Of a DNA stretch of 64,000 bases, positions 1 to 64,000 are shown piece after piece; the first letter of the stretch is position 1, and every line of letters starts with the position of its first letter. The translations under genes were made by a program, and so were the position numbers. The notes under the pieces are model-generated. The model was not told where the DNA came from. It saw only the letters and a program-made list of their open reading frames with translations, and did not search any database. The DNA comes from Janthinobacterium sp. 67 (GTDB taxonomy: Bacteria > Pseudomonadota > Gammaproteobacteria > Burkholderiales > Burkholderiaceae_D), in assembly GCF_002797895.1 (NCBI RefSeq), contig NZ_PGES01000001.1:5394001-5458000 (forward strand). The letters run 5' to 3'.

Positions 1-2
1 TG

Positions 3-917
3 CGCGCCGGTTTGCGCTACACCAAGGACAAGAAGGATTTCAACACGGTGCAAGCGACCAACATCGTGCAGGTCAGCCCGACCAGCGCCGATGTCAGCAA
101 AGCCAAGGTCAACTGGGACTTGAGCGGCACCTATAAATACAACAAGGACGTGAACTTCTACGGCCGTGTTGCCACCGGTTTCCGCGCGCCAAGTATCGCT
201 CCGGCCAGCACCAGCGTGCCTGTCACCGTGGCCGATGCCGAAACGATCACCTCGTTTGAAGCCGGTATCAAGGCCGATTTGTTCGAGCGCCGCGCCCGCG
301 TGGCCTTCAGCCTGTACAACTATCAGGTGAAGAACCAGCAATTGACGGTCGTGGGCGGCACCTCGAACGTGACGCGTTTGATCAATGCAGCCAAGACGAA
401 TGGCCGCGGCGCGGAACTGGAACTGGAAGGTTTTGTCACGCCTAGCCTGAAGATGTCCCTGGGCGGCAGCTACAACTTTACGGAAATCAAGGATCCGAGC
501 CTGTCGATCGCCACCTGCAATCCGCTGCGTTGCAACGTGACGGATCCGAAAAACGCCGCCGGTAACGCCATCATCAATGGCAATCCATTGCCGCAAGCGC
601 CGAAGTGGACGATCACCGCCACGGGTCGTTATTCGATCCCGATGGAAAACGGCGAATTCTTCGTCTTCACGGACTGGGCTTACCGCAGCAAGATCAATTT
701 CTTCCTGTATGAGTCCACCGAGTTCACCGGCAAGCCGATGGTCGAAGGCGGCTTGCGCGTGGGCTACACCTGGGATGCAGGCAAGTATGAAATGGCCGTT
801 TTTGGCCGCAACATCACCGACACCCAGCGCATCACGGGCGCCATCGACTTCAACAATCGCACGGGCTTCATCAATGAGCCGCGTCAGTTTGGTGTGCAGT
901 TCAAGGGCAACTTCTAA
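3..917 (+). CDS. TonB-dependent receptor, C-terminal part (5' end outside the window)
   Basis: The reading frame is open from the left edge, so only about 304 C-terminal residues are seen. They show alternating hydrophobic/polar strands typical of an outer-membrane beta-barrel, with receptor landmarks such as the ATGFRAPS segment and the terminal NITDTQRITGAIDF stretch. The chain ends in an aromatic residue (QFKGNF), the usual C-terminal signal for BAM-dependent insertion. By family knowledge it imports a siderophore, vitamin or glycan in a TonB-dependent way; the substrate cannot be read from this part. An intrinsic terminator follows 48 bases after the stop. Confidence is high for family, none for substrate. 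Confidence 0.9.
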   Translation, partial: RAGLRYTKDKKDFNTVQATNIVQVSPTSADVSKAKVNWDLSGTYKYNKDVNFYGRVATGFRAPSIAPASTSVPVTVADAETITSFEAGIKADLFERRARVAFSLYNYQVKNQQLTVVGGTSNVTRLINAAKTNGRGAELELEGFVTPSLKMSLGGSYNFTEIKDPSLSIATCNPLRCNVTDPKNAAGNAIINGNPLPQAPKWTITATGRYSIPMENGEFFVFTDWAYRSKINFFLYESTEFTGKPMVEGGLRVGYTWDAGKYEMAVFGRNITDTQRITGAIDFNNRTGFINEPRQFGVQFKGNF

Positions 918-965
918 TTGCCTGACACCAGGCGCCGGCCCTAGCGGCTGGCGCCTGCGCTCCAA

Positions 966-999
966 CCCGCCGACGGTTCGCGCCGCGGCGGGTTTTTTT
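966..999 (+). terminator. Intrinsic terminator of the TonB-dependent receptor
   Basis: CCCGCCG (966-972) pairs with CGGCGGG (986-992), followed directly by seven T (993-999). The T-tract overlaps the stop codon of the convergent gluQ gene (998-1000), so the two genes share this end. Confidence 0.85.
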
Positions 1000-1915
1000 A
1001 TGCCCGCTCGGGAAGGCGTGCCAGCCGCTGTGCCCAGGCGGGAATCGCTTGCCGCCAGAAATCTTCCACATTGTCGGCACGCACGTCGAGGCCCAGGAAG
1101 CGGGCGGCCGGCAGTAACGCCGACGTCAGCAGTTCGGCTCGTGTTCCTGTATCGAAGGCGAGGGCGCCCGTCTGCTTGGACAGCTTTTCGCCGCTGTCGT
1201 TCGTGACGACAGGCACGTGCAGGAAGCCGGGATGGGGCAAGCCCAGCACATCTTGCAGATACAGCTGGCGCGGTGTGGAGTCGAGCAAGTCGGCGCCGCG
1301 CACCACCTGCGTGATGCCCTGCGCGCCATCGTCGACAACGACGGCCAACTGATACGCCCAGTAGCCATCGCCGCGCAGCACGACGAAGTCGCCCACTTCG
1401 CTGGCCAGATCCTGCCGCTGCGGTCCCGCCCAGCGGTCGGCAAAAGCGTACATCGCATCGACCCCCTGCGGCACCCGCAGCCGCAAGGCCCGCGCCGCCT
1501 TGCCCGGCGCCAAACCGTGACGGCACGTGCCCGGATACACGGCGGCCCCATTCTTCGGCGTTCCCGCCTGCAAGTTCGAATCCTGAATCTCCTTGCGCGA
1601 ACAGCCGCACGCATACACGAGTCCATCGTCCTGCAACTGCTTGAGCGCCGCCTCGTACAGCGGCAACCGCCGGCTCTGCCACGTCGCCTCGCCATCCCAA
1701 TGCATGCCGCAGCGCTGCAGGCTGGCCAGGATGCCGGCGTCGGCGCCCTCGACATTGCGGTCATAGTCCAGGTCCTCGATACGCAACAGCCACGTGCCCC
1801 GATGCGCCTTCGCATCAAGATAACTGGCCATGGCGGCAACGAGTGAGCCCATGTGCAGGGGACCGGAGGGGGAGGGGGCGAAGCGGCCGATGTAGGGGCT
1901 GTTGATGATGGGCAT
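998..1915 (-). CDS. gluQ: Glutamyl-Q tRNA(Asp) synthetase
   Basis: This 305-residue protein is a truncated GluRS paralogue without the anticodon-binding domain; by family knowledge it attaches glutamate to queuosine 34 of tRNA-Asp. The N-terminus carries the class I signature (GRFAPSPSGPLHMGSL, HIGH variant HMGS), a WLLRIEDLD segment follows, and the KLSKQTG motif stands for KMSKS. Zinc-site cysteines are visible as ACGCSRKE and later YPGTCRH. The length matches the family (about 290-310). The start ATG gives the typical short leader before GRFAPSP. It converges on the upstream receptor gene and no partner gene is close. Confidence 0.95.
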   Translation of the reverse strand: MPIINSPYIGRFAPSPSGPLHMGSLVAAMASYLDAKAHRGTWLLRIEDLDYDRNVEGADAGILASLQRCGMHWDGEATWQSRRLPLYEAALKQLQDDGLVYACGCSRKEIQDSNLQAGTPKNGAAVYPGTCRHGLAPGKAARALRLRVPQGVDAMYAFADRWAGPQRQDLASEVGDFVVLRGDGYWAYQLAVVVDDGAQGITQVVRGADLLDSTPRQLYLQDVLGLPHPGFLHVPVVTNDSGEKLSKQTGALAFDTGTRAELLTSALLPAARFLGLDVRADNVEDFWRQAIPAWAQRLARLPERA

Positions 1916-2035
1916 GCGTGGATTTTTGGGATCTGATGTGCTGGCTATGTCGCCGGATGGCCTGTCCTAAGGCAGTCAATGCGAAGTATGGTTCAGCTTG
2001 AAAACCAAGTCAAATAGTTAAGAATTTTACTGATG

Positions 2036-2320
2036 TCATCTATGATAATTTGACTTGGTAATTTCTTTCGCCTTTTTTGAAATGGTATAGGTGACGGATC
2101 TTCCCAATGATGTTTTTCCACCTAGTATTTTTTCGCTGGGCGCAAAATTTGGTACGAAGGTTATTTCAATATCTTCGTTGTTGTCTTGAATGTGTATTTC
2201 AAAATCTGAAATATTTTTTTGTTCTTTTTTGAACTCATTAAAAGCTATTAGTAATATTTCAAATTTTTTTCCTGAAATTTTTTCTTCTGAGTTTTCTGTA
2301 TTGGTCATATTTTTTTTCAC
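2036..2320 (-). CDS. Small AT-rich hypothetical protein
   Basis: A 94-residue Lys/Glu/Ile-rich protein beginning at a GTG, with an in-frame ATG four codons later (2308) that may be the real start. I do not recognise a family. Base composition is much more AT-rich than the flanking genes, like its neighbour at 2431-2694, suggesting horizontal transfer with the Rhs toxin tip. Lying directly behind a polymorphic toxin module, it could be a second or orphan immunity gene, but this is inference from position only. No clear ribosome-binding site was seen, so the coding call is moderate. Confidence 0.5.
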   Translation of the reverse strand: MKKNMTNTENSEEKISGKKFEILLIAFNEFKKEQKNISDFEIHIQDNNEDIEITFVPNFAPSEKILGGKTSLGRSVTYTISKKAKEITKSNYHR

Positions 2321-2430
2321 ATTTTTTGTTGAGATGGAGAAACCTCTGGAACTATTCTTCGGACCTTGTTGCTGAATAGTTACACAATGTTCACCTTATC
2401 TGGCCAGTCTGAAGAATTCAATGCTATCAA

Positions 2431-2694
2431 TTACTGTTTATTTTTTTGAAACCATTCATTTAGTTTTTTAATGAAATATTCACAAGCTTCGTCTTCATTT
2501 TTAAATGTATGAACTGAATTCTTTAAACCTCGTTCATAATAAAAAACTTCCCAAATATTTGCATTTTTTTGTATGCATAAACTTTCATCTTGGGGTTTTC
2601 TATTTATCGAGTATGCGTCGTCCGGGATATTGCTGATTTTTATGAGGTTTTGCATTTCTGGAATTTTCATGGCGTTTTCAAGGTATTGGTCCAC
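2431..2694 (-). CDS. Probable immunity protein for the Rhs-TNT toxin
   Basis: An 87-residue AT-rich, charged protein. The GTG start (2694) overlaps the end of the Rhs toxin frame by 17 bases; an alternative ATG at 2670 lies 8 bases after the toxin stop and begins MKIPEMQNLIK. Toxin and immunity genes of Rhs systems are usually adjacent in this order, so I infer an immunity role. The sequence itself is not one I recognise. Its low GC matches the toxin-coding tip and contrasts with the GC-rich T6SS genes upstream, which fits exchange of toxin/immunity cassettes. Confidence 0.55.
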   Translation of the reverse strand: MDQYLENAMKIPEMQNLIKISNIPDDAYSINRKPQDESLCIQKNANIWEVFYYERGLKNSVHTFKNEDEACEYFIKKLNEWFQKNKQ

Positions 2695-3559
2695 ATGGTA
2701 GAATTTCTATCAATGATCCATTTTTAATTAAATCGTCGACAGGCAGAGGTAGCTCATATTGCATTCCCATGCCAACCTGATTGAACCATGGTGCTGCTAA
2801 TCCAGCGTCCACTTGGATTGGTTTCAAGACTTGATATACATGATAGGGTTTTCCATTTTGGTATGATTGAGGTAGTGCTCTATGTGAAAATTTAACCCCT
2901 TGAGGGGAGACAAAAGTTCCGCCGGGATATCCGAATCGATCTATGTTTGTCATTGGCAATAGCGAAAATTCATTAGGTATATCATTGAAGCCGCGGTTTG
3001 TGGGCCAGCCTGGGCCAGCAGCAAACCTTCCGTACTGATCTCTAAATCTACCATTGCCATCTTTGTCAACTTTTGAAGGATTTGCTTTACCACATACTAG
3101 ACCTAATGGATCGGTCATCGTGGTAGGACTTGCTGAATATAAGTAACTGTTGATGCCGCCTAATAGACCTATCGGATCTTGCGTCACATACCTGGCTACA
3201 TCCGGATCATAGTAGCGATACCGGTTGTAAAACAGCCCAGTCTCTTGATCCTCATACTGCCCCTGAAACCGCAGCGGCTGTTCGATTTCTCGCTCTACAT
3301 GCAGCAAGCGCCCCCAAGCCTTGTAGCGCCCATTCCATACCACGTTCCCCTGCATATCCGTCAGCTCGCGCGGCGTACCCAGATGGTCGCACTGGTAGTG
3401 GGTGATGCGGTCGTGTGCTGCGGCGTCATCGGCTGCTGTTTGGGTACCTTGCCATGCCAATGCATGAAGCGCTTCAATGTCTGCTTGTTCCTGCGCAATC
3501 GCCGTTTGCAGTTCGGCATCGTGCCGGGTGGTGGGTAAATCCCATTGCGGGGAACTGGC
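2678..3559 (-). pseudogene. Truncated Rhs protein: core end plus C-terminal TNT NAD glycohydrolase toxin
   Basis: The open frame runs from a TGA at 3560-3562 (read on the minus strand) to the stop at 2678, about 293 codons, without the roughly 1000-residue YD-repeat shell of an intact Rhs protein. It contains the Rhs-associated core (HYQCDHLGTPRELTD, FQGQYEDQETGLFYNRYRYY, ending in the TDPLGL motif). After TDPLGL follows a TNT-type domain: DRFGYPGGTFVSPQG, SHRALPQ, the KPIQVDAGLAAPWF segment and GMGMQYELP. In the TNT family this fold hydrolyses NAD(P). The only start in frame is a weak TTG at 3460. GC falls sharply in the toxin part. It sits behind tssF-tssG, so it is probably an orphan or decayed T6SS effector tip that can recombine onto a full Rhs gene elsewhere. 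Confidence 0.8.
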
Positions 3560-3640
3560 TCATCGCGCGTCGCTTTACGGTAGGGATCGTTGGCCGACTG
3601 TAGCAATAGCGAACACAAGCGTGTTGCGCGGCCGCAAGTA

Positions 3641-4681
3641 TTAATCGTTGAATGAGGGCATCAATTGCATTTCGTAATGTTTGTCATCGCGGTGGCGTGG
3701 CGTTGCCGCATCGCCAAGGAAACTGTTGCAGCCTAAGCCGCCTTGTGACGCGGCCGCCAATGTCGTCCCCCGCACATCGCCGGCGCGCAGCACCAGCACG
3801 ATGTCGTAGCGCACGAGTGGCTGGCCGAACAGCATCAGCATGTGTCGCAGCGCTTGGCTGCCAGGGGCACGCGGCAGGAAGCTGGCGTGCTGCCTGGCGG
3901 TGAGCGGGCCCAGGCGCAGGCGCACGGCCAGGTCGGGGCGGCGGCAGCGCTCGCCGACAATTGCGCGCTGGCCCAGCACGGCATTGTCCGTGCCCAGCGC
4001 CGTTTGTTCGCGCGGCGCCAGCACGTCCATGGCGCCCGCCGCCTCGTCGATATGGCAGGGCACGCCGAAGTGGTCGGCGAGAATGCGCGCCATGACGATG
4101 GACGAAATATTGCGTTGCTGGAGCAAGCCGCTGTACAGGCCGGCGGCCGCCTCGTCCTGGCCCGGGCGGCATGCGGCCAGGGCCAGCAGGCGCGACAGGA
4201 AGTCCCCGCTGTGCCCGGCTTGCTCGACGCGGTATTTTTGCCAGGCCTGGTAAAACAGGGCCACGGCGCGGCTGGAAAACAGGTCGAGGAAGGCGCGCGG
4301 GCCGGTGTCGCGTTCGCTATGCTGGTGCGCGGCAATGCGCTCCGAATAGTGGCTGGGCAAGCTGCCCTGGCAACCCAGCAGGCCCATGAAGGCGGGCGTG
4401 AGGTGGATGTGCTGGCCGTGGCCGGACAACAGTGTTTGCAGCAAGGAATCCGCACCGTCGATGCCGCCGGTCGCGAGCGCCTCGACCTGGCTGGCGGGAA
4501 AGCGCAGTGAGACGCTATTGTCGAAGCGTATGTGCTTTGCCAGCGCCGTGTGCTCGTCGATGCCGTGTTCGGCCAGCCAGGCCAGCAGCAGGCGCAGGGC
4601 CTGGAAGCACTCGAAGCGCTGTGGCGCATCGAGCAGTTGCTGGATCACGCTGGCGTGGCGTCGGCGCTGCGTTCTGGGCAT
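3641..4681 (-). CDS. tssG: Type VI secretion baseplate protein TssG
   Basis: A 346-residue protein of the TssG (ImpH/VasB) family, part of the T6SS baseplate wedge with TssF and TssK. The N-terminal VIQQLLDAPQRFECFQALRL stretch is the characteristic start, followed by IRFDNSVSLRFPASQ and the LTPAFMGLLGCQGSLPSHYSE block. Length is normal for the family. Its start overlaps the 3' end of tssF by 37 bases, so the two are transcribed and probably translated together. Downstream lies the truncated Rhs toxin tip. The other T6SS core genes are not in the window to the right; the minus-strand operon is preceded by a different gene. Confidence 0.93.
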   Translation of the reverse strand: MPRTQRRRHASVIQQLLDAPQRFECFQALRLLLAWLAEHGIDEHTALAKHIRFDNSVSLRFPASQVEALATGGIDGADSLLQTLLSGHGQHIHLTPAFMGLLGCQGSLPSHYSERIAAHQHSERDTGPRAFLDLFSSRAVALFYQAWQKYRVEQAGHSGDFLSRLLALAACRPGQDEAAAGLYSGLLQQRNISSIVMARILADHFGVPCHIDEAAGAMDVLAPREQTALGTDNAVLGQRAIVGERCRRPDLAVRLRLGPLTARQHASFLPRAPGSQALRHMLMLFGQPLVRYDIVLVLRAGDVRGTTLAAASQGGLGCNSFLGDAATPRHRDDKHYEMQLMPSFND

Positions 4682-6486
4682 CGTATCAGTTCCTCGCCGC
4701 TGCGGTGCGACAGCAACGTCAGTTGGCTAAAGCAGTTGAGCTGGCTGTTCAGGGCGAAATAGCGCTGCAGCACCTGGGCGAAAATATAGATGCTGCTGCC
4801 GACGAAGGCTTGCTCGTCGATGCCCAGGCGGATGGCGATGCCGGGCATCAGGGTGGGAAACGGCACGGTGGGCATCCACGCGCGCGTGCTGCCGTGCTCA
4901 AGCGTGACGATGCCCTGGATCAGGCGTTGCGTGGTGGGCGAGCGGGGCAGGTCGTACAGGCCCAGCATTTTCTGGAATTCGCCCAGGCCCGCTTGCGTCA
5001 GGCTCGAGTAATTGAGCGACAGGTGCGCAATCAGCCGCCAGTGCGTGTCCGTCAGGAAACGCACACTGGGCGTGGGCTTGCGCAGGAAGCGCGCGGGGAT
5101 GCCGTCGGGCACGTCTTCGGCCAGCAAGTCGCCGCCGGGCAAGCCGTAGTGCAATTGCGTAGGCAAGTCGCGGTTGCTGCACAGCAGCTGCGTCGAGACG
5201 GTGGCGCAGGCCGCGCTGCCTGGTGAAAACTGCGGGTCGATCAGGCTCAACCGCGTTTCATGGCCGGGGCTGATGGCGGCCACGGCTTCGTCGCGGCGCG
5301 CCAGCCAGTATTGACCATGCTCTGCCTGGGCGCCTTGCAGCGAGGCATACAGCGGCAAGAAGGTGCTCTGGCGTTCGCCGGCCTCGTCCTTGCGCACCAC
5401 GGTGACGGCTTCGATGCTGTGGATGTCATAGGCAAACGCATGCGTGGCATCGGCCACCAGTGCATAGTCGGGCTCGGTATGCGTGAGGCGGATCGGCACG
5501 CCAGACTTGGCAAACAGGTTGACGACGGGCGTGCAGCCGGGCAGCAGGTTGTCGCGGCTGACACCGGACAATAACCGCGCCTCGTGGCTGTCGCTGCGCA
5601 CGCCCTGGAGCGGCAGGTGCAAGGTGAACTGGCGGCACTGTTTCGGCAGCAAGGGGGCCAGCAGGGACCAGGCAATATCGATGAAATGGAATTTTTCCGG
5701 AAACGAGAAATACTCGGTCAGCAGGCGCAGGGCCGGGTGCGAACGGGCGGAAAATGGGATCAGTGCGTCGTCATCCGCATAGCCGGCCGGCGCCAGCAAG
5801 GCGCCATCGACGGCTTGCCATGGACCGTGTTCATCGAGCGCCACGTACGCGCCCGCGCCGTGCAGGAGCAGGGCGTCGAGCAGGGCCGCGCGCACGGACG
5901 GTTCGCCATCGGCAAACAGGCGCAGGCTGGCAAAGCCGGCCTGATCCAGATGGTAGTTGTCGCTGCCGCTGGTGAACTGGATGCTGAGCAAGGCGCTGGT
6001 GCCGGCGGGCAGGCGCAGGCCGGGCGGGGCGTCGATGATGGGCGAAAAATGCACCTTAGAAATGGTCAGCGGCGCCAGGGCCACGTCATATGCGCTCGTG
6101 AATTTGCAAGCCACGCCCTGCACCGGCTGCGAGCGCAGCACCGTGCCGCGCGCAATATGCACCACCTGGGCCAGCTGGCTGCCGCCCGGCGCTTCGTCGA
6201 CGGCGATGCGCACGATGGAGCAAGACGGAAAGGGCCGCAGGTAGTGCGGGTACAGGGTTTCAAGCAGGGAATGGGTAAATTGCGGATAGGCGTCGTCGAG
6301 GCGTTTGGCGACCCTGGCAGTGAGCAGGGCAACGGACTGGATCAGGCGCTCGACGTGCGGATCTTCGCACGTTTCGCCAGCGATCAGCAGGCGCCCGGCC
6401 GCCTTCGGATAGCGGCTGGAAAACTCGCGCGTGTACTGGCGGAACAGGCCCAGCTCGCGCTCGTAATACGGTAATAATTGTTCCAC
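4645..6486 (-). CDS. tssF: Type VI secretion baseplate protein TssF
   Basis: A 613-residue protein of the TssF (ImpG/VasA) family. The N-terminus (MEQLLPYYERELGLFRQY, FSSRYPKAAGRL, then DPHVERLIQSVALL and LLETLYPHYLRPFPSC) is the strongly conserved family start. TssF forms the TssF2-TssG baseplate wedge complex in the cytoplasm. Length is usual (about 600). Order tssF-tssG is standard, but tssE, which normally precedes tssF, is absent: the next gene upstream on the same strand is a Tsx-like porin after a 78-base gap. The T6SS locus is therefore broken or split here. Confidence 0.94.
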   Translation of the reverse strand: MEQLLPYYERELGLFRQYTREFSSRYPKAAGRLLIAGETCEDPHVERLIQSVALLTARVAKRLDDAYPQFTHSLLETLYPHYLRPFPSCSIVRIAVDEAPGGSQLAQVVHIARGTVLRSQPVQGVACKFTSAYDVALAPLTISKVHFSPIIDAPPGLRLPAGTSALLSIQFTSGSDNYHLDQAGFASLRLFADGEPSVRAALLDALLLHGAGAYVALDEHGPWQAVDGALLAPAGYADDDALIPFSARSHPALRLLTEYFSFPEKFHFIDIAWSLLAPLLPKQCRQFTLHLPLQGVRSDSHEARLLSGVSRDNLLPGCTPVVNLFAKSGVPIRLTHTEPDYALVADATHAFAYDIHSIEAVTVVRKDEAGERQSTFLPLYASLQGAQAEHGQYWLARRDEAVAAISPGHETRLSLIDPQFSPGSAACATVSTQLLCSNRDLPTQLHYGLPGGDLLAEDVPDGIPARFLRKPTPSVRFLTDTHWRLIAHLSLNYSSLTQAGLGEFQKMLGLYDLPRSPTTQRLIQGIVTLEHGSTRAWMPTVPFPTLMPGIAIRLGIDEQAFVGSSIYIFAQVLQRYFALNSQLNCFSQLTLLSHRSGEELIRCPERSADATPA

Positions 6487-6564
6487 GGTCGCGCTCTCCG
6501 CCAGCAGGAAAGCTTCATGCTGGCATCAGGCGCGACCGTGAGTGTTGATGAATAACAATGAATT

Positions 6565-7428
6565 TTAGAAATGGTACTCCGCGCGTATCATCGGCGTCTT
6601 CGCCGTCTGTCCCACGTTGCCCGTGGTGGCGGGCGAGTTGCCGAACTTGTTCTTCCAGTACTGGTATTCCAGGCCAACGCGGAAGGTGTTCTTGGCGCTG
6701 CCCAGGGCCGCGCCCACGTCGAACATCACTTGCATGTCGATGTTCGTTTCCACCGCCGTGTCGCGGCCGACTTCATCCTTGCCTTTTGAATCGATGAGGT
6801 TAAAGAAACCTTCGAACGAGAACAGCGGCGACAGGGGGATGCCCCAGGCGCCTGTCAGCATGGCGTGCGTTTTATACGTGTAGCGGCCCGTCACTTGCGA
6901 GATGGGCGGGAAGGCGCCGCTGGGGGCGTTGCTTTCGCGCAGCAACAGCAGGCTGGTGTTGAAGAAGCCGGGCACGTCCCACATCAGGGTAGGGCCGGCC
7001 ACCAGCATGCGCTTGCGCGAGTTGTAGCCGACGTCGTTCTTGGTGTTGACGTCGAAACCGAGGGTGACGCCGACGCCGCGCACGGGGCCGAACTTGATGT
7101 CGCTGCCGCGCACCTTGCCGATGTCGATGGTATTGCGGTAGACCAGATACGCTTCCTGCGCGCCGGACGTCTTGCCGAGCGCGCCAGGGTCCTTGCTGTC
7201 GGACATGAGGAAATCGAGGTTGACGAAATTGCTGCCGTATTTGTAGCCGCTGGCGTGCGTGATGGCGAAGATGTTTTTCTTGATGTCGTCCGGATTGAAC
7301 GGTTCGCGGTAGTCGTTGCCGGCGCGCCAGCTCAGCGCGGTATCGCTCCATTCGGCAGCCTGGGCGGTTGCACCCACGCCGAGGGTGGTAGTGAGGCAGA
7401 GCAACAGACACGGTAGGGTTTTTGGCAC
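6565..7428 (-). CDS. Tsx-like outer-membrane nucleoside channel
   Basis: A 287-residue protein with a Sec signal peptide (hydrophobic core, cleavage near AQAAEW), then beta-strand sequence ending in the aromatic residue of an outer-membrane barrel (RAEYHF). The WSDTALSWRAGNDYREPFNP start and the later GVTLGFDVNTKNDVGYNSRK block resemble the Tsx/OmpK nucleoside-specific channel family. The start is GTG at 7428, chosen because AGGAG lies 7 bases upstream. It is divergent from a BMP-type nucleoside ABC transporter (7809-12412), which supports a role in nucleoside passage through the outer membrane. A porin of another substrate class remains possible. Confidence 0.8.
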   Translation of the reverse strand: MPKTLPCLLLCLTTTLGVGATAQAAEWSDTALSWRAGNDYREPFNPDDIKKNIFAITHASGYKYGSNFVNLDFLMSDSKDPGALGKTSGAQEAYLVYRNTIDIGKVRGSDIKFGPVRGVGVTLGFDVNTKNDVGYNSRKRMLVAGPTLMWDVPGFFNTSLLLLRESNAPSGAFPPISQVTGRYTYKTHAMLTGAWGIPLSPLFSFEGFFNLIDSKGKDEVGRDTAVETNIDMQVMFDVGAALGSAKNTFRVGLEYQYWKNKFGNSPATTGNVGQTAKTPMIRAEYHF

Positions 7429-7808
7429 TTTCGGCTCCTGATGGTGTGAGAAAACGGGAACTGGGATGGCAGGGCACGCACGAAGCGCTGCGATGGGGCA
7501 AGTTGCGCGCCGTTCAATCCATGATGCGAGAAGCGCCGCGTTGGGCGATATGTCTTGTCTGCATACTTACTATCAGTTCCTGCATATAATCATCGCACCT
7601 TCCCGCCCTTGAGGGGCAAGGCGGCCGCTGCAAAGCTGATAATTTTTTTCAAAATTGTATACAGGTGTTGTTTTTTTGCGGAAATAGAAATGCGCGCCGC
7701 CGCGCCCGCCCCCCAAGCGTCGCGGATGCCGATACGATAGAGACAGAGTGTTGATTTTTTTCACCGATCGACATCCCGCATACCACGCAGCGAGGCACGA
7801 AAAAAACA
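7429..7808. promoter_or_regulatory. Divergent promoter region between the Tsx-like porin and the nucleoside ABC operon
   Basis: 380 bases without a credible gene. The right half (about 7560-7750) is AT-rich with T-runs. TTGTATACA at 7655-7663 is a near-perfect palindrome resembling GntR-type operators and could coordinate the two divergent transcription units. I see no other feature. Confidence 0.4.
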
Positions 7809-9323
7809 ATGACGGCACGCCTGGAACTCCTCGATATCAGCAAGCGCTATCCGGCCGTGGTGGCCAACGACGGCATCCGTTTGACCGTCGCGCCCGGGCA
7901 GATCCACGCCGTGCTCGGCGAAAACGGCGCCGGCAAATCGACCTTGATGAAAATCATCTACGGTGCCGTGCAACCCGATGGCGGCCGCATCCTGTGGAAT
8001 GGCCACGAAGTGGACATTGCCAACCCGTCGGCCGCGCGAGCGCTGGGCATCGCCATGGTGTTCCAGCACTTTTCCCTGTTTGACACCTTGACCGTGACGG
8101 AAAACATCGCCCTCGGTTTGCCCGCCGGTACCAACATGTCGGAGTTGGCCCAGCGCATCGAAGACACGGCGCGCCAGTACGGCCTGGACCTGGAACCGCA
8201 GCGCCACGTGCACACCTTGTCCGTCGGCGAATGCCAGCGCGTGGAAATCGTGCGCGCCTTGCTGGCCAAGCCGCAACTGCTGATCCTCGATGAACCGACG
8301 TCCGTGCTGACGCCGGGCGCCGTGGAAAAACTGTTTGGCACTTTACGCCAGCTGGCGGCCGAAGGCTGCAGCATCCTCTACATCAGCCACAAGCTCGACG
8401 AAATCCGCGCCCTGTGCCATACGTGCACGGTGGTGCGCGCCGGCAAGAACGCGGGCGTGTGCGACCCGTCGCAAGAGTCGGCGGCCAGCCTGTCGCGCAT
8501 GATGATAGGCGCCGAGCCGCCCGCCGTCACGCGCGTGGCGCGCCCGCCCGGCGCGGCCATGCTGAGCGTCAAGGGCTTGAACTTGCCGAAGAGCCACCCC
8601 TTCGCCACGCAATTGATCGATATCCATTTTGACGTGCGCGCGGGCGAGATCGTCGGCATCGCGGGCGTGTCCGGCAATGGCCAGCAGGAATTGCTGGCCG
8701 CCCTGTCGGGCGAGGACATGCGCGCGGCTGCCGCCAGCATCGTGCTGAACGGTACGCCGGCGGGACGCTTGCCGCCGGGTCGCCGGCGCGCCCTGGGCTT
8801 CGGCTTCGTGCCGGAGGAAAGGCTGGGCCGGGGCGCCGTGCCCGACATGGGGCTGGCCGACAACGTTTTATTGAGCTTGCAGACACCGGCCACCATCCGC
8901 CACGGCTTCGTGCGCCACAAGGTGATCGCGCAGCGGGCGGCCGCCATCATCGCCCGCTTCCAGGTGAAGGCGGGCGGGCCGCAGGCGCTGGCGCGCAGCC
9001 TGTCGGGCGGCAACTTGCAGAAATACATAGTCGGACGCGAAGTCATGCGCGGACCCACGGTGCTGGTGGTGGCGCAGCCGACCTGGGGCGTGGACGTGGG
9101 TGCGGCCGCGCAAATCCGCGCCGAATTGCTGGCGCTGCGCGACGCTGGTTGCGCGCTGCTGGTCGTTTCGGAGGAACTTGATGAATTGTTCGACATCAGC
9201 GACCGCCTGCTGGTGATGGCGAAGGGAAAAATGTCACCATCGCTCGACGTGGCCGACGCGAGCGTGGCCCTCGTGGGTCAATGGATGAGCGGGCTGTGGC
9301 CGCAGGAGGCAGTCCATGGCTAA
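7809..9323 (+). CDS. BMP-family nucleoside ABC transporter, ATP-binding protein (two ATPase domains)
   Basis: A 504-residue duplicated ABC ATPase. Domain 1 (about 1-235) has Walker A GENGAGKS, signature LSVGECQRVE and Walker B LLILDEPTS. Domain 2 (about 250-500) has a degenerate Walker A region (GVSGNGQQ), signature LSGGNLQK and a Walker B area reading VLVVAQPTWGVDVGA, where the usual DEP is AQP. Such asymmetry is normal in sugar/nucleoside double ATPases (MglA, NupA/YufO type). It powers import by the two permeases that follow; its stop overlaps the next start by 8 bases. Substrate is inferred to be purine nucleosides from the BMP-type binding protein and Tsx-like porin. Confidence 0.9.
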   Translation: MTARLELLDISKRYPAVVANDGIRLTVAPGQIHAVLGENGAGKSTLMKIIYGAVQPDGGRILWNGHEVDIANPSAARALGIAMVFQHFSLFDTLTVTENIALGLPAGTNMSELAQRIEDTARQYGLDLEPQRHVHTLSVGECQRVEIVRALLAKPQLLILDEPTSVLTPGAVEKLFGTLRQLAAEGCSILYISHKLDEIRALCHTCTVVRAGKNAGVCDPSQESAASLSRMMIGAEPPAVTRVARPPGAAMLSVKGLNLPKSHPFATQLIDIHFDVRAGEIVGIAGVSGNGQQELLAALSGEDMRAAAASIVLNGTPAGRLPPGRRRALGFGFVPEERLGRGAVPDMGLADNVLLSLQTPATIRHGFVRHKVIAQRAAAIIARFQVKAGGPQALARSLSGGNLQKYIVGREVMRGPTVLVVAQPTWGVDVGAAAQIRAELLALRDAGCALLVVSEELDELFDISDRLLVMAKGKMSPSLDVADASVALVGQWMSGLWPQEAVHG

Positions 9324-10392
9324 GTTTGCCTTGCGCCTGGAAGCCCGTCCCGCGCCATCGCGGCTGATGTCGTGGCTGTCGCCCGTGCTGGCCGTGCTGC
9401 TCACCGTGCTGTGCGGTGCGCTGCTGTTTATTGCGCTGGGCCACGATCCGCTGGCGGGACTTGCCGTCTTCTTTGTCGAACCCTTGCGCGATGCGCACGG
9501 CTGGTCCGAGCTGGGTCTCAAGGTGGCGCCTTTGCTCTTGATCGCCGTCGGCCTGGCCATCTGCTTTCGCGCCAACATCTACAACATCGGCGCGGAAGGG
9601 CAGCTGACCCTGGGTGCCATCTGCGGCGGCGCGGCCGCGCTGTACCTCGACGACGGCATCGGCGGTGCGGCCCTCATCGGCGTGTCTCTGGTGGCCGGCA
9701 TGGCGGGCGGCATGGCGTGGGCGGGATTGGTGGCGTGGCTGCGCGACCGCTACAACGCCAGCGAAATCCTTGTCTCGCTGATGCTCGTCTACATCGCGCA
9801 ATTGCTGCTCAGCTATCTCGTGTATGGCGTGTTGCGCGACCCGGAAGGGTTTAATTTTCCCCAGTCGAAACTGCTGTCCGACGGCTTGCTGCTGCCGATG
9901 GTGATCAGCGATACGCGCTTGCACGTGGGCATCGTGTTCGCCTTGCTGGCCTCGCTGGGCGGCTGGCTGTATTTATCCAGAAGCATCGCCGGCTTCCGCT
10001 TGCGCGTGGGCGGCATGGCACCCGCCGCCGCGCGCTATGCGGGCTTTTCCTCGCGCAAGACCTTGTGGTCATCCTTGCTGATCTGCGGCGCCCTGTCGGG
10101 CCTGGCGGGCGCCTGCGAAGTGCTGGGGCCGATGGGGCAGTTGACGCCCACGGTCTCGCCCGGCTACGGCTTTGCCGCCATCATCGTCGCCTTTGTCGGG
10201 CGCTTGCATCCCGTGGGCGTGATTTTTTCCAGCTTCGTCATGGCCCTGTTTTATATCGGCGGCGAACTGGCGCAATCGCGCCTCGGCTTGCCCAGCGCGA
10301 TTACGGGCGTGTTCCAGGGCATCTTGCTGTTCGCCCTGCTCGCCTGCGACGTGCTGATCCAATACAAATTGCGCTGGAGAAAACATGGATAA
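9316..10392 (+). CDS. Nucleoside ABC transporter permease 1
   Basis: A 358-residue integral membrane protein with 8-10 hydrophobic segments, of the branched-chain/sugar-type permease family (YufP/NupB-like). Recognisable blocks are FRANIYNIGAEGQLTLGAI and the EVLGPMGQLTPTVSPGYGFA loop, typical of BMP-dependent nucleoside importers. It overlaps the ATPase gene by 8 bases and the second permease by 8 bases, showing tight translational coupling. It forms the membrane pore with the product of 10385-11314. Confidence 0.9.
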   Translation: MAKFALRLEARPAPSRLMSWLSPVLAVLLTVLCGALLFIALGHDPLAGLAVFFVEPLRDAHGWSELGLKVAPLLLIAVGLAICFRANIYNIGAEGQLTLGAICGGAAALYLDDGIGGAALIGVSLVAGMAGGMAWAGLVAWLRDRYNASEILVSLMLVYIAQLLLSYLVYGVLRDPEGFNFPQSKLLSDGLLLPMVISDTRLHVGIVFALLASLGGWLYLSRSIAGFRLRVGGMAPAAARYAGFSSRKTLWSSLLICGALSGLAGACEVLGPMGQLTPTVSPGYGFAAIIVAFVGRLHPVGVIFSSFVMALFYIGGELAQSRLGLPSAITGVFQGILLFALLACDVLIQYKLRWRKHG

Positions 10393-11314
10393 CCTGGCCC
10401 TCACCATCGCGCCATTGATTGCCGCCAGCATCAATGCGGGCACGCCGCTGATGCTGGCCGCGCTCGGCTTGCTCGTCAATGAAAAGGCGGGCGTGGTGAA
10501 CCTGGGCGCGGAAGGCATGATGCTGGTGTCCGCCATCACGGGCTTTGCCGTTGCCGTCAACACGGGCAGCCCGACCCTGGGCTTCCTGGCGGGGGCGGGC
10601 GCCAGCATGGTGCTGTCCGGCTTCTTTGCCTGGCTGACCGTGTGGCTGGGCACGAACCAGTATGCGACGGGGCTGGCCTTGTCGCTGTTCGGCGCGGGCG
10701 CATCCACGTATATCGGCTTGAAGTACGTGGGCAACAGCTTGCAGAATGGCCGCTTCGGCATCCCTGTATTGGAAGATATTCCCGTGCTGGGGCCGGCCCT
10801 GTTCCGCCAGCATCCGATGGTGTATCTGTCGCTGCTGCTGTGCCTGGCCATCGCCTGGTTCCTGTACCGCACGCGGGCGGGACTCGTGCTGCGCGCCGTG
10901 GGCGAGTCGCCCGCGTCCGCGCATGCGCTCGGCTACCCCGTGCGCCGCATCCGTCTGGCGGCCGTGCTGTTCGGCGGCGCCTGCTGCGGTCTGGCCGGCG
11001 CCTTCCTGTCGCTCGTCTACACACCGCTGTGGGTCGAGGGCATGGTGGCGGGACGGGGCTGGATCGCGCTGGCGCTGACCACGTTTGCCACCTGGCGCCC
11101 GGCGCGCGTGGTGGGCGGCGCCTACCTGTTTGGCGGCATCACGATATTGACGTTCCACGCGCAGGCGCTGGGCGTGCCCATCGCGTCGCAACTGCTGTCG
11201 ATGTTGCCGTATCTGGCGGCCATCGTCGTGCTGGTTTTGATCTCCAGCAATGCCAATTACATCAAGCTCAACATGCCCGCTTCGCTGGGGAAAAATTTCA
11301 ATCCCGGAAATTAA
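10385..11314 (+). CDS. Nucleoside ABC transporter permease 2
   Basis: A 309-residue membrane protein of the YufQ/NupC-like permease family. It starts LALTIAPLIAASINAGTPL and carries the VNEKAGVVNLGAEGMML block that pairs with the equivalent motif in the first permease. It has about eight hydrophobic segments. The start overlaps the preceding gene by 8 bases, and the binding protein gene follows after 21 bases. Together with 9316-10392 it forms a heterodimeric channel in the inner membrane. Confidence 0.9.
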   Translation: MDNLALTIAPLIAASINAGTPLMLAALGLLVNEKAGVVNLGAEGMMLVSAITGFAVAVNTGSPTLGFLAGAGASMVLSGFFAWLTVWLGTNQYATGLALSLFGAGASTYIGLKYVGNSLQNGRFGIPVLEDIPVLGPALFRQHPMVYLSLLLCLAIAWFLYRTRAGLVLRAVGESPASAHALGYPVRRIRLAAVLFGGACCGLAGAFLSLVYTPLWVEGMVAGRGWIALALTTFATWRPARVVGGAYLFGGITILTFHAQALGVPIASQLLSMLPYLAAIVVLVLISSNANYIKLNMPASLGKNFNPGN

Positions 11315-11335
11315 TCACTGACCACAAGGAAAACC

Positions 11336-12412
11336 ATGTCCAAGAAACTGTTGTGCGCCGCCGTTTGCAGTGTCATTCTGATGCCCGCCATGGCCGCCGC
11401 GCCCGCGACTGCGCCGCTGAATGTCGGCTTCGTGTATATCAGCCCCATCGGCGACGCGGGCTGGACCACCCAGCACGATCAGGCGCGCAAGGAAATGGAA
11501 AAGGCGCTGGGCGGCAAGATCAGCACCCGCTTTGTGGAAAACGTGCCGGAGAGCGCCGATGCCGAGCGCGTGATCCGCGACCTGGCGCAAACGGGCAGCA
11601 AGCTGGTCATCACGACCTCGTTCGGCTACATGAATCCCACCTTGAAAGTGGCGAAACAATTTCCTAATGTGAAGTTTATTCATTTGACGGGCTATAAAAC
11701 GGCGCCCAACGTAGCCAACACGAACGCCCGTTTCTACGAAGGCCGCTACCTGGCCGGCGTGTTGGCGGGCAAGATGAGCAAGACCCACGTGGCCGGTTAT
11801 GTGGCGGCATTCCCCATCCCGGAAGTGTTGCAGGGAGTTAACGCTTTCACGCGCGGCATGCGCAGCGTCGACCCCAAGGCGGAAGTGAAAGTGGTGTGGG
11901 TCAATAGCTGGTTCGACCCGGGCAAGGAGCGCGACGCGGCCATCACCCTGATCGGCCAGGGAGCCGACGTGGTCACCCATCACACGGACTCGACCGCCGT
12001 GGTGCAGGCGGCCGAAGAGAAGGGCAAGTATGCGATCGCCTATCATTCGGACATGAAAAAATATGGGCCGAAGGCGCAGCTGGCCGCCGTCACCCACCAT
12101 TGGGGCGACTACTATACGAAGCAGGCCCAAGCTGTGCTCGACGGTACGTGGAAAACCAGCAGCACCTGGGGCGGCATCAAGGATGGCATGGTCAAGCTCG
12201 AAGGCATCAACGCCGCCGTGCCCGCCGACGTGAAACAGTTTGTATTGGCGCGCGAGAAAGACTTGGTAACTGGCAAGCTCAATCCATTCAGCGCGCCGAT
12301 CAAGGACAACGATGGCAAGGTACGCCTGGACAAAGGCGTGCTGGACGATGCGGCGCTGACGAAGATGGATTATTTTGTCGAAGGCGTGGCCGGGAAAGTT
12401 TCCGGAAAGTAA
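11336..12412 (+). CDS. BMP-family periplasmic nucleoside-binding protein
   Basis: A 358-residue protein with a signal peptide (MSKKLLCAAVCSVILMPAMA, cleaved near AAAPA) and no lipobox cysteine, so a soluble periplasmic form. The PLNVGFVYISPIGDAGWT start, ITTSFGYMNPTLKVAKQFPN and HHTDSTAVVQAAEEKG are typical of the BMP/PnrA family (Bmp, PF02608), whose characterised members bind purine nucleosides. It is the last gene of the operon, 21 bases behind the second permease. A GC-rich hairpin (12459-12486) without a T-tract lies between it and the HDOD gene. Confidence 0.92.
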   Translation: MSKKLLCAAVCSVILMPAMAAAPATAPLNVGFVYISPIGDAGWTTQHDQARKEMEKALGGKISTRFVENVPESADAERVIRDLAQTGSKLVITTSFGYMNPTLKVAKQFPNVKFIHLTGYKTAPNVANTNARFYEGRYLAGVLAGKMSKTHVAGYVAAFPIPEVLQGVNAFTRGMRSVDPKAEVKVVWVNSWFDPGKERDAAITLIGQGADVVTHHTDSTAVVQAAEEKGKYAIAYHSDMKKYGPKAQLAAVTHHWGDYYTKQAQAVLDGTWKTSSTWGGIKDGMVKLEGINAAVPADVKQFVLAREKDLVTGKLNPFSAPIKDNDGKVRLDKGVLDDAALTKMDYFVEGVAGKVSGK

Positions 12413-12532
12413 TAGGTTTGAGTATAAACTTGCTGTAATATTGCCGGAAACGGGAGCAGGCCGGGACGCAATGCGCCTTCCCGGCCCCTCCACACAGCAG
12501 AGCCTGAACAGGCCCGTACCGGAGATCGAGCC

Positions 12533-13369
12533 ATGGATAGACTGGAAGTATTCAAGATTATCGCGCTGCAAGCGAGCAAGGGCGAACTGACCTTCCCCGC
12601 CAACGTCAAGGCCACCTTGAAGCTGCAGGAAGCGCTGGACGACCCTGATTGCCATATCGAAGCGGCCGCCCGCATGGTCATGGCCGAGCCGCTGCTGTCG
12701 GCGCGGGTCGTGGCATTGGCCAACTCGGCCGCCTACAACCGTTCCGGCAATGAAATCGCCAACGTGCGCGCGGCCGTCTCGCGCCTGGGCTTTGCTACAT
12801 TAAAGTCGATGGTGGCGTCCGTCATCGTGCGCCAGCTGGGCAGCCAGATCACGGACCCGCAATTGCGCGCCAAGGCGGCCAAGCTGTGGGAACACACGGC
12901 CCACGTGGCCGCGCTGAGCCAGGTGATCGCGCGGAAAGTCACGCATGTGGACGTGGAAACGGCCATGTTCGCCGCCATCGTGCACGAAGTGGGCGGCTTT
13001 TATCTGCTGTCGCGCGCCGAGGAATATCCGGGTTTGCTGGACGACAATACCGAAGACTGGATCGAATATGGCGAAAAGCTGATCGGCCGTGGCGTGCTGC
13101 GCCAGCTGCAAGTGCCGGACCTGGTCTTGCAAGCCGTGGAAGGCATGTGGCACGGCGGCAGCACGTTCCCGCCCCGCACCCTGGGCGCGACCCTGGTGCT
13201 GGCCAACGACCTGTCGCCCGTCGGCTCGCCTTTGCACCCGCCGGAAAGCGCCGCGCGGCGCCAGGCGGCGGCGAAGATCGATTTCGGCATCGGTGGCAGC
13301 ACCTTGCACACCATCCTCGAGGAATCGGCGGAAGAGATCGAATCTCTGGCGGCCGCCTTGCTGGTCTGA
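12533..13369 (+). CDS. HDOD-domain protein
   Basis: A 278-residue cytoplasmic protein built almost wholly of one HDOD domain, a degenerate HD phosphohydrolase relative used in bacterial signalling. Family landmarks are the LTFPANVKATLKLQEALDDPD start, MVMAEPLLSARVVALANSAAYN and the IVHEVGGFYLLSRAEEYP segment, where the HD pair of true phosphohydrolases is replaced (HE). It has no output domain such as GGDEF or EAL. It stands alone with its own terminator at 13386-13414. Precise role unknown. Confidence 0.85.
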   Translation: MDRLEVFKIIALQASKGELTFPANVKATLKLQEALDDPDCHIEAAARMVMAEPLLSARVVALANSAAYNRSGNEIANVRAAVSRLGFATLKSMVASVIVRQLGSQITDPQLRAKAAKLWEHTAHVAALSQVIARKVTHVDVETAMFAAIVHEVGGFYLLSRAEEYPGLLDDNTEDWIEYGEKLIGRGVLRQLQVPDLVLQAVEGMWHGGSTFPPRTLGATLVLANDLSPVGSPLHPPESAARRQAAAKIDFGIGGSTLHTILEESAEEIESLAAALLV

Positions 13370-13385
13370 ACGTTCTTCCTGAAAC

Positions 13386-13414
13386 ATCCCCGCCCTTGCC
13401 GCGGGGATTTTTTT
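13386..13414 (+). terminator. Intrinsic terminator of the HDOD gene
   Basis: ATCCCCGC (13386-13393) pairs with GCGGGGAT (13401-13408), followed by a run of seven T. The last eight bases, ATTTTTTT (13407-13414), are the left target-site duplication of the inserted IS element. Confidence 0.85.
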
Positions 13415-14047
13415 GGCTCTGTCATCGGTAAGTAGGGGAAATGCCGGAATCTTCCTGTGGCCGTGCTGTCTGACTCTGCATACTCACTCTGCGGGAGCCA
13501 ATCATGCGGCCAGCCGAATGGATCACCTTGATTGCGCAGTTTGTCCGGTTGAGTCGACGTCAGCGGCAAGCAGGCATTGCCCTGCTGCATGGCAACTCGC
13601 CACACGACGCGACCATCGCGCTGCTGGAAAGCGTGGCCCAGCCGCGATTGGCCTGTCCCACCTGCCATTCAGACCACTTGCGGGCAAAGGGGCGCTGACG
13701 CAGGCGCAGTTGCACCACTGTTTGTTGCCCATGATCGACAAGGATGTCTTGTTGGTCACCGACGGCCATGCCGCCTACCGGGCTTTTGCGAAGGAGGCTC
13801 GTATCAGCCACCAGGCCGTCAACTTGCGCGCCGGCATCCGCGTGCAGGGCGCCGCCCACGTACAGAACGTCAATGCCTATCACAGCCGTTTGCGACAATG
13901 GCTGGGGCCGTTTCACGGCGTGGCGACGCGCTACCTGCCGAACTACCTGGGATGGCGCTGGATACTCGACGCCAGGCGCATCCGTTCGCCGGAAACGCTG
14001 TTGAAAGCAACACTGGGCGCATTCCCACATCTGACGGTGACATAGCC
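13415..14047 (+). mobile_element. Internally deleted IS1595-family insertion sequence (633 bp)
   Basis: The ends are imperfect inverted repeats: GGCTCTGTCATCGGTAA on the left and, read inward from the right, GGCTATGTCACCGTCAG, about 13 of 17 matching. A perfect 8-bp duplication flanks them. Inside is a transposase remnant with a zinc-ribbon N-terminus and an ISXO2-like C-terminus joined across a deletion. At 633 bp it is shorter than intact members of the family, so it cannot transpose on its own but could be mobilised in trans. Confidence 0.82.
13504..14045 (+). pseudogene. IS1595-type transposase remnant (internal deletion and frameshift)
   Basis: The first part (13504 to about 13697) reads MRPAEWITLIAQFVRLS and includes a zinc-ribbon half, LACPTCHSDHLR. 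It then stops. The sequence continues in another frame from about 13690 with LTQAQLHHCLLPMIDKDVLL, TDGHAAYRAFAKEA and the C-terminal HVQNVNAYHSRLRQWL / GVATRYLPNYLGWR block typical of ISXO2-like DDE transposases. Roughly 100 residues, including the second zinc-ribbon half and the first catalytic Asp, are missing at the junction. The gene cannot make an active transposase. Confidence 0.85.
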
Positions 14048-14147
14048 ATTTTTTTCGTCCGCATTTTGATCCCTCTTTCACCATGGCATACAATCGCCGG
14101 CCCGGCTATCCGCCGGATCGCTTTCCTCCTCTTACCCAAAGGATCTT

Positions 14148-15761
14148 ATGCAGAAGCTGTTTTCTTCCCTTGCCTTGACTGCGCTGGCGTTTTCCGCCCA
14201 GGCCGCGACCGGTTTGCCCGTGGTGCAGGAAGCGCCCTTGCGCGCCCACCTGGCCTTCCTGTCCAACGATTTGCTGGAAGGCCGCGGCACGGGCCAACGC
14301 GGTGCCGACCTGACGGTTGCCTACCTGGAAACCCAGGCGCAGATGGCCGGCTTGAAACCCGTGCGCGGCAACAGCTACCGCCAGAGCGTGCAGATCGCCG
14401 GCGTGAAATCCTTGCCGCAAGATAGCAGCCTGCAGGCGGTGGCGGGGGGCAAGGCGGTGCCGCTGGCGTTCGGTCCGGACTGGGTCTGGGCCACGGGCGA
14501 CTCCGTTGCCGCGCATACGTTCGATGCGCCGCTGGTCTTCGTCGGCTACGGCATCACGGCGCCGGAAGAGGGCTGGAACGATTTCAAGGGTGTCGATGTC
14601 AAAAACAAGATCGTTGTCATGATGGTCAACGACCCGCAGCCGACTGCTCTTGATCCGAACCGCTTTGCCGGCAAGGCGCTGACCTATTACGGCCGCTGGA
14701 CCTACAAATTCGAGGAAGCCAGGCGCCAGGGTGCCGCTGGCGTATTGCTGATCCACACGAAGCCGTCGGCCTCGTACGACTGGAGCGTGGTGCAGAACAG
14801 CTGGAGCGGCAGCGAGCGCTTCCAGTTGGCCGAGCGCACGGCCGGTACGCCGCTGCAGGGCTGGATCGCGGAAGACGCGGCGCGCCGCCTGTTCGCGGCC
14901 GGCGGCCAGGACCTGGACGCCTTGCGCGCCCAGGCGGAAAGCAAGGACTTCAAGGCCGTCGCATTGAATGCCAGGTTGTCGGGCGAGATGAAGTCCGCCG
15001 TGCGCAAGGTGGAACAATTCAATATCGCTGGCATGGTGCCGGGTACGGATCCGGCATTGAAAGAGGAAGCCGTCATCTACAGCGGCCACTGGGACCACCT
15101 GGGCAAGCAAGGAGATACCGGAGATACGATCTACAACGGCGCCGTCGACAATGCCTCGGGCACGGCAGGCTTGCTGGCCATGGCGCAGGAAGCCGTCAAG
15201 CAACCTGCGAAGCGCACGCAGATCTTCCTGTGGGTGGCGGCCGAGGAACAGGGCTTGCTGGGCAGCGCCGCGTATGCGGCCGATCCGCTGTGGCCCTTGA
15301 ACAAGACGGCGGCCGCGCTGAACCTCGATAGCTTGAACTTTGTTGGCGCCACGCACGACATCGGCGCGCAAGGCAGCGAGCGCACGGAGCTGGGCGCCAT
15401 GGCGGCGGCAACCGCCAAAGCCATGGGCATGCATATCGCGCAAGCGCGTCCCGACCTGGCGGGCGGCTATTTCCGCAGCGACCATTTCAGCTTTGCCAAG
15501 GCGGGCGTGCCCGCGTTTTCCATCAATGGCGGACGCGAGTACATCAAGGACGTGGCAGCGTCGAAAGCCAAGGCGGCCGCCTATGGCCCCCGCTACCATC
15601 AAGTCACCGACGAGTACGATGCCAGCTGGGATCTGTCCGGCATGACGCAGCAGGCCCAGTTCACCTTGAACTTGGGCCTGGCCGTGGCCAACGCAGCCAA
15701 AATGCCGGCCTGGAAGGCGGGCGATGCGTTTGGCAAGGCGCGCGAGCAGGCTGCAAAGTAA
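14148..15761 (+). CDS. Secreted M28-family zinc aminopeptidase with PA domain
   Basis: A 537-residue exported protein with a signal peptide (cleavage near AQAATG). The middle (about 110-260) fits a PA domain inserted in the catalytic chain. The M28 metal ligands are visible in order: YSGHWDHLG (His), GAVDNASG (Asp), AAEEQGLLG (catalytic and metal Glu), LDSLNF (Asp) and YFRSDHFSF (His). The start ATG at 14148 has AAAGGA 7 bases upstream. By family knowledge it removes N-terminal amino acids from peptides in the periplasm or outside. It lies alone just after the IS remnant and converges on the dehydrogenase gene. Confidence 0.92.
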   Translation: MQKLFSSLALTALAFSAQAATGLPVVQEAPLRAHLAFLSNDLLEGRGTGQRGADLTVAYLETQAQMAGLKPVRGNSYRQSVQIAGVKSLPQDSSLQAVAGGKAVPLAFGPDWVWATGDSVAAHTFDAPLVFVGYGITAPEEGWNDFKGVDVKNKIVVMMVNDPQPTALDPNRFAGKALTYYGRWTYKFEEARRQGAAGVLLIHTKPSASYDWSVVQNSWSGSERFQLAERTAGTPLQGWIAEDAARRLFAAGGQDLDALRAQAESKDFKAVALNARLSGEMKSAVRKVEQFNIAGMVPGTDPALKEEAVIYSGHWDHLGKQGDTGDTIYNGAVDNASGTAGLLAMAQEAVKQPAKRTQIFLWVAAEEQGLLGSAAYAADPLWPLNKTAAALNLDSLNFVGATHDIGAQGSERTELGAMAAATAKAMGMHIAQARPDLAGGYFRSDHFSFAKAGVPAFSINGGREYIKDVAASKAKAAAYGPRYHQVTDEYDASWDLSGMTQQAQFTLNLGLAVANAAKMPAWKAGDAFGKAREQAAK

Positions 15762-15801
15762 GCCACGTAAACCAAGCACGGCCAGGTCGTCGCCAGGTCG
15801 C

Positions 15802-16815
15802 TTAGCCGGCGACCTGGATGACGACCTTGCCGAAGGCGCCGCGCGACAGGTGCTCATAGGCTTGCACGGCTTCCTCGAACGCATACATATGCTCGATCAC
15901 GGGTTTGATATTGTGCTTGTCCAGGAACGGGTTCATGCGGTCGAACGAGGTGCGCGGTGCCACGGCGATGCCGCGTATCGTCGTCTGGCGGAAGATCAGC
16001 GGCATCAGTTTCAATGCCGTGGTCTGTCCCGTCAGGAAACCCACCTGTGCGATCACGCCGGCCGCCTTGGTGGCGGCAACGGACTGGTTCAGGCCATCGC
16101 CGCCGGCCACGTCGATGGTGATGTCGACGCCTTTGCCATCCGTCAACTCCAGCACCTTCTGTTCCCACTGCGGATACGTCCGGTAGTTGATGCCGTCTGT
16201 CACGCCCAGCGCCTTGATCCTGGCCAGGTTGGCATCGCTGCTGGACGTGGCGATCACGTGCGCGCCATGCGCCAGGGCGATCTGCGCGGCAAAGATCGAT
16301 ACGCCGCCCGTGCCTTGCACCAGCACCGTCTGTCCCGGCTGCAAGTTGCCCACATCCATCAGCGCATACCAGGCCGTGAGGGCGGCGATGGGCAGGGTGG
16401 CGGCCTCGGCGTCGCTCATCATGTCCGGTGCCCTGACGGCGCTGTCTTCATGGATGATCATGAATTCGGCCAGACCGCCTGGCAAGGGCGAACCGAAGCA
16501 ATAGTCGGGCTCGTTGGGGCCTGGCGGGCCGTCGATCCAGCGTGAATACAGGTGCGAATTGACGCGCTCGCCCACCTTGAAACGGCTCACGCCTGCGCCC
16601 ACGGCCACCACCACGCCGGCGGCGTCGGACACGGGAATCAGGGGCTTGGGCACCATGTGCGGCTCGTAGATGCCATCGACAATCGCCTTGTCGCGGAAGT
16701 TGAGCGAGACGGCGCCCACTTTTACCAGCAGCTCGCCCGCCTGCGGCACGGGCGTCGGCACCTCTGCCATCTGCAAATTGTTCAAGCCGAAATCCTGTAA
16801 CAGCCATGCTTTCAT
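15802..16815 (-). CDS. MDR-family NAD(P)-dependent alcohol dehydrogenase / quinone oxidoreductase
   Basis: A 337-residue protein starting MKAWLLQDFGLNNLQ. I placed the start at 16815 because GGAGAAG lies just upstream; a 15-codon extension is open but unlikely. The N-terminal GroES-like part has VKVGAVSLNFRDKAIVDG, and the Rossmann part has VQGTGGVSIFAAQIAL. The structural and catalytic zinc cysteines of classical ADHs are not evident, so a zinc-independent quinone oxidoreductase-like activity is likelier. It is divergent from a LysR regulator (16990) that probably controls it. Substrate unknown. Confidence 0.87.
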   Translation of the reverse strand: MKAWLLQDFGLNNLQMAEVPTPVPQAGELLVKVGAVSLNFRDKAIVDGIYEPHMVPKPLIPVSDAAGVVVAVGAGVSRFKVGERVNSHLYSRWIDGPPGPNEPDYCFGSPLPGGLAEFMIIHEDSAVRAPDMMSDAEAATLPIAALTAWYALMDVGNLQPGQTVLVQGTGGVSIFAAQIALAHGAHVIATSSSDANLARIKALGVTDGINYRTYPQWEQKVLELTDGKGVDITIDVAGGDGLNQSVAATKAAGVIAQVGFLTGQTTALKLMPLIFRQTTIRGIAVAPRTSFDRMNPFLDKHNIKPVIEHMYAFEEAVQAYEHLSRGAFGKVVIQVAG

Positions 16816-16989
16816 GTTCTTCTCCAGTGAGCCATGCCGGGCAAGTGCCAGGCCGTGCAACGATGAAGACAGTGTAATTACATCCTCTGGCGAGAGTTAG
16901 GGGGTAAAAAGACGGGCACTGCATCCTGTCATTCCAGAATTGCTTATACTGGGCACGATTGCATTGAACACTTTTGAAATGGCGGTGAC

Positions 16990-17910
16990 ATGGAAGATCG
17001 TTTTGCAGGCATACGCGAGTTTGTCGCGGCCGTCGACGGCGGCAGTTTTACGGCGGCGGCGCAGGTGCTGGGCGTGACCGGCTCGGCGGTCGGCAAGAGC
17101 ATTTCGCGGCTGGAAGCGCGCCTGGGCGTGCAGCTGCTGCACCGCACGACGCGCCGCATCGACCTGACGACGGAGGGGGAAGCATACCTGGGCAGTTGCC
17201 GGCGCGTGCTGGAAGAGCTGGAACAGTCCGAAGCCTGCCTGGCCACCGGCCACCAGCAGCCCGTCGGACGCCTGCGCATCGACTTGCCGACCACCTTTGG
17301 CCGGCGCCATATCCTGCCAGCCCTGCTGGCGCTGGGCGAGCGCCATCCCCGGCTGGACCTGTCCATTTCCCTGCGCGACAGGGCGGTGGACATGGTGGGC
17401 GAAGGCATCGATATCGCCGTGCGCATCGGTAAGCTGGGCAACCATGCGGACCTGGTGGCCCGCCACTTGGGCGAGCAGCATCTGGTGATCTGCGCTTCGC
17501 CCGCGTATTTGCAGCGGCGCGGCACGCCCTTGACGCGCGCGGACCTGGCCAGTCACGCTTGCCTGGCCGGCTGGCGCCGTGGCAACCGGCCGGCATGGCT
17601 GTTAAGAAATGAATTGGGAGAAACCGCGCTGCAGGAAATCCATGCCCGGCATGAACTGGCCGATGGCGATGCCTTGCTGCAGGCTTGCGTGAGCGGCAGC
17701 GGCCTGGCGCAGCTGCCGACCTGGCTGGCAGGCGAGGCCTTGCGTAGCGGCGCCTTGCTGCCCGTCTTGCCCGACATTGCCGGCGCCGCCATGCCCATCC
17801 ACGTGCTGTGGCAGAAAACCTGGCATATGCCACCCAAGGTCAGGGTCACGGTCGATGAACTGCTGCGCCTGGCCGCGGCCGACAGCGCCGTCTTCGCGGC
17901 CGCTGCTTAG
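16990..17910 (+). CDS. LysR-family transcriptional regulator
   Basis: A 306-residue LTTR. The N-terminal winged helix-turn-helix (about 1-60) reads FVAAVDGGSFTAAAQVLGVT, then VGKSISRLEARLGVQLLHRT. The effector domain follows with LRIDLPTTFGRRHILPAL. The subgroup is the one with WRRGNRP/LADGDALLQACVSGSGLAQLPTW, common for regulators of adjacent oxidoreductases. It is divergent from the MDR dehydrogenase over a 174-base gap containing a TTATACT -10-like element (about 16942). It converges on the MFS gene with only 11 bases between stops. Confidence 0.92.
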   Translation: MEDRFAGIREFVAAVDGGSFTAAAQVLGVTGSAVGKSISRLEARLGVQLLHRTTRRIDLTTEGEAYLGSCRRVLEELEQSEACLATGHQQPVGRLRIDLPTTFGRRHILPALLALGERHPRLDLSISLRDRAVDMVGEGIDIAVRIGKLGNHADLVARHLGEQHLVICASPAYLQRRGTPLTRADLASHACLAGWRRGNRPAWLLRNELGETALQEIHARHELADGDALLQACVSGSGLAQLPTWLAGEALRSGALLPVLPDIAGAAMPIHVLWQKTWHMPPKVRVTVDELLRLAAADSAVFAAAA

Positions 17911-17921
17911 TTCACGCCCGG

Positions 17922-19136
17922 TCAGGCTAGCCGCTCCAGGCGCCGCTGCGTGTGCCGGTACTTGCTCCACACAATCAGCATCAGCAGCGGCATGGCGCCG
18001 CCCACCATGCACAGGGCGGGCCAGCCGCCGGCGGCAAAGCTGGCGCTGGCCAGGGCCGAGCCTGCCGACGCGCCGATGAAGCCGCCCGCGATGAACACGG
18101 TGGTCACCCTTGCGCGCGCATGTGGCGCCAATTTATAGATGATGGACTGGTGCGTCACTTGCAAGCCCATCACGCCCATGTCCAGCAGGACGATGCCGAT
18201 CAGCAGCAGCACCAGCGAATTGGCGCCAAAGCCGATCAGGGCCCAGCCTGCGATCGAGGCCACGGCCAGCAGCCACATGGCCTGGCGCGCGTAGCCGCGG
18301 TCGGCCATGCGGCCCGCCGTGTTGGCGGCAAAGGCGCCCGTCGCGCCCGCCAGGCCGAACAGGCCGATCTGCATTTCCGAGTAGTGATATGGCGCGCCGC
18401 TGAGCAGGAAAGTCAGGCCCGTCCAGAACACGCTGAAAGTACCCAGGCCCAGGCCCGAGAACAGGGCGCGCTGGCGCAGCAACGGTTCCTGGCGGATGAT
18501 GTCGGCCAAGGAGGCCAGCAATTTTCCGTATTGCAGCTTGCCACGCGGCGCCTCGTTCGGCAGGATGCGGCGCAGCATGAGGAGCAGGGCGGCCACGACG
18601 ATGGCGGCCAGCACGTAGACGGTGCGCCAGCCGCCGCTGATCTGCGACACGGTGCCGGAGACTGTGCGCGCCAGCAAGATGCCCAGCAACAAGCCCGTCA
18701 TGACGGTGCCCACCATACGGCCCCGGCTGTGATCGGGCGCATACGAGGCCACCATGGCCGTCACTACCATCAGGGCGCTGGACGTGATGCCCATCAGCAC
18801 GCTGGCGATGGCGAAGACGATGATGTTCTGGCTGGTGGCGGCCAGCAGCAGCGCGGCTATCTTGGCGATCAGCATCCACGTCAGCAACTGGCGGCGGTTC
18901 AGCACGTCGCTGAGCGGGACCAGGAACACGATGCCCAGCACATAGCCGATCTGCGTGGCCGTGACCAGGTAGCCGGCCTGCGGCACGCTGACGCCAAACG
19001 AGGCGGCCAGCATGGAGGTGAGCGGCTGCACATAGTAGAGGCTGGCGACGAGCACGCCGGCGGACAGGGCGAACAACAGGATGCGGGTGGACGTCAGCAG
19101 GGTACTGGCGTCGACGGAGGACGGTGCGGATTTCAT
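17922..19136 (-). CDS. MFS transporter, drug exporter (DHA1-like)
   Basis: A 404-residue membrane protein with 12 predicted hydrophobic segments. The motif A region reads PLSDVLNRRQLLTWM between helices 2 and 3, and a VLMGITSSALMVVTAMVASY helix follows. This suits a proton-coupled effluxer of the EmrD/Bcr or arabinose-efflux type. It converges on the LysR gene and there is no co-transcribed gene. The exported compound cannot be read from the sequence. Confidence 0.87.
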   Translation of the reverse strand: MKSAPSSVDASTLLTSTRILLFALSAGVLVASLYYVQPLTSMLAASFGVSVPQAGYLVTATQIGYVLGIVFLVPLSDVLNRRQLLTWMLIAKIAALLLAATSQNIIVFAIASVLMGITSSALMVVTAMVASYAPDHSRGRMVGTVMTGLLLGILLARTVSGTVSQISGGWRTVYVLAAIVVAALLLMLRRILPNEAPRGKLQYGKLLASLADIIRQEPLLRQRALFSGLGLGTFSVFWTGLTFLLSGAPYHYSEMQIGLFGLAGATGAFAANTAGRMADRGYARQAMWLLAVASIAGWALIGFGANSLVLLLIGIVLLDMGVMGLQVTHQSIIYKLAPHARARVTTVFIAGGFIGASAGSALASASFAAGGWPALCMVGGAMPLLMLIVWSKYRHTQRRLERLA

Positions 19137-19292
19137 GCGCTGACAACTTTCTTCGAGTGATGCTTTTGGATGAGCATGATAGCGGGGCTGCGCATTTCTT
19201 GCCGGGCAGGCAAAAAAATCCCGGCGATCGTTGCCGACGGCCGGGAAAAGGGTATAGGGGGATATACCGAGGGAGGAAAGTTAAAACGTGTT

Positions 19293-19394
19293 CTAAACTT
19301 ACTGCGCGTCGTTAGTCGCGGCCTGCGATGCTCACTGTGCATCCGCACAGTTCCGCGTCTCGTCCACAACTCACTTCCGCTCGCGACAGTTTAG
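19293..19394. repeat. Intergenic palindromic repeat, family 1, copy A
   Basis: A 102-base element bounded by CTAAACT (left) and AGTTTAG (right), with outer bases extending the inverted repeat. It shares long blocks with the element at 36280-36389 read on the opposite strand: ACTGCGCGTCG, GCCTGCGATGCTCAC, CTTCCGCTCG. The centre is a hairpin, ACTGTGC-atcc-GCACAGT (19334-19351). The right end overlaps the stop codon of the monooxygenase gene, so it may act as its 3' transcript end. No protein is encoded. Confidence 0.8.
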
Positions 19395-20401
19395 AAAACG
19401 TTTTTATGACCGCTTGCCAGCTCCGCATGCACCTGCGCCGTGATTTCATACGAGCGCAAGCGGTGCTGGTGCTCGAAGATCTGCGAAGTGATCATCAGTT
19501 CGTCGGCGCCTGTTTCGGCGATGAAGGCGGCCATCTTCGCCTTGACCGTGTCCGGTGCGCCGATGGCCGTGCACGACAGCACGGAATCGAGCATGGCGCG
19601 TTCCTGCGGACCCAATTGCTCGAGGTAGCCGGGCACGGGCGGCTGCAAGCGCGACGGGCGTCCCGTGCGCAAATTGACGAACGCCTGCTGCATCGACGTG
19701 GCGCGCAGGTGCGCCTCGGCATCCGTATCGGCGGCAAACACGTTAAAGCCCAGCATCACGTACGGTTTCGCCAATTGTTTTGACGGCTTGAAATGTTCGC
19801 GGTAATAGGCCACGGCTTGCATCATCATTTGCGGCGCGAAGTGCGAGGCGAACGCATACGGCAAGCCCAGGTGGGCGGCCAGCTGGGCGCCGAACAGGCT
19901 CGAACCGAGTATCCACACGGGCACTTTCGCGCCCTTGCCGGGCACGGCCAGCACGCGCTGGCGCGGCTCGTCGGACATATAGTCGATCAATTCCAGCACG
20001 TCCTGCGGGAATTGCTCCGCGTCGGACTGCAGGTCGCGGCGCAGGGCGCGCGCCGTCGTCTGGTCGGAGCCGGGCGCGCGGCCCAGGCCCAGGTCGATGC
20101 GACCCGGATGCAGCGCTTCCAGGGTGCCGAACTGTTCCGCGATCACCAGCGGCGAGTGGTTCGGCAGCATCACGCCGCCCGCGCCCACGCGGATGGTGTT
20201 CGTGCCGGCCGCCACATGGGCGATGACGACGGCCGTGGCGGCGCTGGCGATGCCGGGCATGCCGTGGTGTTCGGCCAGCCAGTAGCGGTTGTAGCCCCAG
20301 CGTTCGCCGTGCTGCGCCAGGTCGAGCGTGTTCTTGAACGACTGGCTGGCGTCGCTGCCTTCGGCGATGGGGGCCAGGTCGAGTATGGAAAATGGAATCA
20401 T
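19391..20401 (-). CDS. LLM-class flavin-dependent monooxygenase (MsnO8-like)
   Basis: A 336-residue luciferase-like TIM-barrel protein. The N-terminus [15 protein letters not shown], then [19 protein letters not shown] and [20 protein letters not shown] are the hallmarks of the single-component LLM group that uses FMNH2. [14 protein letters not shown] is the conserved phosphate-binding block. By family it oxidises a small organic substrate with O2 and reduced flavin from a separate reductase. It stands alone; its 3' end coincides with the right arm of an intergenic palindrome. Confidence 0.92.
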
Positions 20402-20626
20402 GGTAGCGATATCGGGACGTGGTGGAAAATCACAATGGACGATTTGTCTATCCCCTGACGATAATAGGGTCGGCCTTGAACGCGGCAGGGAAGACGGCTG
20501 GACACATGATAATGCGAATCGGGAATTTGCGTACTGATCGGTAAAAAACTCGTGCCGATTGGAGATCGGTGCTGCCGCAACTGCCGGAATCGCCGCAAAC
20601 TCTGGAACTTTCCTTGCGAGTACCAG

Positions 20627-20649
20627 TCTTAAGAACTCGTGTCTTAAGA
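20627..20649 (+). promoter_or_regulatory. Paired TCTTAAGA palindromes in front of galT
   Basis: The 8-bp palindrome TCTTAAGA occurs at 20627-20634 and 20642-20649, 15 bases apart, ending 12 bases before the galT ATG. Such a spaced pair could be a repressor site or influence translation start. No known operator is matched. Confidence 0.3.
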
Positions 20650-20661
20650 TTGTGAAACGTC

Positions 20662-21762
20662 ATGTACTGCAAGCAACTCGTCAAGCCCGACGGGCGCCAG
20701 CTGACCCTTTACAGCCGGCGTCCCATCGTCGCTGGTCTTGCACCGAGTCCTTTCCCCCAGCCGCAGGGAGCCAATCCGCACTTGCGCTGGCACCCCTTGC
20801 GCGGCGAGTGGGTCGCGTACGCGGCTTATCGCCAGGGCCGCACTTTCCTGCCGCCACCCCAGTACAACCCGCTGGCGCCCACGCGCGACCCTGCCCATCC
20901 GACGGAACTGCCTGCCGGCGACTACGATATCGCCGTCTTCGACAACCGCTTTCCCACCCTGGCGCTGGACGCCCACGATCCGCCCGACCTGACGGTGGCC
21001 ACAGCGCCGGCCGCCGGCCATTGCGAAGTGGTGGTGTTCGCCCAGGATGCCGGCGCCTCGCTGGGCACCTTGCCCGTCAGTCACATCGTCCTGCTGCTGC
21101 AAGCGTGGGCCGCGCGCACGCAGGAACTGGCCAGCCGGCCCGGCATCGCCTACGTGCTGCCGTTCGAAAACCGTGGCGCGGAAGTGGGCGTGACCCTGCA
21201 CCACCCGCACGGCCAGATCTATGCCTATCCCTTCGTTCCGCCCGTGCCGGCGCGCATGCTGGAGCAGGAGCGCGCGTATTTTGCCGGCCATGGCCAGGCC
21301 TTGCTGGTGGACATGGCGCGCCAGGAGGCGGACGCTGGCACGCGATTGCTGTACCTGGGACCGGAAGCCATCGCCTTTGTTCCCGCCTGCGCCCGCTATC
21401 CGTATGAAGCGTGGGTGATGCCGCGGCGGCAGACGGACAGCTTTGCGGCCCTGTCGGCGGAGCAGCGCGAGGACCTGGCGCGCGCCCTGAAAACCGTGCT
21501 GCTGAAATACGACGGCCTGTGGCAGCGCGAAATGCCCTACCTGATGGCCTGGTACCAGGCGCCGACCGATGGCCGCGCGCATCCGGAAACGCAGTTGCAC
21601 GCGCAGTTCTACCCGCCGTACCGCACGCGCGAACGGCTCAAATACCTGGCCGGCACGGAGCTGGCCGCCGGCATGTACGCCATGGATGCCTTGCCCGAGG
21701 AGTCGGCGCGGCAGTTGCAGCAAGTGCGCGTGGCATGGGAAATGTCAGAGGAAATCGCATGA
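20662..21762 (+). CDS. galT: Galactose-1-phosphate uridylyltransferase
   Basis: A 366-residue GalT. It exchanges UMP between UDP-glucose and galactose-1-phosphate in the Leloir pathway. The active-site [10 protein letters not shown] motif is intact, with [13 protein letters not shown] before it. [17 protein letters not shown] is the typical N-terminus, and HAQFYPPYR is the C-terminal nucleotide-site block. The start at 20662 has no strong ribosome-binding site. The stop overlaps the next gene's ATG (ATGA), making it the first gene of a coupled trio galT-M24-like-galK. galE and galM are not in the window. Confidence 0.95.
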
Positions 21763-22865
21763 ATTGGAATGTGGAACTGGAAATTGCCCATAAACTGGCG
21801 CAGATGCGCGGCTGGCTGGAACAGGAAAGGGCGGGCGCGCTGCGCTTGCGCGGCATGGACTGGTTCGCCTGGGCCACGGCGGGCGCGTCCTGCGGCTCAG
21901 GCCAGTCGGCCGAGTGCGGCTGCGCCGAGGTCCTCGTCACGCGCGATGCGGCCTACATCCTGACCGATGCGGCCGAGGCGCAGCGGCTGCGCCACGAAGA
22001 GGTGCGCGGCGGCTGGACGTGGCAGGTGACGCCGTGGATGCAGCCCCGGCTGGCCGAGTTGCGCGAGCATTTCGTGCAGCATGCGGCAGGCGGGCGGCCC
22101 GTGCTGAGCGACCGGCCGGGCCTGCATGAGCGCTGCCTGCCGGCCGCCTTGCGCGAAGAGCGCTTGCCCCTGCTGGCTTCGGAACAGGCGCGCTACCGCG
22201 AAGTGGGAGGCCTGGCCGCCGCGGCCGCCAGCGAAGCGCTGCGCGCCGCGCGTCCGGACTGGAGCGAGCAGGAGCTGGCCGGCGCCTGCGCCCGCGCCCT
22301 GTGGTCGCGCGGCCTGCACGCCGTGTACGTGCTGGCGGCGGGCGCCGAACGCTTCGAGCGCTACCGGCGCGCGCCGCCGGCCGCCTCGCCGCTGGGCGAG
22401 CGGGCCGTGCTGGCGCTGTGCGCGCAGCGCTTCGGCCTGTGCGCCAGCCTGAGCCGCCAGCGCCGCTTCCGCCCCGCGCGCGACGGCATGGGCGAAGCGG
22501 ACGCGGCCATCCTGGCGCTGGAAGCGGTGGCGCTCGATGCCTGCGCGGTGGGGCATGCGCTGAGCATGGTGTATCACGCGCTCGACAGCGCCTATGCGTA
22601 TGCGGGCCAGCCCGATACGGTGCAGGAATTCCGGCAGGGCGGCATCGCCGGCTACCGCTCGCCCGAAGTGGCGGCCGGCGCGCACACGGAAATCGCCCTG
22701 AAGGATGGCATGGCCCTGGCCTTCCATCCCAGCTTGCCCGGCAGCATGGTGGAAGACACTTTCGTGCTCAGCGGCGGGCGCCTGCACAACCTGACCTGCG
22801 ACCCGGACTGGCCGGCGGCAACGGTGCAGGGACGGCTGCGTCCGCTGACCCTGGAGTTGCCATGA
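21759..22865 (+). CDS. Degenerate M24-fold (creatinase/aminopeptidase P-like) protein between galT and galK
   Basis: A 368-residue protein that I place in the M24 'pita-bread' superfamily from its two-domain layout and C-terminal pattern (GMALAFHPSLPGSMVEDTFVL, then LHNLTCDPDWP). The metal ligands seem lost: the GHGIG-type His region reads RQGGIAGYRSP, the E-P-G Glu is replaced by His in AFHPS, and the DxG...D pair is not visible near LCAQRFGLCASLSR. Only the last Glu (VED) remains. Overlaps of 4 bases (ATGA) on both sides lock it into the galactose operon. A regulatory or binding role in galactose metabolism is inferred; function unknown. The N-terminus has a CGSGQSAECGCAE Cys cluster. Confidence 0.75.
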   Translation: MNWNVELEIAHKLAQMRGWLEQERAGALRLRGMDWFAWATAGASCGSGQSAECGCAEVLVTRDAAYILTDAAEAQRLRHEEVRGGWTWQVTPWMQPRLAELREHFVQHAAGGRPVLSDRPGLHERCLPAALREERLPLLASEQARYREVGGLAAAAASEALRAARPDWSEQELAGACARALWSRGLHAVYVLAAGAERFERYRRAPPAASPLGERAVLALCAQRFGLCASLSRQRRFRPARDGMGEADAAILALEAVALDACAVGHALSMVYHALDSAYAYAGQPDTVQEFRQGGIAGYRSPEVAAGAHTEIALKDGMALAFHPSLPGSMVEDTFVLSGGRLHNLTCDPDWPAATVQGRLRPLTLELP

Positions 22866-23929
22866 TCACTCCCGACGCGTATTTCGGCGCCGTTCCCGTG
22901 GTGGCGGCCTCTGCGCCCGGCAGGGTCAACCTGCTGGGCGAGCACACGGACTATAACGATGGCTACATGCTGCCGTGCGCCACGCCGCAACGCACGCGCG
23001 TGATGCTGGCGCTGGCCGCCGATGGTCACCATCAGTTCTATTCGGCGACCCTTGACGAACTCGTGCGTTTCGAGCGCCAGAGCGCCGCGCCGCCCGGTTT
23101 CGGCCGCTACCTGGAAGGCTGCATCCGCCTGCTCGAGGAGCGCGGCGTGGCCGTGCCGGCCGTGCGCGCCCATATTGATTCAGACGTGCCGCCGGGCGCC
23201 GGCCTGTCGAGCAGCGCGGCGCTCGAGATCGCCATGCTGCGCGCGCTGCGCCAGCTGCTGGGACTGCAGATTGACGACGTGTCGCTGGCGCTGATGGGGC
23301 AGCAGGCGGAAATCCGCTACGCGCAAGTCAATTGCGGCGTGATGGACCAGATGGCGTCCAGCCTGGCCGACGAGCGCCACATGTTGCTGCTCGATGCGCG
23401 CACCCTGCGCCATGAACTGCTGGCGTTGCCGCACGACAGCGAGGTGCTGGTGATCGACAGCGGCGTGCCGCGCACCCTGGCCGGCAGCGCGTACAACGTG
23501 CGGCGCGCCGAATGCGAACAGGCGGCGCGCCTGCTGGGCGTGGCTGCGCTGCGCGACGTGCGCGAACCGTCCGTGGTGGAAGGCTTGCCCGAGCCGTACC
23601 GCCGCCGCGCGCGCCACGTGGTCAGCGAAAACCTGCGCGTGCTGCAAGCGTGCGGCCAGCATGGTCCCGTGCTGTTCGGCCAGTTGATGACGCTGTCGCA
23701 CGCCAGCCTGCGCGACGACTACGAAGTGTCGCTGCCGGTGCTCGATACCTTGGTGGCGCTGCTGTCGGCGCAGTCCGCCGTGTATGGCGCGCGCCTGACG
23801 GGCGCCGGTTTTGGCGGCGCCTGCGTGGCCCTGTGCCGCAAGCAGTGCGCGGCTAGCACGGGGCGCACGGTGGTACAGCGCTTTAACACGGAAGGACACA
23901 GTGCACGCATGGTGGTTCCCTTGAATTGA
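22862..23929 (+). CDS. galK: Galactokinase
   Basis: A 355-residue GHMP-family kinase that phosphorylates galactose to galactose-1-phosphate with ATP. All signatures are present: the galactokinase motif GRVNLLGEHTDYNDGYMLP, the phosphate loop PPGAGLSSSAALE, the catalytic Asp segment CGVMDQMASSL, and the C-terminal ARLTGAGFGGACVAL. The ATG at 22862 overlaps the preceding stop by 4 bases. A weak hairpin followed by CTTTTTC (23951-23972) could attenuate transcription into the GH2 gene. Confidence 0.96.
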   Translation: MITPDAYFGAVPVVAASAPGRVNLLGEHTDYNDGYMLPCATPQRTRVMLALAADGHHQFYSATLDELVRFERQSAAPPGFGRYLEGCIRLLEERGVAVPAVRAHIDSDVPPGAGLSSSAALEIAMLRALRQLLGLQIDDVSLALMGQQAEIRYAQVNCGVMDQMASSLADERHMLLLDARTLRHELLALPHDSEVLVIDSGVPRTLAGSAYNVRRAECEQAARLLGVAALRDVREPSVVEGLPEPYRRRARHVVSENLRVLQACGQHGPVLFGQLMTLSHASLRDDYEVSLPVLDTLVALLSAQSAVYGARLTGAGFGGACVALCRKQCAASTGRTVVQRFNTEGHSARMVVPLN

Positions 23930-23974
23930 GCATGGTTTGATCTTGCTCATGCGTGATAAAGCACGCCTTTTTCT

Positions 23975-25843
23975 TTGGAACTTGGCCCGTGCCGCATGCC
24001 TCCAATTGGCATGCTCAATGACTCTCTCCCCCCACCCCATACGGACGGCCAGGCCGGAACCGCCCCGCCTGAAGCGGGCGGCTTTGCGTATCCCCGGCCG
24101 CAGATGGTGCGCGAAAACTGGCAGTCGTTGAACGGCGCCTGGCGTTTTACCTTCGACAATGAACGGCGCTACCGGCTGCCCGATGGCGGCATCGACTGGA
24201 CGCACGAGATCATCGTGCCGTTCCCGCCCGAGTCGCAGGCCAGCGGCGTCGGCGACCGGGGCTTCCACCGCGTTTGCTGGTACCAGCGCGAGTTCCTGCT
24301 GCAGCCGGGCGGCCCCTGCGTGCTGCTGCATTTCGGTGCCGTCGACTACCATGCGAAGGTGTGGCTGAACGGTCATGTGGTGGCCGACCACGAGGGCGGA
24401 CATACGCCGTTTGTCGCCCACATCAGCCATGCCCTGCTGCCCGACGGGCCGCAAGTGCTGACGGTGCGCGTCGAGGACGACCCGCACGACCTGGCCAAGC
24501 CGCGCGGCAAGCAGGACTGGCAGCTGCTGCCCCATTCCATCTGGTATCCGCGCACCACGGGTATCTGGCAAAGCGTGTGGATAGAGCGCGTGGCGTCCAC
24601 CTACATCGGCAAGCTGCGCTGGACGCCCGTGTTCGAGGGCTACGAGATCGGCTGCGACGTGTTCGCCATGGGCGACCTGCAGGACGACCTCACGGTGGGC
24701 GTGCGCATCTGGCATGGCGACAACCTGCTGGCCGACGACCAGTATAAATTGATCGAAAACGAGGCGAGCCGCAAGATCGCCCTGTCCGACCCCGGCATCG
24801 ACGATTCGCGCAACGAACTGCTGTGGAGTCCCGAAAGGCCCATCCTGCTCGATGCCGAAGTGACCTTGTGGCATGGCGATGAGCTGCTCGACACGGTCAA
24901 GTCGTACACGGCGCTGCGCTCGGTGGCCATCAACCGCGACCGCTTCATGCTCAATGGCCGGCCGTATCCGCTGCGCCTCGTGCTCGACCAGGGTTACTGG
25001 CCCGACACCCTGCTGGCGGCGCCTTCCGACGACGCCCTGCGGCGCGACGTGGAACTGGCCAAGGCCCTGGGTTTCAACGGCGTGCGCAAGCACCAGAAGA
25101 TCGAAGATCCGCGCTACCTGTACTGGGCCGACCGCCTGGGCTTGCTGGTATGGGAAGAAATGCCATCGACCTACCGCTTTTCCAGCAAGGCCATCACGCG
25201 CATGGTGCGCGAATGGACGGACGTGATCGAGCGCGACTATAGCCACCCGTGCATCCTCGTCTGGGTGCCGTTCAATGAATCGTGGGGCGTGCCCAACCTG
25301 ACGGCCATCCAGGCCCACCGCAACGCCGTCGAAGCGCTGTACCACCTGACGCGCACGCTCGACCCCACGCGGCCCGTGATCGGCAACGACGGCTGGGAAG
25401 CGTCGGCCACCGACATCCTCGGCATCCACGATTACGACTGCGATCCGGAGCGGCTGCAGGCGCGCTACGCGATCAGCGACTCGGCCCGCACGACCCTGTT
25501 CGACCAGCGCCGGCCCGGCGGGCGCATCCTCACGCTCGACGGCTTTCCGCACCGGGGCCAGCCCATCGTCCTCACGGAATTCGGCGGCATCGCCTTTGAC
25601 AGGGAACAGGGCGAATCGGCGGAAACCTGGGGCTATGCGCGCGTGGGCAACGAGGCGGCCTTCCTCGACATTTACCGGCGCCTGATGAACGTCGTCAACA
25701 CGGCGCAGATGTTCAGCGGCTTTTGCTACACGCAGTTTGCCGACACCTTCCAGGAAGCCAATGGCCTGCTGACGGCGGACCGAACGCCGAAGGCCGCGCT
25801 GGAGCTGCTCAGCGCGGCCACCCGCAATATCCGGCTCAATTGA
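23975..25843 (+). CDS. Glycoside hydrolase family 2 enzyme (beta-galactosidase/beta-glucuronidase type)
   Basis: A protein of up to 622 residues with the GH2 architecture: jelly-roll sugar-binding domain (WQSLNGAWRFTFDNE, WYQREFLLQ, HFGAVDYHAKVWLNG), an immunoglobulin-like middle domain, and a TIM barrel. The acid/base Glu is in WVPFNESWG (residue 435 from the TTG) and the nucleophile in ILTEFGG-like VLTEFGGIAF (residue 535). The 5' limit is uncertain: the TTG at 23975 has no ribosome-binding site, and ATGs at 23996 and 24011 are alternatives. No signal peptide is seen, so it acts in the cytoplasm. Position behind galT/galK suggests it releases galactose, though beta-mannosidase or glucuronidase activity is possible. 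Confidence 0.9.
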   Translation: MELGPCRMPPIGMLNDSLPPPHTDGQAGTAPPEAGGFAYPRPQMVRENWQSLNGAWRFTFDNERRYRLPDGGIDWTHEIIVPFPPESQASGVGDRGFHRVCWYQREFLLQPGGPCVLLHFGAVDYHAKVWLNGHVVADHEGGHTPFVAHISHALLPDGPQVLTVRVEDDPHDLAKPRGKQDWQLLPHSIWYPRTTGIWQSVWIERVASTYIGKLRWTPVFEGYEIGCDVFAMGDLQDDLTVGVRIWHGDNLLADDQYKLIENEASRKIALSDPGIDDSRNELLWSPERPILLDAEVTLWHGDELLDTVKSYTALRSVAINRDRFMLNGRPYPLRLVLDQGYWPDTLLAAPSDDALRRDVELAKALGFNGVRKHQKIEDPRYLYWADRLGLLVWEEMPSTYRFSSKAITRMVREWTDVIERDYSHPCILVWVPFNESWGVPNLTAIQAHRNAVEALYHLTRTLDPTRPVIGNDGWEASATDILGIHDYDCDPERLQARYAISDSARTTLFDQRRPGGRILTLDGFPHRGQPIVLTEFGGIAFDREQGESAETWGYARVGNEAAFLDIYRRLMNVVNTAQMFSGFCYTQFADTFQEANGLLTADRTPKAALELLSAATRNIRLN

Positions 25844-25897
25844 ACGCAAGCCGGACCCGGCAAGTTTCATCTGCTTACTACATCAAGAGAGGCTGGC

Positions 25898-28800
25898 ATG
25901 GCCGATACCGATGGCGCGGCAGCGCCGTTCCTTACCTACTGGCAGGCGGGCTACGAGGGCGCCGACCACGTCACCCATGGCGGCCATGCGCTGGACATGA
26001 ACCGCGCCACGGGCCACCTGGACAGGGTGCGCGCGGACTACCTGCTGCTGCGCCAGTTCGGCATCCGCAGCGTGCGCGAAAGCATAGGCTGGCGCCTGGC
26101 CGAGCGCGATGGCCAGTTCGACTTTTCCTTCATCGAAGAGCGCGCCGCCGTGGCGCAGGAACTGGGCCTGCAGATCAACTGGACCTTCTGCCATTACGGC
26201 TGGCCGCCCGAGGTCGATCTGTTCTCGTCCGACTTCGTGCCGCGCTTTGCCCGCTATTGCCGGGCGGCGGCGCAGTTCCTCGCGCCGTATGCGGGCAGTG
26301 CGCCCGTGTATTCGCCCATCAATGAAATCTCGTTTACCAGCTGGGGCTTGTCCGTGCACATGTTCCAGTGCCTGAATATGTACCGGCCCGATGCGGGCGA
26401 GGAAGGCAAGCGGCAGCTGGTGCGGGCCACCGTGGCGGGCTGCGACGCCATCCGCGCCGTCAGCCCGCAGGCGCGCTTCTTGCAATGCGATCCCCTGATC
26501 CATGTGATCGCGCCGCCCGGACGCACGGACTGGGTCGGACAGGCTGCCGCCTGGCGCGCTTCGCAGTTCGAAGCGTGGGACATGCTGTGCGGCCGGCAAG
26601 CGCCGGAACTGGGCGGCGCGCCCCGTTACCTGGACTTGATCGGCTTGAACTATTACCACAGCAACCAGTGGGAAAGCGGCAGCAATTTGCGCCTGTGGTG
26701 GCACCTGGGCGAACCGCGCCGCATGCCCCTGCACCAGCTGCTGCTGGAAATGCAGGCGCGCTACCAGCGGCCCCTGCTGCTGGCGGAAACGAGCCACGTG
26801 GGCAGCGGGCGCGGCGCGTGGATACGCGAGGTGGCCGCCGAGGCGGCGCTTGCCGTCCAGCATGGCGCCGCGCTGCGCGGCATCTGCATCTATCCCGTCA
26901 TCGACCGGCCCGACTGGGACGATGCCAGCCACTGGCACCGCAGCGGCCTGTGGGATGTCGGCCTGGAAGGCGAGGGGGAAGAGCGGTTGCGGCGCATCCT
27001 CGTGCCCCCTTACGCGGCGGCACTACGGCAGGCGCAGCGCCTGACCGGACAACTTTGTTCAACGTTTGCCCTGGCGGGGCAGAAAGGAACTGGCATGCGA
27101 ACCATCATCGTTTTTTCCCATTTGCGCTGGAATTTCGTGTATCAGCGTCCGCAACAGCTGCTGTCGCGGCTGGCGCAGTTCTACCGCGTGGTCTTCGTCG
27201 AGGAACCCGTCTGGCACGATGGGCCGGGCACGCTGGAACTGTCCACGCCGGCGCCGAACGTGACCGTGTGCCAGCCCCGCACGGCCGTGCAGGCGCCCGG
27301 CTTTCACGACGACCAACTGGCCGTGCTGCAGCCCCTGCTGAGCCAGATCACGCCTGCCGACGACCCCATCGTATGGTTCTATACCCCGATGGCGCTGCCG
27401 CTGCTGCCGGCCCTGCATGCGGGCCTGGTCGTGTATGACTGCATGGATGAACTGGCCGCATTCAGGAATGCGCCGCGCCAGTTGCTGCAGCGCGAGACGG
27501 CCTTGCTGGCGCGCGCCGACCTCGTGTTCGCCGGCGGCCCCAGCCTGTTCGAGGCGAAGCGCACGCGCCACGCCAACGTCCATTGCTTCGCCAGCAGTGT
27601 CGACACCGTGCACTTCGAACAGGCGCTGGACCGCCACAACGGCCATCCCGCGCAAGCGGAGATCGGCCGGCCCAGGCTGGGATATTACGGCTTGATCGAC
27701 GAGCGTTTCGAGCCGGCCCTGGTGGCGGCGCTGGCCGACGCCCATCCCGAGTGGCAAATCGTGCTGGTCGGCCCCATCCTCAAGATCGATCCGGCCAGCC
27801 TGCCGCAGCGGCAGAACATCCATTATCTGGGCCAGCAGCCTTACCAGGCGCTGCCGCACTTCCTGGCCGGCTGGGACGTCTGCCTGCTGCCCTTCGCCAG
27901 CAATGAGGCGACCCGCTTCATCAGTCCGACCAAGGTGCTCGAATACATGGCGGCGCAGCTGCCCATCGTCAGCACCCCGATCGCCGATGTGGCCGTGCCG
28001 TATGGCGACATCGTGGCGATCGCCGACACGCCGGAAGCCTTTGTCGCCGCCTGCGAGGCGGCGCTGGCCGCGACGCCGGAACAGCGCGCGGCCATGGCCG
28101 CCAGCATGCGCGCCATCGTCGATGCCACCTCCTGGGATGCCACGGTGGAGCAGATGCGCCATTTGCTCGACACGACGCCGCCGGGGCAGGGCGTCCGCCA
28201 GGCGGTGCCCGCCGCCGGCGCGGCGCAAGCCGCCGCACCTGGCGCCGACGTCAACCTCTTGCGCCCCCCGGGCGCGCCGCAAGCCGTGGCCTGCGCCATC
28301 ATCGGCGCCGGCCCGACGGGCTTGAGCGCCGCCTATCACCTGGGTGCCGATACCTTGTTGCTGGACAAAAATGCCGCCGTGGGCGGCTGGTGCCGCTCCA
28401 TCCAGGAGCGGGGATTTACCTTCGATCATGCGGGCCACATCATGTTTTCCAACGACGACTATGTGCTCGACATGTACCGCACCTTGCTGGGCACCAACCT
28501 GCACTGGCAAAACCGCGAAGCCTGGGTGTACAGCAAGCAGGTCTACACGCGCTATCCATTCCAGGGAGCGTTGTACGGCTTGCCGCCGGCCGTCATCAAG
28601 GAGTGCATCGTCGGTGCCATCGAGGCGCGCTATGGCAAGGCGCCGGCCGCCCCGGGCCAGGCAGCGGCCGCGGCCTGCGCCGTGGAAGACTGTTGCGCCG
28701 ATGGGGGCACGGGGCTGGAGCAGGTGCACGATGCCGTGGCGGCGCCGGCCCAAGCACAAGCCCAGAGCGCGCCCAATTTCGAGCAATTCATCCATCAGGT

Positions 28801-29728
28801 GTGGGGCAGCGGCATCGCCCGCCATTTCGCCATTCCCTACAACAAGAAATTGTGGACCGTCCCCCTGTCCGAGATGGAAACGTCGTGGCTGGGCGGGCGC
28901 GTGCCCTTGCCGAACCTGGACGAAATCATCGAGGGCGCGCTTGAACCGGTGGCCAAGCCGATGGGCCCGAACGCGCGCTTCGGCTATCCTTTGCAGGGCG
29001 GTTTCCAGGCCTTGATGTCGGGCTTCCTGCGGCACCTGCAAGGCAAGCTGGAATTGAATGCCGATGTGGTGCAGGTCTTGCCACGGCAGCACGTGATCGT
29101 GCTGGGCGATGGCCGCCGCTTCCGCTACCAGCACTTGCTCAGCACCATGCCCTTGCCGCAGCTGGTGCGCCTGATCGGCGAACAGGCGCCGCCACAAGTG
29201 CGGGCGGCGGCGAGCGCCTTGCGGCATATTTCCGTGCGCTGCGTCAACCTGGGCGTGGCGCGCGAAAACATCAGCGAGAAACACTGGATTTACTATCCGG
29301 AAGAGACGATATTTCACCGCATTTTCCTGCAAGGTAACGCCAGTCCCCATTGCAACGCGCCGGGCGGTTTCGGCCTGACGTGCGAGATCAGTTACTCGCC
29401 CTGGAAACCGTTGCCGCTCGATGGACAGGCCCTGATCGACCGCTGCGTGGCCGATTGCATCGCGGTGGGCTTGCTGCGCGACGATGACCGCCTGCTGGCG
29501 GCCAACCAGGTGGACATGCCCTACGCCTACGTGGTGTACGACCATGCGCGGGCTGCCAATGTGGCGCTGGTGAAGGCATGGCTGTCCACGCAGGATATCG
29601 TGCTGGCGGGACGCTACAGCGAGTGGGAATACTACAATTCCGACCATGCCTTCCTGGCCGGGAAAAAAGCGGCGGAACTGATCGCCGGGCTGGCCGCCAG
29701 CCAGCGCAAGATGGGCATGGTGGAATAG
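25898..29728 (+). CDS. Three-module fusion: GH-A clan glycosidase, GT4 glycosyltransferase, UDP-galactopyranose mutase-like flavoprotein
   Basis: A 1276-residue protein. Residues 1 to about 390 form a clan GH-A TIM barrel: acid/base Asn-Glu in YSPINEISF (E143) and nucleophile in LLLAETSHVG (E297). Residues 400 to about 770 are a GT4-like glycosyltransferase (MRTIIVFSHLRWNFVYQRPQ, VVYDCMDELAAF, FISPTKVLEYMAAQLP). An Ala/Pro-rich linker leads to residues 800-1276, a flavoprotein with the dinucleotide motif AIIGAGPTGLSAAYHL and GHIMFSNDDYVLDMY, YPFQGALYGLPP, resembling UDP-galactopyranose mutases. A low-complexity Ala/Gln/Cys insert lies at about 915-960. At residue 400 an in-frame ATG (27095) has AAAGGA just upstream, so a separate GT-flavoprotein may also be made. 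Neighbouring galactose genes suggest a UDP-galactose-based glycan pathway. Confidence 0.88.
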   Translation: MADTDGAAAPFLTYWQAGYEGADHVTHGGHALDMNRATGHLDRVRADYLLLRQFGIRSVRESIGWRLAERDGQFDFSFIEERAAVAQELGLQINWTFCHYGWPPEVDLFSSDFVPRFARYCRAAAQFLAPYAGSAPVYSPINEISFTSWGLSVHMFQCLNMYRPDAGEEGKRQLVRATVAGCDAIRAVSPQARFLQCDPLIHVIAPPGRTDWVGQAAAWRASQFEAWDMLCGRQAPELGGAPRYLDLIGLNYYHSNQWESGSNLRLWWHLGEPRRMPLHQLLLEMQARYQRPLLLAETSHVGSGRGAWIREVAAEAALAVQHGAALRGICIYPVIDRPDWDDASHWHRSGLWDVGLEGEGEERLRRILVPPYAAALRQAQRLTGQLCSTFALAGQKGTGMRTIIVFSHLRWNFVYQRPQQLLSRLAQFYRVVFVEEPVWHDGPGTLELSTPAPNVTVCQPRTAVQAPGFHDDQLAVLQPLLSQITPADDPIVWFYTPMALPLLPALHAGLVVYDCMDELAAFRNAPRQLLQRETALLARADLVFAGGPSLFEAKRTRHANVHCFASSVDTVHFEQALDRHNGHPAQAEIGRPRLGYYGLIDERFEPALVAALADAHPEWQIVLVGPILKIDPASLPQRQNIHYLGQQPYQALPHFLAGWDVCLLPFASNEATRFISPTKVLEYMAAQLPIVSTPIADVAVPYGDIVAIADTPEAFVAACEAALAATPEQRAAMAASMRAIVDATSWDATVEQMRHLLDTTPPGQGVRQAVPAAGAAQAAAPGADVNLLRPPGAPQAVACAIIGAGPTGLSAAYHLGADTLLLDKNAAVGGWCRSIQERGFTFDHAGHIMFSNDDYVLDMYRTLLGTNLHWQNREAWVYSKQVYTRYPFQGALYGLPPAVIKECIVGAIEARYGKAPAAPGQAAAAACAVEDCCADGGTGLEQVHDAVAAPAQAQAQSAPNFEQFIHQVWGSGIARHFAIPYNKKLWTVPLSEMETSWLGGRVPLPNLDEIIEGALEPVAKPMGPNARFGYPLQGGFQALMSGFLRHLQGKLELNADVVQVLPRQHVIVLGDGRRFRYQHLLSTMPLPQLVRLIGEQAPPQVRAAASALRHISVRCVNLGVARENISEKHWIYYPEETIFHRIFLQGNASPHCNAPGGFGLTCEISYSPWKPLPLDGQALIDRCVADCIAVGLLRDDDRLLAANQVDMPYAYVVYDHARAANVALVKAWLSTQDIVLAGRYSEWEYYNSDHAFLAGKKAAELIAGLAASQRKMGMVE

Positions 29729-29822
29729 GTGCTTGCGCCGGGAGCACAGGAAGGCGCTCCCGGCGCGGAACAGACACGATGAGCACGACGGGCATGGGGA
29801 ACGATGAAGATGGGGGACTAGC

Positions 29823-29946
29823 AACAGGAACAGGAACAGGAACAGGAACAGGAACAGGAACAGGAAGCCAACAGGCAACAGGCAACAGGCAACAGGCAAC
29901 AGGCAACAGGCAACAGGCAACAGGCAACAGGCAACAGGCAACAGGC
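29823..29946 (+). repeat. Tandem repeats: 7 x AACAGG then 11 x AACAGGC
   Basis: Seven perfect copies of the hexamer AACAGG (29823-29864), the bridge AAGCC, then eleven perfect copies of the heptamer AACAGGC (29870-29946). Frames through it read (TG)n or QQATGNR repeats, without gene-like context, so I treat it as non-coding. Units of this kind expand and shrink by slippage. It lies 95 bases after the fusion gene's stop. Confidence 0.95.
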
Positions 29947-29977
29947 AAGGCAGATGGGATTTGCCTTGCCTGTTGCC
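29937..29977 (+). terminator. Strong 16-bp hairpin closing the tandem array
   Basis: GGCAACAGGCAAGGCA (29937-29952) pairs perfectly with TGCCTTGCCTGTTGCC (29962-29977) around a 9-base loop. The left arm uses the last array unit, and other units could pair with CCTGTTGCC in its place. No T-tract follows, so it is a possible transcript end or 3' stabiliser rather than a classical terminator. Confidence 0.45.
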
Positions 29978-30063
29978 GGGCTTCGGTGGCGTAGCTGGCG
30001 CTGGCGCTCGGCGCTCTGCATGCCAGCGGTCAGGCGTTATCGTTGCATGCGGGCGCTGTCTCT

Positions 30064-30561
30064 TTAATAGCGCTGCAGCAAGCCGTTGACCACCTTGACA
30101 TGATCGCCGATCTGATAGCTGGGCTGGGAGTTTTGCATGAGGGTGCGTGTGCTGCCGTCGTCCAGGCGCAGGGTGACCCGGTATTGCGTGTTGCCCGAAG
30201 TGCTGCCCGCCGTGCCGGAACTGCCTGATTGCATGTCGCTGCTGCTCTGATCCATGCCGCGCGATACCGGCTCGATCGATTGCACCGTGGCGGAGGCGAT
30301 GCTCACGCCCGTTTGGCTGCCATCCATGTTCATGGCGTTGTTGGCCGTGGAGGTGCGCGTGTCGGCGCTGCCTGTGCCTGCGGTGCCGCTGCTGCTCGTG
30401 CTGGTGTCGCTCATGGTGCTGCTGCCGGTCCCGGCTGTATTGCTGTAGCTTTCACCGCTGCGGCCATTCGTGCTGCTCATGCTGTTGCTGTTCGGATTGG
30501 AACTGCAGGCGGCCAGCGTACACAGCAGGCCGGCCAGCGCCATGGTTTCTTTTGCTCTCAT
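30064..30561 (-). CDS. Ser/Thr/Gly-rich lipoprotein
   Basis: A 165-residue lipoprotein. I chose the ATG at 30561 because AGGAG lies upstream; it gives MRAKETMALAGLLCTLAAC with a clear lipobox (LAAC) at Cys 19. A long low-complexity segment rich in Ser, Thr, Gly and Asn (about 20-110) follows. The C-terminal 50 residues form a small domain: TQYRVTLRLDDGSTRTLMQN and GDHVKVVNGLLQRY, similar in feel to periplasmic OB-like or SlyB/glycine-zipper-tail regions, but I do not recognise a defined family. The Asp preference at +2 cannot be assessed as decisive, so the target membrane is open. Confidence 0.8.
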   Translation of the reverse strand: MRAKETMALAGLLCTLAACSSNPNSNSMSSTNGRSGESYSNTAGTGSSTMSDTSTSSSGTAGTGSADTRTSTANNAMNMDGSQTGVSIASATVQSIEPVSRGMDQSSSDMQSGSSGTAGSTSGNTQYRVTLRLDDGSTRTLMQNSQPSYQIGDHVKVVNGLLQRY

Positions 30562-31018
30562 CTTCTTCTCCTCTTGGTCTGACAAAGTGTTAACCCCGTT
30601 TCCAGGGTGCGGCGGAGGTCAGCGTCAATGGCGCATGCCAGGAATGCCAGACATGGCCGCAACTACTGCTAAGTAATCCTCAGGAAAATATTGTCAATTT
30701 ATGACAAACAGAACCGGATGCTATGCAAGGCGCCAGCTGCGACGCAGTGCGAGCACTGCTAGCAGTTGGCAAGCCTCGTCGGCCACCTTGCAGAGCGCCG
30801 GTAATGGAAGTCAGAAATCACAATAATTTAATGGGGGTTACTTGGTAAGAGCGCGGGGCGGGGAGGATGTTCGGTCCTTGTTATTTCACATTGAGGTACA
30901 TCAAGCGCTTCGATTGTCGAGCTTGGTATAAAAGACATTCCTGCGCAGGGCGAGTACGGCGTTCGCGCTTTCCCCTTGTGTTTTCCCTTGTTTTCCGTTG
31001 CCTATCTCAGGAGAATAA
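30562..31018. other. Intergenic region with a nested hairpin element
   Basis: 457 bases without a credible gene between divergent genes. The main structure is a nested stem: TGCAAGG (30724-30730) with CCTTGCA (30786-30792) outside; GCCAGCTGC (30732-30740) with GCAGTTGGC (30762-30770) including one G-T pair; and GCAGTGC-ga-GCACTGC (30744-30759) inside. The rest holds promoters of the lipoprotein gene and of 31019-31318. Confidence 0.6.
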
Positions 31019-31318
31019 ATGTCTGCCGATTCCCGTAGCGTCAAGCTGATCAATGAGCTGGTGACTGCCGTGTACGGCGCCCCGGGCGCGGCGGGCGGCG
31101 CGCGCGCCCGCCATGCGCTGACTCAGGCCCTGCATGCCTTGACGAGGCTGTCGCGGTCGGAACAGTTGATGGAGATGCGGCGCGATGCGGCGCGCGCGGC
31201 GGGAGCGGCCGGCCGGCGGGAGATGCGTACGGCCCTGCGTCGCGTTGCGAGCCGGGCGGCGGCCGGCCAAAGGCAGTTGCCGCTGGCACTCGGTGCCGGC
31301 GATGACGCCGCGCCGTGA
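31019..31318 (+). CDS. Small Ala/Arg-rich hypothetical protein
   Basis: A 99-residue basic, helical protein (MSADSRSVKLINELVTAVYG, then many Ala and Arg). The ribosome-binding site CAGGAG sits 7 bases before the ATG, and the N-terminal third has normal codon use, which supports a real gene. I do not recognise a family. The stop TGA abuts the stop of the convergent VanZ gene (TGA|TCA) with no base between. A nucleic-acid or membrane-surface role would fit the charge, but nothing further can be said. Confidence 0.7.
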   Translation: MSADSRSVKLINELVTAVYGAPGAAGGARARHALTQALHALTRLSRSEQLMEMRRDAARAAGAAGRREMRTALRRVASRAAAGQRQLPLALGAGDDAAP

Positions 31319-31732
31319 TCAGCCCTGCTGTTTTTTCAGTGCGGCAGCGGCCATGCCCGGCCAGCAAAAGTACAGTGGCAGCACGACGGCCGTGGCGGCC
31401 GTGATATCGACCACCCAGTCGCTGACGGCGCCATGGCGGTACGGCAGGAAACTCTGGATGAATTCGTCCAGCGCACCCATGGCCGCCACCATCAGCACCG
31501 ACAGCAGCGCGCGGCGCGCCATGCCGCCGCCCGTGCCGCTGAACAGGATCAGGGCCAGCACGCCATAGCCGAAGGAATGCAGCACGCCGCCCGACGCATA
31601 TTGGCCCACGTCCGCGCGCACGCCGGGGATGTCGCCGATCAGGATGACCAGGGCATACAGCAGCAGCGCGGTGCGGTAGCGCAAGCGTTCGTAGCGGTCG
31701 GCAAAACAAAGTTCAAGCAAGGGTGCAGGCAT
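31319..31732 (-). CDS. VanZ-like membrane protein
   Basis: A 137-residue protein with four hydrophobic segments. TALLLYALVILIGDIPG, VLHSFGYGVLALILF and ALDEFIQSFLPYRHGAVSDWVVDITAA match the VanZ-like family, in particular the D-E-xx-Q-xFxxxR-xxxxxDxxxD pattern. The family takes its name from a teicoplanin-resistance protein, but most bacterial members are uncharacterised. Upstream on the same strand lies a strong intrinsic terminator (31820-31846), which may end a separate small transcript. Confidence 0.8.
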   Translation of the reverse strand: MPAPLLELCFADRYERLRYRTALLLYALVILIGDIPGVRADVGQYASGGVLHSFGYGVLALILFSGTGGGMARRALLSVLMVAAMGALDEFIQSFLPYRHGAVSDWVVDITAATAVVLPLYFCWPGMAAAALKKQQG

Positions 31733-31819
31733 GATGCGTCAGGTCAGATGAAAAGGCAGTTACCATATCATGGGCATGGCGGCTCACCATGTTTTTGCGC
31801 AAGAGCTTGCCGCGCGGGC

Positions 31820-31846
31820 AAAAAAAGGCCCGCGGGGGCGCGGGCC
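31820..31846 (-). terminator. Intrinsic terminator on the minus strand upstream of VanZ
   Basis: GGCCCGCG (31827-31834) pairs with CGCGGGCC (31839-31846), 4-base loop. On the minus strand seven T follow (A at 31820-31826). Confidence 0.8.
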
Positions 31847-32010
31847 AAAAACCCAAATAAAAAGGGCCAAGAGTTGAGAGTTGCTCGGTGCTCACCATGT
31901 CGCGCGCCTTGCCGGCGCCCGCCACAGTCACGAAAGGGGAGTGGTGTGCCATCGCGGCACACCTGTCTGTAGTCAGGCATATCGGTTGCCTGTACAGCAG
32001 ATGAAGCAAG
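31820..32010 (-). ncRNA. Candidate structured small RNA or leader upstream of VanZ
   Basis: On the minus strand a TATACT-like -10 element near 32015 is followed by two perfect hairpins (loops of 7 and 5 bases), a long single-stranded part and an intrinsic terminator with seven T. The length would be about 190 nt. It could be an independent sRNA, or an attenuated leader, since an open frame starting at 31952 (MAHHSPFVTVAG) reads through the terminator and overlaps the VanZ start. Inference only. Confidence 0.35.
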
Positions 32011-32126
32011 TATAGGGGGCGAAAATGACGGCCTGATGACACGCCGCAACATTTTTATGCGATATGCGGAATGACGGGGAAGATTGCTCGTCATGGCAAG
32101 AATGTCCATGTTTCAGCCGTGATGGC

Positions 32127-32157
32127 AAAAAAAAAGCCCGCTGGTGAAAGCGGGCTT
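32127..32157 (-). terminator. Intrinsic terminator of the SDR gene
   Basis: AAGCCCGC (32134-32141) pairs with GCGGGCTT (32150-32157). On the minus strand the stem is followed by nine T. It lies 124 bases behind the SDR stop. Confidence 0.85.
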
Positions 32158-32280
32158 AAAACTATTTTCTTGGAGGAGAATAGTGGAGACAGGTGCATTA
32201 TGCTGCGTCGCACGATATGTGTCTAATGGTCTTTTTAGATATCCATTATCGTTTTTTGATATAACTGCCTCGTCCTGCCC

Positions 32281-33045
32281 TCAATCCTTCACGGCCACCG
32301 TGTAGTTGAGCGCCATGCGCCCGCCATCGACATAGATGGTCTGGCCCGTCATGTAGGTGGCGTCGTCGCTGGCCAGGAAGGCGGCGATGCCGGCCACTTC
32401 TTCCGGTTCGCCGCAGCGGCCCAGCGGCGTGCGCGACAAAATCGTGTGGCGCGCTTGCGGGCTGGACAACACAGCCTGCTTGGCCAGCTCCGTCAGGATG
32501 GTGCCCGGGCCGATGCCGTTCACGCGCACGCCGTGCGATGCCAGGTTCAGGGCCATGACCTTGGTCAGCTGGTTGATGGCACCCTTCGACACCACGTACG
32601 GTACCTGGTTCGGGATCGCCAGTTCCGCATTCACGCTGGACATATTGATGATGCAGCCGCTGTTGCGCTTGACCATCTCGCGCGCCACGGCCTGGCCGCA
32701 CAGGAACATCGACTTCAGGTTGATGCGCATGACCCGGTCGAAATCGTCTTCGCACACGTCGAGGAAATCGGCCGCGTGCGTGACGCCCGCGTTGTTGACG
32801 AGGATATCGATGTGGCCGAACTGCGCCAGGGTTTCCTTCAGCATGGCGTCGACGTCCGCCTTCTGGCTGACGTCGGCGCAAAAGAAGCGCGCTTGCGGGC
32901 CCAGGGCGGCGGCCGCTTGCGCGCCTTCTTCCTTGATGTCGACCAGCATCACTTGCGCCCCTTCGGCGATCAGGCGGGTGGCGCAAGCCAGGCCGATGCC
33001 TTGCGTGGCGCCCGTGACGATGGCGGTTTTATTGATCAGTTTCAT
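32281..33045 (-). CDS. Short-chain dehydrogenase/reductase
   Basis: A 254-residue classical SDR. The cofactor motif TGATQGIG is at residues 12-19, NNAG at about 88-91 (LVNNAGVTHAADF), the catalytic Ser in INMSSVN, and the active-site YxxxK in PYVVSKGAINQ. The Asp after the second strand (MLVDIKEE) suggests NAD(H) preference. GRCGEPEEVAGIAAFLASDDATYMTGQTIYVDGG is the usual C-terminal block. Substrate unknown; sugar alcohol, 3-oxoacyl or hydroxy-acid dehydrogenases share this pattern. It is a single gene with its own terminator. Confidence 0.93.
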   Translation of the reverse strand: MKLINKTAIVTGATQGIGLACATRLIAEGAQVMLVDIKEEGAQAAAALGPQARFFCADVSQKADVDAMLKETLAQFGHIDILVNNAGVTHAADFLDVCEDDFDRVMRINLKSMFLCGQAVAREMVKRNSGCIINMSSVNAELAIPNQVPYVVSKGAINQLTKVMALNLASHGVRVNGIGPGTILTELAKQAVLSSPQARHTILSRTPLGRCGEPEEVAGIAAFLASDDATYMTGQTIYVDGGRMALNYTVAVKD

Positions 33046-33129
33046 GAGTGCTCCTCGGCGGGTAATAGGGGGCGCTGCCCAGCCACGGACTTGCGCGGCA
33101 ATGGGCAGATTTTAATCCCTGGGCAGGAA

Positions 33130-33657
33130 TCAGAGGAGGATGGGTTCGTTCGGCAACTGATTGCCGCGCGTGCCATCGGCAGGGAAGTGGCTTTGCAGCA
33201 AGGTATTCAGCTGCGCCAGGGCTTCCAGGGTGCTGTCATGGAAGTTGCCTTCCTTGAATCCCCTGGTCATGGTGCGGCACACGGCTTGCCATTGCTCCGG
33301 CGTGACGCGGCGGCCAACGTTGCGGTCGGCCACGATATCGACCTGGTGCTCGGCCAGGTTGATGTAGATGAGCACGCCAACGTTGTCTTCCGTATCCCAC
33401 ACGCCATACTGGGCGAACAGTTCGCGCGCCCGCTCGCGGTTGCTCACGCCCTGGTAAGCCATGCCCGGCGTCAGGGCCGCCTCGACGATCAGGCGCACTT
33501 CCGCACGGTGCAGCGTTTCACCGTCGGCAATCGCCGTCTCGATGGCTTTCAAGGTACGTTCCGGAAACGCCTGGCGCGCCGTCGCCGGCGTGCCCCGCAA
33601 ATGCTTCAATGCCCGTCCGCAGCGCTGGCCGAATGTCAGATGTTTCGTCATTACCAA
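33130..33657 (-). CDS. TPM-domain protein
   Basis: A 175-residue protein without signal peptide, carrying a TPM (TLP18.3/Psb32/MOLO-1) domain (about 25-160): ETLHRAEVRLIVEAALTPG, RARELFAQYGVWDTEDNVGVLIYINLAEHQVDIVADRNVGRRV. The family is often linked to membrane-protein or lipoprotein maintenance. Its start overlaps the 3' end of the second TPM gene by 7 bases, placing it as the third gene of the lemA-TPM-TPM operon. Confidence 0.88.
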   Translation of the reverse strand: MVMTKHLTFGQRCGRALKHLRGTPATARQAFPERTLKAIETAIADGETLHRAEVRLIVEAALTPGMAYQGVSNRERARELFAQYGVWDTEDNVGVLIYINLAEHQVDIVADRNVGRRVTPEQWQAVCRTMTRGFKEGNFHDSTLEALAQLNTLLQSHFPADGTRGNQLPNEPILL

Positions 33658-34499
33658 TCTCCCGAGGCGCCGCCGCCGTCAAATCCGCCGCCGCCGCCAC
33701 CGAAACCACCGCCGCCACCGCCACCGCCGAAGCCGCCGCCACCGCCGCCGAAGCCGCCGCCACCGCGGTTGTTCAGCGCCTGGTTCAAAATACTGCCCAG
33801 CACGACGCCGGTGGCGCCGCTGGACCAGTTGCTGCCGCGCTGCAGCCGCGTCGGCCCGCCACGCGAGCGGAACAGGGTCAGCACGACGAGGAAGCCGAAG
33901 AACAGCAGCGGCAGCCAGAAGCTCATGCCGCCCGCTTCCACCGTGGCCGGCGCTTTCTGCTGGACCGGGGCAGGGAATTGCTCCTGGTTCAGCAGGGTGG
34001 CAATGGCGCCGATGCCGGCGACCAGGCCGCCGTAATAGTCATTCTGCTTGAAATGGGGGGCGATCACGTCTTGCAGGATGCGTTTCGATTGCGCATCCGT
34101 CAACACGCCCTGCACGCCGCGGCCCGCCTCGATGCGCAGGCGGCGCAAGGACGATGGGTTGTCCTTCGCCACCATCAGCAGCACGCCGTCGTCGACGCCC
34201 TTGCGGCCCAGCTTCCAGGCATCCGTCACGCGGATGCTGTATTGCTCGATGGCTTCCGGTTCCGTGCTCTTGACCAGCAGCACGGCGATCTGGCTGCCCG
34301 TCTTCGCTTCGTAGTCGGCCAGCACGCCTTCCAGCGCCGCTTTCTGCTTGGCGTCCAGCATGCCGGCGTTGTCCGTCACGCGCGCGGCCAGCGGCGGCAC
34401 GGGCTGCAAGCCCTGCGCGCCGGCCGGCGCCATCGTCCACAGCAGCAGCGCCGTCGCCAGCGCCGCCAGATAAGACCAGGCTTTCATCTTATTTGCCAA
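33651..34499 (-). CDS. TPM-domain membrane protein with Gly-rich tail (YgcG type)
   Basis: A 282-residue protein with a signal peptide (cleavage near AGAQG), a periplasmic TPM domain (VTDNAGMLDAKQKAALEGVL, TGSQIAVLLVKSTEPEAIEQ, DDGVLLMVAKDNPSSLRRLRIEAGRG), a transmembrane helix (FWLPLLFFGFLVVLTLF) and a tail of Gly-Gly-Phe repeats ending in SGDW. The Gly-rich cytoplasmic tail is normal for this family. It overlaps lemA by 11 bases upstream and the small TPM gene downstream, a widely conserved trio. Confidence 0.92.
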   Translation of the reverse strand: MANKMKAWSYLAALATALLLWTMAPAGAQGLQPVPPLAARVTDNAGMLDAKQKAALEGVLADYEAKTGSQIAVLLVKSTEPEAIEQYSIRVTDAWKLGRKGVDDGVLLMVAKDNPSSLRRLRIEAGRGVQGVLTDAQSKRILQDVIAPHFKQNDYYGGLVAGIGAIATLLNQEQFPAPVQQKAPATVEAGGMSFWLPLLFFGFLVVLTLFRSRGGPTRLQRGSNWSSGATGVVLGSILNQALNNRGGGGFGGGGGGFGGGGGGGGFGGGGGGFDGGGASGDW

Positions 34500-35103
34500 A
34501 GTTGACGGTCGGCGCCGTCGAGATGGCTTTTTCGTTTTCCACCGTGAACGATGGCTTGACCTTGTAGCCGAAGACCATGGCCGTCAGGTTGTTCGGGAAG
34601 CTGCGCGCATGCACGTTGTAGTCCTGCACGGCGGCGATGTAGCGCTGGCGGGCCACGGTGATGCGGTTTTCCGTGCCTTCCAGCTGCGACTGCAAATCGC
34701 GGAAGCTCGTATCGGCCTTCAGGTCAGGGTATTTTTCGGACACGACCATCAGGCGCGACAGGGCCGACGACAGCTGGCCCTGCACTTGCTGGAATTTCTC
34801 GAACGCGGCCGGATCGTTCAGCACTTCGGGCGTGATCTGGAAACTGGTGGCGGCGGCGCGCGCCTTGGTCACCGCTTCCAGGGTTTCGCGTTCGTGCGTG
34901 GCATAGCCCTTGACGGTGTTGACCAGGTTGGGGATCAGGTCGGCGCGGCGCTGGTACTGGTTGACCACTTCGCCCCAGGCGGCCTTGGTGGCTTCATCCT
35001 TGCTCTGGAAGTCGTTGTAGCCGCAGCCCGTCAGGATGCCGGCCAGGACGGTGACGCTCAGCGCCAGGCGCAGCCATTTGGTGAATTGATTCGTGATTTG
35101 CAT
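34489..35103 (-). CDS. lemA: LemA-family lipoprotein
   Basis: A 204-residue LemA protein. The start at 35103 gives a signal sequence with lipobox (AGILTGCGYND). The body is the alpha-helical LemA fold: WGEVVNQYQRRADLIPNLVNTVKGYATHE, TLEAVTKARAAA, SRLMVVSEKYPDLKAD and RYIAAVQDYNVHARSFPNN. A longer open frame upstream has no support. LemA proteins accompany TPM proteins in many bacteria; the molecular role is unsettled. First gene of the operon, divergent from pyrF. Confidence 0.93.
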   Translation of the reverse strand: MQITNQFTKWLRLALSVTVLAGILTGCGYNDFQSKDEATKAAWGEVVNQYQRRADLIPNLVNTVKGYATHERETLEAVTKARAAATSFQITPEVLNDPAAFEKFQQVQGQLSSALSRLMVVSEKYPDLKADTSFRDLQSQLEGTENRITVARQRYIAAVQDYNVHARSFPNNLTAMVFGYKVKPSFTVENEKAISTAPTVNFGK

Positions 35104-35260
35104 GATGGGTTCCGTGCAGAGTAAGGGAGGTGGGGCAAATATACCTGAAACGGCCCGCAATGTCGGTTTAATAAGCGCCGGTCGCCGCCTCCGCCTGCCT
35201 TCCCGGGGCCGCGCCGCGTTACAATACGGGGTTTGCAACTGAAGATAGAGAAGGTGTGCC

Positions 35261-36085
35261 GTGAATTTCATCAATAAATTATCCGCCGCATGGACGGCCA
35301 ATAATTCCCTGCTGTGCGTGGGTCTGGACCCGGATCTGGCGAAACTGCCGGCCGAACTGCGCGATCTGCCTGATGGAATCACCACCTTTTGCACGCGCAT
35401 CATCGACGCCACGGCCGACCTGGCCTGCGCCTTCAAGCCGCAGATCGCGTATTTTGCCGCGCTGGGCGCGGAAAAGCAGCTGGAAGACATCTGCCGCTAC
35501 GTGCGCGAAAACTACCCGCACATCCCGCTGATCCTCGACGCGAAACGGGGCGACATCGGCGCGACGGCCACGCAATATGCGCGCGAAGCGTTCGAGCGCT
35601 ATGGCGCCGATGCCGTCACGGTGAACCCCTACATGGGCGAGGATTCGCTCGACCCTTACCTGGCGTGGAAAGACCGCGGCGTGATCATCCTGTGCCGCAC
35701 CTCGAACCCGGGCGGCTCGGACCTGCAATTCCTGAATACGGATGGCGAACCGCTGTACCAGCGCGTGGCACGCCTGGTGGCCGAGAAATGGAACAAGAAT
35801 GGCCAGTGCGCGCTCGTCGTCGGCGCCACCTTCCCTGAAGAACTGGCGCAAGTACGCGCCATCGTCGGCGACATGCCGCTGCTGGTACCCGGCATCGGCG
35901 CCCAGGGCGGCGACATCGCCGCCACCGTCGGCGCGGGCCAGACGGCCAGCGGCATGGGCATGATGATCAGCTCCTCGCGCGCCATCATCTACGCCACGCC
36001 GCAGGACGGCGAAGACTGGGCCGACGCGGCGCGCCGCGTGGCGATTGAAACGCGCGATGCCATCAATCAACATCGTTCGGTTTAA
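35261..36085 (+). CDS. pyrF: Orotidine 5'-phosphate decarboxylase, type 2
   Basis: A 274-residue enzyme of UMP biosynthesis. The type 2 (mycobacterial/betaproteobacterial) subfamily is shown by [16 protein letters not shown], the catalytic [18 protein letters not shown] and [16 protein letters not shown], and the C-terminal [12 protein letters not shown] phosphate site. The start is GTG with AGAGAAGG upstream. It is divergent from lemA. Downstream lie a REP-like doublet and a family 1 palindrome. Confidence 0.96.
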
Positions 36086-36103
36086 GCACCATCCATCAAA
36101 AAT

Positions 36104-36201
36104 GTAGGTCGGGTTAGGCCCGTGGCCGTAACCCGACAACACCGCTAACGTCCACAATGTTGTCGGATTACGCGGGCCTTCGGCCCGCTAATCCGACCTA
36201 C
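36104..36201. repeat. REP-like doublet 1 (two facing GTAGGTCGG hairpins)
   Basis: Unit 1 at 36104-36139 begins GTAGGTCGGGTTA and closes TAACCCGACA. Unit 2 at 36159-36201 runs in the opposite sense (TGTCGGATTA ... TAATCCGACCTAC). Each unit folds on itself. The central base pair differs between units (G-C in unit 1, A-T in unit 2). Non-coding, directly behind pyrF. Confidence 0.88.
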
Positions 36202-36279
36202 GGCTGCAAATTGAGCGCGCGATGTGATCAAAGCGCACCGTGCGGGCTGAAAAATTACATTCAGCAGGCCTCACAGCGT

Positions 36280-36389
36280 CTAACAAAACCGTAGCGAGCG
36301 GAAGGGAGAGGTGGTCGAGAAGCGCAACCGTACTCTAGTACGGTGAGCATCGCAGGCCACCTATACCGACGCGCAGTAGGTTTGGTTAG
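36280..36389. repeat. Intergenic palindromic repeat, family 1, copy B
   Basis: A 110-base element bounded by CTAACAAAACC and GGTTTGGTTAG. Read on the minus strand it matches copy A (19293-19394) in ACTGCGCGTCG, GCCTGCGATGCTCAC, TCTCG, CCAC and CTTCCGCTCG. The central hairpin (36327-36344) has two base pairs changed in a compensatory way relative to copy A. It ends 6 bases before the sbcB stop codon. Confidence 0.82.
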
Positions 36390-36395
36390 GTGCGA

Positions 36396-37844
36396 CTAAT
36401 CGCGCATGGGCGCCACCATCTCCGCGTAGTCGTACAGCTCGCCTAAAATCTCTTCTCCCCGCTCATCGACCGATTCCGACAGCACGTCGATTTCCGTAAA
36501 CAGCATTTCGATGGTGCGGGCGCCGCCGTCGCCGTCGAACAGGCGGGCGGCGCGGTGCTGCTCCCAGCGCAGGCTTTCCGCCTCGCTCAGGGTTTGCGGG
36601 AAATTGCGCGCGCGGTAGCGGAACAGCAATTCCTGCAGGCGCTCGTCGGCAAACGAAGGGCGGGCCGTGGCCAGCTTGGCCGGTGTTTCGCGGCGCAAGG
36701 ATTCCAGCAGGCGGCGGTCGTCGTTGCTGACGAAACCGTTGTACAAATCCTCATCCACGTCCAGCGCGACATTCGCGCCCGGGCGCTGGAACACTGCGGC
36801 CCAGATCGCATCCATGTTCGGCGCCGCGGCGGCAAATTGCGCGTTGATTTTCGCCGCGTCCACGTCGATGCCCCATTGCGCGGCCATGGCCGGCGACAGG
36901 GTTTTTAAATTGCCGACCAGCATGGGCGACTTGTTCAGGTGCACGCTTTTCACGGGCAGGCGCGTCATGCCTTCCGGCATGGCTTCCTTGCGCGTGAACA
37001 GCCGCGTGCGGATGGTGTCCGCGTCCAGTTCGAACAGTTCGCGCGGATCGTAGGCGCAATCCCAGACGAGGATCTCGTTCTTGTTGCTCGGGTGCGTGGC
37101 CAGCGGCCAGACGACGCCCAGGCAGCCCCGTTCGGCGGGGAACATGCCGGACACGTGCAGGAAAGGCTGGCGCTCGCCGGCGGCCAGGTGCATGCCCATT
37201 TCGCTGGCGACCCGGTCCTTCTTGTGCAGGGCCAGGCAGAATTCGAACAGTTTCGGCTGTTTCTGCCTGATCAGGCGGGCCAGGGCGATGGTGGCGCGCA
37301 CGTCGGACAGCGCATCGTGCGCCGCTTCGTGGACCAGGCCATTGGCCTTGCTCAGGTGTTCCAGCTTGAAACTGGTCTGGCCATCGTCGCGCTTGGGCCA
37401 TTGAATGCCTTCCGGGCGCAGCGCGTGCGTCATGCGCACCACGTCGAGGATGTCCCAGCGGCCGCAATGGTTCTTCCATTCGCGCGCGTACGGGTCGATC
37501 AGGTTGCGCCAGAACAGGAAACGCGTGACTTCATCGTCGAAACGGATGGTGTTGTAGCCCACGCCGATGGTGCCCGGTTCCGAAAAGGCCGCTTCGATGG
37601 TGGCGGCGAACTGGTGCTCGGGCACGCCCAGCTGCAGACATTGCTGCGGCGTGATGCCCGTGATCAGGCACGATTGCGGGTCGGGCAGGAAATCATTGGC
37701 AGGCTGGCAATACAGCATGATCGGCTCGCCGATCTCGTTGAGGTCCTCATCCGTGCGGATGGCGGCGAACTGGGCCGGACGGTCGCGGCGTGGCTGGGCG
37801 CCAAAGGTTTCGTAATCGTGCCAAAGAAAGGTCTGCTTAGTCAT
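36396..37844 (-). CDS. sbcB: Exodeoxyribonuclease I
   Basis: A 482-residue single-strand-specific 3'-5' exonuclease of the DEDDh class, acting in recombination and mismatch repair. The Exo I motif reads FLWHDYETFGAQPRRDRPAQFAA; Exo II includes GYNTIRFDDEVTRFLFWRN; Exo III is HEAAHDALSDVRATIALARLI. The SH3-like and C-terminal helical domains follow (DCAYDPRELFELDADTIR). Length matches E. coli SbcB. It is a single gene, with a family 1 palindrome right behind its stop. Confidence 0.96.
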   Translation of the reverse strand: MTKQTFLWHDYETFGAQPRRDRPAQFAAIRTDEDLNEIGEPIMLYCQPANDFLPDPQSCLITGITPQQCLQLGVPEHQFAATIEAAFSEPGTIGVGYNTIRFDDEVTRFLFWRNLIDPYAREWKNHCGRWDILDVVRMTHALRPEGIQWPKRDDGQTSFKLEHLSKANGLVHEAAHDALSDVRATIALARLIRQKQPKLFEFCLALHKKDRVASEMGMHLAAGERQPFLHVSGMFPAERGCLGVVWPLATHPSNKNEILVWDCAYDPRELFELDADTIRTRLFTRKEAMPEGMTRLPVKSVHLNKSPMLVGNLKTLSPAMAAQWGIDVDAAKINAQFAAAAPNMDAIWAAVFQRPGANVALDVDEDLYNGFVSNDDRRLLESLRRETPAKLATARPSFADERLQELLFRYRARNFPQTLSEAESLRWEQHRAARLFDGDGGARTIEMLFTEIDVLSESVDERGEEILGELYDYAEMVAPMRD

Positions 37845-38000
37845 TGATGGTCATTACTTGGTTACTTGATTGGTTATCCGGGCCCGTAAAAGAGCGCCGC
37901 TGCTACAGTTTTCTGAAAACCTGCCGATACTACACGAGAGGATGGTCATCACTGCGTTTCCCGCATGGTGGCATACATTGCCCGTTCAAGGAGGCCTATC

Positions 38001-38630
38001 GTGTCAATTCCCATCGCCGCTAGCGGCAATTCCACCCCTTCCGTGACTTCCGTCAGTACGGGCGTTGCCGGCAAGGACGATAAAGTCCAGCAAAAGGACG
38101 GCGTCAACGCTGAAATGAGCGTCAACGATCGCACGAAGCTGCAATTGAACGCTTCCATCATGCAGGCCTCGCTGAACGTGTCGATCGGTTCCGAGAATGA
38201 GCCGCTGGCGCTGCTGTACAAGACGGCCATCACCAACATCAATGAAGCGCTGAAGAGCCAGTACGGCGACGACGCGATCCAGAACGCGGCGTCGCAGGAC
38301 AATAGCGCCGAAGCGACGGCGAGCCGCATTGTATCGCTGTCGACGGGTTTTTTTGACGCCTTCAAGCAGCAGAATCCCGACATGGACGACGATACGGCCC
38401 TGAGCAAGTTCATGGACACCATCAGCGGCGGCATGGAAAAAGGCTTCAAGGAAGCGCGCGATATCCTGGGCGGCTTGAAAGTGTTGAAAGGCGATATCGC
38501 CGGCAATATCGACAAGACGTATGAACTGGTGCAGAAGGGCTATGCGGATTTCATCGCCGCGCACAGCAGCAAGAACAATGACGCTGCCAAGCCGGATACT
38601 TCCAAGCCGGCCGACAGCAAGGCTGCCTGA
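38001..38630 (+). CDS. DUF5610-type protein
   Basis: A 209-residue protein without signal peptide. The GTG at 38001 is preceded by AAGGAGG, a near-perfect ribosome-binding site, so the open frame upstream is not used. The N-terminus is Ser/Thr/Val-rich and disordered. The body has PLALLYKTAITNINEALKSQYG, ATASRIVSLSTGFFDAFKQQNP and ARDILGGLKVLKGDIAGNIDKTYELVQKGYADF, which I recall as the DUF5610 family of unknown function. The C-terminus is Lys/Asp/Ala-rich. It stands alone and converges on the diguanylate cyclase gene. Confidence 0.85.
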   Translation: MSIPIAASGNSTPSVTSVSTGVAGKDDKVQQKDGVNAEMSVNDRTKLQLNASIMQASLNVSIGSENEPLALLYKTAITNINEALKSQYGDDAIQNAASQDNSAEATASRIVSLSTGFFDAFKQQNPDMDDDTALSKFMDTISGGMEKGFKEARDILGGLKVLKGDIAGNIDKTYELVQKGYADFIAAHSSKNNDAAKPDTSKPADSKAA

Positions 38631-38646
38631 TCAATATTGCGCCGGA

Positions 38647-38739
38647 AGCGCCTGAGAAAATGTCCAGGGCGTTGCCGGAGGCAGTACGAATGTACGACGA
38701 GGCAATGCAACGACGCCATGGGCGTTTTATCAGGTGCTT
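38647..38739. repeat. Intergenic palindrome, family 2
   Basis: A 93-base imperfect inverted repeat between two convergent genes. Left arm AAGCGCCTGAGAAAATGTCC; the right arm read on the other strand is AAGCACCTGATAAAACGCCC. The match continues into CAGGGCGTTGC/CATGGCGTCGTTGC. The centre has GTAC-gaat-GTAC. The right arm covers the last three codons of the diguanylate cyclase gene, so it probably forms both genes' transcript ends. Confidence 0.75.
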
Positions 38740-39701
38740 ACGCGGTTGCGTCCGCTTGCCTTGGCGCGGTACAGCGCCGCGTCGGCCGCCGCGATCAGCG
38801 CATGGTCATCCTGTTCGGCCGCCAGGCTGGCCACGCCGAACGAACCCGTGATGTGCGGCAGCGCGCTGCGCATGTCGGCGAAGATGACGGCTTGCCGCAT
38901 GCGTTCGCACAAGCGTTCGGCCACCCGCAGGGCCACGTGTTCGCTGGTATCGGGCAAGATCACCATCATTTCCTCACCACCGTAGCGCACGGCAAAATCC
39001 GTCGGCCGCAGGGCCGCGCCCAGCACTTGCGCGGCGATGCGCAGCGCCTGGTCGCCCGCCTGGTGGCCGTGCGTATCGTTGAAGCGCTTGAAATGGTCGA
39101 GGTCTATCATCACCAGCGACAGCGGCGAGGCGCTGGAGTGGGCCGTGACGATCATGTTCGGCAGTAAATCGGTGAGCCAGGCGCGGTTGTACAAGCCCGT
39201 CAGGCTGTCGACCATCGACAGCTGGCGGTAGAATTCGCCCAGTTTCTGCCGGCGGCGCAGCAGGGCATTGGCGGCGCGGATGCGGAAGGACAGCAGCCGC
39301 AGCAGGTTGCGCGCCAGGCCGTTCGACTGCTCGATCAATTCCCAGACGACGGCCGCGTCGATCACCAGCAAATCAGTTTCTTCCAGGGCGGAAATGGCGG
39401 CCAGGTTGCTCGCTTCATCGAGCACCGATTGTTCACCCACGCTTTCGCCGGGCAAGACCTTGCTGACGGTGCCGTCATCCATGCCCGTGTGGGTGTCGGC
39501 TGCCACGGCCAGCGAGCCGCGCAGGACGATGTAGAGGCTGGCGCCTTGCGTGTCGGCAATGGCTTCGCCCGCTTCGAGGCGCATGACGGGGCAGGGCGCC
39601 AGCATGGCGGCCGTCTGGCTATCCGCTCCATCGCGAAATAGCTGTAAATCGCCGATGTTGCAGCCTGAAGCGCCGAAGTTGCCGATCTGTTCCACAATCA
39701 C
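38730..39701 (-). CDS. Diguanylate cyclase with N-terminal cyclic-nucleotide-binding-like domain
   Basis: A 323-residue cytoplasmic protein. Residues about 20-145 resemble a CRP-type nucleotide-binding barrel (LRGSLAVAADTHTGMDDG, VLPGESVGEQSVLDE). A short helical linker follows, then a GGDEF domain (about 160-320): DSLTGLYNRAWL, MIDLDHFKRFNDTHGHQAGDQAL, and the active-site RYGGEEMMVILP. The GGEEM signature keeps the catalytic Glu pair, so cyclic di-GMP synthesis is likely. No RxxD inhibitory site is obvious five residues before GGEEM. It ends within palindrome family 2. The ligand of the N-domain is unknown. Confidence 0.9.
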   Translation of the reverse strand: MIVEQIGNFGASGCNIGDLQLFRDGADSQTAAMLAPCPVMRLEAGEAIADTQGASLYIVLRGSLAVAADTHTGMDDGTVSKVLPGESVGEQSVLDEASNLAAISALEETDLLVIDAAVVWELIEQSNGLARNLLRLLSFRIRAANALLRRRQKLGEFYRQLSMVDSLTGLYNRAWLTDLLPNMIVTAHSSASPLSLVMIDLDHFKRFNDTHGHQAGDQALRIAAQVLGAALRPTDFAVRYGGEEMMVILPDTSEHVALRVAERLCERMRQAVIFADMRSALPHITGSFGVASLAAEQDDHALIAAADAALYRAKASGRNRVST

Positions 39702-39810
39702 ACTTTCAAAAAGCCGGCGCGCGAGCAGGGTGCCGGTAGCTTCATGATAGCGTAAAGCGGCCTTGGCCGTAACGGCAAAGGCTTGCTTGATGTCACTTAC
39801 TGTGAGAAAT

Positions 39811-39832
39811 ACGACAATTATTTCATTGTCGT
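39811..39832. promoter_or_regulatory. Palindrome upstream of the diguanylate cyclase gene
   Basis: ACGACAAT (39811-39818) and ATTGTCGT (39825-39832) form a perfect 8-bp inverted repeat with a 6-base spacer, 110 bases before the start. TCAC-ttact-GTGA (39793-39805) lies beside it. Either could be an operator. Confidence 0.3.
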
Positions 39833-39903
39833 GTTATTAAGCTGAAATGCTTGTGGTTTTATTATTGGTATTGCCGCGCACAAAAGGCGGGCCAGATGTG
39901 CAA

Positions 39904-39925
39904 AGGCAGCCTTGAACGGCTGCCT
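39904..39925 (-). terminator. Hairpin behind the HPF-like gene
   Basis: AGGCAGCC (39904-39911) pairs with GGCTGCCT (39918-39925) around TTGAAC. On the minus strand only TTT follows, so it is a weak intrinsic terminator for the gene at 39970-40332. Confidence 0.5.
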
Positions 39926-39969
39926 CAGTCTCTGGAAATCCTGCAGGGGGGGAGTTACTCGGCGGTTTC

Positions 39970-40332
39970 TTACGCTTCGGCCGTATCGATCACGGCATTC
40001 TTGCCGGTGGCGTGGCGCTTGCTGTCTTGCAGGCGGCCCAGGGCGCTATCGATGGCGCGTTTCAGTTTGTCGGTGGCGCCGGCGACGGATTGATGCACGG
40101 TGGCGTTTTGCTCAGTGACGGCAATTGGTTGATAGCCGGCAACGCGCGCTTCCATGACGCAGCGGATATCGTCTGCGCCGCCTTTTGGGCCATTCGTGTC
40201 GCTGAGGTGGACTTCGATGCGGGTCAGGTTGTCGCGGAAGCGGCTCAGTGCGCTTTCAAGTACGGATTGCACATGTTCGTTCAGTCCAGCGGTGTTGGCG
40301 ATGGTGCTGTCGGTATGAATATTGATTTGCAT
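39970..40332 (-). CDS. HPF/RaiA-family ribosome-associated protein
   Basis: A 120-residue protein whose N-terminal 100 residues fit the HPF/RaiA (sigma-54 modulation) fold: MQINIHTDSTIANTAGLNEH, ALSRFRDNLTRIEVHLSDTNG, and ATDKLKRAIDSALGRLQDSK. Family members bind the 30S subunit and help ribosome hibernation; members of this subgroup, with CVMEARVAGYQPIAV in place of the basic RNA-binding strand, are often annotated only as ribosomal-subunit-interface-like. AGGAG lies 9 bases before the ATG. Single gene with a weak terminator. The ribosome-binding role is by family only. Confidence 0.82.
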   Translation of the reverse strand: MQINIHTDSTIANTAGLNEHVQSVLESALSRFRDNLTRIEVHLSDTNGPKGGADDIRCVMEARVAGYQPIAVTEQNATVHQSVAGATDKLKRAIDSALGRLQDSKRHATGKNAVIDTAEA

Positions 40333-40516
40333 ATGCTTACTCCTGTCAATTCAAAAAAAACCCATCTCAGGCGTGCTGCTGCCTGGTTGCTGCCTCATGC
40401 ACACGACCTCTGTGCATGGAACTTATCTTACTCCTCTTTCCAGTATTTCAAGAGGGTGCGCACGATTAAGATGAGCTTAACCCTTCAGCCAGGTCAAGTT
40501 TCCACTACGAAATTAT

Positions 40517-41197
40517 TCAACCATTGATCAGGCCTGCGGCAATATTGATCGACAGCCCCAGCACGACCAGGTTGAAGAAAAAGCTCAGCACGGATTGCCC
40601 CAGCACGATTTGCCGCATCAGGCGCGTCTGGACGGAAACGTCCGACGTTTGCACGGCCACGGCAATGGTGAACGAGAAATACAGGAAATCCCAGTAATCG
40701 GGGTTTTGCTCGTCGTCGGGAAACTTCAGCGGGCGCAGTGCGGGGTCGGCCTGGTAATACAGGTGGGCATAGTGGAAGCAGAACAGGGTGCCGACGAGGA
40801 ACCAGGAGCCGACCAGCGTGAGTATCGTCAAGCCGTAGTGCAGCGCGCGCGCGTCCGGTGTCATGTCCTTCATGGCGGACAGTTGCGAGACGATGGCCAC
40901 CAGGCTCATCACGGATGCGACGGACAGGGCCGACAGGACGGTCGCCGCCCGCTCGTCCTGGCGCGCCGCCATCATTTTCACGCGGTGGTGGTTGGCGCGC
41001 ATCATCATCCAGGCCATCGTCGCCAGGTAAAACCAGACGGCCACGTTCCACGCCGTCAGCAAGCGCGTCATCTGTTGCCAGGACGAAGGCAGCAGCAGAC
41101 CAGCCGCCACGCCGATGGCCGTGGCCAGGCTCAGGTGGGGACGGCTGCGGATGAAGCTGCGAAACGGAAGCGTGATTTTCATGGTGCCAGGATGCAT
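40517..41197 (-). CDS. DUF1345-type inner-membrane protein
   Basis: A 226-residue membrane protein with about five or six hydrophobic segments (ATAIGVAAGLLLPSSW, AVWFYLATMAWMMMRAN, LHYGLTILTLVGSWFLVGTLFCFHYAHLYY). The segment FPDDEQNPDYWDFLYFSFTIAVAVQTSDV is characteristic of the DUF1345 family, whose function is unknown. The C-terminal SVLSFFFNLVVLGLSINIAAGLI is the last helix. It follows the MFS gene on the same strand after 24 bases and may be co-transcribed. Confidence 0.85.
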   Translation of the reverse strand: MHPGTMKITLPFRSFIRSRPHLSLATAIGVAAGLLLPSSWQQMTRLLTAWNVAVWFYLATMAWMMMRANHHRVKMMAARQDERAATVLSALSVASVMSLVAIVSQLSAMKDMTPDARALHYGLTILTLVGSWFLVGTLFCFHYAHLYYQADPALRPLKFPDDEQNPDYWDFLYFSFTIAVAVQTSDVSVQTRLMRQIVLGQSVLSFFFNLVVLGLSINIAAGLING

Positions 41198-41221
41198 CTG
41201 TTGGGATAGCGCATCTTACGC

Positions 41222-42472
41222 TTAAGTTGCCGCCGTGGTGGCCGCCTTCGCCGCCGTTTCCTTTTCGTGGTGGGGGAAGCGGTCCATGCGCGACAGCACG
41301 GGGAACAGCACGGCCCAGATGCCCGTCACGGCCAGGGTGGCGGCGCCGCCGAAGAGTACGGCGCGCACCAGGCCGAACCAGCCGGCCGTCAAGCCCGATT
41401 CGAATTCGCCCAGCTCGTTCGAGGCGCCGATGAAGACGGCGTTCACGGCGCTGACCCGGCCGCGGATCTCGTCCGGTGTCTCGAACTGCACCAGCAGGTG
41501 GCGGATGTAGACGCTGACCATGTCGCCTGCGCCCATCAGGAACAGCGCTACCAGCGCCAGAGGGAAATAGCTGGTGCTGCCCAGCACCAGGGTGCCCAGG
41601 CCGAAGACGGCCACGCCGCCGAACATCCACGGACCCACGCGGCGCGTGATGGGGAAGATGGCCAGCAGAATCGAACACAGGGCCGCGCCGGCGCCCGGCG
41701 CCGTGCGCAGCAAGCCCAGGCCGCTGGGGCCGATGTGCAGCACGTCGTGCGCGAGCGCCGGCAGCAGGGCCGTGGCGCCGCCGAACAGCACGGCGAACAG
41801 GTCGAGCGAAATGGCGCCCAGCACGATGGGTTTCGACCAGACGAAGCGCAAGCCTTCGAGCAGGGTATGCCAGCTGGCCGGTTCCCGCCTGACCACTTGC
41901 GGCGCCGGCGTGGTGGCGCGCATCAGCAGCACGGACAGCACCAGCAAGGCCGAAGAAATCAAATACACTACCTTGGGGCCGAAGTAATACAGCAAGCCGC
42001 CCAGGGTAGGCCCCAAGATGATGGCCACGTGCGAACTCGACGAGCTGAGCGCGACGGCGCGGCTGAAGTGTTGCGTGGGCACCATGTTGACCAGCACGGC
42101 TTGCGTGGCCGGCATCATGAAGGCGCGCGCGCTGCCGAACAGCACCAGCACGACAAACACGGGCCAGACGATGGCAAGTCCACTCAGGGTGAATGCCAGC
42201 AGGGCAAGCGCGCAAGCGAGCTGCGCTGTCATGCACCAGGCGATGATGTTGCGGCGGTTGTAGCGGTCGGCCACGTGGCCGGCCGGCAAAATCAAGACGA
42301 GGAAGGGGGCGAACTGCGCCAGGCCGATCAAGCCCAGGTCGAACAGGCTGCCCGTGATCTGGTACACCTGCCAGCCGATGGCCACGCTTTGCATCTGCAC
42401 GGCCACGGTGCCCAGCACGCGGGCGGAAAGGTAAAAGGCGAAGTTGCGGTGACGCAGGATGGCGAAAGACAT
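41222..42472 (-). CDS. MFS transporter (enterobactin-exporter/DHA3-like)
   Basis: A 416-residue membrane protein with 12 hydrophobic segments. I place the start at 42472 (MSFAILRHRNFAFYLSARV), the typical N-terminus of this MFS branch; an open frame upstream is unrelated in character. The motif A loop reads PAGHVADRYNRRNIIAWCM, followed by FVVLVLFGSARAFMMPATQAVL. It resembles EntS-type and macrolide-type exporters. The substrate is unknown. The flavin-reductase gene lies 80 bases upstream on the same strand. Confidence 0.87.
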   Translation of the reverse strand: MSFAILRHRNFAFYLSARVLGTVAVQMQSVAIGWQVYQITGSLFDLGLIGLAQFAPFLVLILPAGHVADRYNRRNIIAWCMTAQLACALALLAFTLSGLAIVWPVFVVLVLFGSARAFMMPATQAVLVNMVPTQHFSRAVALSSSSSHVAIILGPTLGGLLYYFGPKVVYLISSALLVLSVLLMRATTPAPQVVRREPASWHTLLEGLRFVWSKPIVLGAISLDLFAVLFGGATALLPALAHDVLHIGPSGLGLLRTAPGAGAALCSILLAIFPITRRVGPWMFGGVAVFGLGTLVLGSTSYFPLALVALFLMGAGDMVSVYIRHLLVQFETPDEIRGRVSAVNAVFIGASNELGEFESGLTAGWFGLVRAVLFGGAATLAVTGIWAVLFPVLSRMDRFPHHEKETAAKAATTAAT

Positions 42473-42552
42473 GAACACTTTCCAGGGAGCGGCGGGATGG
42501 GGCGGGTGGCGGCAGCGGATGCCGCACCTGCAGCATCCCGCTGTCTGGATGC

Positions 42553-43578
42553 TTACTTGGCCAGGTCGGCTTCCGTGGTGAAGGCGTCGGCGTAGAACTC
42601 GTCGGCCGGCAACCGGCACAGCTGCACGAAATCGCGGTGGGCCGAATCGACCATCACGGGCGCGCCGCAGGCATATACCTGATACGCGGACATGTCCGGA
42701 ATATCGGCGATGACGGCCTGGTGCACGAAGCCCGTGCGGCCGCTCCAGCCGTCTTCCGGCAAGGCGTCCGACACGACGGGAACATAGGTGAACTGCGGCA
42801 AGTCGGCGGCCCACTGGCGGCACAGCGCATCCATGTACAGGTCGTGCGGACGGCGCCCGCCCCAGTACAGGGTGATCGGGCGCGTGGAGCGCTCGTTGAT
42901 CATGTGCTCGACGATGGCTTTCAGCGGGGCGAAGCCCGTGCCCGAGGCCAGCAGCACGACGGGCTTGTCGGAATCTTCGCGCAGGAAGAAGGTGCCCATC
43001 GGGCCTTCGAAACGCAGGATGTCGCGCTCTTTCATGGTGCCGAATACTTGGTCGGTGAACAGGCCGCCCGGCAGGTGGCGGATGTGCAGGGTCACGGGGC
43101 CGCCGTCGGCGGGCGCGCTGGCCATGCTGTAGCTGCGGCGTTTGTTGTCGCGCAACAGGATTTCGATATACTGTCCGGCGCGGTAGTTGAGGCGCTCGCT
43201 GGCCGGCAACTGCAGGGTCAGCACGACGACGTCGGGAGCGACTTTCTCGATGGTGGTGACGCGCGACGGCATTTTCTTGATCGGATAGTCGCTGCTGCCC
43301 GCCACTTCGCGCGCTTCGATGACGAGGTCGGCGTTCGTGGTGGCGCAGCAGAACAGGGAAAAGCCGGCCGCTTCCTCTTCCGGCGTCAGGGCGCGCTGCT
43401 GGTGCGCCTTGTGCTGGACGGTGCCGGAAAGCACTTTGCCCTTGCAGGAACCGCAGGCGCCATTTTTACAGCCATACGGCAAGCCCACGCCGGCGCGTAT
43501 CGCCGCCGCCAGCACGGTTTCGTCCGCTTCGCAGCTGAACTGGTGGCCGCTGGGCTGAACAGTAACTTGAAAAGTCAT
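42553..43578 (-). CDS. CDP-6-deoxy-3,4-glucoseen reductase-like 2Fe-2S flavoreductase
   Basis: A 341-residue electron-transfer protein. Residues 1-90 are a plant-type ferredoxin with cluster ligands in GCKNGACGSCKGK and a final FCC. Residues about 100-190 are the FAD domain (RAGQYIEILLRDNKRRSYSMAS, where RSYS binds FAD). Residues 195-341 are the NAD(P)H domain (LLASGTGFAPLKAIVEH, YACGAPVMVDSA). This order is that of AscD/RfbI-type reductases and oxygenase reductase components. The real partner is unknown, as no AscC-like dehydratase lies nearby. Its start is only 12 bases from the divergent SDR gene. Confidence 0.9.
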   Translation of the reverse strand: MTFQVTVQPSGHQFSCEADETVLAAAIRAGVGLPYGCKNGACGSCKGKVLSGTVQHKAHQQRALTPEEEAAGFSLFCCATTNADLVIEAREVAGSSDYPIKKMPSRVTTIEKVAPDVVVLTLQLPASERLNYRAGQYIEILLRDNKRRSYSMASAPADGGPVTLHIRHLPGGLFTDQVFGTMKERDILRFEGPMGTFFLREDSDKPVVLLASGTGFAPLKAIVEHMINERSTRPITLYWGGRRPHDLYMDALCRQWAADLPQFTYVPVVSDALPEDGWSGRTGFVHQAVIADIPDMSAYQVYACGAPVMVDSAHRDFVQLCRLPADEFYADAFTTEADLAK

Positions 43579-43590
43579 ACAATCCTTGAG

Positions 43591-44508
43591 ATGAAAAATA
43601 TGTTAACGCATTCTTTGCGCAAGCCCTCAGGCTTGCCGCGCCTGCTGATCCTCGGTTGCGGCGACGTCGGCATGCGCTTGCTGCCGCAGCTAGCGGCGCG
43701 CTTTCGCGTCTTTGCCGTCACCAGCCAGCCGGCGCGCTGCGCGCAGTTGCGGGAAGCCGGCGCCGTGCCCATCGTGGCCAACCTCGACGACCGCGCCAGC
43801 CTGAAACGGCTGGCCGGACTGGCGGCCAGGATCGTGCACCTGGCGCCGCCCATGTCGTCGGGCTTGCTGGACCGCCGTACGCGCAATCTGGCCGCCATTT
43901 TACCCGAGCATGCACGCATGGTGTATGTGAGCACCAGCGGCGTGTATGGCGATTGCGGCGGCGCCTGGGTCGATGAAACGCGGCCGACGGCACCTGCCAA
44001 TGCGCGCGCGAAGCGGCGCGTGGATGCCGAGCAGGTCTTGCGCAACTGGGGCGCGCGCCGCGGCGCCACAGTGGCCATCCTGCGCGTGCCCGGCATCTAT
44101 GCGGATGACCGCCTGCCGTTGAAACGCTTGCGCGAAGGCACGCCGGCCCTGGCCGCGGATGACGACGTGTACACCAACCATATTCATGCGGACGACCTGG
44201 CGCGCATCATCGAGCGGGCCTTGTGGCGGGGCAAGCCGGGACGCGTGTATCACGCCAGCGACGACAGCGAACTGAAAATGGCCGAGTATTTCGACGCCGT
44301 GGCCGATACGTTCGGCTTGCCGCGCCCGCCGCGCCTGCCCCGTGCCGAGCTGCGGCAAGTGGTTACGCCGATGCTGCTGTCGTTCATGTCCGAATCGCGC
44401 CGCCTGCACAATACGCGCATCAAGCGCGAGCTGGGCGTACGCCTGCGCTACGCGCGCGTGGCCGATGCCTTGCAGGCGATGGCGGCCGGCGGGGCCGGCA
44501 TCGGGTAA
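43591..44508 (+). CDS. NAD(P)-binding SDR, YeeZ-like epimerase family
   Basis: A 305-residue extended-SDR protein. The cofactor motif reads LLILGCGDVGMRLLPQLA, followed by VYVSTSGVYGDCGGAWVDETRP, ILRVPGIYADDRLP and the late NHIHADDLARIIERAL. The usual YxxxK is replaced by a region around ANARAKRRVDAEQ, so classical catalysis is doubtful, as in YeeZ proteins. Starts at 43591 and 43600 are both possible; GAG at 43588-43590 is better spaced for 43600. Divergent from the flavoreductase with 12 bases between. Confidence 0.85.
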   Translation: MKNMLTHSLRKPSGLPRLLILGCGDVGMRLLPQLAARFRVFAVTSQPARCAQLREAGAVPIVANLDDRASLKRLAGLAARIVHLAPPMSSGLLDRRTRNLAAILPEHARMVYVSTSGVYGDCGGAWVDETRPTAPANARAKRRVDAEQVLRNWGARRGATVAILRVPGIYADDRLPLKRLREGTPALAADDDVYTNHIHADDLARIIERALWRGKPGRVYHASDDSELKMAEYFDAVADTFGLPRPPRLPRAELRQVVTPMLLSFMSESRRLHNTRIKRELGVRLRYARVADALQAMAAGGAGIG

Positions 44509-44591
44509 AATGGCCGGTTATCTGCGCACTTTGCTGGGCCGGCGCGCAGCGCGCCGTTCCCGCGCCGCGCCACTCACTTAAGGAATACAGC

Positions 44592-44852
44592 ATGAGCACC
44601 CTCACTTACGAAGCATACCTGGACGAGGTCACCACCGTCCTGACGGAACTGTACGACCTCGATGACGACGCCGCCATCAAGCTGGTCGTGGCGGCGCAGG
44701 ACGCCGAATTCTTTGTCCCGCACGATGCGCATGAAGAAATGCGTACCGTCGAGCAAGCCAAGAAAGATGCGGTCACCCTGTTCGAGCGCAAGCAGAATCG
44801 GCAGCAAACGCAGGAAAAACAGCAACAGCGCGTGCGCCAGCAAAAGAAATAA
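44592..44852 (+). CDS. Small acidic/coiled hypothetical protein
   Basis: An 86-residue protein. The N-terminal 60 residues are acidic and helical (MSTLTYEAYLDEVTTVLTEL, DDDAAIKLVVAAQDAEFF). The C-terminal 25 are Lys/Gln/Arg-rich (coiled or disordered). AAGGAAT lies upstream of the ATG. I do not recognise a family. It follows the SDR gene after 83 bases on the same strand and may share its transcript. Function unknown. Confidence 0.75.
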   Translation: MSTLTYEAYLDEVTTVLTELYDLDDDAAIKLVVAAQDAEFFVPHDAHEEMRTVEQAKKDAVTLFERKQNRQQTQEKQQQRVRQQKK

Positions 44853-45028
44853 ATGGATGGGGCAGTACGGGCTTCGGCGCAACACCGGGGCCTTGCCATT
44901 GATGCAACGCAAACGTGTCATCGCGTGCTGGCGATATGGTGAGCAATGTCGTCGCGCGCCTGGGCTCTTGTGGCGGGCTCTGCATCTACAACCAGCGTGA
45001 CGCTGTTTCCCGTCAGCAGGAGCGAGCC

Positions 45029-45298
45029 ATGCGAGCTACGAATCACCCCAGCAAGGAACAAGTGCGCGCCTATATGCGGCGCCGCGAACATGCGCTGCAG
45101 CCGCCGCCACCGCCCGATGAAATTCGCCGGCAACTGGCCTGGTGCCACACGGACGATTTTCTCTGTACCTGTCTTCCTGCCACCCCGGCCGGCATGGCTG
45201 CGCGAGGCTGGCATCTTTCCGCCGAAATGGCTCGCTTGGGTGCCCTCATGGCGATTGCCTGGCTCATGCGTAGCGGCGTTCCTCATTGTAAAAATTGA
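45029..45298 (+). CDS. Small hypothetical protein
   Basis: An 89-residue basic protein beginning MRATNHPSKEQVRAYMRRRE and containing a PPPPPDEIRRQLAW segment. CAGGAG lies 7 bases before the ATG, a good ribosome-binding site. The end (AMAIAWLMRSGVPHC-like) is weakly hydrophobic. No family recognised. An overlapping antisense frame has no support. Followed by an AT-rich promoter region for the next small gene. Confidence 0.65.
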   Translation: MRATNHPSKEQVRAYMRRREHALQPPPPPDEIRRQLAWCHTDDFLCTCLPATPAGMAARGWHLSAEMARLGALMAIAWLMRSGVPHCKN

Positions 45299-45540
45299 TG
45301 ACTTGCAGCAAATTTTTCCGATTTGAGTTATCCTCTAGCACATCCCAAGTGCGTCAATTCTCTTCAATTATCACAATTTTGCTTTAAGTTACGCAAAAAT
45401 CAACAATAGCGTGTATTATATTGTTTGCGGCGTAAAATCCGCATAAGTGATGGCGCTTTTTAGTGTGTTTACCCTGAATTAGTGCAGAGGAGACATTCTG
45501 TTTTTTCTTGCTCTAATACAACAAGTACGGATTTTTGATC

Positions 45541-45780
45541 ATGTCTCTCAAACAAATTACCTCTTTGCCTACCTACAACCCGAATCGCGTCCTCGATGCG
45601 ATCATCGACAAGCTGCAGTTGAAAAACGATGCCGCCTTGTCGCGAGCTCTGGAAGTGGCGCCACCTGTTATCAGCAAGATTCGTCACAACACCTTGCCGA
45701 TCGGCGCCACGATCCTCATCCGCATGCATGAAATCAGCGATTTCAGCATTCGTGAACTGCGCGAGTTGATGGCTGCCTAA
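45541..45780 (+). CDS. Small helix-turn-helix protein
   Basis: A 79-residue protein whose middle fits an XRE/Cro-like helix-turn-helix: VLDAIIDKLQLKNDAALSRALEVAPPVISKIRHNTLPIGATIL. This layout (short, no other domain) suggests a small DNA-binding regulator. The ATG at 45541 is preceded by an AT-rich 240-base region, which could bind H-NS-like proteins. A 9-bp stem follows the stop. It is not linked to a phage or toxin gene in the window. Confidence 0.8.
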   Translation: MSLKQITSLPTYNPNRVLDAIIDKLQLKNDAALSRALEVAPPVISKIRHNTLPIGATILIRMHEISDFSIRELRELMAA

Positions 45781-45785
45781 GAGCG

Positions 45786-45830
45786 CCTGACAGACGGCAA
45801 ACTGAGAGGTGCCGTCTGGGTAAGTCAGGC
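45786..45830 (+). terminator. Nested hairpin behind the HTH gene
   Basis: CAGACGGCA (45791-45799) pairs with TGCCGTCTG (45810-45818), and CCTGAC (45787-45792) can pair with GTCAGG (45824-45829) outside it. No T-tract follows. Likely transcript end or 3' stabiliser; it is shared with the convergent gene at 45868. Confidence 0.45.
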
Positions 45831-45867
45831 TTGCCGCGTGCGGCAGCCACATTTGTTTTCCGCTTTT

Positions 45868-46581
45868 CTATTGCGTGTCGCGGTTCAGTACCGGACGATC
45901 AACATAGAAGCGCCCCAATTCCAGGCCAGTCGAAGACGATTTGACCACCGCCGCCGTCAGTGAGGCAGGCGCGCTGGAAAATGCGGTGCCGGCAGCCCCG
46001 GTCGCGCGGCCCGAATACGCCGTCGCCTGTACCGCCGCACTGGAAAACGCCGTTTGCACGGCCCGGCCCGAGTATGCCGTCGCCTGTACCGCACGTCCCG
46101 AATACGCCGCCTGTACCGCACGTCCCGAATATGCCGCCTGCACGGCACGGCCCGAATACGCCGCCTGTACGGCGCGCCCCGAATACGCCGTTTCTGCGCG
46201 GATATAATCTTCCCCGAACGTTTGCTCATACAGTTGCTTCATGCGCTCGCCCACGCGATGGTGCGCCGCTTCGTCGTCTTCGCCGCGCAAGCCGATGTAG
46301 GGGAAGTGATGGAGGAAGTAGCCAAACACCTGTTCGCAGTCCGCCGCATATTTCAGGGTGTCGAGGATGTGGTAGTGCCAGAAGGTATCGACGTCCATCA
46401 AAGGCGCCGTTTCTTCTTCCGGAAACTGTTTCATCAGGATCAGGAAGCGGCGGTATTCGAATTCCACCGCATTCGCCTTTTCCAGGCTCCATCCTTCGCC
46501 TGATTCCCGGTGCATCAGCTTGACCTTGATCGCGTCCAAATTCAAATCGGCAATTGCCTTGAAACTGTCGTTCGTATCCAT
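45868..46581 (-). CDS. GRDP-like protein with AYSGRAVQA tandem repeats
   Basis: A 237-residue protein; the start at 46581 gives MDTNDSFKAIADL. Residues 1-128 match the N-terminal part of glycine-rich-domain proteins (plant GRDP/DUF1399-like): ANAVEFEYRRFLILMKQFP, DVDTFWHYHILDTLKYAADCEQVFGYFLHHFPY. The D-x-F-W-H-x-H motif is conserved and could bind metal. Residues about 132-205 are tandem 9-residue repeats, AYSGRAVQA, four exact and then varied copies (TAFSSAAVQ, TAYSGRATG). Repeat DNA units of 27 bases allow copy-number change. Function unknown; no signal peptide. Confidence 0.8.
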   Translation of the reverse strand: MDTNDSFKAIADLNLDAIKVKLMHRESGEGWSLEKANAVEFEYRRFLILMKQFPEEETAPLMDVDTFWHYHILDTLKYAADCEQVFGYFLHHFPYIGLRGEDDEAAHHRVGERMKQLYEQTFGEDYIRAETAYSGRAVQAAYSGRAVQAAYSGRAVQAAYSGRAVQATAYSGRAVQTAFSSAAVQATAYSGRATGAAGTAFSSAPASLTAAVVKSSSTGLELGRFYVDRPVLNRDTQ

Positions 46582-46783
46582 GAATGTCCTTTGGTAAAAA
46601 AGAGCGTTGTGGGAAATACGGTGAAACAAGGGAGAGCGGCGCTTGTGTGGCGGTTGTGTACTCCTGGCAAATGGTCGAGGAATGCCTGGCCCATGGCGGG
46701 CGGGCGCTGAATTGTTCTACATCAATATTGCATCTAATTACGAAATATGCAAGCTGAGCTTGTTTCATGCGGGCACCCGCCTG

Positions 46784-48643
46784 TCAGCTGCTGGCCCTGC
46801 TTTCTTCCTGGTAGGGAAACGCGGTGGCGTCCGCGCCCAGCGGCACGCTGACGTGCACGCTCATGCCGGCGCCGGGGCTGCTTTCGATGTAAAAAGTTCC
46901 ACCTAACAACTTGATGCGTTCCTCGATGCCTACCAGGCCAAACGAGCCCAGCTTGTTGCGCCCGTCGATGGCCGCGCCCACGCCGTTGTCGCTGATGCTC
47001 ATCGATACGGTATCGCGGCACTTTTCCAGCTTCACTTGCACGCGGCTGGCATGGGCATGCTGGGAAATATTGCTCAGCGACTCTTGCAGGATGCGAAACA
47101 GGGCCGTCGCGCATTGATCGCTGAGGCAAATGTCGTCGTGGCTTTCGCTCACCTCGCAGTCGATGCCCGTGCGCAGGCGAAATTGCGCCACCTGCCATTC
47201 GACGGCCGCATTCACGCCCAGGTCCAGCACGGTAGGGCGCAAGTCGTTGATGATTTGCCGCACGCTCTTGATGGTGGCGTCGATCTGTTCCAGGGTCGAG
47301 CGGGCGCGGGCATTCAGGCGCGGGTGGCGGCGTTGCGTGCGCGAAGCGAGCATGTCGGCGTCGATGCGCAAGACCAGCAGGTTCTGCCCCAGGTCGTCGT
47401 GGATTTCGCGCGCGATGCGCTTGCGTTCTTCTTCCTTGATCTGGTCGGCGTGGGCCGCCAGGCGGCGCAGTTTCTGGTGCGACAGCTGCAAGCGAATCTG
47501 GCTGGCGCGCAATTCCTCCGTCATGCCGTTGGCCATCTGGATGGCGCGCCGGCGCGACGAGGCCAGGGTATGGAACAGCATGTAGAGCAGCATGGCGCTG
47601 GCGAAACCGGTCAGCAGGGCCAGCCATGGCAAAAAGGCGTCGAAGCGCGTGTACAGGTCGCTCTTGCGCACGCTGAACAGCGCTTGCCAGACGCGGCCAT
47701 TGTGTTTGATTAGCATCGTGCTGCTCAGGTAGCGGCCCGAACTGCCGGGCAGCCACCATGGCGCATGCATGCCCGCCGTCGTGCTGTCGAAGATGGGGCG
47801 CATGTCGTGTGGTAAGTCTAGCGGTGCGCGCGCCTGCGGGCCGATATCGAACAGGGTCAGGCGGACGTTGCGCACCGGCATGTCGGCCAGCGCGCTGCGC
47901 ATCATCGTCACCAGGTCGTAGCCGATGCCGACGGAGCCCTGGTACGCCGCGCGCCTCTGCTCCACGGTATCGGTCGGCATGCCGTAGCGGTACACAGGCA
48001 GGCGCATGGCCATGCCCGTCAGCTGGGGACGGCCTTGCATCGGCACGGGCACGCCGGAATTGCTGATGTTGCCGGAATCGCGTGACTGCGCCAGCGCTTC
48101 GGCGATCAGGGGACGCGAGGCGATGTCATAGCCATATTTTTCCGGGGCGCTGGCAATCGGCTCGATGTACACGAGCACGGAATAATGGGAGCGCGGGGCG
48201 GGCGGATGGATGGCAAACGCCGGATAGCCATCGCGTCCGGGCGGATAGTCGCGCCGCATGGCCGCTTCGAAGACGGGGCGCTGCGCTTCGTCCAGTTCCT
48301 GGCTGTAATTGAGGTTCATCACACCCGGGTAGTTCTGTTGCAGGGCGATATTTTCCACGTAGCGGTGGAATTGCTCGCGGCTCACGTGTTCGTTGGCGTG
48401 GAACAGGCTGGCCGTACCGCGCAGCAGATTGGCATACGACTGGACGCGCGATTCGATGTTTTTCCGGGTATTGCGCGCCAGGTTGTCGAACAGGTCGCTG
48501 GCGTCGCTTTCGACCGACAGCGAGGCGGCCATGTAGAACAGCAGACCTGCCATCATCGACATCACGAAGCCGAGCAGCCACAGCGGTCTTTTTTCAGCAG
48601 ATAAGGGGTGTTCGCCGGCAGTAGAAGACATTGCCATCCGCAT
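46784..48643 (-). CDS. CHASE-domain sensor histidine kinase (NarL-system type)
   Basis: A 619-residue membrane kinase. A transmembrane helix (about 22-45, LWLLGFVMSMMAGLLFYMAA) is followed by a periplasmic CHASE domain (VQSYANLLRGTASLFHANEHVSREQF to VRLTLFDIG), a second helix (about 335-360), and a HisKA_3 dimerisation part with the phosphorylated His in IAREIHDDLGQN. The ATPase domain has DNGVGA and GSFGLVGIEERIKLLGG. Such kinases act on LuxR-type response regulators. None is next to it: upstream is glnS and downstream the GRDP-like gene, so it is an orphan. The start is uncertain (ATGs at codons 1, 3 and 5; no good ribosome-binding site). Confidence 0.9.
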   Translation of the reverse strand: MRMAMSSTAGEHPLSAEKRPLWLLGFVMSMMAGLLFYMAASLSVESDASDLFDNLARNTRKNIESRVQSYANLLRGTASLFHANEHVSREQFHRYVENIALQQNYPGVMNLNYSQELDEAQRPVFEAAMRRDYPPGRDGYPAFAIHPPAPRSHYSVLVYIEPIASAPEKYGYDIASRPLIAEALAQSRDSGNISNSGVPVPMQGRPQLTGMAMRLPVYRYGMPTDTVEQRRAAYQGSVGIGYDLVTMMRSALADMPVRNVRLTLFDIGPQARAPLDLPHDMRPIFDSTTAGMHAPWWLPGSSGRYLSSTMLIKHNGRVWQALFSVRKSDLYTRFDAFLPWLALLTGFASAMLLYMLFHTLASSRRRAIQMANGMTEELRASQIRLQLSHQKLRRLAAHADQIKEEERKRIAREIHDDLGQNLLVLRIDADMLASRTQRRHPRLNARARSTLEQIDATIKSVRQIINDLRPTVLDLGVNAAVEWQVAQFRLRTGIDCEVSESHDDICLSDQCATALFRILQESLSNISQHAHASRVQVKLEKCRDTVSMSISDNGVGAAIDGRNKLGSFGLVGIEERIKLLGGTFYIESSPGAGMSVHVSVPLGADATAFPYQEESRASS

Positions 48644-48800
48644 CAGGAGGAGGAATCGGGTGCCGCCTGGATGGCGGTGGCTGGACTGCGTTGTACAAGC
48701 GCTATCGAAATTGCAAATTGCTCAATAGCTGCCTAATATACAAAATTATTGTGAATGTAGTCAACAGGCAATATTCTCAGTGACATATGTTGTTGAAACG

Positions 48801-48826
48801 AAAAAAAAACCGCCGCAGCGGTTTTT
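48801..48826 (-). terminator. Intrinsic terminator of glnS
   Basis: ACCGC (48809-48813) pairs with GCGGT (48818-48822) around CGCA. On the minus strand eight to nine T follow. 21 bases behind the glnS stop. Confidence 0.82.
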
Positions 48827-48846
48827 GTGTGTGTGCCATCCAGCTC

Positions 48847-50613
48847 TTATTTGGCGGGCTGCCAGCTGTCTTTCAGGGTGACGATGCGGTTGAAGACGGG
48901 CTTGCCCGGCTGGCTGTCGACCCGGTCGGCCGCGAAGTAGCCGTGGCGCTCGAACTGGAAGCGCTCTTCCGGCTGGGCCAGTTCCGCGCCCGGTTCCAGC
49001 CACGCTTGCACGACTTCCTTGGCCAGCGGATTCAGGGCCAGCTTGAAGTCCTTGCCGCCCGCGTCCGGTTGCGGGTCCGTGAACAGGCGGTCGTACAGGC
49101 GCACTTCGGCGGGAATGGCCGTCGGCGCGCTGACCCAGTGCATATTGCCCTTGACCTTGTAGTTGGCGCTGCCTTCCGTGCCCGACTTGCTGTCCGGGAA
49201 ATAGGTGCAATGCACGGCGATGACCTTGCCGTTTTCATCCTTGTCAAAGCCCGTGCACTCGATCACGTAGCCGTAACGCAGGCGCACGCGGCTGCCCGGC
49301 TTGTCGTCGATCGGCGGATACAGGCGGAAATAGCCCTTGTTCGGCACTTCCATGAAGTCGTCTTCCTCGATCCACAGCTCGCGCGAGATGGGGAAGGTGC
49401 GCAGGCCGCGCTCGGGGAAGTGCGGGTGCACGGGGGCCGTGCATTCCACGCTTTCGCCTTCGGGGAAATTGTCGATGATCAGTTTCAACGGACGCAGCAC
49501 GGCCACCGTGCGCGGCGCTTTCGGGTCCAGGTCTTCGCGCAAACAGCCTTCGAGCACGCTGTAGTCGATCCAGCCGTCGGACTTGGTCACGCCCGTGCGC
49601 TCGCACATCAGCTGGATCGCTTCCGGCGTGTAGCCGCGGCGGCGCATGCCCACCAGGGTCGGCATGCGCGGGTCGTCCCAGCCGTCGACGATCTTTTCTT
49701 CCACCATCTGGCGCAGCTTGCGCTTGCTGGTGACGATGTAGGTCAGGTTCAGGCGCGAGAATTCGTACTGGTGCGGCACCGGCTTGGCGAAGAAGCCGCC
49801 GGCCGACAGGGTTTCCAGCAGCCAGTCGTAGAACGGGCGGTGATCCTGGAATTCCAGGGTGCAGATTGAATGCGTGATGTTTTCCAGCGCGTCCGAGATC
49901 GGGTGCGTGTAGTCGTACATCGGATAGATGCACCAGGCGTCGCCCGTGCGGTGGTGGTGCGCATGGCGGATGCGGTAGATGGCCGGGTCGCGCAAGTTCA
50001 TGTTCGGCGAACTCATGGCATCTTCGCTCATCTTCGCACGCAGGATGTGCTCGCCATCCTTGAACTGGCCCGCCTTCATGGCGCGGAACAGGGCCAGCGA
50101 TTCGTCGCGCGGACGGTCGCGGAACGGCGAATTCTTGCCGGCCTGGCCGAAATTGCCGCGGTTGGCGGCCATGTCTTCGGCGCTCTGGCTGTCCACATAG
50201 GCAAAGCCGGCCGTGATCAGGTATTCGGCCATCGCGTACAGCTGGTCGAAATAATCGCTCGCGTAATGCAGGTGGCTCTGGCCGTCGCCATTTTTCGGTT
50301 CCCAGTCAAAGCCCAGCCATTTCACGCTGTCCATGATGGTGTCGACGTATTCCTGCTCTTCCTTGGCCGGATTGGTGTCGTCGAAGCGCAGGTTGCACTG
50401 GCCGGCGTAATCGCGCGCCAGGCCGAAGTTGACGCAGATCGACTTGGCGTGGCCCACGTGCAGGTAGCCGTTCGGCTCCGGCGGGAAACGCGTGATCACC
50501 TGGGGCAGGCCGGGACGCACGTGGGCGCCGGCGGCCAGGTCGGCTTCGATGATGTTACGCAAGAAATTGGGCGCCAGCGCTGGCGCGGCGGTATTCGGTT
50601 TATCGTTGCTCAT
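48847..50613 (-). CDS. glnS: Glutaminyl-tRNA synthetase
   Basis: A 588-residue class I synthetase charging tRNA-Gln. The HIGH motif is in RFPPEPNGYLHVGHAKSI and the KMSKS equivalent in IVTSKRKLRQMV. Between them are NLRFDDTNPAKEEQEYVD, CIYPMYDYTHPISDALENITHSICTLEF and the acceptor-domain insert. The C-terminal beta-barrel anticodon domains run from about 340 (DFMEVPNKGYFRLYP). Length is usual. Single gene with own terminator, divergent from the J-domain operon. Confidence 0.97.
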   Translation of the reverse strand: MSNDKPNTAAPALAPNFLRNIIEADLAAGAHVRPGLPQVITRFPPEPNGYLHVGHAKSICVNFGLARDYAGQCNLRFDDTNPAKEEQEYVDTIMDSVKWLGFDWEPKNGDGQSHLHYASDYFDQLYAMAEYLITAGFAYVDSQSAEDMAANRGNFGQAGKNSPFRDRPRDESLALFRAMKAGQFKDGEHILRAKMSEDAMSSPNMNLRDPAIYRIRHAHHHRTGDAWCIYPMYDYTHPISDALENITHSICTLEFQDHRPFYDWLLETLSAGGFFAKPVPHQYEFSRLNLTYIVTSKRKLRQMVEEKIVDGWDDPRMPTLVGMRRRGYTPEAIQLMCERTGVTKSDGWIDYSVLEGCLREDLDPKAPRTVAVLRPLKLIIDNFPEGESVECTAPVHPHFPERGLRTFPISRELWIEEDDFMEVPNKGYFRLYPPIDDKPGSRVRLRYGYVIECTGFDKDENGKVIAVHCTYFPDSKSGTEGSANYKVKGNMHWVSAPTAIPAEVRLYDRLFTDPQPDAGGKDFKLALNPLAKEVVQAWLEPGAELAQPEERFQFERHGYFAADRVDSQPGKPVFNRIVTLKDSWQPAK

Positions 50614-50774
50614 TGATCAATGCGGAAGAGTGACAGTAAAGAGCATTTTACCGTACCGCAAGCGCTTTATAAGCACGTATTTGACCCCATATCCGAGCAT
50701 CCAAGCGACGCGGACGCCGTTCTATAGGATAATTCGCCTTTAATTAGTAGAAAAACGTGACCCCGGAGCCTTTT

Positions 50775-51068
50775 ATGGAAAATTTGTATAACGTCCTCGG
50801 TGTCGCGCCCAATGCCAGCGACGATGAAATCAAGAAGGTTTACCGTTCGCTGGCCATGCGCTACCACCCCGACCGCAACCAGGCCCCCGGCGCCGAGGCG
50901 CGCTTCAAGAGCGTCACCAAGGCGTATGAAATCCTGGCCGACCCGGCCAAGCGCGCCGAATACGACCAGAGCGTGAACCACCGCATCATCATCGATCCGG
51001 AAGCGGAAGCGTATGCGCTGTGGTGCGGCGTGTTCCGTCTGCATGGCACCGCGCTACCCGCAGACTGA
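50775..51068 (+). CDS. Short J-domain (DnaJ-like) protein
   Basis: A 97-residue protein. Residues 1-65 are a complete J domain: [42 protein letters not shown] (HPD intact), [19 protein letters not shown]. The start at 50775 is preceded by GGAG; a longer open frame from 50757 is less likely. There is no Gly/Phe or zinc-finger region, so it is a type III J protein that would recruit a DnaK/Hsp70 to a special client. The 30-residue tail is not recognised. Three genes of unknown function follow in the same direction (51167-53349), 98 bases downstream. Confidence 0.9.
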
Positions 51069-51166
51069 ATCGCTGCGGCCCGCTCGGCAGGCCTGATTTA
51101 CTTGAAAAACAACAACAACGGCGCTTTTAATTTAACAGCGCCGCGCATCACATTCGAAAGCACAGC

Positions 51167-51679
51167 ATGAGAAGAGTACACCCTGAATTCGCGTACCAGT
51201 CGCGCGAGCTGGAAGGCCAGATCGAAGGCATCCTCGGCGATCCGCCGAACCGCAAGAACTACAAGAGCATGGTCGATGCATTGGTCGGCGAATATGCGAG
51301 CGGCGGCGGCATCGAAGACGTGAACATGCTGGCCTTCGCGCTGGTCGACCACATAAGCTTCAGCGACCCGAAAGGCTTGCTGGCCGAAAGCGAAGACTAC
51401 GAGTTCGGCGACCCGGCCCGCGTGTTTTCCATGGCCAGCTGTGCCGATCCGGAAGCTGCGAAGATGTACGCCGCCATCGAGGACAGTTTCCCCGACCTGG
51501 CGCGCCAGGCCATCATCACGGCCTTTTTGCACAAGAACCCGCGCCTGTGGGACGACGACGACCAGTCGCTCGACCAGCTGGCCGCCAATGACGATGGCGA
51601 CGACGATCACGACGAAGACGAAGCCACCGACGATTTCGCCCAGATGTTTGACCAGGATGGAGATGACCATGGCCGATAA
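51167..51679 (+). CDS. Unknown protein with acidic tail, first of the J-domain-linked trio
   Basis: A 170-residue cytoplasmic protein. Residues 1-130 are mixed helical (MRRVHPEFAYQSRELEGQIE, YKSMVDALVGEYASGGG, ARQAIITAFLHKNPRLW). The C-terminal 40 are extremely acidic (DDGDDDHDEDEATDDF). I do not recognise the family. The last codons overlap the next gene's ATG by 11 bases, so the two products are coupled. A chaperone-client or secretion/assembly role in common with the J protein is inference from order only. Confidence 0.8.
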   Translation: MRRVHPEFAYQSRELEGQIEGILGDPPNRKNYKSMVDALVGEYASGGGIEDVNMLAFALVDHISFSDPKGLLAESEDYEFGDPARVFSMASCADPEAAKMYAAIEDSFPDLARQAIITAFLHKNPRLWDDDDQSLDQLAANDDGDDDHDEDEATDDFAQMFDQDGDDHGR

Positions 51680-52457
51680 TAATGAACAAAAGAGCAATCT
51701 TCCCGCGCTGACGAAACAGGTCACGGAATTGGTGCTGTCCGGTTCCCTGGGCCACGCCGAGCAGGCGTTTGCCGACGCGGCCGACCAGTACGGCGACCTG
51801 GCCGTGGTGGAAGTGCTGAGCGCCATTCCGCCGCAAGTGACGGCCCTGCACCTGGCCGGCTTCGACGGCGGCAAGATGTCGCTGGCCACCCTGCTGGTGC
51901 CGCCGAAGGCGTGGGCCGACAGCCTGGCCTTCATCGCCGCCACCTGGAGCGACGACCAGATCGAGGATGATCCGGAACGCATCGCCGAGGCCCTGTTCGC
52001 GCACATCCATGGCGTGGTGTTTTCCACCGACGACGCCGAGCGCCGCCGCGAGCTGCTGCTCGAAGCGTCCGCCACCGACTGGGGCGCCACGGCGTTCGCC
52101 ATCCTGTTCTCGATGGCGCCGAAGGAAATCCTCGAAGTGGCGGGCGAGATCGTCATCAAGGGACCGTACGTGACGGGCGTGACCTCGTCCGACAACGACG
52201 TCGTGCCGCTGGCCATCGAACTGGCGCAAGCGAATGAAGACGGCTGGGACCGCTCGCTGTTCGAACTGTTCCCCGACTTCCGCCACAGCGCCGACCTGGC
52301 CGACGCGGAGTACTCGGACGATCCGGACGAAGAGCCGACCATGTTGCAGCGGAGCACCAAGGAATTGCTGTACCGCCTGCGCAAGCAAGTGCCGAGCACG
52401 CGCAGCGCGCCGCGTTCCAGCACGCGCCGCAGCCTGGGCACGGGCATTTTCTCGTAA
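51669..52457 (+). CDS. Unknown protein, second of the J-domain-linked trio
   Basis: A 262-residue cytoplasmic, helical and acidic protein beginning MADNNEQKSNLPALTKQVTE. Visible stretches include VEVLSAIPPQVTALHLAGFDG and AEALFAHIHGVVFSTDDAERRREL. The C-terminus turns basic and Ser/Arg-rich (RKQVPSTRSAPRSSTRRSLG). No family recognised. It overlaps the preceding gene by 11 bases and is followed after 19 bases by the third gene. Confidence 0.82.
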   Translation: MADNNEQKSNLPALTKQVTELVLSGSLGHAEQAFADAADQYGDLAVVEVLSAIPPQVTALHLAGFDGGKMSLATLLVPPKAWADSLAFIAATWSDDQIEDDPERIAEALFAHIHGVVFSTDDAERRRELLLEASATDWGATAFAILFSMAPKEILEVAGEIVIKGPYVTGVTSSDNDVVPLAIELAQANEDGWDRSLFELFPDFRHSADLADAEYSDDPDEEPTMLQRSTKELLYRLRKQVPSTRSAPRSSTRRSLGTGIFS

Positions 52458-52476
52458 TGAAAGCAGGGAACGTCTA

Positions 52477-53349
52477 ATGCTGCCAGCAATTGTTGTAGAG
52501 AATCTTCCGCGCCTCGTGCGCGCCATCAAACTGTTGCCGGGCGACCCGCGCGAAGACGCGGCCCTGAACCTGGCCGACGAATTGACGGGCATCACGGCCA
52601 TGGTGGCCGAGAAGTTCACGAATGAACGCACGGCCGACGGCATCCAGAAAGCGCTGTACCTGACGGTGGGCGGCGTGTCCCTGGGCCTGGAACAGGCCGT
52701 CACGCATGAAGGCGACCAGGCCGCCCTCGACTTCCTCGTCGAGCACGGCGCCGAGCACGCGTTCCAGGTGGGCTTTCGCCTGATCAAGGAATTGTCGCAA
52801 CTGCCCGAAGACGCTCTCGTCGGCGAATACGACCAGGACCCCGTCTACCTGGCGCGCCGCCTGCGCGAGCTGTTCATCGATATTTGCCAGGCCGACCCGA
52901 ACCAGAACTGGGCCGGCTATGAAAAGTATGCGGTTCAATTGCAACAGCGCAAGGAAGTGCAAGCCGTCGTGCGCCTGGCCGGCTGGCTGCGCCGGCACCA
53001 TGACAACGGCCCCGTCTGCGACAGCGACTTGAATGCCGAGGGCGTCATCGCCCTGGCCATCATCTTCGCCATCGAAGGCGGCGGGCGCATCATCGCGCGC
53101 ACGGGCCAAAAGGAGTTTGAACGCTTCGTGCGTTCCGTGCGCAAGAACAAGCCCGACTTCGAAGAAGGCTGGGCCGCCCTGGTGGCCAAGGTGCCCGCGC
53201 AGCACCACCCTGTGTTGCTCGACCGCATCGATTCCTACCGCCGCAGCTGCACCGTCGTGCATAAAATCCTCACGCGGGCCAGCATGAAAAGCCTGTTCGA
53301 GGACCTGGAAAATTATGCGGGTTCGGAGCTCGATGCGGATTATTCGTGA
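52477..53349 (+). CDS. Unknown protein, third of the J-domain-linked trio
   Basis: A 290-residue cytoplasmic protein, helical throughout (MLPAIVVENLPRLVRAIKLL, LDFLVEHGAEHAFQVGFRLIKEL, VVRLAGWLRRHHDNGPVCD). An open frame extends upstream, but the ATG at 52477 fits the 19-base gap after the previous stop. No family recognised, no signal peptide. A REP-like doublet follows right after the stop and probably closes the transcript. Confidence 0.82.
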   Translation: MLPAIVVENLPRLVRAIKLLPGDPREDAALNLADELTGITAMVAEKFTNERTADGIQKALYLTVGGVSLGLEQAVTHEGDQAALDFLVEHGAEHAFQVGFRLIKELSQLPEDALVGEYDQDPVYLARRLRELFIDICQADPNQNWAGYEKYAVQLQQRKEVQAVVRLAGWLRRHHDNGPVCDSDLNAEGVIALAIIFAIEGGGRIIARTGQKEFERFVRSVRKNKPDFEEGWAALVAKVPAQHHPVLLDRIDSYRRSCTVVHKILTRASMKSLFEDLENYAGSELDADYS

Positions 53350-53356
53350 CCGCTGG

Positions 53357-53450
53357 TGTCGGATTACGGCCTGCGGCCTAATCCGACCTACGCCGGCGCG
53401 CGTCCCGTAGGTCGGCTTAGCTGCGGCACAGCCGCAGCGTAAGCCGACAC
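53357..53450. repeat. REP-like doublet 2
   Basis: Unit 1 (53357-53391) reads TGTCGGATTA ... TAATCCGACCTAC; unit 2 (53407-53450) reads GTAGGTCGGCTTA ... TAAGCCGACAC. Order is back to back, opposite to doublets 1 and 3. Each unit pairs with itself; the variable stem pair is A-T in unit 1 and C-G in unit 2. Between convergent genes. Confidence 0.88.
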
Positions 53451-53456
53451 GGCAGC

Positions 53457-54359
53457 TTATGCTCCCCCTTCCATGGCCGCTTCCTCGGCCAGTTTGACAA
53501 ACGCCGCCACCAGCGGCGACGTCTCTTCTTCCCGTTGTGCAAGTAATAAGCTCGTGGTCGCCTGCGGGTCGGCGATGGGGCGGTAGCACACGCCATCCAT
53601 GCGGATGCGGTCGAACGAAGAGGGCAGCACGGAAATGCCGCAGCCGGCTGCCACCAGGCCGATGATGGTCGATGCCTCGCCCGCTTCCTGCGCCACCTGG
53701 GGCACGAAGCCTGCCGCCTTGCACAGGCGGAAGATCTGCGGATAAATCCCCGTGCCCGCATCCTTGGGATACATGACAAAACCTTCGCCCGCCATGTCGG
53801 CAATCGCGATCGCGTCCTTGGCCGCCAGCGCGTGGGCGACGGGCAGCACGAGGAAGAGCGGGTCCTGGCGCAATTGCGTCAGGCGGATATCGTCCGGATA
53901 CGTCGTTTCCGGCGGGCGCACGAAACCCAGGTCCATCGTCCGGCCACTGATCGCTTCGAGCTGATGCAAGGTCGCCATCTCGTGCAGGGTCAGGGTGACG
54001 TGCGGAAACTGCTGGCGGTAGCGGTTGATGACGGTGGCGAAGTAGGGCGTGAACGGCGTGGAAAACGTAAAGCCGATGCGCAATTCGCCCGCTTCGCCCC
54101 GCTGGGCCCGGCGCGCCGTGACGGCCGCCTGTTCCGACAAGGACAGGATGCGCCGCGCATCGTCGAGAAACAGTGCACCTGCTTGCGTCAGCCGCACGGA
54201 GCGCTTGTTGCGCTCGAACAACTGCGCACCCAATTCCGCTTCCAGTGCCTGGATTTGCTGGCTCAGCGGCGGCTGGCCGATGTGCAGGCGCTCGGCCGCG
54301 CGCGTGAAGTGCAGCTCCTCGGCAACGGCGACAAAGTAACGGAGGTGGCGCAGTTCCAT
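53457..54359 (-). CDS. LysR-family transcriptional regulator (BenM/CatR-like)
   Basis: A 300-residue LTTR. I place the start at 54359, giving MELRHLRYFVAVAEELHFTRAAERLHIGQPPLSQQIQALE, the classical N-terminus of this branch. The effector domain has LRIGFTFSTPFTPYFATVIN, LDLGFVRPP and the C-terminal VAAGCGISVLPSSF. It is divergent from the MFS gene at 54467 with a 107-base gap holding two 10-bp direct repeats; it very likely controls that exporter. Inducer unknown. Confidence 0.93.
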   Translation of the reverse strand: MELRHLRYFVAVAEELHFTRAAERLHIGQPPLSQQIQALEAELGAQLFERNKRSVRLTQAGALFLDDARRILSLSEQAAVTARRAQRGEAGELRIGFTFSTPFTPYFATVINRYRQQFPHVTLTLHEMATLHQLEAISGRTMDLGFVRPPETTYPDDIRLTQLRQDPLFLVLPVAHALAAKDAIAIADMAGEGFVMYPKDAGTGIYPQIFRLCKAAGFVPQVAQEAGEASTIIGLVAAGCGISVLPSSFDRIRMDGVCYRPIADPQATTSLLLAQREEETSPLVAAFVKLAEEAAMEGGA

Positions 54360-54382
54360 ATTGTCCAGTAATCGTTTTAAAG

Positions 54383-54424
54383 TATGAGTTGGGCCTTGAA
54401 TATATATTGGACGATATGAGTTGG
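54383..54424. promoter_or_regulatory. Direct repeats in the LysR/MFS intergenic region
   Basis: TATGAGTTGG occurs at 54383-54392 and 54415-54424, 32 bases apart (about three helical turns). Between them lies TTGAATATATATTGGAC. A likely operator region for the LysR regulator; the spacing places both repeats on one DNA face. Confidence 0.45.
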
Positions 54425-54466
54425 CAATCCTAAGATGAAGACTCGCTCCTTCTTCGAAACACGGCC

Positions 54467-55741
54467 ATGTCTGATTCATCGCTTGCCTTTGCCCCCGCTG
54501 CCCCATCCGCCATTCCGGTTTCCGCTCCCGCTCCCCGCACGGCCATCGCCAAGGGTTCCATCGAATTCAAGCGCAGCAACCGCGCCCTGTTCTTCGGCGG
54601 CTTTTCCACCTTCAGCTTGCTGTACTGTATCCAGCCCCTGTTCCCGCTGCTGTCGCACCAGTTTCAACTGACGCCGGCGCAAAGCAGCTGGTCGCTGTCC
54701 GTGTCGAGCGGCTTGCTGGCCATCTCGCTGGTGCTGCTCAGCGCCGTCTCGGACCGGGTGGGCCGCAAGCCGCTGATGGTGGCGTCGATGTTTTCCGCCG
54801 CGATACTGACGATCTTGTCCGCGTTCGCCCAGGATTATGCGCAGTTGCTGGTCATCCGCGCCGCGCTGGGCATTGCCCTGGGCGGCATGCCGGCCGTGGC
54901 CATGGCTTACCTGGGCGAGGAAATCGAGGGCCCGTCCCTGGGCTTGTCGATGGGCTTGTATATTGCGGGCAGCGCCTTTGGCGGCATGTCGGGGCGCTTG
55001 ATCGCTTCCATGCTCAGCGATTTCCTGTCGTGGCGCTGGGCTTTGGGCGTGCTGGGCGTGGCCGGCGTGCTGGCTGCCGCGGAATTCTGGCGCAGCCTGC
55101 CCGCATCGAAAAATTTCGTGCCTACAACCCGTGGCTGGAATGCCTTGCCGCACGCCATCAAGCAGCATTTTTCCGACCAGGGCTTGCCGTGGCTGTTCTG
55201 CCTCGCGTTCGTGCTGATGGGCTGTTTCGTCAGCCTGTATAACTACATCGGCTACCGCCTGCTGGCAGCGCCATTCGGCTTGCGCCAGAGCACGGTCGGC
55301 TTGCTGGCCTTCTTGTACCTGATCGGCATTTTCAGTTCCGTCTGGGCCGGTCGCCTGGTGGACCGCCTGGGACGCCGGGGCGTGCTGTGGATCATGCTGT
55401 TGGTGATGTTGTCCGGCATTTTATTGACCCTGTTCGACTCGCTGCCGCTGATCGTCATCGGCATGGCGCTGGCCACCTTCGGCTTCTTTGCCTCGCACTC
55501 GATCGCCAGCAGCTGGGTCAGCCGCAGGGCCCGCGCGCCGCAGGCGCTGGCCTCGGCCTTCTACCTGCTGTTCTATTACCTGGGCTCGAGCCTGATCGGC
55601 TCCGCCTCGGGCATGATGTGGGGCTTCGACGGCTGGACGGGCGTCATCATCATGCTGGGCCTGTGCCTGGGCGGCGGCGTGCTGATCGCCTTGCGCCTGC
55701 GCCATCTGCAGCCGCTGGGCGCGCGCGAAGCGGTGGGCTGA
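54467..55741 (+). CDS. MFS transporter (YnfM/arabinose-efflux type)
   Basis: A 424-residue membrane protein with a 35-residue hydrophilic N-terminus and 12 hydrophobic segments. Helix 1-2 reads FFGGFSTFSLLYCIQPLFPLL, the motif A loop VLLSAVSDRVGRKPLMVASM, and ALGIALGGMPAVAMAYLGEE follows. It matches the DHA1 subgroup of inner-membrane effluxers (YnfM-like). It is divergent from, and probably regulated by, the LysR at 53457-54359. The exported compound is unknown. Confidence 0.9.
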   Translation: MSDSSLAFAPAAPSAIPVSAPAPRTAIAKGSIEFKRSNRALFFGGFSTFSLLYCIQPLFPLLSHQFQLTPAQSSWSLSVSSGLLAISLVLLSAVSDRVGRKPLMVASMFSAAILTILSAFAQDYAQLLVIRAALGIALGGMPAVAMAYLGEEIEGPSLGLSMGLYIAGSAFGGMSGRLIASMLSDFLSWRWALGVLGVAGVLAAAEFWRSLPASKNFVPTTRGWNALPHAIKQHFSDQGLPWLFCLAFVLMGCFVSLYNYIGYRLLAAPFGLRQSTVGLLAFLYLIGIFSSVWAGRLVDRLGRRGVLWIMLLVMLSGILLTLFDSLPLIVIGMALATFGFFASHSIASSWVSRRARAPQALASAFYLLFYYLGSSLIGSASGMMWGFDGWTGVIIMLGLCLGGGVLIALRLRHLQPLGAREAVG

Positions 55742-55747
55742 GTCCGG

Positions 55748-56386
55748 TTATTTGGGGCACATGCCGATCATCGTTTCCCCCTGCTTGCCCGCGCGCGTGG
55801 TCACGCACAAGCTGCCCAGCGCGCTGGTGATCTTGTAGGTGCGGCTGCCCCTGGCCTCGTTCGCGCCGATTTCCTCGATCTTTGACGCCTCGTACCATTT
55901 CGGCGGCACGGCCGCATAGGCTTCGGCAAAGCCCTGCTGCATGCGCTTGTAGCCCGTGTCGTCGAATTTCTCGCCGCCCCGCTGCGGGAATTCCTTGCGT
56001 AAATCCTTGTCGATCTTGCCTACGTCGCGCTTGGCTTGCGCCAGGATATCGGCCGCGCTGGGCGGCGCGACGGCCGTGATCGCTTCCGGCGTTGCCGGCG
56101 CCGGCTCGGCGGCGGGTGGCGGCAAGGGGCGGCTGATGGGCACTGGCATTGGCAGGCGCGGCACTCTTGCGGTGGCTGGTTTGGCGCTGGGCAACGCCGC
56201 AGGTACGGGCTTGGGCGGCGCAGGCGCGCTGTAGCGCAACCAGGTGATGGCCGGACCCTGCGGCAAGTTCTCGTCTGTGACGGCACGGGGTCGCGACTGC
56301 AAGACAACATATGCCAGGCCTACATGCAGCAGGATGATCAACAGCAGGCCGGGAGCGCGGCGGGGCAGGGACGGCAGCGAGGTCAT
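55748..56386 (-). CDS. Membrane-anchored Pro/Ala-rich periplasmic protein
   Basis: A 212-residue protein with one N-terminal transmembrane helix (PGLLLIILLHVGLAYVVL) and a Pro/Ala-rich linker (about 45-95), a layout like the TonB N-terminus. The rest reads DILAQAKRDVGKIDKDLRKE, MQQGFAEAYAAVPPKWYEA and a closing LGSLCVTTRAGKQGETMIGMCPK with two Cys that could form a disulfide. The TonB C-terminal domain is absent. The family is not recognised. It converges on the MFS gene with 6 bases between stops. Confidence 0.78.
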   Translation of the reverse strand: MTSLPSLPRRAPGLLLIILLHVGLAYVVLQSRPRAVTDENLPQGPAITWLRYSAPAPPKPVPAALPSAKPATARVPRLPMPVPISRPLPPPAAEPAPATPEAITAVAPPSAADILAQAKRDVGKIDKDLRKEFPQRGGEKFDDTGYKRMQQGFAEAYAAVPPKWYEASKIEEIGANEARGSRTYKITSALGSLCVTTRAGKQGETMIGMCPK

Positions 56387-56559
56387 GGGTGGTGTGGTGG
56401 TTCAGGTACGCCAATGTATATGAAGGATTTGATAATTATCTAGAATGTCACAAGCGCTTACAAAAAAGTGCCGCATGGAAATTTCGACCTTGTGGCCGCC
56501 AGCGGGGAACCCTGTGCGGCCTTGACGATCCAACTCCCTACACTGTGGGAGGACACATC

Positions 56560-56886
56560 ATGATGCAGGTAAAGGAAGTGGCACGGCGCTTTGGCGCCAT
56601 CGAACACGCAATCGGCCAGGCGGCCCAGCTGTGCGGCCAGCAGCAGGGCATGCCCATGGATTTGAAGGATTGCATCAACCAGCTGGACCAGCAAAAGAGC
56701 GCCGTGCGGCAAGCCATCGATACGCAGGACGATACGCGCATCCGGCAAGCCGTCGACCAGATGGAGTCGCTGGGCGACCGCGCCAAGCGGGCCTGTGGCA
56801 CGGCAACCAGCGTGACGCCGGAAATGAAGAGTGCCGTGCTCAAGGTCCACGATGAGTTGTCGGACTTAAAACATCAGCTGCATTAG
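56560..56886 (+). CDS. Small helical hypothetical protein
   Basis: A 108-residue protein starting MMQVKEVARRFGAIEHAIGQ; GGGAGGA lies 6-9 bases before the ATG pair. It is helical with heptad-like charged stretches (CINQLDQQKSAVRQAIDTQDD, RIRQAVDQMESLGDRAKRAC) and three Cys. No signal peptide and no family recognised. Its stop is one base from that of the convergent LytTR gene. Confidence 0.78.
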   Translation: MMQVKEVARRFGAIEHAIGQAAQLCGQQQGMPMDLKDCINQLDQQKSAVRQAIDTQDDTRIRQAVDQMESLGDRAKRACGTATSVTPEMKSAVLKVHDELSDLKHQLH

Positions 56887-56887
56887 C

Positions 56888-57769
56888 TTACATCTGGCGG
56901 AACAGATGCGCATATAAAGGGCTGACGCGCAGTTGTGCCGGGTGCTGGCGCAGGGTCAGCGACAGCTTGCCCGCCTCGTCGCGCACGGCCGTGGCGATGG
57001 CGCTGGCGTTGACGATGGTGCCCCGGTGGATTTGCCAGAATTGCTGCGGGTCCAGCTGGGGCAAGAGCTCCTTCAGGCTCGTGCGTATCAATGATTCGCT
57101 GTCCTGGCACACGACGTTGATGTATTTGTCCAGCGCTTCGAAATACACGACGTCGGCCAGGGCGATCATGCGCACGCTGTTGCCCACGGCCGCCCGTATC
57201 ATTTGCAGGCGCGGCGCGGGCGGCAGCATGGCTTGCAGCTGGCTCAGCAGGCGGGCCATGTTGTCGTCGCTGGCGGTTCCGGCTGTTGGCGCTGCCGTGG
57301 CGGTCGTCGCTGGCGCTGCTGCTGCCGTGACTGTGGCTGTAGCGGTGCCGTTGCCGCCGCCTTTGCCAGCACCGCTGTCGCGCAAGCGCTGTTGCAGCCG
57401 TTCTACCGTCTTGCCCAGGCGCGCATCGTTGACGGGTTTTAAGACGTAGTCGGCGGCCGCGTGTTCGAAGGCGGCCAGCGCGTATTCGTCGTAGGCGGTC
57501 ACGAACACGATGTGGGGAAATGGAATGCCGTCGGGCCACTGTTCCGCCAATTCCTCGGCCGCTTCCAGGCCCGTCTTGCCTGGCATTTTGATGTCGAGAA
57601 ACAGAATGTCTGGCTGCAGCGCCAGGCCTTGGCGCAAGGCTTCCACGCCGTTGGGGCAGGTGGCAACGATGTCGAGTTCCGGCCACAGCCGCTGCAAGGC
57701 GTGCGCAAGGGCGGCGGCAAGTATGGGTTCGTCTTCGGCGATCAGGGCGCGCGGTGAGGTGCTGGTCAT
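56888..57769 (-). CDS. LytTR-family response regulator
   Basis: A 293-residue regulator. The receiver domain (about 1-125) has the acidic pair in LIAEDEPILAAA, the phospho-Asp in DILFLDIKMPGKTGLE and the Lys in YVLKPVND. An Ala/Thr/Gly-rich linker (about 145-185) joins it to a LytTR DNA-binding domain (about 190-290): IALADVVYFEALDKYINVVC, SLIRTSLKELLPQLDPQQFWQIHRGTIVNASAI. The ATG overlaps the kinase stop by 4 bases, so the two form a two-component pair. Regulated genes unknown. Confidence 0.94.
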   Translation of the reverse strand: MTSTSPRALIAEDEPILAAALAHALQRLWPELDIVATCPNGVEALRQGLALQPDILFLDIKMPGKTGLEAAEELAEQWPDGIPFPHIVFVTAYDEYALAAFEHAAADYVLKPVNDARLGKTVERLQQRLRDSGAGKGGGNGTATATVTAAAAPATTATAAPTAGTASDDNMARLLSQLQAMLPPAPRLQMIRAAVGNSVRMIALADVVYFEALDKYINVVCQDSESLIRTSLKELLPQLDPQQFWQIHRGTIVNASAIATAVRDEAGKLSLTLRQHPAQLRVSPLYAHLFRQM

Positions 57770-58884
57770 GGCGTGGGGCTCGCGGTGGTGGAGTGAATGG
57801 GGAATTGAAGGCGGGCGACGACGCCTGCCGGCGTGTTGGCGGCCAGCGACAGGCTGGCGTCATCGCCATGCATGCCGCGCAGGCGCTCGCGGATATTCGC
57901 CACGCCCAGCTGCGTACCCTTGGTCTGGCCCGGATGGTCGAGGCCCAGGCCATCGTCGCTGACGGTGAGCAGCAGCGCGCCGCCATCCATGGACGCCTGC
58001 ACGTGGATATGGCCGCCTTCGATCTTCGGCTCCAGGCCGTGCTGGATGGCGTTTTCCACCAGCGGCTGCAGCAGCATGGGAGGGACCTTGATGTGGCGTA
58101 AGGCATCGGGCAAGTCCAGCGTAAAGCGCAGGCGCGCGCCCATGCGGATGGACATCAGGCCCAGGTAGGCTTGCATCAGGGAAAACTCCTGCGCCAGGGT
58201 GGTGGACTCGGCGCGCGAGGACGAGAGGGTGGCGCGCAAGTACTGGATCAGCTGGTCGAGCAGCTGCTGGGCGCGGTCCGGATCAAAACTGATCAGGCCT
58301 TGCAGATTGGCCAGGGTATTGAACAGCATGTGCGGTTCGATTTGCGCCTGCAGCAACTGCAGCTGGGCCTGCATGGCCTGGCGCGCCACGGATTCGGCGC
58401 GGGCCTTTTCCTCGGCAGCCGCCATTTGCAGGCGGGCAATCTTTTCGCGGCTGGAGAAAAACAGCACGGCGCCGCCCGTGGCCAGCAGGGTGAACACGAG
58501 GGTGCCCATCATTTGCGTAGGCAGCATGTTTTCAAAGCCGCCCACGTCCACGCCCGTCAGCCAGCTGAACAGCGTCAGGCCCAGCATTTGCGCGACGGGC
58601 ACGGAAATGAGGATGATGAGCATGAAAGGCAGGAATTTCGGCCGCCGGTCCGCGCCCCATAAGGTCAGGCGCATGCCGTCGATCAGCAGGAAGGCGATCG
58701 TGCCGATGCACATCGAGGCGACCAGGTTTTGCCCAAAATGGCTGCCCGGACTGAGGATGAAGGTAATGACCAGCGCACAGATCACGTTCAGCGCCAGCGC
58801 ATAGCGCGCGTCGTGCAGCATGCGGTAGTACGGAGACCTGGCCTTGGCTGCTGGCGCATCGGCGGATGGAACGTTGGATTTCAT
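57766..58884 (-). CDS. LytS/YehU-type sensor histidine kinase
   Basis: A 372-residue membrane kinase with four hydrophobic N-terminal segments (ALALNVICALVITFILS, LVASMCIGTIAFLLIDG, FLPFMLIILISVPVAQML, LVFTLLATGGAVLFF). A helical linker leads to the His_kinase domain with the phospho-His in LQAQIEPHMLFNTLANLQ (PHFLFN variant PHMLFN), and an ATPase domain with LLQPLVENAIQHG, VSDDGLGL and GTQLGVANIRERL. It is co-transcribed with the LytTR gene. The signal is unknown. Confidence 0.93.
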   Translation of the reverse strand: MKSNVPSADAPAAKARSPYYRMLHDARYALALNVICALVITFILSPGSHFGQNLVASMCIGTIAFLLIDGMRLTLWGADRRPKFLPFMLIILISVPVAQMLGLTLFSWLTGVDVGGFENMLPTQMMGTLVFTLLATGGAVLFFSSREKIARLQMAAAEEKARAESVARQAMQAQLQLLQAQIEPHMLFNTLANLQGLISFDPDRAQQLLDQLIQYLRATLSSSRAESTTLAQEFSLMQAYLGLMSIRMGARLRFTLDLPDALRHIKVPPMLLQPLVENAIQHGLEPKIEGGHIHVQASMDGGALLLTVSDDGLGLDHPGQTKGTQLGVANIRERLRGMHGDDASLSLAANTPAGVVARLQFPIHSTTASPTP

Positions 58885-59080
58885 GGAGTTGTCTGCTGGT
58901 AGCGATGGGGCATTGTGTGCCAGCGCAGGCCAGCGCGCAACAGGGCTGCGACGAAACGGGACTGGCGCGCCGCCATTCGCTGGGGCGCGTCGCCAAACGG
59001 GGCCGCTTTACTTTTCGGGACTGGCACGCGATAGTGTGGCAAGACAGTCTTGCTTCCAAAGAATTGCTTAAAGGAATCCC

Positions 59081-59821
59081 ATGTGGCCCTATCCACGCAC
59101 CCTCGCGCACCGCGGCGGCGGCACCCTGGCGCCTGAAAACACCCTGGCCGCCCTGCGCTGCGGCCTCGCCTACGGCTACCGCGCCGTGGAATTCGACGTC
59201 ATGCTGGCGTCCGACGGCGTGCCCGTCGTCGTGCACGACCCCGAGCTGGGCCGCACCGTGGCCGGCAGCGGCCACATCAACGATTACACGGCCGCGCAGC
59301 TGGGAGCGATGGAGGCGGGCGCCTGGTTCGGCCCCGCATTCGCCGGTGTAGGCGTGCCCACGTTCGAGGCCGTAGTGGCGTATTGCAAGGCGCAGCGCAT
59401 CTGGATGAATATCGAAATCAAGCCGGCGCCCGGCTTCGATGTGCAAACCGGGACGGTGGTGGCGCACGCCACGCGCGATTACTTTGCGCAGGAAATCGCG
59501 GCTGGCGAATTGCTGCCGCTCTTGTCGTCGTTCAGCATCGCAGCCTTGCAGGCGGCGCGCCAGGCGGCCCCGGAACTGGCGCGCGGCTGGCTGGTCGAAG
59601 CGATACCTTCAGATTGGCTGAAACAGGCAAAGGAGCTGGGCGTGGTGGCCATCCATTGCGACCATCAGCAGCTGACGCCGGAACTGGCGCGAGAGATCAA
59701 GGGGGCGGGATACGGGCTGTTCTGCTACACCGTCAACACCTCGGAGCGGGCCAGCGAATTGCTGGCCTGGGGCGTGGACGGGTTTTGTACGGACAGGATC
59801 GATTTGATCACGCCGGTCTGA
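59081..59821 (+). CDS. ugpQ: Glycerophosphodiester phosphodiesterase, cytoplasmic
   Basis: A 246-residue GDPD without signal peptide. Motif LAHRGGGTLAPENTLAAL holds the catalytic His and the metal-ligand Glu; VEFDVMLASDGVPVVVHDPEL carries Glu, Asp and the second catalytic His. The C-terminal FCYTVNTSERASELLAWGVDGFCTDRIDL is the usual last strand-helix. The product splits glycerophosphodiesters to glycerol-3-phosphate and an alcohol. Length fits UgpQ rather than the longer exported GlpQ. A 32-bp perfect palindrome follows 19 bases after the stop. Confidence 0.93.
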   Translation: MWPYPRTLAHRGGGTLAPENTLAALRCGLAYGYRAVEFDVMLASDGVPVVVHDPELGRTVAGSGHINDYTAAQLGAMEAGAWFGPAFAGVGVPTFEAVVAYCKAQRIWMNIEIKPAPGFDVQTGTVVAHATRDYFAQEIAAGELLPLLSSFSIAALQAARQAAPELARGWLVEAIPSDWLKQAKELGVVAIHCDHQQLTPELAREIKGAGYGLFCYTVNTSERASELLAWGVDGFCTDRIDLITPV

Positions 59822-59840
59822 ACGTAACCCAAAGCAACAT

Positions 59841-59872
59841 CTGGGGTCGTACCCTGCAGGGTACGACCCCAG
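59841..59872. repeat. 32-bp perfect palindrome behind ugpQ
   Basis: The sequence CTGGGGTCGTACCCTG is followed immediately by its exact reverse complement. The centre is CTGCAG. A second, imperfect inverted repeat surrounds it (AACCCAA at 59826-59832 and TTGGGTT at 59882-59888). It may act as a terminator-like 3' structure or as a protein site. Confidence 0.9.
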
Positions 59873-59893
59873 CCTTTGCCGTTGGGTTTAGGC

Positions 59894-59988
59894 GTAGGTC
59901 GGATTAGGCGCGCAGCGCCGTAATCCGACAACATTGTTGGCGCCGCTGGTGTTGTCGGCTTACGCGCTTGCGCGCTAAGCCGACCTAC
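59894..59988. repeat. REP-like doublet 3
   Basis: Unit 1 (59894-59932) GTAGGTCGGATTA ... TAATCCGACAAC; unit 2 (59951-59988) GTTGTCGGCTTA ... TAAGCCGACCTAC, facing each other as in doublet 1. The variable pair is A-T in unit 1 and C-G in unit 2. It lies between the convergent ugpQ and TonB receptor genes. Confidence 0.88.
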
Positions 59989-60000
59989 GTTTCAAACAGC

Positions 60001-62052
60001 TTAGAAAGTTACACGCATGCCGACCGTCAAGTTGCGCCCCGTCAACGGCGCCGCATTCTTGATGAACGAAGTGTGACTGTACGCCAGTTCATTCGTCAGG
60101 TTATTCGCCTTGATGTAGAACTGCGCCGGCGTCGTGCCGATGCGCGTGTCGTAGTTGGCGGACAGGTTCAGCATGTTGTAGCCCGGCGTTGCCGTTTCGA
60201 ATGCCGCCACTTTATCCTGCTTGCCCACGCGGTGGAACTCCGCCACGCCGCTCCATGCCTGCCAGTTGGCGTCGAACTTCACGCCGAAACGCTGTGCCGG
60301 GATGCGTGGCAAGTTGCCACCGCCGTCGGCCAGCTTGGCCCGCACGTAGTCGCCGAACACGCTGGCGCCGAACATGGGGTTCAGTTGCTGGCGGATCTGC
60401 CCTTCGACGCCCGTAAACGTGGCGTCGCGCTGGGCGTACTGGATCAGCTGGAAGCCTTCGTGGTTGTCCAGGGTGGAACCGAAAATATAATTGTCCACCT
60501 TGTTGCGGTAGGCGCTGGCCGAGAAGGTCGTGGCGCCCGCATATTTGCGCAAGGTCAAGTCGATATTGTTCGACGTTTCCTTGCCCAGGTTTTGATTGCC
60601 CAGTTCATAGGTCGCCGTGGCCATGTGCACACCGTGCGCATACAGTTCCTCGGCGCTCGGCAAACGGTGCGTGCGCGAAATGGTCGAACCGAGCGAATAC
60701 TGGGGCGCGAATTTCCACACGGCGCCCAGCGAGACCGAGGTGCCCTTGGCGCTGCGGTCCTGCAAGGTGGCGCTGTCGACCGTGATGTCTTGCCATTCGT
60801 GGCGCAAGCCCGCTTCGAAGCGCCATTGGTCGAGCTTGTATTCCTCGACCAGGAAGGCCGCGTGTTTCTTGGTGACCGTCGGCGCCACGTACGCTTCTTC
60901 GCCCAGGGCGGAGAAATCGCGCTTCGACGTTTGCAGGCCGACCACGCCGCGCCAGCCGAAGACGGGATGGTGTTCCATTTCCAGGCGCGCGTCGTGGCCC
61001 TTGTTCTTGAAGGTAGTGGCGATTTGCCTGCCTTCGATTTCATCGTGCTTGTAGTCGGTGAACGCGGCGCGCAGGCGCAGCTTGGCGAAGCCGGGCACGG
61101 GATCTCGCAACTCGCCGCGCACGTCCCAGCGCTCGCTCTTCAGCTTCACGTAGGGCACGCTTTCGTGTGCATGGTCGTGTTCCTCTTCATCACCGTGATC
61201 GTGGCCTTCGTGGCCGCCGCAATGCAGGTGCGTGCCGTGCGGGTGGCAGCTTTCGAATTCGTGGTTGTGGCCGGGCAAGCCGTATTCCGCGTGCTGGCTG
61301 GTGAAGGCCAGGCCCAGGAAGCCGCGCTGACCTACCCACGACACGCCCACGCTGCCCGTGTCCGTCTTGTTGTAGCTGCCGGCCACCCTGGAACCGCCTT
61401 CCCAGCCGCTGCCGACCTTGTATTCCTTGGCGTCGCGCTTGACGCCTTCCGCGTGAAAGGCGATGTTGCCGGAGCCGCCGGTCACTTCAAAGGCGCCCGC
61501 CTTTTCGCGCGCGGCCGAATTGGCGCGCACTTCGGCGCTGCCTTCAAAGCCTTTCGCCGGCACGCGCGTGGGGATTTTCTTGTCGATCACATTGACGACG
61601 CCGCCGACGGCGCCGCCGCCATAGGCCAGGGCGGACGGACCGCGCAAGACTTCAATCTGTTCCGACAGCATCGGCTCGGCCGCGACAGCATGGTCGGGGC
61701 TGATGGTTGACGCATCCTGCACTTCGGCGCCATCGGACAGCACCTTGACGCGCGGGCCATCCATGCCGCGGATGATGGGGCGGCTGGCGCCGGCGCCGAA
61801 ATGGCTGGACGTGATGCCGGGCTGGCCCGCCAGGGTTTCACCGAGGGTCGCCTCGCGGGCGCGCACCAGTTCCTCGCCTTCCAGTACGGTGACGGGCGTG
61901 CTCATGTCGTCGCTGCCCAGGGCCAGCGCGCTGGCCGAGACGGTGACGGCAGGCAAGGTTGTCGCCTGCTGCGCCAGCGCGCTGGCGGGAGCGGCAAAGG
62001 CCAGCATGATGGCCAGCGCGAGGGGAGTGGGTTGCTGTGGACGTACGGACAT
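60001..62052 (-). CDS. TonB-dependent outer-membrane receptor with His-rich loop, ZnuD-like
   Basis: A 683-residue receptor. A signal peptide (cleavage near ALAQQ) precedes the plug domain: PVTVLEGEELVRAREATLGETL, IIRGMDGPRVKVLSDGAEVQDAS, EQIEVLRGPSALAYGGGAVGGVVNVID. The barrel ends GRNLTVGMRVTF. A loop at about 265-300 is packed with His, Asp, Glu and Cys (CHPHGTHLHCGGHEGHDH), the type seen in ZnuD zinc receptors. It is divergent from a Fur-family regulator with a perfect palindromic operator between, which fits metal control. Zinc is the likely metal; copper or nickel is possible. Confidence 0.92.
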   Translation of the reverse strand: MSVRPQQPTPLALAIMLAFAAPASALAQQATTLPAVTVSASALALGSDDMSTPVTVLEGEELVRAREATLGETLAGQPGITSSHFGAGASRPIIRGMDGPRVKVLSDGAEVQDASTISPDHAVAAEPMLSEQIEVLRGPSALAYGGGAVGGVVNVIDKKIPTRVPAKGFEGSAEVRANSAAREKAGAFEVTGGSGNIAFHAEGVKRDAKEYKVGSGWEGGSRVAGSYNKTDTGSVGVSWVGQRGFLGLAFTSQHAEYGLPGHNHEFESCHPHGTHLHCGGHEGHDHGDEEEHDHAHESVPYVKLKSERWDVRGELRDPVPGFAKLRLRAAFTDYKHDEIEGRQIATTFKNKGHDARLEMEHHPVFGWRGVVGLQTSKRDFSALGEEAYVAPTVTKKHAAFLVEEYKLDQWRFEAGLRHEWQDITVDSATLQDRSAKGTSVSLGAVWKFAPQYSLGSTISRTHRLPSAEELYAHGVHMATATYELGNQNLGKETSNNIDLTLRKYAGATTFSASAYRNKVDNYIFGSTLDNHEGFQLIQYAQRDATFTGVEGQIRQQLNPMFGASVFGDYVRAKLADGGGNLPRIPAQRFGVKFDANWQAWSGVAEFHRVGKQDKVAAFETATPGYNMLNLSANYDTRIGTTPAQFYIKANNLTNELAYSHTSFIKNAAPLTGRNLTVGMRVTF

Positions 62053-62132
62053 GGGCAGGAATTCCTTATTCGCTATCGGTGTTGGCAGGGTTGGGGCAGT
62101 GCGTTGACGTGAAATGGCCTGCCCTAAGTTGA

Positions 62133-62154
62133 TAATGATAACCCATTATCATTA
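62133..62154. promoter_or_regulatory. Fur-family operator between receptor and regulator
   Basis: TAATGATAA (62133-62141) and TTATCATTA (62146-62154) are exact inverted repeats with a 4-base spacer CCCA. The half-site resembles Fur-family boxes. It lies 81 bases from the receptor start and 57 from the regulator start and probably represses both when metal is bound. Confidence 0.75.
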
Positions 62155-62210
62155 CTGTGTGACAGTTTTTCCGGCAGGGAGATACAGGCGGATGGTGTAT
62201 TCTGTTGGCT

Positions 62211-62651
62211 ATGGAACGCACAACACGTCAAAAAACCGCCATTCAAGCCGCCATCGAGTCGGCCCAGCGCCCCTTGTCGGCGCAGGAAATCCTCGAACAG
62301 GCCAGCTTGCAAGTGACGCAGCTGGGCATCGCCACCGTTTACCGCAACTTGAAGTCGCTGGTGCTGGAAGAAAAGGTGCACGTGGTGACCTTGCCGGGCG
62401 AAAACCCGCGCTACGAGTCGAACACGGTTGCCAATCACCACCACCACCACTTCCAGTGCACCACGTGCCAGCGCGTGTTCGACGTGCATGATTGCCCGGG
62501 CGACTTGAAGCGCATGGCGCCGCAAGGCTTTGTTGTCGAGCGCCACGAACTGACCCTGTACGGCCGCTGCGCCGACTGCAATGCGGCCGCCGGCGCCAGT
62601 GTGGCTGGCACAGCCCCGCACGCCTGCGCCAGTCACCACGACCCGGCGTGA
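62211..62651 (+). CDS. Fur-family metalloregulator, probably zinc-responsive
   Basis: A 146-residue regulator from the ATG at 62211 (MERTTRQKTAIQAAIESAQR). The winged helix contains PLSAQEILEQASLQVTQLGIATVYRNLKSLVLEE. The metal sites are seen as NHHHHHFQCTTCQRVFDVHDC and, late, YGRCADCNAAAG, giving the two CxxC pairs of a structural zinc site. The His-rich tail end (HACASHHDPA) may bind more metal. Divergent from the His-rich receptor with an operator between them, it is best read as Zur-like and self-regulated; a Fur or Mur type cannot be excluded. Confidence 0.88.
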   Translation: MERTTRQKTAIQAAIESAQRPLSAQEILEQASLQVTQLGIATVYRNLKSLVLEEKVHVVTLPGENPRYESNTVANHHHHHFQCTTCQRVFDVHDCPGDLKRMAPQGFVVERHELTLYGRCADCNAAAGASVAGTAPHACASHHDPA

Positions 62652-62772
62652 ACGGACAGGGGGGCATTGCCGGGCAGGCTTGCAACAATGCTGCCCGCCC
62701 GGCGCCAATTCCCGTACCTAGATCACGTATAATCTTCCCTTTAAAGCTGCCGCCACTCTTTGCCAAAAAAAC

Positions 62773-64000
<1,228 letters not shown>

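Follow-up and report, generated by a model that had tools for sequence, protein, structure and literature searches.

A glycosidase, glycosyltransferase and mutase fusion in Janthinobacterium: a probable galactofuranosylation unit with two predicted nested products

Introduction

The window considered here is a 64,000-nucleotide stretch of the Janthinobacterium sp. 67 genome. On its forward strand lies a gene (25898..29728) whose product appears to join a glycosidase, a glycosyltransferase and a flavoprotein, which raises the question of whether such a chain is real and, if so, what its three parts do together. A literature search returned no paper recognised as describing a fusion of the order glycosidase-glycosyltransferase-mutase or glycosyltransferase-mutase. 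Only few galactofuranosyltransferases have been characterised, according to the consulted part of one source (PMC7278926).

One gene with three modules

A single open frame of 1276 amino acids starts with the ATG at 25898 and closes with a stop whose last base is 29728, with zero internal stops. Frame reading, Pfam, profile and database matches assign to it a GH1-type glycosidase (GH), a GT4 glycosyltransferase (GT) and a UDP-galactopyranose mutase (UGM). An earlier note had placed three modules on this chain, and the open frame and module matches bear this out. The motifs it listed were all located in the translation, namely the catalytic E143 (within NE142-143) and E297, YQRPQ, SPTKVLEYM, GAGPTGLSAA and GHIMFSNDDYV. 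The domain search it proposed succeeded in part: Pfam finds the GT and flavin domains, but the glycosidase is without a Pfam match.

A sequencing error or lost stop could have joined neighbouring genes, and in distant relatives the modules are indeed encoded by two or three separate genes, an arrangement that the earlier note would have counted against a real fusion. However, among the database matches listed, 119 of 120 proteins are 1240-1354 aa long with a query coverage of 96-100%. The fused gene is also present in 13 of 40 Janthinobacterium genomes, and all 13 copies span at least residues 9-1265 without stops. Further comparison used a set of loci made up of the best 80 among 596 stretches that had been confirmed; in 53 of these and the window the gene is fused, and these relatives come from several proteobacterial orders. 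Because the genus copies are full length and the relatives are fused alike, an artefact is next to inconceivable, and a lost stop or miscalled base can be ruled out in this lineage. The window is thereby confirmed to encode one chain, with modules predicted to be a GH1-type glycosidase, a TuaH-like GT4 and a eukaryote-type UGM.

Across several phyla the three modules form a cassette, which occurs as three genes, as two-plus-one fusions or as one gene. Incomplete sets were also found. Among 15 plasmid regions chosen by hand out of 181 and 130 matching records, D. radiophilus has the GH but neither GT nor mutase, and in Agrobacterium and Paracoccus the stretch contains the GT but no bacterial mutase (Glf). 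One further genome (G217) carries the GH alone, with no mutase.

A predicted eukaryote-type mutase that exchanges with Glf

The flavin module comprises residues 794-1276 plus the stop (28277..29728) and was assigned from structure-chain matches, contact residues and a distribution complementary to that of Glf. Pfam places flavin domains at residues 801-862 (PF13450) and 807-865 (PF01593). Solved eukaryotic UGMs are matched with a best E of 7.4e-45 in one search and 9e-46 in another, and the matches to 4dsg (9e-46) and 3ute (6.7e-42) extend over the whole module. Substrate and flavin contact residues of the A. fumigatus UGM are tabulated in the part of PMC3624792 that was consulted; the 13 checked against that table are all identical in the flavin module and unchanged in every one of 80 relatives, while a further contact residue, Q458, is Ser. 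The 80 genes used here and for the ribosome-binding counts below are the window and 79 of the best 80 loci, as L047 runs off its contig; the contact-residue count still includes L057, an open-frame read-through over GH2 and not a fusion. The module therefore resembles the UGMs of A. fumigatus and T. cruzi in overall sequence and in thirteen contact residues, but it is bacterial and fused to a GT, and its activity is a predicted one.

Bacterial Glf (TIGR00031) belongs to a different sequence class. The fused protein scores 16.2 bits against a TIGR00031 cut-off of 303.75, and the consulted part of PMC3624792 gives only 14-18% identity between the two mutase types. There is no TIGR00031 match in the genome of Janthinobacterium sp. 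67 at E 0.001, and no Glf in the 40 Janthinobacterium genomes. Further analysis covered 294 genomes of the family, where extra copies may be missed since the two best candidates per genome were scored in one scan and six in another; split matches were merged for G353, G354, G406, G423, G457 and G518. Glf was found above its cut-off in 43 of 44 genomes with a UGM-less GT (G352 has such a GT, yet no Glf), in 0 of 25 whose sole version is the full fusion, in 13 of 37 with only GT-UGM and in 4 of 188 with none of these arrangements. Conversely, 56 of 60 Glf genomes carry the GT of the cassette. In Comamonas, GH and GT are fused and Glf is the next gene. A canonical Glf thus occupies the same slot and replaces the UGM module where this is missing from the cassette.

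It is strongly supported by these comparisons of sequence and distribution that the C-terminal module would be a mutase converting UDP-galactopyranose to UDP-galactofuranose. Some UGM relatives take other substrates, and from this it could be argued that the module acts on a different sugar nucleotide (e.g., UDP-GalNAc or a deoxysugar) and that the GT transfers the resulting furanose. This is improbable given the adjacent galactose genes and the interchange with Glf proteins, which score above the cut-off of a UDP-galactopyranose mutase model. The proposal that the flavoprotein may supply an activated furanose to the GT is well supported.

A TuaH-like GT4 module

The GT4 module covers about residues 400-770 (27095..28207), based on Pfam, NCBIfam and conservation. 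Pfam glycosyltransferase group 1 (PF13692) matches residues 610-723 with E 1.8e-10 and a score of 41.7 against a cut-off of 27. The best NCBIfam match is the teichuronic acid GT4 TuaH (NF047676, 5.6e-19), although at 68.3 bits the module falls far under the equivalog cut-off of 550. A partnership with Glf or UGM is not known to be a trait of TuaH. The donor can be judged indirectly, from the partner mutase and the co-occurrence with Glf: since nearly all genomes whose GT is without the UGM module have Glf and those with only the full fusion have none, the GT4 module is probably a UDP-galactofuranose-dependent transferase.

A probable internal start at the GH/GT joint

A feature missed in the earlier note is found at the joint between GH and GT. 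A Shine-Dalgarno (SD) sequence, AAGGA (27084-27088), precedes an ATG (27095-27097), and this conserved pair (27084..27097) forms a probable second start for an 877-aa GT-UGM protein. The ATG is present in 54 of 54 fused genes. The mean SD energy at the joint is -6.79 kcal/mol; the 1313 other internal ATGs average -2.74, and 2000 synonymous shuffles give -4.61 (sd 0.28, lowest -5.55). L057 was dropped from this 54-gene energy count but kept in the single-gene shuffle test and the one-gene-per-genus count. All 26 genes that lack a fused GH have this ATG as their start codon, with an SD of -5 or better, and in a Nitrosospira copy a broken GH is followed by a GT-UGM frame that is open and keeps both SD and ATG. 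A conserved SD and ATG inside the frame, as in a gene with an internal in-frame start, were thus found.

Instead, the three-module chain could be the only product and the internal site an unused remnant of a once separate GT-UGM gene, as the site is a real start in the unfused relatives. The SD is also weaker than -5 in 10 of 54 fused genes (Chimaeribacter and a relative, Lysobacteraceae, Variovorax and one Nitrosomonas). Against this, the SD is kept beyond what codon choice explains in the shuffles even though the joint linkers differ, with 47 distinct 7-residue strings among the 54 fused genes, and GH-less genes start at the same ATG; a single product is therefore unlikely. The SD of the window taken alone is unremarkable against its synonymous shuffles (fraction 0.082), and with one gene per genus 20 of 27 have an SD of -5 or better, where the shuffle maximum is 21. 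Among the five GH-GT genes lacking the UGM module, the SD is negligible in three (-2.8, -2.8 and +0.4). It is quite likely, judging from this conservation, that ribosomes also initiate at ATG 27095 and would yield two nested proteins, GH-GT-UGM and GT-UGM. A similar arrangement is described for cas8b/Cas11b in the consulted part of PMC11899642, where one frame gives two proteins and an internal Met produces the C-terminal part alone. There the internal start is proven, whereas here the second protein is predicted and the enzymes belong to sugar metabolism.

The glycosidase module and its setting

The glycosidase module (residues 1-385; 25898..27052) was assigned to GH1 by profile and conserved residues. 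No Pfam family matches it at E 0.1 or better, so the PF00232 cut-off is not reached; PF00232 is given in the precomputed annotation of 10 of 120 relatives among the matches listed. A profile of 39 such modules matches 179 chains of GH1 enzymes with solved structures (best E 5.3e-24), and in the profile alignment the NE pair and E297 fall on the GH1 acid/base and nucleophile positions. N142/E143 are kept in 53 of 54 fused genes and E297 in 54 of 54; all three residues are present in each of 30 modules taken from cassettes of both the fused and the unfused kind, and the acid/base is absent from the fused GH of L019. The module resembles GH1 beta-glucosidases in its match to solved structures and its catalytic Glu pair, but differs in being without a Pfam match and joined to biosynthetic enzymes. 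GH1-like/RmlD fusion proteins of Noviherbaspirillum (L083, L084) likewise combine, by fusion or adjacency, a GH1-type module with an enzyme of sugar-nucleotide metabolism, and lie next to GT-UGM or to GT and Glf; L138 and L140 have a similar gene order; however, their GH is only 24-27% identical to the present module and the partner is RmlD-like.

From these residues we infer that the module may be an active retaining glycosidase or transglycosidase acting on the acceptor or product of the GT. The earlier note suggested that a single chain could channel substrate. The probable internal start and the repeated lack of a fused GH in relatives argue that the module is an optional partner, presumably not needed for the core reaction. 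The role of the module is tentatively given as trimming or editing of that acceptor or product.

The neighbouring genes suggest another role. Before the fused gene, on the same strand, lie galactose salvage genes and one further ORF, in the order galT (galactose-1-phosphate uridylyltransferase, 20662..21762; PF01087, PF02744), an ORF whose start overlaps the galT stop (21759..22865; no Pfam family at E 0.001), galK (galactokinase, 22859..23929; PF00288, PF10509, PF08544) and a GH2 family glycosidase gene (23975..25843; PF02836/PF02837). The GH2 gene lies 54 nt before the fused gene, and its true start is probably downstream of 23975. It accompanies the fused gene in 12 of 13 carrier genomes of the genus and occurs in no other of the 40. 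The GH1-type module could then be a supply enzyme, freeing cytoplasmic galactose or an acceptor sugar, as GH2 may, to feed mutase and transferase. While galK and galT stand beside the gene in the window and in Methylomagnum, and the GH is close to beta-glycosidases, most listed cassette relatives (for example Deinococcus, Skermanella and Comamonas) are without galK/galT in the stretch retrieved. Moreover, the GH tracks the GT in evolution: their trees agree with r 0.81 against a permutation maximum of 0.37 (n=30). L093-L095, L099-L101 and L124, where GT or mutase is cut or absent, are not included in these trees, which like all others are quick searches supported by SH-aLRT only. Supply is somewhat less likely than editing.

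The exopolysaccharide setting proposed earlier is not supported, as the 12 adjacent ORFs examined from 19.4 to 36.1 kb include no polysaccharide polymerase or exporter. An ABC exporter was also considered as a constant cassette partner and rejected. Eight loci whose cassettes are separate genes or only partly fused have it beside the GH (L089, L098, L100, L117-L121), and in Variovorax L050 a 58.6% identical exporter directly follows the fused gene. Exporters of Chimaeribacter and one Nitrosospira, however, reach only 34-37% identity, and the remaining loci searched gave no match. Separately, neighbours such as a Zn-alcohol dehydrogenase, DUF421, CsbD, Mn catalase and DUF892 suggest a stress-response role as a lead.

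Proposed function and significance

Taken together, the gene is probably a cytoplasmic galactofuranosylation unit with two nested products. The mutase module would convert UDP-galactopyranose to UDP-galactofuranose, which the adjoining GT4 module would transfer to an acceptor. The GH1-type module would act on the acceptor or product, with the core reaction independent of it, and initiation at ATG 27095 would add a GT-UGM chain beside the full-length chain. In Janthinobacterium, the upstream GH2, galK and galT may provide UDP-galactose by salvage.

In evolutionary terms, an operon joint became a gene fusion, seemingly without losing its internal start, and the cassette is a natural exchange between two mutase types. 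It predicts a new GT4 class in environmental bacteria whose donor can be read from the partner mutase, and a single protein is available with which this class may be tested. The chances are about even that one frame yields both a self-contained GH-GT-UGM protein for galactofuranosylation and a GT-UGM protein, that the GT is the founding member of a widespread GT4 class of galactofuranosyltransferases not yet described and paired with its own cytoplasmic glycosidase, and that the glycoside served belongs to the surface or membrane, apart from the O-antigen, capsule and galactan pathways already known.

The Fused Gene and Its Modules

The single open frame claimed in the earlier note at window 25898-29728 (+) is real, with 1276 codons and no stop. 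A family search located the GT4 glycosyltransferase (GT) and flavin domains, as the note had proposed, while the glycosidase (GH) part did not stand as a Pfam match: its N-terminal 385 residues hit no model at E 0.1. A profile of 39 N-terminal modules nevertheless matched GH1 enzymes among solved structures (5.3e-24), with an NE pair and E297 occupying the catalytic GH1 positions. The proposed glycosidase residues E143 and E297 are also conserved. N142/E143 is kept in 53/54 fused genes and E297 in 54/54, and all three residues are present in 30/30 GH modules from fused and unfused cassettes.

The flavin module has eukaryotic UDP-galactopyranose mutases (UGM) as its nearest match. Thirteen Aspergillus fumigatus UGM residues listed in a table of PMC3624792 served as the reference set; all are identical in the window module and invariant in 80/80 genes, and Q458 is not conserved in the window module. 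By sequence, the module is very probably a UDP-galactopyranose mutase.

Accidental joining had been raised as an explanation of the fusion. This was contradicted by 119 of 120 relatives among the matches listed, which have 1240-1354 aa and 96-100% query cover, and by the gene's presence in 13/40 Janthinobacterium genomes, full length in all 13. The same domain order, sought in other Oxalobacteraceae, recurs there and beyond the family. The best 80 of 596 confirmed loci gave 79 complete genes; with the window added, 54 GH-GT-UGM fusions and 26 genes without a fused GH were counted. Fusion hosts include Oxalobacteraceae, Nitrosomonadaceae, Erwiniaceae and other Enterobacterales, Shewanella, Rheinheimera, Lysobacteraceae, Polaromonas, Variovorax, and others. 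In an Ewingella americana plasmid (L092), the fused gene is seemingly in pieces in different frames.

One Cassette in Several Arrangements

Across bacteria the three parts form one cassette with several gene arrangements. The separate modules that the earlier note named as part of its refuting case do occur, as two or three genes, in distant relatives; the fusion is unbroken throughout the genus carriers. Deinococcus actinosclerus has separate genes in the order GH, GT, Glf (the canonical bacterial mutase, of a different sequence class), and Skermanella and Chryseobacterium have GT, Glf, GH. In Azospirillum a GT-Glf fusion adjoins GH, in two Comamonas a GH-GT fusion adjoins Glf, and in two Acidobacteriota GH then GT-UGM lie 3′ of GH2, a separate glycosidase gene. 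Methylomagnum carries unfused counterparts of the window's parts (GT-UGM, GH2, galT, galK, GH).

GH was found in 12/299 genomes of an even phylum sample. In the 11 besides the window's, the fetched stretch held GT in 10 and Glf in 9; one genome (G157) has a GH-GT fusion with Glf elsewhere, and another (G217) has GH with GT and mutase both absent. GH and GT trees are concordant (r 0.81 vs permutation maximum 0.37, n 30). In hand-picked plasmid regions, D. radiophilus carries a GH attached to an acyl-CoA dehydrogenase-like protein (L099 5989-8238), with no GT, Glf or other mutase found nearby; the Agrobacterium and Paracoccus stretches hold GT and no Glf, and that of A. thermophilum holds Glf and no GT.

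On two Sinorhizobium plasmids (L093, L095), GH lies on one chain behind a different GT4, and the adjacent genes encode a GT-Glf fusion and a GT4-GFO/IDH-zinc dehydrogenase protein. In L122 these parts appear as individual matches. A GH1-like module is fused to an RmlD-like module at L083 10759-12930, and the two are fused or adjacent in L084, L138, and L140. In all four loci they adjoin GT-UGM or GT and Glf, a putative second glycosidase/sugar-nucleotide pairing.

Probable Exchange of the Mutase

The GH tree places the Comamonas type (GH-GT with Glf) within the fused clade, where it groups with those of Variovorax and Polaromonas (SH-aLRT 96). From this, Glf seems to have replaced the UGM module there; the GT tree does not resolve the placement. 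In a family sample of 294 genomes, scored on the best two candidates per genome, 106 had a match, 25 of these with the full fusion only. Glf occurs in 43/44 genomes with a GT lacking an attached UGM module (UGM-less GT), 0/25 with the full fusion only, 13/37 with GT-UGM only and 4/188 with neither, counts that include related and hence non-independent genomes. Conversely, 56/60 Glf-bearing family genomes have the cassette GT. Direct inspection found Glf in 12/13 genomes with UGM-less GT, and a search of 40 Janthinobacterium genomes found none. The simplest reading of this pattern is that the GT needs UDP-galactofuranose.

Probable Loss of the Glycosidase and a Probable Internal Start

On an 81-row GT-UGM tree built by a quick method, the fused state changed at least 10 times, 7 of them forced by starred branches. 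Because the fused GHs form a single starred clade in the GH tree, one fusion followed by repeated GH loss is likely. In Nitrosospira sp. Nsp11, a frameshifted remnant (L077 7992-8343) with most of GH deleted precedes an open GT-UGM frame whose Shine-Dalgarno (SD) sequence and ATG are intact, apparently a GH loss half done.

At the GH/GT joint an internal SD (AAGGA) and ATG lie at window 27084-27097 (+), predicting a second product, GT-UGM. An in-frame ATG occurs at the joint in 54/54 fused genes, and the equivalent place in 26/26 genes without fused GH likewise carries an ATG, with an SD at least as strong as -5 kcal/mol. Mean SD energy is -6.79 kcal/mol at the joint, -2.74 at 1313 other internal ATGs and -7.73 at the starts of the 26 genes. 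In 2000 synonymous shuffles the joint mean was -4.61 (sd 0.28, lowest -5.55); -5 is reached in 44/54 fused genes vs 21 (mean) and 32 (maximum) in shuffles. The linker varies (47 distinct 7-residue strings in 54 genes), and the SD occurs in two codon phases.

The excess shrinks when counted by genus: 20/27 at -5 when each genus contributes a single gene, vs shuffle mean 10.4 and maximum 21, and a genus mean of -6.60 vs -4.52 (sd 0.31, lowest -5.50), in a test that wrongly took in L057, a GH2 read-through locus. Ten of 54 joints are weaker than -5, the SD is practically absent in 3/5 GH-GT genes without UGM, and the window's own is unexceptional by itself (shuffle fraction 0.082). The Janthinobacterium sp. 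NKUCC06_STL protein record, seen as a protein only, begins exactly at the internal Met.

Neighborhood

The identity of galT and galK 5′ of the fused gene was confirmed; the order is galT, galK, GH2, then the fused gene 54 nt on. Among the 40 Janthinobacterium genomes, GH2 occurs in 12 and the galactokinase gene galK in 10, all within the 13 fusion carriers; thus the fused gene, GH2 and galK are gained and lost as a set. A GH2 homologue is present in 36/80 loci. Among 16 UGM-less-GT loci, GH2 lies 5′ of the GT in 6 (preceded by galK in 5), and Glf is within the stretch in 4. The remaining scanned neighbors look unrelated to the cassette: a luciferase-like monooxygenase, short-chain dehydrogenase, two TPM, LemA, orotidine decarboxylase, a VanZ-like match below cut-off and an ORF assigned no family.

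Directly 3′ of the fused gene is a GCAACAG tandem array (19.6 copies, 29821-29948). In the loci searched, a Zn-alcohol dehydrogenase was seen in 12 and DUF421 in 8 (Nitrosospira, Nitrosovibrio, Nitrosomonas, Pantoea; for example, L021 6454-7614 and 4352-4885). Elsewhere the cassette has CsbD, Mn catalase, DUF892 or Ku/LigD genes in its vicinity; these neighbors may point to a stress setting.

Proposed Function

UGM would make UDP-Galf and GT4 would transfer the galactofuranose derived from it, production being predicted more firmly than transfer. For GH, with its complete active-site pair, lack of a signal peptide (by eye), evolution that follows GT, and repeated loss, we prefer a predicted role in editing the product or trimming the acceptor; galactose supply is the rival role. 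The module types are already known; the fusion and its predicted nested start, on which our literature search found no paper, are new as far as was searched. For Cas11b, a comparable internal start is reported as proven (PMC11899642), whereas that of the fused gene is predicted from sequence. Making both predicted nested proteins would allow the cell to adjust how much glycosidase it has relative to transferase.
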